Below, in pieces: positions 1 through 6,203 of a stretch of DNA of 6,203 nucleotides. The notes under the pieces are model-generated. The model worked only from the letters and a program-made list of their open reading frames with translations, made no database searches and was not told the origin of the DNA. Each line of letters begins with the position of its first letter. The stretch's first letter is position 1. The stretch is from Xanthobacteraceae bacterium (lineage in GTDB: Bacteria; Pseudomonadota; Alphaproteobacteria; Rhizobiales; Xanthobacteraceae): assembly GCA_030043285.1 (NCBI GenBank), contig JASHXZ010000515.1:1-6203 (forward strand). The letters run 5' to 3'. A program made the position numbers and the translations under genes.

Positions 1-2158
1 TCATGTTGTCGGCGTTGCAGTATTGCGCGAACGCCCGCGCGATGGCCTCGTCACGCCCGGTCATCGCCAGAAAGTCGAGGCTCGCATTTTTCAGCGCGCG
101 CCGGCCGGTGCTCTGTGCATCGGGTCGGTACGGGCCGGACGCGGTCATGCGCCAATAGGTATCGGTCAGCGCCGCATCGTGCCGCGCGCCGATCGCGGCG
201 CGCCAATGGCGCCGCGCTGCAAAGACGGCGTCCGGATCGACGTCGCGGCCGATTTCGCGCGCAATGTCGGCCTCGCTCGGCGGCATCAGCATCAGCGCGA
301 TGAACGCCGGCTCGAGCTTTTGCTCGGCCAAAATCGCGCCCAGCGCATCCACCAAACCCTGGTCCAGCCGTAGCGGCGCGCCGGCCCGGATCGCGGCAAC
401 GTTGCCGGTCAACAGCGCCATCGCCAAGGTCTGCACCGCCTGCCAGCGGTTGAACGGGTCGGAATCGCGCGCCGCGAGGAAACGCAGTTCGTTCGCCTCG
501 AGCGGCAGCGATAGCTTGATCGGCGCCGAGAAGCCGCGATTGAGCGAAGGAATCGGCCGTTCGGCGACCCCTGTGAAGACGAACGATTGGCTCGGCTGCG
601 TCAGTTCGAGCACGCCGCGTGCAAGCGGCTGACCGTCGAGCAGGATCGGCAGATCGGCGCCATCCTTGCCGACCAGTCCGAGCGCGAGCGGTATTGTCAT
701 CGGCTCCTTGCGCGGTTGGCCGGGCGTCGGCGGAGTTTTTTGCACCATGTCGAGCCGATAGGTCTTGGCGCGCGCGTCGTAATGCGGCGTGACGAAAACC
801 TCAGGCGTGCCGGCCTGCGAATACCAGCGCATGAATTGCGAGAGGTCGCGGCTGCTGACGTCGGCGAAGCACTGCACGAACTGCTCGACGGTCGCGGCCT
901 CGCCGTCATGGCGCTCGAAGTAGAGGTCCATGCCTTTGCGGAACAGCTCGGCGCCGAGCAGCGTCTTGATCATGCGCACCACCTCGGCGCCCTTTTCGTA
1001 GACCGTCGAGGTGTAGAAGTTGTTGATCTCGTGATAAAGCGTGGGCCGCACCGGATGCGCCAGCGGCCCGGCGTCCTCCACGAACTGATGCGAGCGCAGG
1101 CCGCGAACGTCGCTGATGCGCTCGACCGCGCGCGAGCGCTGGTCGGCGGTGAATTCCTGATCGCGGAAAACCGTCAGGCCTTCCTTGAGGCAGAGCTGAA
1201 ACCAGTCGCGACAGGTGATGCGGTCGCCGGTCCAGTTGTGGAAATATTCGTGCGCGATCACGGCTTCGATGCTGACGAAATCGCCATCCGTCGCTGTCTG
1301 TGGCGAGGCCAGCACGCATTTGTCATTGAAGATGTTGAGGCCCTTGTTCTCCATGGCGCCCATGTTGAACGCCGAGACCGCGACGATCATGAAAATATCG
1401 AGATCGTATTCGCGGCCGAAAGCCTCCTCGTCCCAGCGCATGGCGCGCTTGAGGCTGTCCATGGCGTGGGCGCAGCGGTTCTCCTTGCCGGGTTCGACAT
1501 AGATCTGCAGCGTCACCTTGCGGCCGGACCCGGTGGTGAAGCTGTCGCCGATGCGGGCGAGCTTGCCGCCGACCATCGCGAACAGATAGCTCGGTTTCTT
1601 GAATGGATCGTGCCACACCGCAAAATGCCGCGACGTGCCCGGCACATCGCCGTGCGCGACCGGATTGCCGTTGGCCAGCAGCACCGGCGCCTCGTTCTTG
1701 TCCGCTTCGATGCGCGTGGTATAGACCGCCATCACGTCCGGCCGGTCGAGGAAATAGGTGATGCGGCGGAAGCCTTCCGCCTCGCACTGCGTGCAATAGA
1801 TCGCGCCGGCGCGGTAAAGCCCGGTCAATTGCGTATTGCCGGTCGGATCGATCACGGTCTCGATCTGCAGCTCGAACGGCCGGTGCGGCGGCTGCGCGAT
1901 GGTGAGCCGGTCCGGCGTGGCGACGAAGTCCGCGGCCGGCAGCGGCTTGCCGTCGACCAGCAGCGCGGTGAGCTTGAGTTCTTCGCCGTCGAGCACGAGC
2001 GGCGCCGGCGCCCCTGCCGCATTGGGCCGCAGCTTCAGCTTGGCCCGCACGCGCGTCGCGTTGGGATCAAGCGAGACGTCGAGATCGACGGTGTCGATCA
2101 GCCAATCGGGCGGCCGGTAATCTTCGAGGCGAACGGGGCGGTGCTCTTCGGTGCGCAT
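1..2158 (-). CDS. pepN: Aminopeptidase N (M1 family zinc metallopeptidase), 3' end cut by window edge
   Basis: PepN is a cytoplasmic zinc exopeptidase that removes N-terminal residues from peptides late in protein breakdown. The frame is open for 719 codons and runs off the left edge. E. coli PepN has about 870 residues, so roughly 150 C-terminal residues are missing. Visible marks: CTQCEAEGFR and ITYFLDRPDV in the N-terminal beta domain; the substrate-binding GAMEN motif at residues 267-271; the zinc site HEYFH at 303-307 with the third ligand Glu326 (HEXXH-X18-E); and the catalytic Tyr387 in VYEKGAEV. Each lies six residues after its E. coli counterpart, so the catalytic core looks intact. 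The visible end, ...YCNADNM, matches the E. coli C-terminal helical domain. The ATG at 2158 is the only ATG, GTG or TTG start between the upstream in-frame TGA and the conserved region. No clear Shine-Dalgarno sequence precedes it. The protein is the bacterial PepN type rather than another M1 branch. Confidence 0.97.
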   Translation of the reverse strand, partial: MRTEEHRPVRLEDYRPPDWLIDTVDLDVSLDPNATRVRAKLKLRPNAAGAPAPLVLDGEELKLTALLVDGKPLPAADFVATPDRLTIAQPPHRPFELQIETVIDPTGNTQLTGLYRAGAIYCTQCEAEGFRRITYFLDRPDVMAVYTTRIEADKNEAPVLLANGNPVAHGDVPGTSRHFAVWHDPFKKPSYLFAMVGGKLARIGDSFTTGSGRKVTLQIYVEPGKENRCAHAMDSLKRAMRWDEEAFGREYDLDIFMIVAVSAFNMGAMENKGLNIFNDKCVLASPQTATDGDFVSIEAVIAHEYFHNWTGDRITCRDWFQLCLKEGLTVFRDQEFTADQRSRAVERISDVRGLRSHQFVEDAGPLAHPVRPTLYHEINNFYTSTVYEKGAEVVRMIKTLLGAELFRKGMDLYFERHDGEAATVEQFVQCFADVSSRDLSQFMRWYSQAGTPEVFVTPHYDARAKTYRLDMVQKTPPTPGQPRKEPMTIPLALGLVGKDGADLPILLDGQPLARGVLELTQPSQSFVFTGVAERPIPSLNRGFSAPIKLSLPLEANELRFLAARDSDPFNRWQAVQTLAMALLTGNVAAIRAGAPLRLDQGLVDALGAILAEQKLEPAFIALMLMPPSEADIAREIGRDVDPDAVFAARRHWRAAIGARHDAALTDTYWRMTASGPYRPDAQSTGRRALKNASLDFLAMTGRDEAIARAFAQYCNADNM

Positions 2159-2251
2159 GATCGGCTTGATGTAGAAGTTTTGGCGGCCAATTGAAAGATG
2201 CAGGTCATGCGCTATTCGCCTGCCGCGGCATGCTCAATGATTGGTGCGCCG

Positions 2252-2293
2252 GCGCCCTTCGAGGGCGCGGCAGTGCTTATTCCCTGCCGCGCC
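2252..2293 (-). promoter_or_regulatory. Two overlapping, mutually exclusive hairpins in the pepN upstream region
   Basis: GGCGCGGCAG (2264-2273) pairs perfectly over 10 bp with CTGCCGCGCC (2284-2293) across a 10-nt loop. GCGCCCT (2252-2258) pairs over 7 bp with AGGGCGC (2262-2268) across a 3-nt loop. The two stems share bases 2264-2268, so only one can form at a time. They lie about 95-135 bp upstream of the pepN start and no T-run follows either on the minus strand. They could be leader structures, a rho-independent-like end of upstream transcription, or chance in GC-rich DNA. The pairing is seen directly; any regulatory role is inferred. Confidence 0.35.
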
Positions 2294-2300
2294 ATCTCGT

Positions 2301-2323
2301 TGCGTAAGATTGTCAGTTACGCA
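2301..2323. promoter_or_regulatory. 23-bp inverted repeat, possible operator
   Basis: The perfect dyad TGCGTAA-N9-TTACGCA lies 143 bp upstream of the pepN start and 55 bp beyond the stop of the His-rich gene. Its arms are less GC-rich than the surroundings. Arm centres 16 bp apart would suit a dimeric regulator contacting neighbouring turns of the helix. It could also fold as a 7-bp hairpin with a 9-nt loop. I do not recognise the motif as a site for a named regulator. Confidence 0.35.
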
Positions 2324-2340
2324 TCTGCTGGTCGGAGGTA

Positions 2341-2365
2341 CGCGAGCGGCAAGGCGCCGCTCGCG
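2341..2365 (-). terminator. Strong hairpin just past the His-rich gene, terminator-like
   Basis: CGCGAGCGGC (2341-2350) pairs perfectly over 10 bp with GCCGCTCGCG (2356-2365) around a 5-nt loop. On the minus strand the stem begins 12 bases past the TGA of the His-rich gene, where an intrinsic terminator would be expected. No T-tract follows in that direction, so it may instead stabilise the mRNA 3' end or help Rho-dependent termination. It would separate this transcript from pepN. Confidence 0.45.
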
Positions 2366-2377
2366 ACGCGATGACGA

Positions 2378-2857
2378 TCATTGATCGGGGCAGGCGTACC
2401 AACCCGGGCCGCTATCGCCGTCGTCATACCAGCAAAGATAGACGCCGGCTGCATCCCACCAGTAACTGCCGCCGATGATCCAACCGTTGAAGCCGCTGCC
2501 GCCCCAGAAGTGACCATGACCATGATGGAAATGACCATGCCAGTGACCATGAGGGCCATGGTGCCCGCCGTGACCGTGCCCGTGCCCGCCGGGTCCATGG
2601 CCGCCGTGAATATGCCCGGCGTGAGCATGCCCGCCGTGACCGCCATGCCCACCATGACCGCCATGACCACCGTGGCCGCCATGACCACCGCCGCCATGAC
2701 CACCATGCCCGCCTTTCGCATATGCGGCTGTGCTACCCACGCCCATTACCAAGCCTGACACGCCAAGCGCCACAATAGAGCAAGCTCCGAGCATGGCGCC
2801 CGCTGCTAGTATCCGCGTCATATATTGACGTGGCTTCCTCGAGTCGTTTCCTGTCAT
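2378..2857 (-). CDS. Exported Gly/His-rich protein, putative metal binder (unrecognised family)
   Basis: This 159-residue protein matches no named family I can identify. It begins with a basic stretch (R7, K8, R10, R15) and a hydrophobic segment (about 16-42) ending in a signal peptidase I-like AYA-K junction after residue 47. Residues 49-77 are a GGH tandem repeat. Residues 78-116 are less regular GH, HH and HGH runs. In total 26 of residues 51-116 are histidine. The C-terminal 43 residues differ: rich in Trp, Tyr and Gly, with Cys142 and Cys156 that could form a disulfide, ending WYACPDQ. An exported protein that binds or buffers Zn, Ni, Cu or Co is plausible from composition alone. The ATG at 2857 has a good ribosome site (AGAGGG, about 5 nt spacing). 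A second ATG (residue 13) follows GAGGAAG and would also give a signal peptide. The CDF exporter gene lies 215 bp upstream on the same strand, which supports a metal role without proving it. Confidence 0.8.
   Translation of the reverse strand: MTGNDSRKPRQYMTRILAAGAMLGACSIVALGVSGLVMGVGSTAAYAKGGHGGHGGGGHGGHGGHGGHGGHGGHGGHAHAGHIHGGHGPGGHGHGHGGHHGPHGHWHGHFHHGHGHFWGGSGFNGWIIGGSYWWDAAGVYLCWYDDGDSGPGWYACPDQ
2627..2713 (-). repeat. Tandem 9-nt coding repeat encoding Gly-Gly-His
   Basis: Residues 49-77 of the His-rich protein are GGH units, nine in all plus one extra Gly-Gly-bearing interruption at 55-58. The 9-nt units vary at third positions (GGC/GGT/GGG, CAT/CAC), so the array is not a fresh identical expansion. 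It could still change length by slippage or recombination in units that keep the frame. Confidence 0.8.
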
Positions 2858-2880
2858 TTGCGCCCTCTTGATGCCGTATG

Positions 2881-2912
2881 AATTCTCAAGCGTTTAGGTT
2901 GGTAATTCTCAA
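2881..2912 (-). promoter_or_regulatory. Direct repeat TTGAGAATT x2, 23-bp period, upstream of the His-rich gene
   Basis: On the minus strand TTGAGAATT occurs at 2912-2904 and again at 2889-2881, exactly 23 bp apart (about two helical turns). The nearer copy ends 23 bp before the ATG at 2857. The sequence is AT-rich relative to its surroundings. TTGAGA matches five of six bases of a sigma-70 -35 element, but I see no convincing -10 at proper spacing. Two same-face regulator sites are an alternative. I do not recognise it as a Fur, Zur or Irr box. Confidence 0.4.
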
Positions 2913-3072
2913 CGGTCTCAGCCTAAGGCCCTGCCGACTGTGAGGCAAGCCGGGTTCGCTTTTCTGCTTCCATTCATGCACGGCGGGTGGCGAAAATGAA
3001 CGGCAGATGAACGCAAGCATATCAAACACGCGATGGCGCAGAGGCTGGAAATGAAAATCTCCACCTGTTTGG

Positions 3073-4440
3073 CTAGCGCATCGGTTCGGCGTGGCCGATG
3101 ACCCGCTGGATGGTCGGAAAACGCCGCCGCAAGCCGCGCTCGACTGTGTCGACCAGGTCGTGCACCGCGCGCACCGGCAGCGTCGGCTCAACGCGGCAAT
3201 GAAAGTTGACGATCTCGCCCTCGGTGGTTTCGCGTACGCGCACGTCGTGGACTTCGCTCAAGCCCGCAATGTCCTTGGCGAGCGCGGCGAGCGCCTCGCT
3301 CACTTGCGCGACGCGCGCCGCGGCAGCATCGTGGCCGGCAGTGACGTCGGCAGGTAGCGGCTCGATATGGGTTTCGACTTCGACCTGCGGGCCTAACTCG
3401 TCGCGCAAAGCCTCCTCGAGGCGGCTCGCGATGTCGTGGGCGGCGTAAAGCGGCATGACGCCTTCGACTTCGAGGTCCATCGACACGGACAGCCGGCTGG
3501 CGATCGCCTGCACCGCGACGTGATGAACGGCGAGGCCGCGATTGCGCGCGATCATCATCACCCGCTCGCGCACGGTTTCATTGTCGAGCGCGCGCGGTTC
3601 GGTGGTGATCGTCACCTCGGCTTGCGGCATCTCGGCGCGAATGGCGCGGGTGAGCTGGTCGTTGATCGCGGCGACCCGGTCGAGCGGCAGCGTGCGGCTC
3701 ACTCCGACGCCGAGATCGACGAACAGCACGGCGCCCGCCGGCCGGGCGCGCACGCGCTCGACGCCGACGATGCCGGGCGTGCGCCGCGCGATCGCCGCGA
3801 TTTGCTCGCTGACGCCGTGCGGCGCGGTATCGGTCAACGTGTCAATGGTGCGGCGGCCGAGCCGCCAGCCGGCGGTGCAGATGAACACCGCAACGACGAG
3901 CGCCGCTGCCGCATCGGCCCAGCCATAGCCGAGCGCGACGCCGCCAAGGCCGGCCAAAACCGCGACCGACGACCACATGTCGGAGGAAAAATGCAGGGCG
4001 TCGGCGTGCAGCGCCTCGCTGGACGTTTGCCGGGCGACGCGGCGGAGCACGCGGGCGCGAAAAAAATCGATCACGATCGAGCCGGCGATGACGGCGAAAG
4101 CCGGTATCGTAGCGGCAACCGGGTGCGACTGTGCGCCCATCAAACGTTGCAGCGCTTCCCAGATCACCACGCCGGTGAGCAGGAACAGCAAGGCGGTCTC
4201 GCCGAGCGCGGTGACGCTCTCCACCTTGCCGTGGCCGTACTGGTGTTCGGCATCGGCCGGTTTGCCGGAAATGCGCACCGCAAAATAGGTGAGCACGGTC
4301 GCGGAGAGATCGAGCAGCGAATGGCCGGCTTCCGACAGGATAGCCAGCGAACCGGTCAACAGCCCGATCACCGCCTTGGCGAGCGTCAGCGCCGCCGAAG
4401 CGGCGATCGAGCCGAGCGCCACCTTTTCCTTCTCGTTCAT
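3073..4440 (-). CDS. Cation diffusion facilitator (CDF) metal exporter with three tandem C-terminal domains
   Basis: CDF proteins are inner-membrane dimers that export divalent metals, usually Zn2+, in exchange for protons. The first 200 residues give the six-helix CDF core: helices near 8-29, 33-55, 77-100, 110-127, 147-170 and 175-192. Transport site A is His40/Asp44 in helix 2 (SEAGHSLLD) and His150/Asp154 in helix 5 (HFSSD). This HD-HD pattern is linked to zinc preference; E. coli YiiP/FieF has DD-HD. The YiiP site B pattern is kept as Asp63, His66 and His70 before GHGKVES. FieF is about 300 residues, but this protein has 455. The extra length is explained by three successive copies of the cytoplasmic dimer domain, near 209-283, 287-362 and 372-453. 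Copy 3 has the complete YiiP site C set (His398, His414, His427, His450, with Glu452 for the Asp). Copy 2 has His306, Asp322, His335, His358 and Glu360. Copy 1 has no equivalent His. The ATG at 4440 opens directly into helix 1; its ribosome site is weak. Confidence 0.93.
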   Translation of the reverse strand: MNEKEKVALGSIAASAALTLAKAVIGLLTGSLAILSEAGHSLLDLSATVLTYFAVRISGKPADAEHQYGHGKVESVTALGETALLFLLTGVVIWEALQRLMGAQSHPVAATIPAFAVIAGSIVIDFFRARVLRRVARQTSSEALHADALHFSSDMWSSVAVLAGLGGVALGYGWADAAAALVVAVFICTAGWRLGRRTIDTLTDTAPHGVSEQIAAIARRTPGIVGVERVRARPAGAVLFVDLGVGVSRTLPLDRVAAINDQLTRAIRAEMPQAEVTITTEPRALDNETVRERVMMIARNRGLAVHHVAVQAIASRLSVSMDLEVEGVMPLYAAHDIASRLEEALRDELGPQVEVETHIEPLPADVTAGHDAAAARVAQVSEALAALAKDIAGLSEVHDVRVRETTEGEIVNFHCRVEPTLPVRAVHDLVDTVERGLRRRFPTIQRVIGHAEPMR

Positions 4441-4486
4441 CGCAGCTGATCTACCACAATGTCATGCCGCGGGCGCAGTGGCTGGG

Positions 4487-4507
4487 TTCCACTTTCCACT
4501 ATCCACC
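4487..4507. repeat. Tandem heptamer in the CDF/EamA divergent promoter region
   Basis: TTCCACT (4487-4493) is followed directly by an identical TTCCACT (4494-4500) and then by the related ATCCACC (4501-4507). The array lies in the 132-bp gap between two divergent genes, 46 bp upstream of the CDF start and 65 bp upstream of the preferred EamA start. A short inverted repeat (AGTGG at 4477-4481, CCACT at 4489-4493) overlaps it. It could be a regulator site serving one or both promoters, or chance. I could not place convincing -35/-10 elements in this gap in either direction. Confidence 0.35.
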
Positions 4508-4572
4508 TCGACGATCGCGCGCGTAGCCGCTACTGCTCGGGCGCTGTTTCAATCACCCCAGACCGCAAACGC

Positions 4573-5466
4573 ATGCCGCGCACGTTGGAAGATCTGGCCG
4601 TTTTCGCTGCGCCCGGCATTTTCGTGCTGTTGTGGGCATCCGGATTCATCGGTGCCAAGCTCGGCCTGTCGTATGTCGAGCCGCTGACGTTTTTGTCGTT
4701 GCGCATGATCATCGTCGTGATCCTGCTCGGCGTCATCATCGCTTTGACGCGGCCGAAATGGCCCGACGGGCGCGGCCTCCTGCACAGCGCCGCGACCGGA
4801 CTCATGGTGCACGGCCTCTATCTCGGCGGCGTGTTCGTGGCGATCGAGAACGGCATGTCGGCCGGGCTCGTCGCGCTCATCGTCAGCCTGCAGCCGGTCG
4901 TGACCTCGACCATAGCCAATCGTTGGCTCGGCGAACGGGTTTTTGCGCGGCAATGGCTCGGGCTCGTGCTCGGCATCGGCGGCGTTTATCTGATCCTCTA
5001 CGAAAAAACTACGCTCGGCGGGTCAGGGCCGTTCGCTTTCGCTGCGGCAACGACGGCGCTCATCGGCATCACCGCCGGCACGCTCTATCAGAAGCGCTTC
5101 GGCGGCGGCATGGATTGGCGGCCCGCACTGTGCGTGCAGTACGCCGCCGCGGGGCTATTGTTCAGCTTCGGCGCCTTCGCGTTCGAGACCCGTATCGTAC
5201 ACTGGACGCCGCAGCTCGTCTTCGCGCTCGGCTGGCTCGTGTTGGTGCTGTCGCTCGGCGCGGTGTGGCTGTTGTATTTTTTGATCCGGCGCGCCGCGGC
5301 GACCCGCGTCGTCAGCCTGTTCTACCTGACCCCGCCGGTAACGGCGTTGATGGCCTGGGCGCTGTTCGACGAGACGCTCAAACCGCTGGCGCTCGCCGGC
5401 ATGGCCATCTGCGTCGCCGGCGTGTTTTTGGTCAATTGGAAGCCGCGCGGAGCGGTGCCAAAATAA
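4573..5466 (+). CDS. EamA-domain (drug/metabolite transporter superfamily) permease
   Basis: This is a 297-residue inner-membrane protein with the internally duplicated, ten-helix plan of EamA/DMT transporters. It probably moves a small metabolite, commonly an amino acid or an analogue, but the substrate cannot be read from the sequence. The first repeat (about 9-145) contains LLWASGFIGAK near the N-terminus, the loop RWLGER (117-122) and the GLVLGIGGVYLI helix. The second (about 154-289) ends with the matching pattern: TPPVTALMAWALFDE (Glu267), then LAGMAICVAGVFLVN. Glu121 and Glu267 sit at equivalent places in the two halves, supporting the duplication. I chose the ATG at 4573 because hydrophobic helix 1 follows it at once. 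The upstream in-frame ATG at 4459 would add 38 hydrophilic residues unlike the family. Neither start has a good Shine-Dalgarno sequence. The gene is divergent from the CDF gene and ends one base from the converging dehydrogenase gene. Confidence 0.92.
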   Translation: MPRTLEDLAVFAAPGIFVLLWASGFIGAKLGLSYVEPLTFLSLRMIIVVILLGVIIALTRPKWPDGRGLLHSAATGLMVHGLYLGGVFVAIENGMSAGLVALIVSLQPVVTSTIANRWLGERVFARQWLGLVLGIGGVYLILYEKTTLGGSGPFAFAAATTALIGITAGTLYQKRFGGGMDWRPALCVQYAAAGLLFSFGAFAFETRIVHWTPQLVFALGWLVLVLSLGAVWLLYFLIRRAAATRVVSLFYLTPPVTALMAWALFDETLKPLALAGMAICVAGVFLVNWKPRGAVPK

Positions 5467-5470
5467 ATCA
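5464..5470. other. Tail-to-tail junction with one base between stop codons
   Basis: The EamA stop TAA occupies 5464-5466 and the dehydrogenase stop (TGA on the minus strand) occupies 5468-5470, leaving only base 5467 between them. There is no room for a separate terminator, so each transcript must end inside the opposing gene or be processed there. The two mRNAs would then overlap in antisense at their 3' ends. Confidence 0.9.
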
Positions 5471-6203
5471 GCGCCAGCCACCGCCGCCGTTCACATAGAC
5501 CGTATCGGCGGTCATGAACGGGCAGGCGTCGGAGCACATGAACAGCACCAGTTCGCCGATTTCCTCCGGTTCGCCGAAGCGGCCCATCGGCACGTCCTCG
5601 AGAAAGCGCTTGACCAGTTCGGGCGAGGACTGCGCCGCCGCCTGGAACGGCGTCTGGACCGGGCCGGGCGAGATCGACAGCGCGCGGATGCCGGAATTGG
5701 CATATTCGCGCGCCACGCCCATGGTCATCGATACCACTGCGCCCTTGGCGGCGGCGTAATGGATCGAGGAGCCGGGGCCGCCGCGGCGGTGCGCCATGCT
5801 CGCCATGTTGACGATGACGCCGTGCTTCTGCGCCAGAAAATACGGCAGCACCGCCTGCATGGCGTAGAGCGTGCCGTTGACGTTGAGCGCGAAGGTCTTC
5901 TCCAGAAGCGCGTCGTCGATCTCCAGAAATTTGGCGCGGCGGATGGCGGCGCCCGCCGAGTTGAACAAAAATTGCACGCTGCCGAACGCGGCGAGCGCGC
6001 GCTCGACCATGGCGTTGACCGCCTTGCGCGAGGTGACGTCGACGGCAAGCGCCAGCGCCTGGCTGCCCTTGCCGTTGACCTCGCTCGCGGTCGCCTGCGC
6101 GCCGGCTTCGTTGATGTCGGCGCAGACCACGTTGGCGCCTTCGCGGGCGAAAATCAGCGCAGTGGCGCGGCCGATGCCGCTCGCGGCGCCGGTGATGATG
6201 ATG
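5468..6203 (-). CDS. Short-chain dehydrogenase/reductase (classical SDR), 5' end cut by window edge
   Basis: This is a cytoplasmic NAD(P)-dependent oxidoreductase with 244 visible residues. The frame runs off the right edge and only about 5-12 N-terminal residues should be missing, since the view opens in the first beta strand (IIITG). Counting visible residues: cofactor motif TGAASGIG at 4-11; Asp29 at the end of the second strand (VVCAD), which favours NAD(H) over NADP(H); NSAG at 81-84 in place of NNAG; and the catalytic tetrad Asn107, Ser135, Tyr149 and Lys153 (YAAAK). SPGPVQTPF at 178-186 and VNGGGGWR at the C-terminus are also typical. The Ser-to-Tyr distance is 14, one more than in FabG, with a Gly/Arg-rich loop between. 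The fold and chemistry are secure. The substrate is not: FabG-like, sugar and steroid dehydrogenases all share these motifs. A GTG at 6130 lies inside the cofactor domain and is not the real start. Confidence 0.94.
   Translation of the reverse strand, partial: IIITGAASGIGRATALIFAREGANVVCADINEAGAQATASEVNGKGSQALALAVDVTSRKAVNAMVERALAAFGSVQFLFNSAGAAIRRAKFLEIDDALLEKTFALNVNGTLYAMQAVLPYFLAQKHGVIVNMASMAHRRGGPGSSIHYAAAKGAVVSMTMGVAREYANSGIRALSISPGPVQTPFQAAAQSSPELVKRFLEDVPMGRFGEPEEIGELVLFMCSDACPFMTADTVYVNGGGGWR

What the first reader, a model, noticed from the sequence alone, without database searches (positions are those of the whole stretch)
3073..3816. CDF metal exporter with a triplicated cytoplasmic domain and graded loss of metal ligands
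Seen: after the six-helix core, three segments end alike (TITTEP, ETHIEP, IGHAEP) and share helix-strand spacing. Copy 3 has His398, His414, His427, His450 and Glu452, at spacings matching YiiP site C (232, 248, 261, 283, 285). Copy 2 keeps four ligand-type residues (His306, His335, His358, Glu360) with Asp322 replacing one His. Copy 1 lacks all His (Glu228, Asp242, Ala257, Thr279, Glu281). Known: typical CDF proteins carry a single such domain that dimerises and senses metal. Inference: copy 1 may be structural while copies 2 and 3 sense metal, giving stacked or multi-step regulation, or longer cytoplasmic arms in the dimer.
Basis: partly seen in the sequence, partly recalled or inferred. Interest (0 to 1): 0.7.

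Follow-up and report, generated by a model that had tools for sequence, protein, structure and literature searches.

The report
Metal exporter with three cytoplasmic domains
This bacterial gene encodes a metal exporter that carries its cytoplasmic dimerisation domain three times in a row instead of once; the copy next to the membrane lacks the known metal-binding residues, while the two outer copies keep theirs almost unchanged across hundreds of relatives, so the outer pair is likely the metal-sensing part of an apparently unstudied type of exporter.

Summary
Confirmed. The 455-aa protein (3073-4440, minus) is a cation diffusion facilitator (CDF) with three ZT_dimer domains, each above Pfam's cut-off when scanned alone. 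It is no oddity of this contig: 92 of 397 genomes of the order match the three-domain stretch; named members are in Bradyrhizobium, Aestuariivirga, Azospirillum and Xanthobacteraceae. In 440 distinct members each of the ten ligand-type residues of copies 2 and 3 is kept in 439 or 440, while the equivalent positions of copy 1 drift. Each copy forms its own clade, so the triplication looks old and single. Best reading: copy 1 is a metal-free dimerising coupler; copies 2 and 3 are the metal-binding regulatory module. Regulation, metal identity and the pairing of the copies are untested; the predicted arrangement is uncertain (pTM 0.51, 0.61). Eight searches of open papers listed none on a CDF with several such domains. 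New variant of a known kind.

The parts
3073..4440 (-). CDF exporter with three tandem C-terminal domains, 455 aa
   Evidence: TIGR01297 243.6 bits (cut-off 82.35)
3835..4440 (-). six-helix transmembrane domain (residues 1-202)
   Evidence: PF01545 149.5 bits; six long helices in the model
3979..4323 (-). transport site A: H40, D44 (TM2), H150, D154 (TM5), an HD-HD set
   Evidence: alignment to YiiP; 439, 440, 439, 440 of 440 members
4231..4254 (-). site B: D63, H66, H70 in the TM2-TM3 loop
   Evidence: alignment to YiiP; 440 of 440 each
3592..3828 (-). CTD copy 1 (residues 205-283), no recognisable metal site
3355..3591 (-). CTD copy 2 (residues 284-362), ligand-type residues H306 D322 H335 H358 E360
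   Evidence: PF16916 45.5 bits; profile hits to the CTDs of 6vda/2zzt and of Shewanella YiiP; conservation
3316..3354 (-). linker between copies 2 and 3 (residues 363-375)
   Evidence: between the last strand of copy 2 and the first helix of copy 3 in the model
3076..3315 (-). CTD copy 3 (residues 376-455), ligand-type residues H398 H414 H427 H450 E452
2..2158 (-). pepN, M1 aminopeptidase, cut by the window edge; recurrent downstream neighbour
   Evidence: PF01433 181.2 bits; same strand, downstream in 23 of 25 loci with at least 2.5 kb of downstream sequence

Best explanation
This is a CDF metal exporter, likely for zinc, of an alphaproteobacterial subfamily in which the usual single cytoplasmic domain occurs three times, the membrane-proximal copy lacking the known metal ligands and the two distal copies keeping nearly invariant ones that likely sense metal. 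Shown: three ZT_dimer domains; intact transport site A (HD-HD), site B and the equivalents of YiiP's charge interlock (K72, D204); no recognisable site in copy 1; fixed ligand-type sets in copies 2 and 3; separate clades for the three copies. Inferred: copy 1 pairs with copy 1 of the partner and passes movement to the membrane helices; copies 2 and 3, when cytoplasmic metal rises, bind it across a domain-domain interface (as CzrB and YiiP do) and close, which stabilises the dimer and tunes export. So holding the dimer and sensing metal, done by one domain in YiiP, are likely divided between domains here.
For: Three hits, each well over the cut-off. All ten ligand columns of copies 2 and 3 are among the 28 of 160 columns with weighted identity of at least 0.98 (hypergeometric P 5.8e-9, columns treated as independent); copy 1's five equivalents have 0.27-0.71. 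Copy 1 keeps other positions, such as R231, R233, G236, R249, and K72 and D204, which align with YiiP Lys77 and Asp207 (interlock: PMC6465983 passages), are in 440 of 440. Each copy is its own clade (support 97/89, 99/99, 98/92). Copy 3 folds like the CzrB CTD in its zinc form. In CzrB a peripheral zinc is bound by His258 of one monomer and His280/Glu282 of the other (PMC7864060 passages); copies 2 and 3 have a matching set one residue wider (H335, H358/E360; H427, H450/E452). The distant member L130 has His where copy 2 otherwise has Asp322, which fits a ligand position. An exchange to HD-HD in site A decreased Cd and maintained Zn transport (PMC5703985 passage; the protein is not named in the part I saw).
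Against: No metal binding, transport or regulation has been measured. The inter-domain arrangement is not predicted with confidence (pTM 0.51 full length, 0.61 copies 2+3). Site C in YiiP may serve dimer stability rather than sensing (PMC10617992 passages: expected to stay occupied). Some members lose ligands: L102 (H358Q, H427Y), P0086 (D322A), L132 (H398Q, H427R), L136 (H450R), and L103, which also lacks the second half of copy 3. The 440 sequences are the nearest relatives of three queries (120 listed for each) plus loci that had to match over 430 residues, and their effective number is about 64 at 80% identity.
Confidence: 0.65

Rival explanations
1. The extra domains are mainly architectural: metal in copies 2 and 3 is a permanent structural cement that makes long, stable cytoplasmic arms or a binding platform for a partner protein, with no sensing.
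For: In YiiP site C has 33 nM affinity at pH 7, and the authors expect it to stay occupied and ensure dimer stability (PMC10617992 passages). Fixed ligand sets fit a structural metal as well as a sensor. Copy 2 is the most conserved copy (mean 57% identity of the window's copy to 14 distant members at most, against 47% for copy 3 and 40% for copy 1), as a platform might be.
Against: Metal-dependent movements of isolated CTDs are documented for other CDFs (PMC10617992 passage; PMC7864060 passages). No partner is known.
Confidence: 0.25
2. Heterotypic sensor, a special form of the best explanation: copies 2 and 3 of one chain pair with each other, so every protomer carries its own built-in CTD pseudo-dimer, and only copy 1 dimerises between protomers.
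For: Both halves of a shared site are present in copies 2 and 3 and absent in copy 1. The one member of 440 with two ligand losses (L102: H358Q in copy 2, H427Y in copy 3) lost two residues that would share one metal in a 2:3 pair and not in 2:2' and 3:3' pairs (by my count 4 of the 45 possible pairs are of this direct kind).
Against: L132 lost H398 and H427, both in copy 3, which fits homotypic pairing better. The two-copy model has pTM 0.61 only. Mean-field coupling analysis gave no clear 2:3 interface.
Confidence: 0.25
3. Neutral leftover: the copies are a tolerated tandem duplication without a distinct role.
For: Tandem CTDs also occur elsewhere: some other genomes of the phylum have two-CTD CDFs whose second copy looks degenerate.
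Against: Ten of ten ligand columns are fixed over a widely spread family with separate clades for the copies; of the 92 matching genomes of the order, 91 keep the whole three-copy stretch (at least 242 of 253 residues).
Confidence: 0.04

Closest known systems
YiiP/FieF (E. coli, Shewanella), CDF zinc exporter with one CTD
   Same: six-helix core, site B, charge-interlock residues, CTD fold and order; E. coli FieF aligns with residues 7-284
   Different: YiiP has one CTD with a full site C and DD-HD in site A (PMC6465983 passages); here site A is HD-HD, CTD 1 has no such site and two further CTDs carry the ligand sets; FieF equivalog score 206.6 against a cut-off of 420
CzrB CTD (3byr/3byp)
   Different: the solved entries are isolated CTDs; that full-length CzrB has one CTD is recalled, not tested
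MamM CTD
   Different: copy 1 has Ala257 where the peripheral-site His would be; MamM shares the common two-domain architecture (PMC7170241 passage)
Two-CTD CDFs in other families of the phylum (L115, L116, L117, L123, L124; weaker second copy in L118, L119)
   Same: tandem CTDs after a CDF core
   Different: two copies, 401-426 aa frames; by eye the first CTD has the canonical His/Asp set and the second is degenerate, the reverse of this protein; only one second copy (L115, G849:C88) is over Pfam's cut-off. Distant: 72-111 bits to the window's protein, against over 380 for the three-CTD members except L132, L103 and L130

Membership tests
CDF superfamily | Cation_efflux core (PF01545) and TIGR01297 over cut-off | tested here: met
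   149.5 bits (cut-off 26.6); 243.6 bits (cut-off 82.35)
CDF superfamily | site A residues on TM2 and TM5 | tested here: met
   H40/D44/H150/D154 align with YiiP D45/D49/H153/D157
Zn-type CDF | HxxxD on both TM2 and TM5 | tested here: met
   motif as described in PMC10932157 (passage)
Zn-type CDF | transports zinc | not testable with these tools
   needs a transport or tolerance assay
FieF/YiiP equivalog | NCBIfam equivalog score over cut-off | tested here: not met
   206.6 against 420 (NF050169) and 184.4 against 447 (NF007064)
FieF/YiiP-like architecture | single CTD with site C | tested here: not met
   three CTDs, the site absent in the first
ZT_dimer domain (each copy) | Pfam gathering score | tested here: met
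   48.5, 45.5, 50.9 bits against 26.7
CTD metal sensor | metal-dependent dimer closure | not testable with these tools
   needs protein

The most novel reading that the evidence does not exclude
A CDF exporter with a built-in two-domain metal sensor: each chain carries its own copy 2:copy 3 CTD pseudo-dimer that binds metal at two unlike mixed sites (HDHHE and HHHHE ligand sets), while the metal-blind copy 1 is the sole dimer clutch to the membrane core, so that one exporter reads metal at two set points and couples them to transport.
Probability: 0.25. Interest if true: 0.7.

Novelty: new variant of a known kind. Interest (0 to 1): 0.5.

Why it matters
CDF proteins are usually described as a membrane core plus one regulatory CTD (PMC7864060 abstract), and whether that domain is a sensor or a structural clamp is hard to settle because one domain does both jobs. 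Here the jobs appear to be split between copies, in a family present in culturable genera such as Bradyrhizobium and Azospirillum, so each can be removed separately. The database names shown for members are only 'cation-efflux pump' or 'cation diffusion facilitator family transporter'.

Tried and rejected
Assembly artefact: rejected, the same stretch is in single-contig genomes (for example G047, G206, G228) and in 440 distinct sequences. Chance repeats: rejected by Pfam scores. Graded decay of metal sites: rejected. A riboswitch upstream (as for some Mn exporters, recalled): nothing in the window at Rfam gathering thresholds. The Gly/His-rich ORF 2378-2857 as a partner: no Pfam family and found in 1 of 32 relative loci searched, so not a conserved partner; an earlier composition screen of 29 loci found none and missed that one, so it is no evidence. 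Pairing of copies by residue coupling: uninformative, top pairs were spread over all domain combinations. Pairing by ligand-loss patterns: L102 for 2:3, L132 against, undecided. Counting multi-CTD CDFs over the phylum: the list was cut, so I looked at 17 chosen genomes only. In the structure comparison of copies 2+3 the listed rows cover copy 3; copy 2 rests on Pfam, on the profile match to 6vda/2zzt/YiiP and on the model's secondary structure. Outside the class: none of the 17 matching genomes of 398 lay outside the window's class, but how many of the 398 did is not stated. Rows dropped: loci matching fewer than 430 residues (such as L014, L021, L022, L092, L103) were left out of the 440, so that set cannot by itself show that two-copy members are absent. 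In the CTD tree, two single CTDs on very long branches (L008, L023) fall beside copy 1 with weak support (82/67, 85/36), against four to five that fall beside copy 3.

Literature: eight searches of the open PMC library; each lists only its best 3 to 30 papers, and none of those listed is, by title and abstract, about a CDF with several CTDs. I saw passages, not whole papers, of PMC1868760, PMC10617992, PMC5703985, PMC7864060, PMC10932157, PMC6465983, PMC7170241; a first look for tandem or duplicated CTDs in PMC5703985 found no such term. Subscription papers, for example a 2013 clade study of CDF proteins (recalled, not seen), were not available.

Full report

Register of the metal positions. 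The alignment to E. coli YiiP (ungapped over the CTD) and the spacings give: YiiP His232/248/261/283/Asp285 (PMC6465983 passages); copy 1 E228/G244/A257/T279/E281; copy 2 H306/D322/H335/H358/E360; copy 3 H398/H414/H427/H450/E452. Glu as the last ligand is as in CzrB (Glu282; PMC7864060 passages).

A widespread family. A search with residues 203-455 matched 92 of 397 genomes of the same order (34 of 142 genera; 91 of them as one stretch of at least 242 of 253 residues, one split at a frame break), 10 of 385 of the class (eight over the whole stretch, one truncated in copy 3, one single-CTD protein) and 17 of 398 of the phylum sample (15 whole, plus the same truncated and single-CTD cases), none outside the window's class. 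Named members: Xanthobacteraceae, Pseudolabrys, Rhodoplanes and other Hyphomicrobiales assemblies, Bradyrhizobium, Aestuariivirga, and plasmids of Azospirillum sp. TSA2s and B510. Of 13 genomes of the window's genus, 11 show exactly three ZT_dimer matches, one shows four and one, where the gene runs into a contig end, shows one (in G001 and G010 the frame is also cut by a contig end but holds three copies).

Conservation. I collected 441 sequences (the window's protein, the 120 listed hits of each of three protein searches, and loci matching over 430 residues); 440 are distinct, with an effective number of 64 at 80% identity. Copy 2 ligands are kept in 440, 439, 440, 439, 439 and copy 3 ligands in 440, 440, 439, 440, 440; of the copy 1 equivalents, E228 is in 252, A257 in 54, T279 in 402, E281 in 136 and G244 in 89. 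The ten ligand columns all belong to the 28 of 160 columns of copies 2 and 3 with weighted identity of at least 0.98. So the pattern is two-state, not graded. Fourteen further, mostly distant members were then read (16 rows, L125 repeating L102 and L131 repeating L103): counting Asp for Glu360 as kept, ten keep all ten ligands, one (L130) has His for Asp322, and L132, L136 and L103 lose some. Site A (HD-HD), site B and the interlock pair K72/D204 are kept in 439 or 440 of 440.

Origin. In a tree of 61 CTDs (81 columns, so weakly resolved) each copy is a clade of its own, and copy 3 groups with five single CTDs of other CDFs (88/85); two further single CTDs, on very long branches, fall weakly beside copy 1. 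The triplication thus seems to predate the family's spread. It is not the only tandem: five loci of other families in the phylum (L115, L116, L117, L123, L124; frames of 401-426 aa) have a second CTD at E below 1e-4, with weaker ones in L118 and L119; by eye the first CTD is canonical and the second degenerate (ten regions fetched from 17 genomes that were chosen mostly for many matches).

Mechanism. CDF CTDs bind metal between two domains: in CzrB one His from one monomer and His-x-Glu from the other, in YiiP His261 from the neighbour, and isolated CTDs move on metal binding. Copy 1 has neither half of such a site but sits where the YiiP CTD sits, after intact interlock residues; I infer that it dimerises and transmits. 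Copies 2 and 3 have both halves; I infer that they bind metal and set dimer closure. Whether they pair 2:2' and 3:3' or 2:3 is open: the models are not confident (pTM 0.51, 0.61), L102 (H358Q with H427Y) favours 2:3, L132 (H398Q with H427R) favours 3:3'. The HD-HD site points to zinc but no substrate was tested.

Neighbours. pepN, an M1 aminopeptidase (a zinc-enzyme family, recalled), lies downstream on the same strand in 23 of the 25 full-length genome-contig loci that hold at least 2.5 kb of downstream sequence; in ten of them its match starts within 120 bases of the end of the CDF match. It also follows the CDF in loci with 1.5 kb flanks such as L049, L054, L056, L058 and L108, but is not within 1.5 kb in the seven Bradyrhizobium-type loci L040, L043, L047, L048, L053, L057, L096 (the genus is inferred from L057, identical to Bradyrhizobium proteins). 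Most of the 25 are from related groups, so common descent may explain part of it. In Azospirillum the gene instead follows an ABC transporter pair and precedes a mgtC/sapB gene.

Verdict. Real, conserved and, among the open papers that my searches listed, undescribed: a new architectural variant of the CDF exporters, with a specific and testable division of labour.

Noticed in passing
window 2-2158 (-) and loci L062-L093: pepN (M1 aminopeptidase) follows the three-CTD CDF on the same strand in 23 of 25 loci with enough downstream sequence, in ten within 120 bases (L068: 2, L083: 19, L091: 33), suggesting a shared transcript.
   Followed up: partly
window 2378-2857 (-): Gly/His-rich 159-aa ORF (26 His, 52 Gly) with, by eye, a signal-peptide-like start, between CDF and pepN; a similar stretch in L062 only, of 32 loci. 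Possibly a secreted metal-binding protein.
   Followed up: partly
L113, L114: Azospirillum plasmid copies sit between an ABC transporter permease/ATPase pair and a mgtC/sapB gene, all on one strand.
   Followed up: partly
L115, L116, L117, L123, L124 (weaker: L118, L119): A separate group of CDFs with two CTDs, the second apparently degenerate, in other families of the phylum.
   Followed up: partly
L130: Distant three-CTD member (35% to L102) with His at the copy 2 position that is Asp322 elsewhere.
   Followed up: partly
L103: Diverged member whose copy 3 stops half way and whose copy 2 lacks H306 and H307; a natural loss of the module or a broken gene.
   Followed up: no
window residues 306-307 of the CDF: A second His, H307, beside the copy 2 ligand is in 440 of 440; four distinct distant members lack it (L103, L130, L132, L134). 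Its role is unclear.
   Followed up: no
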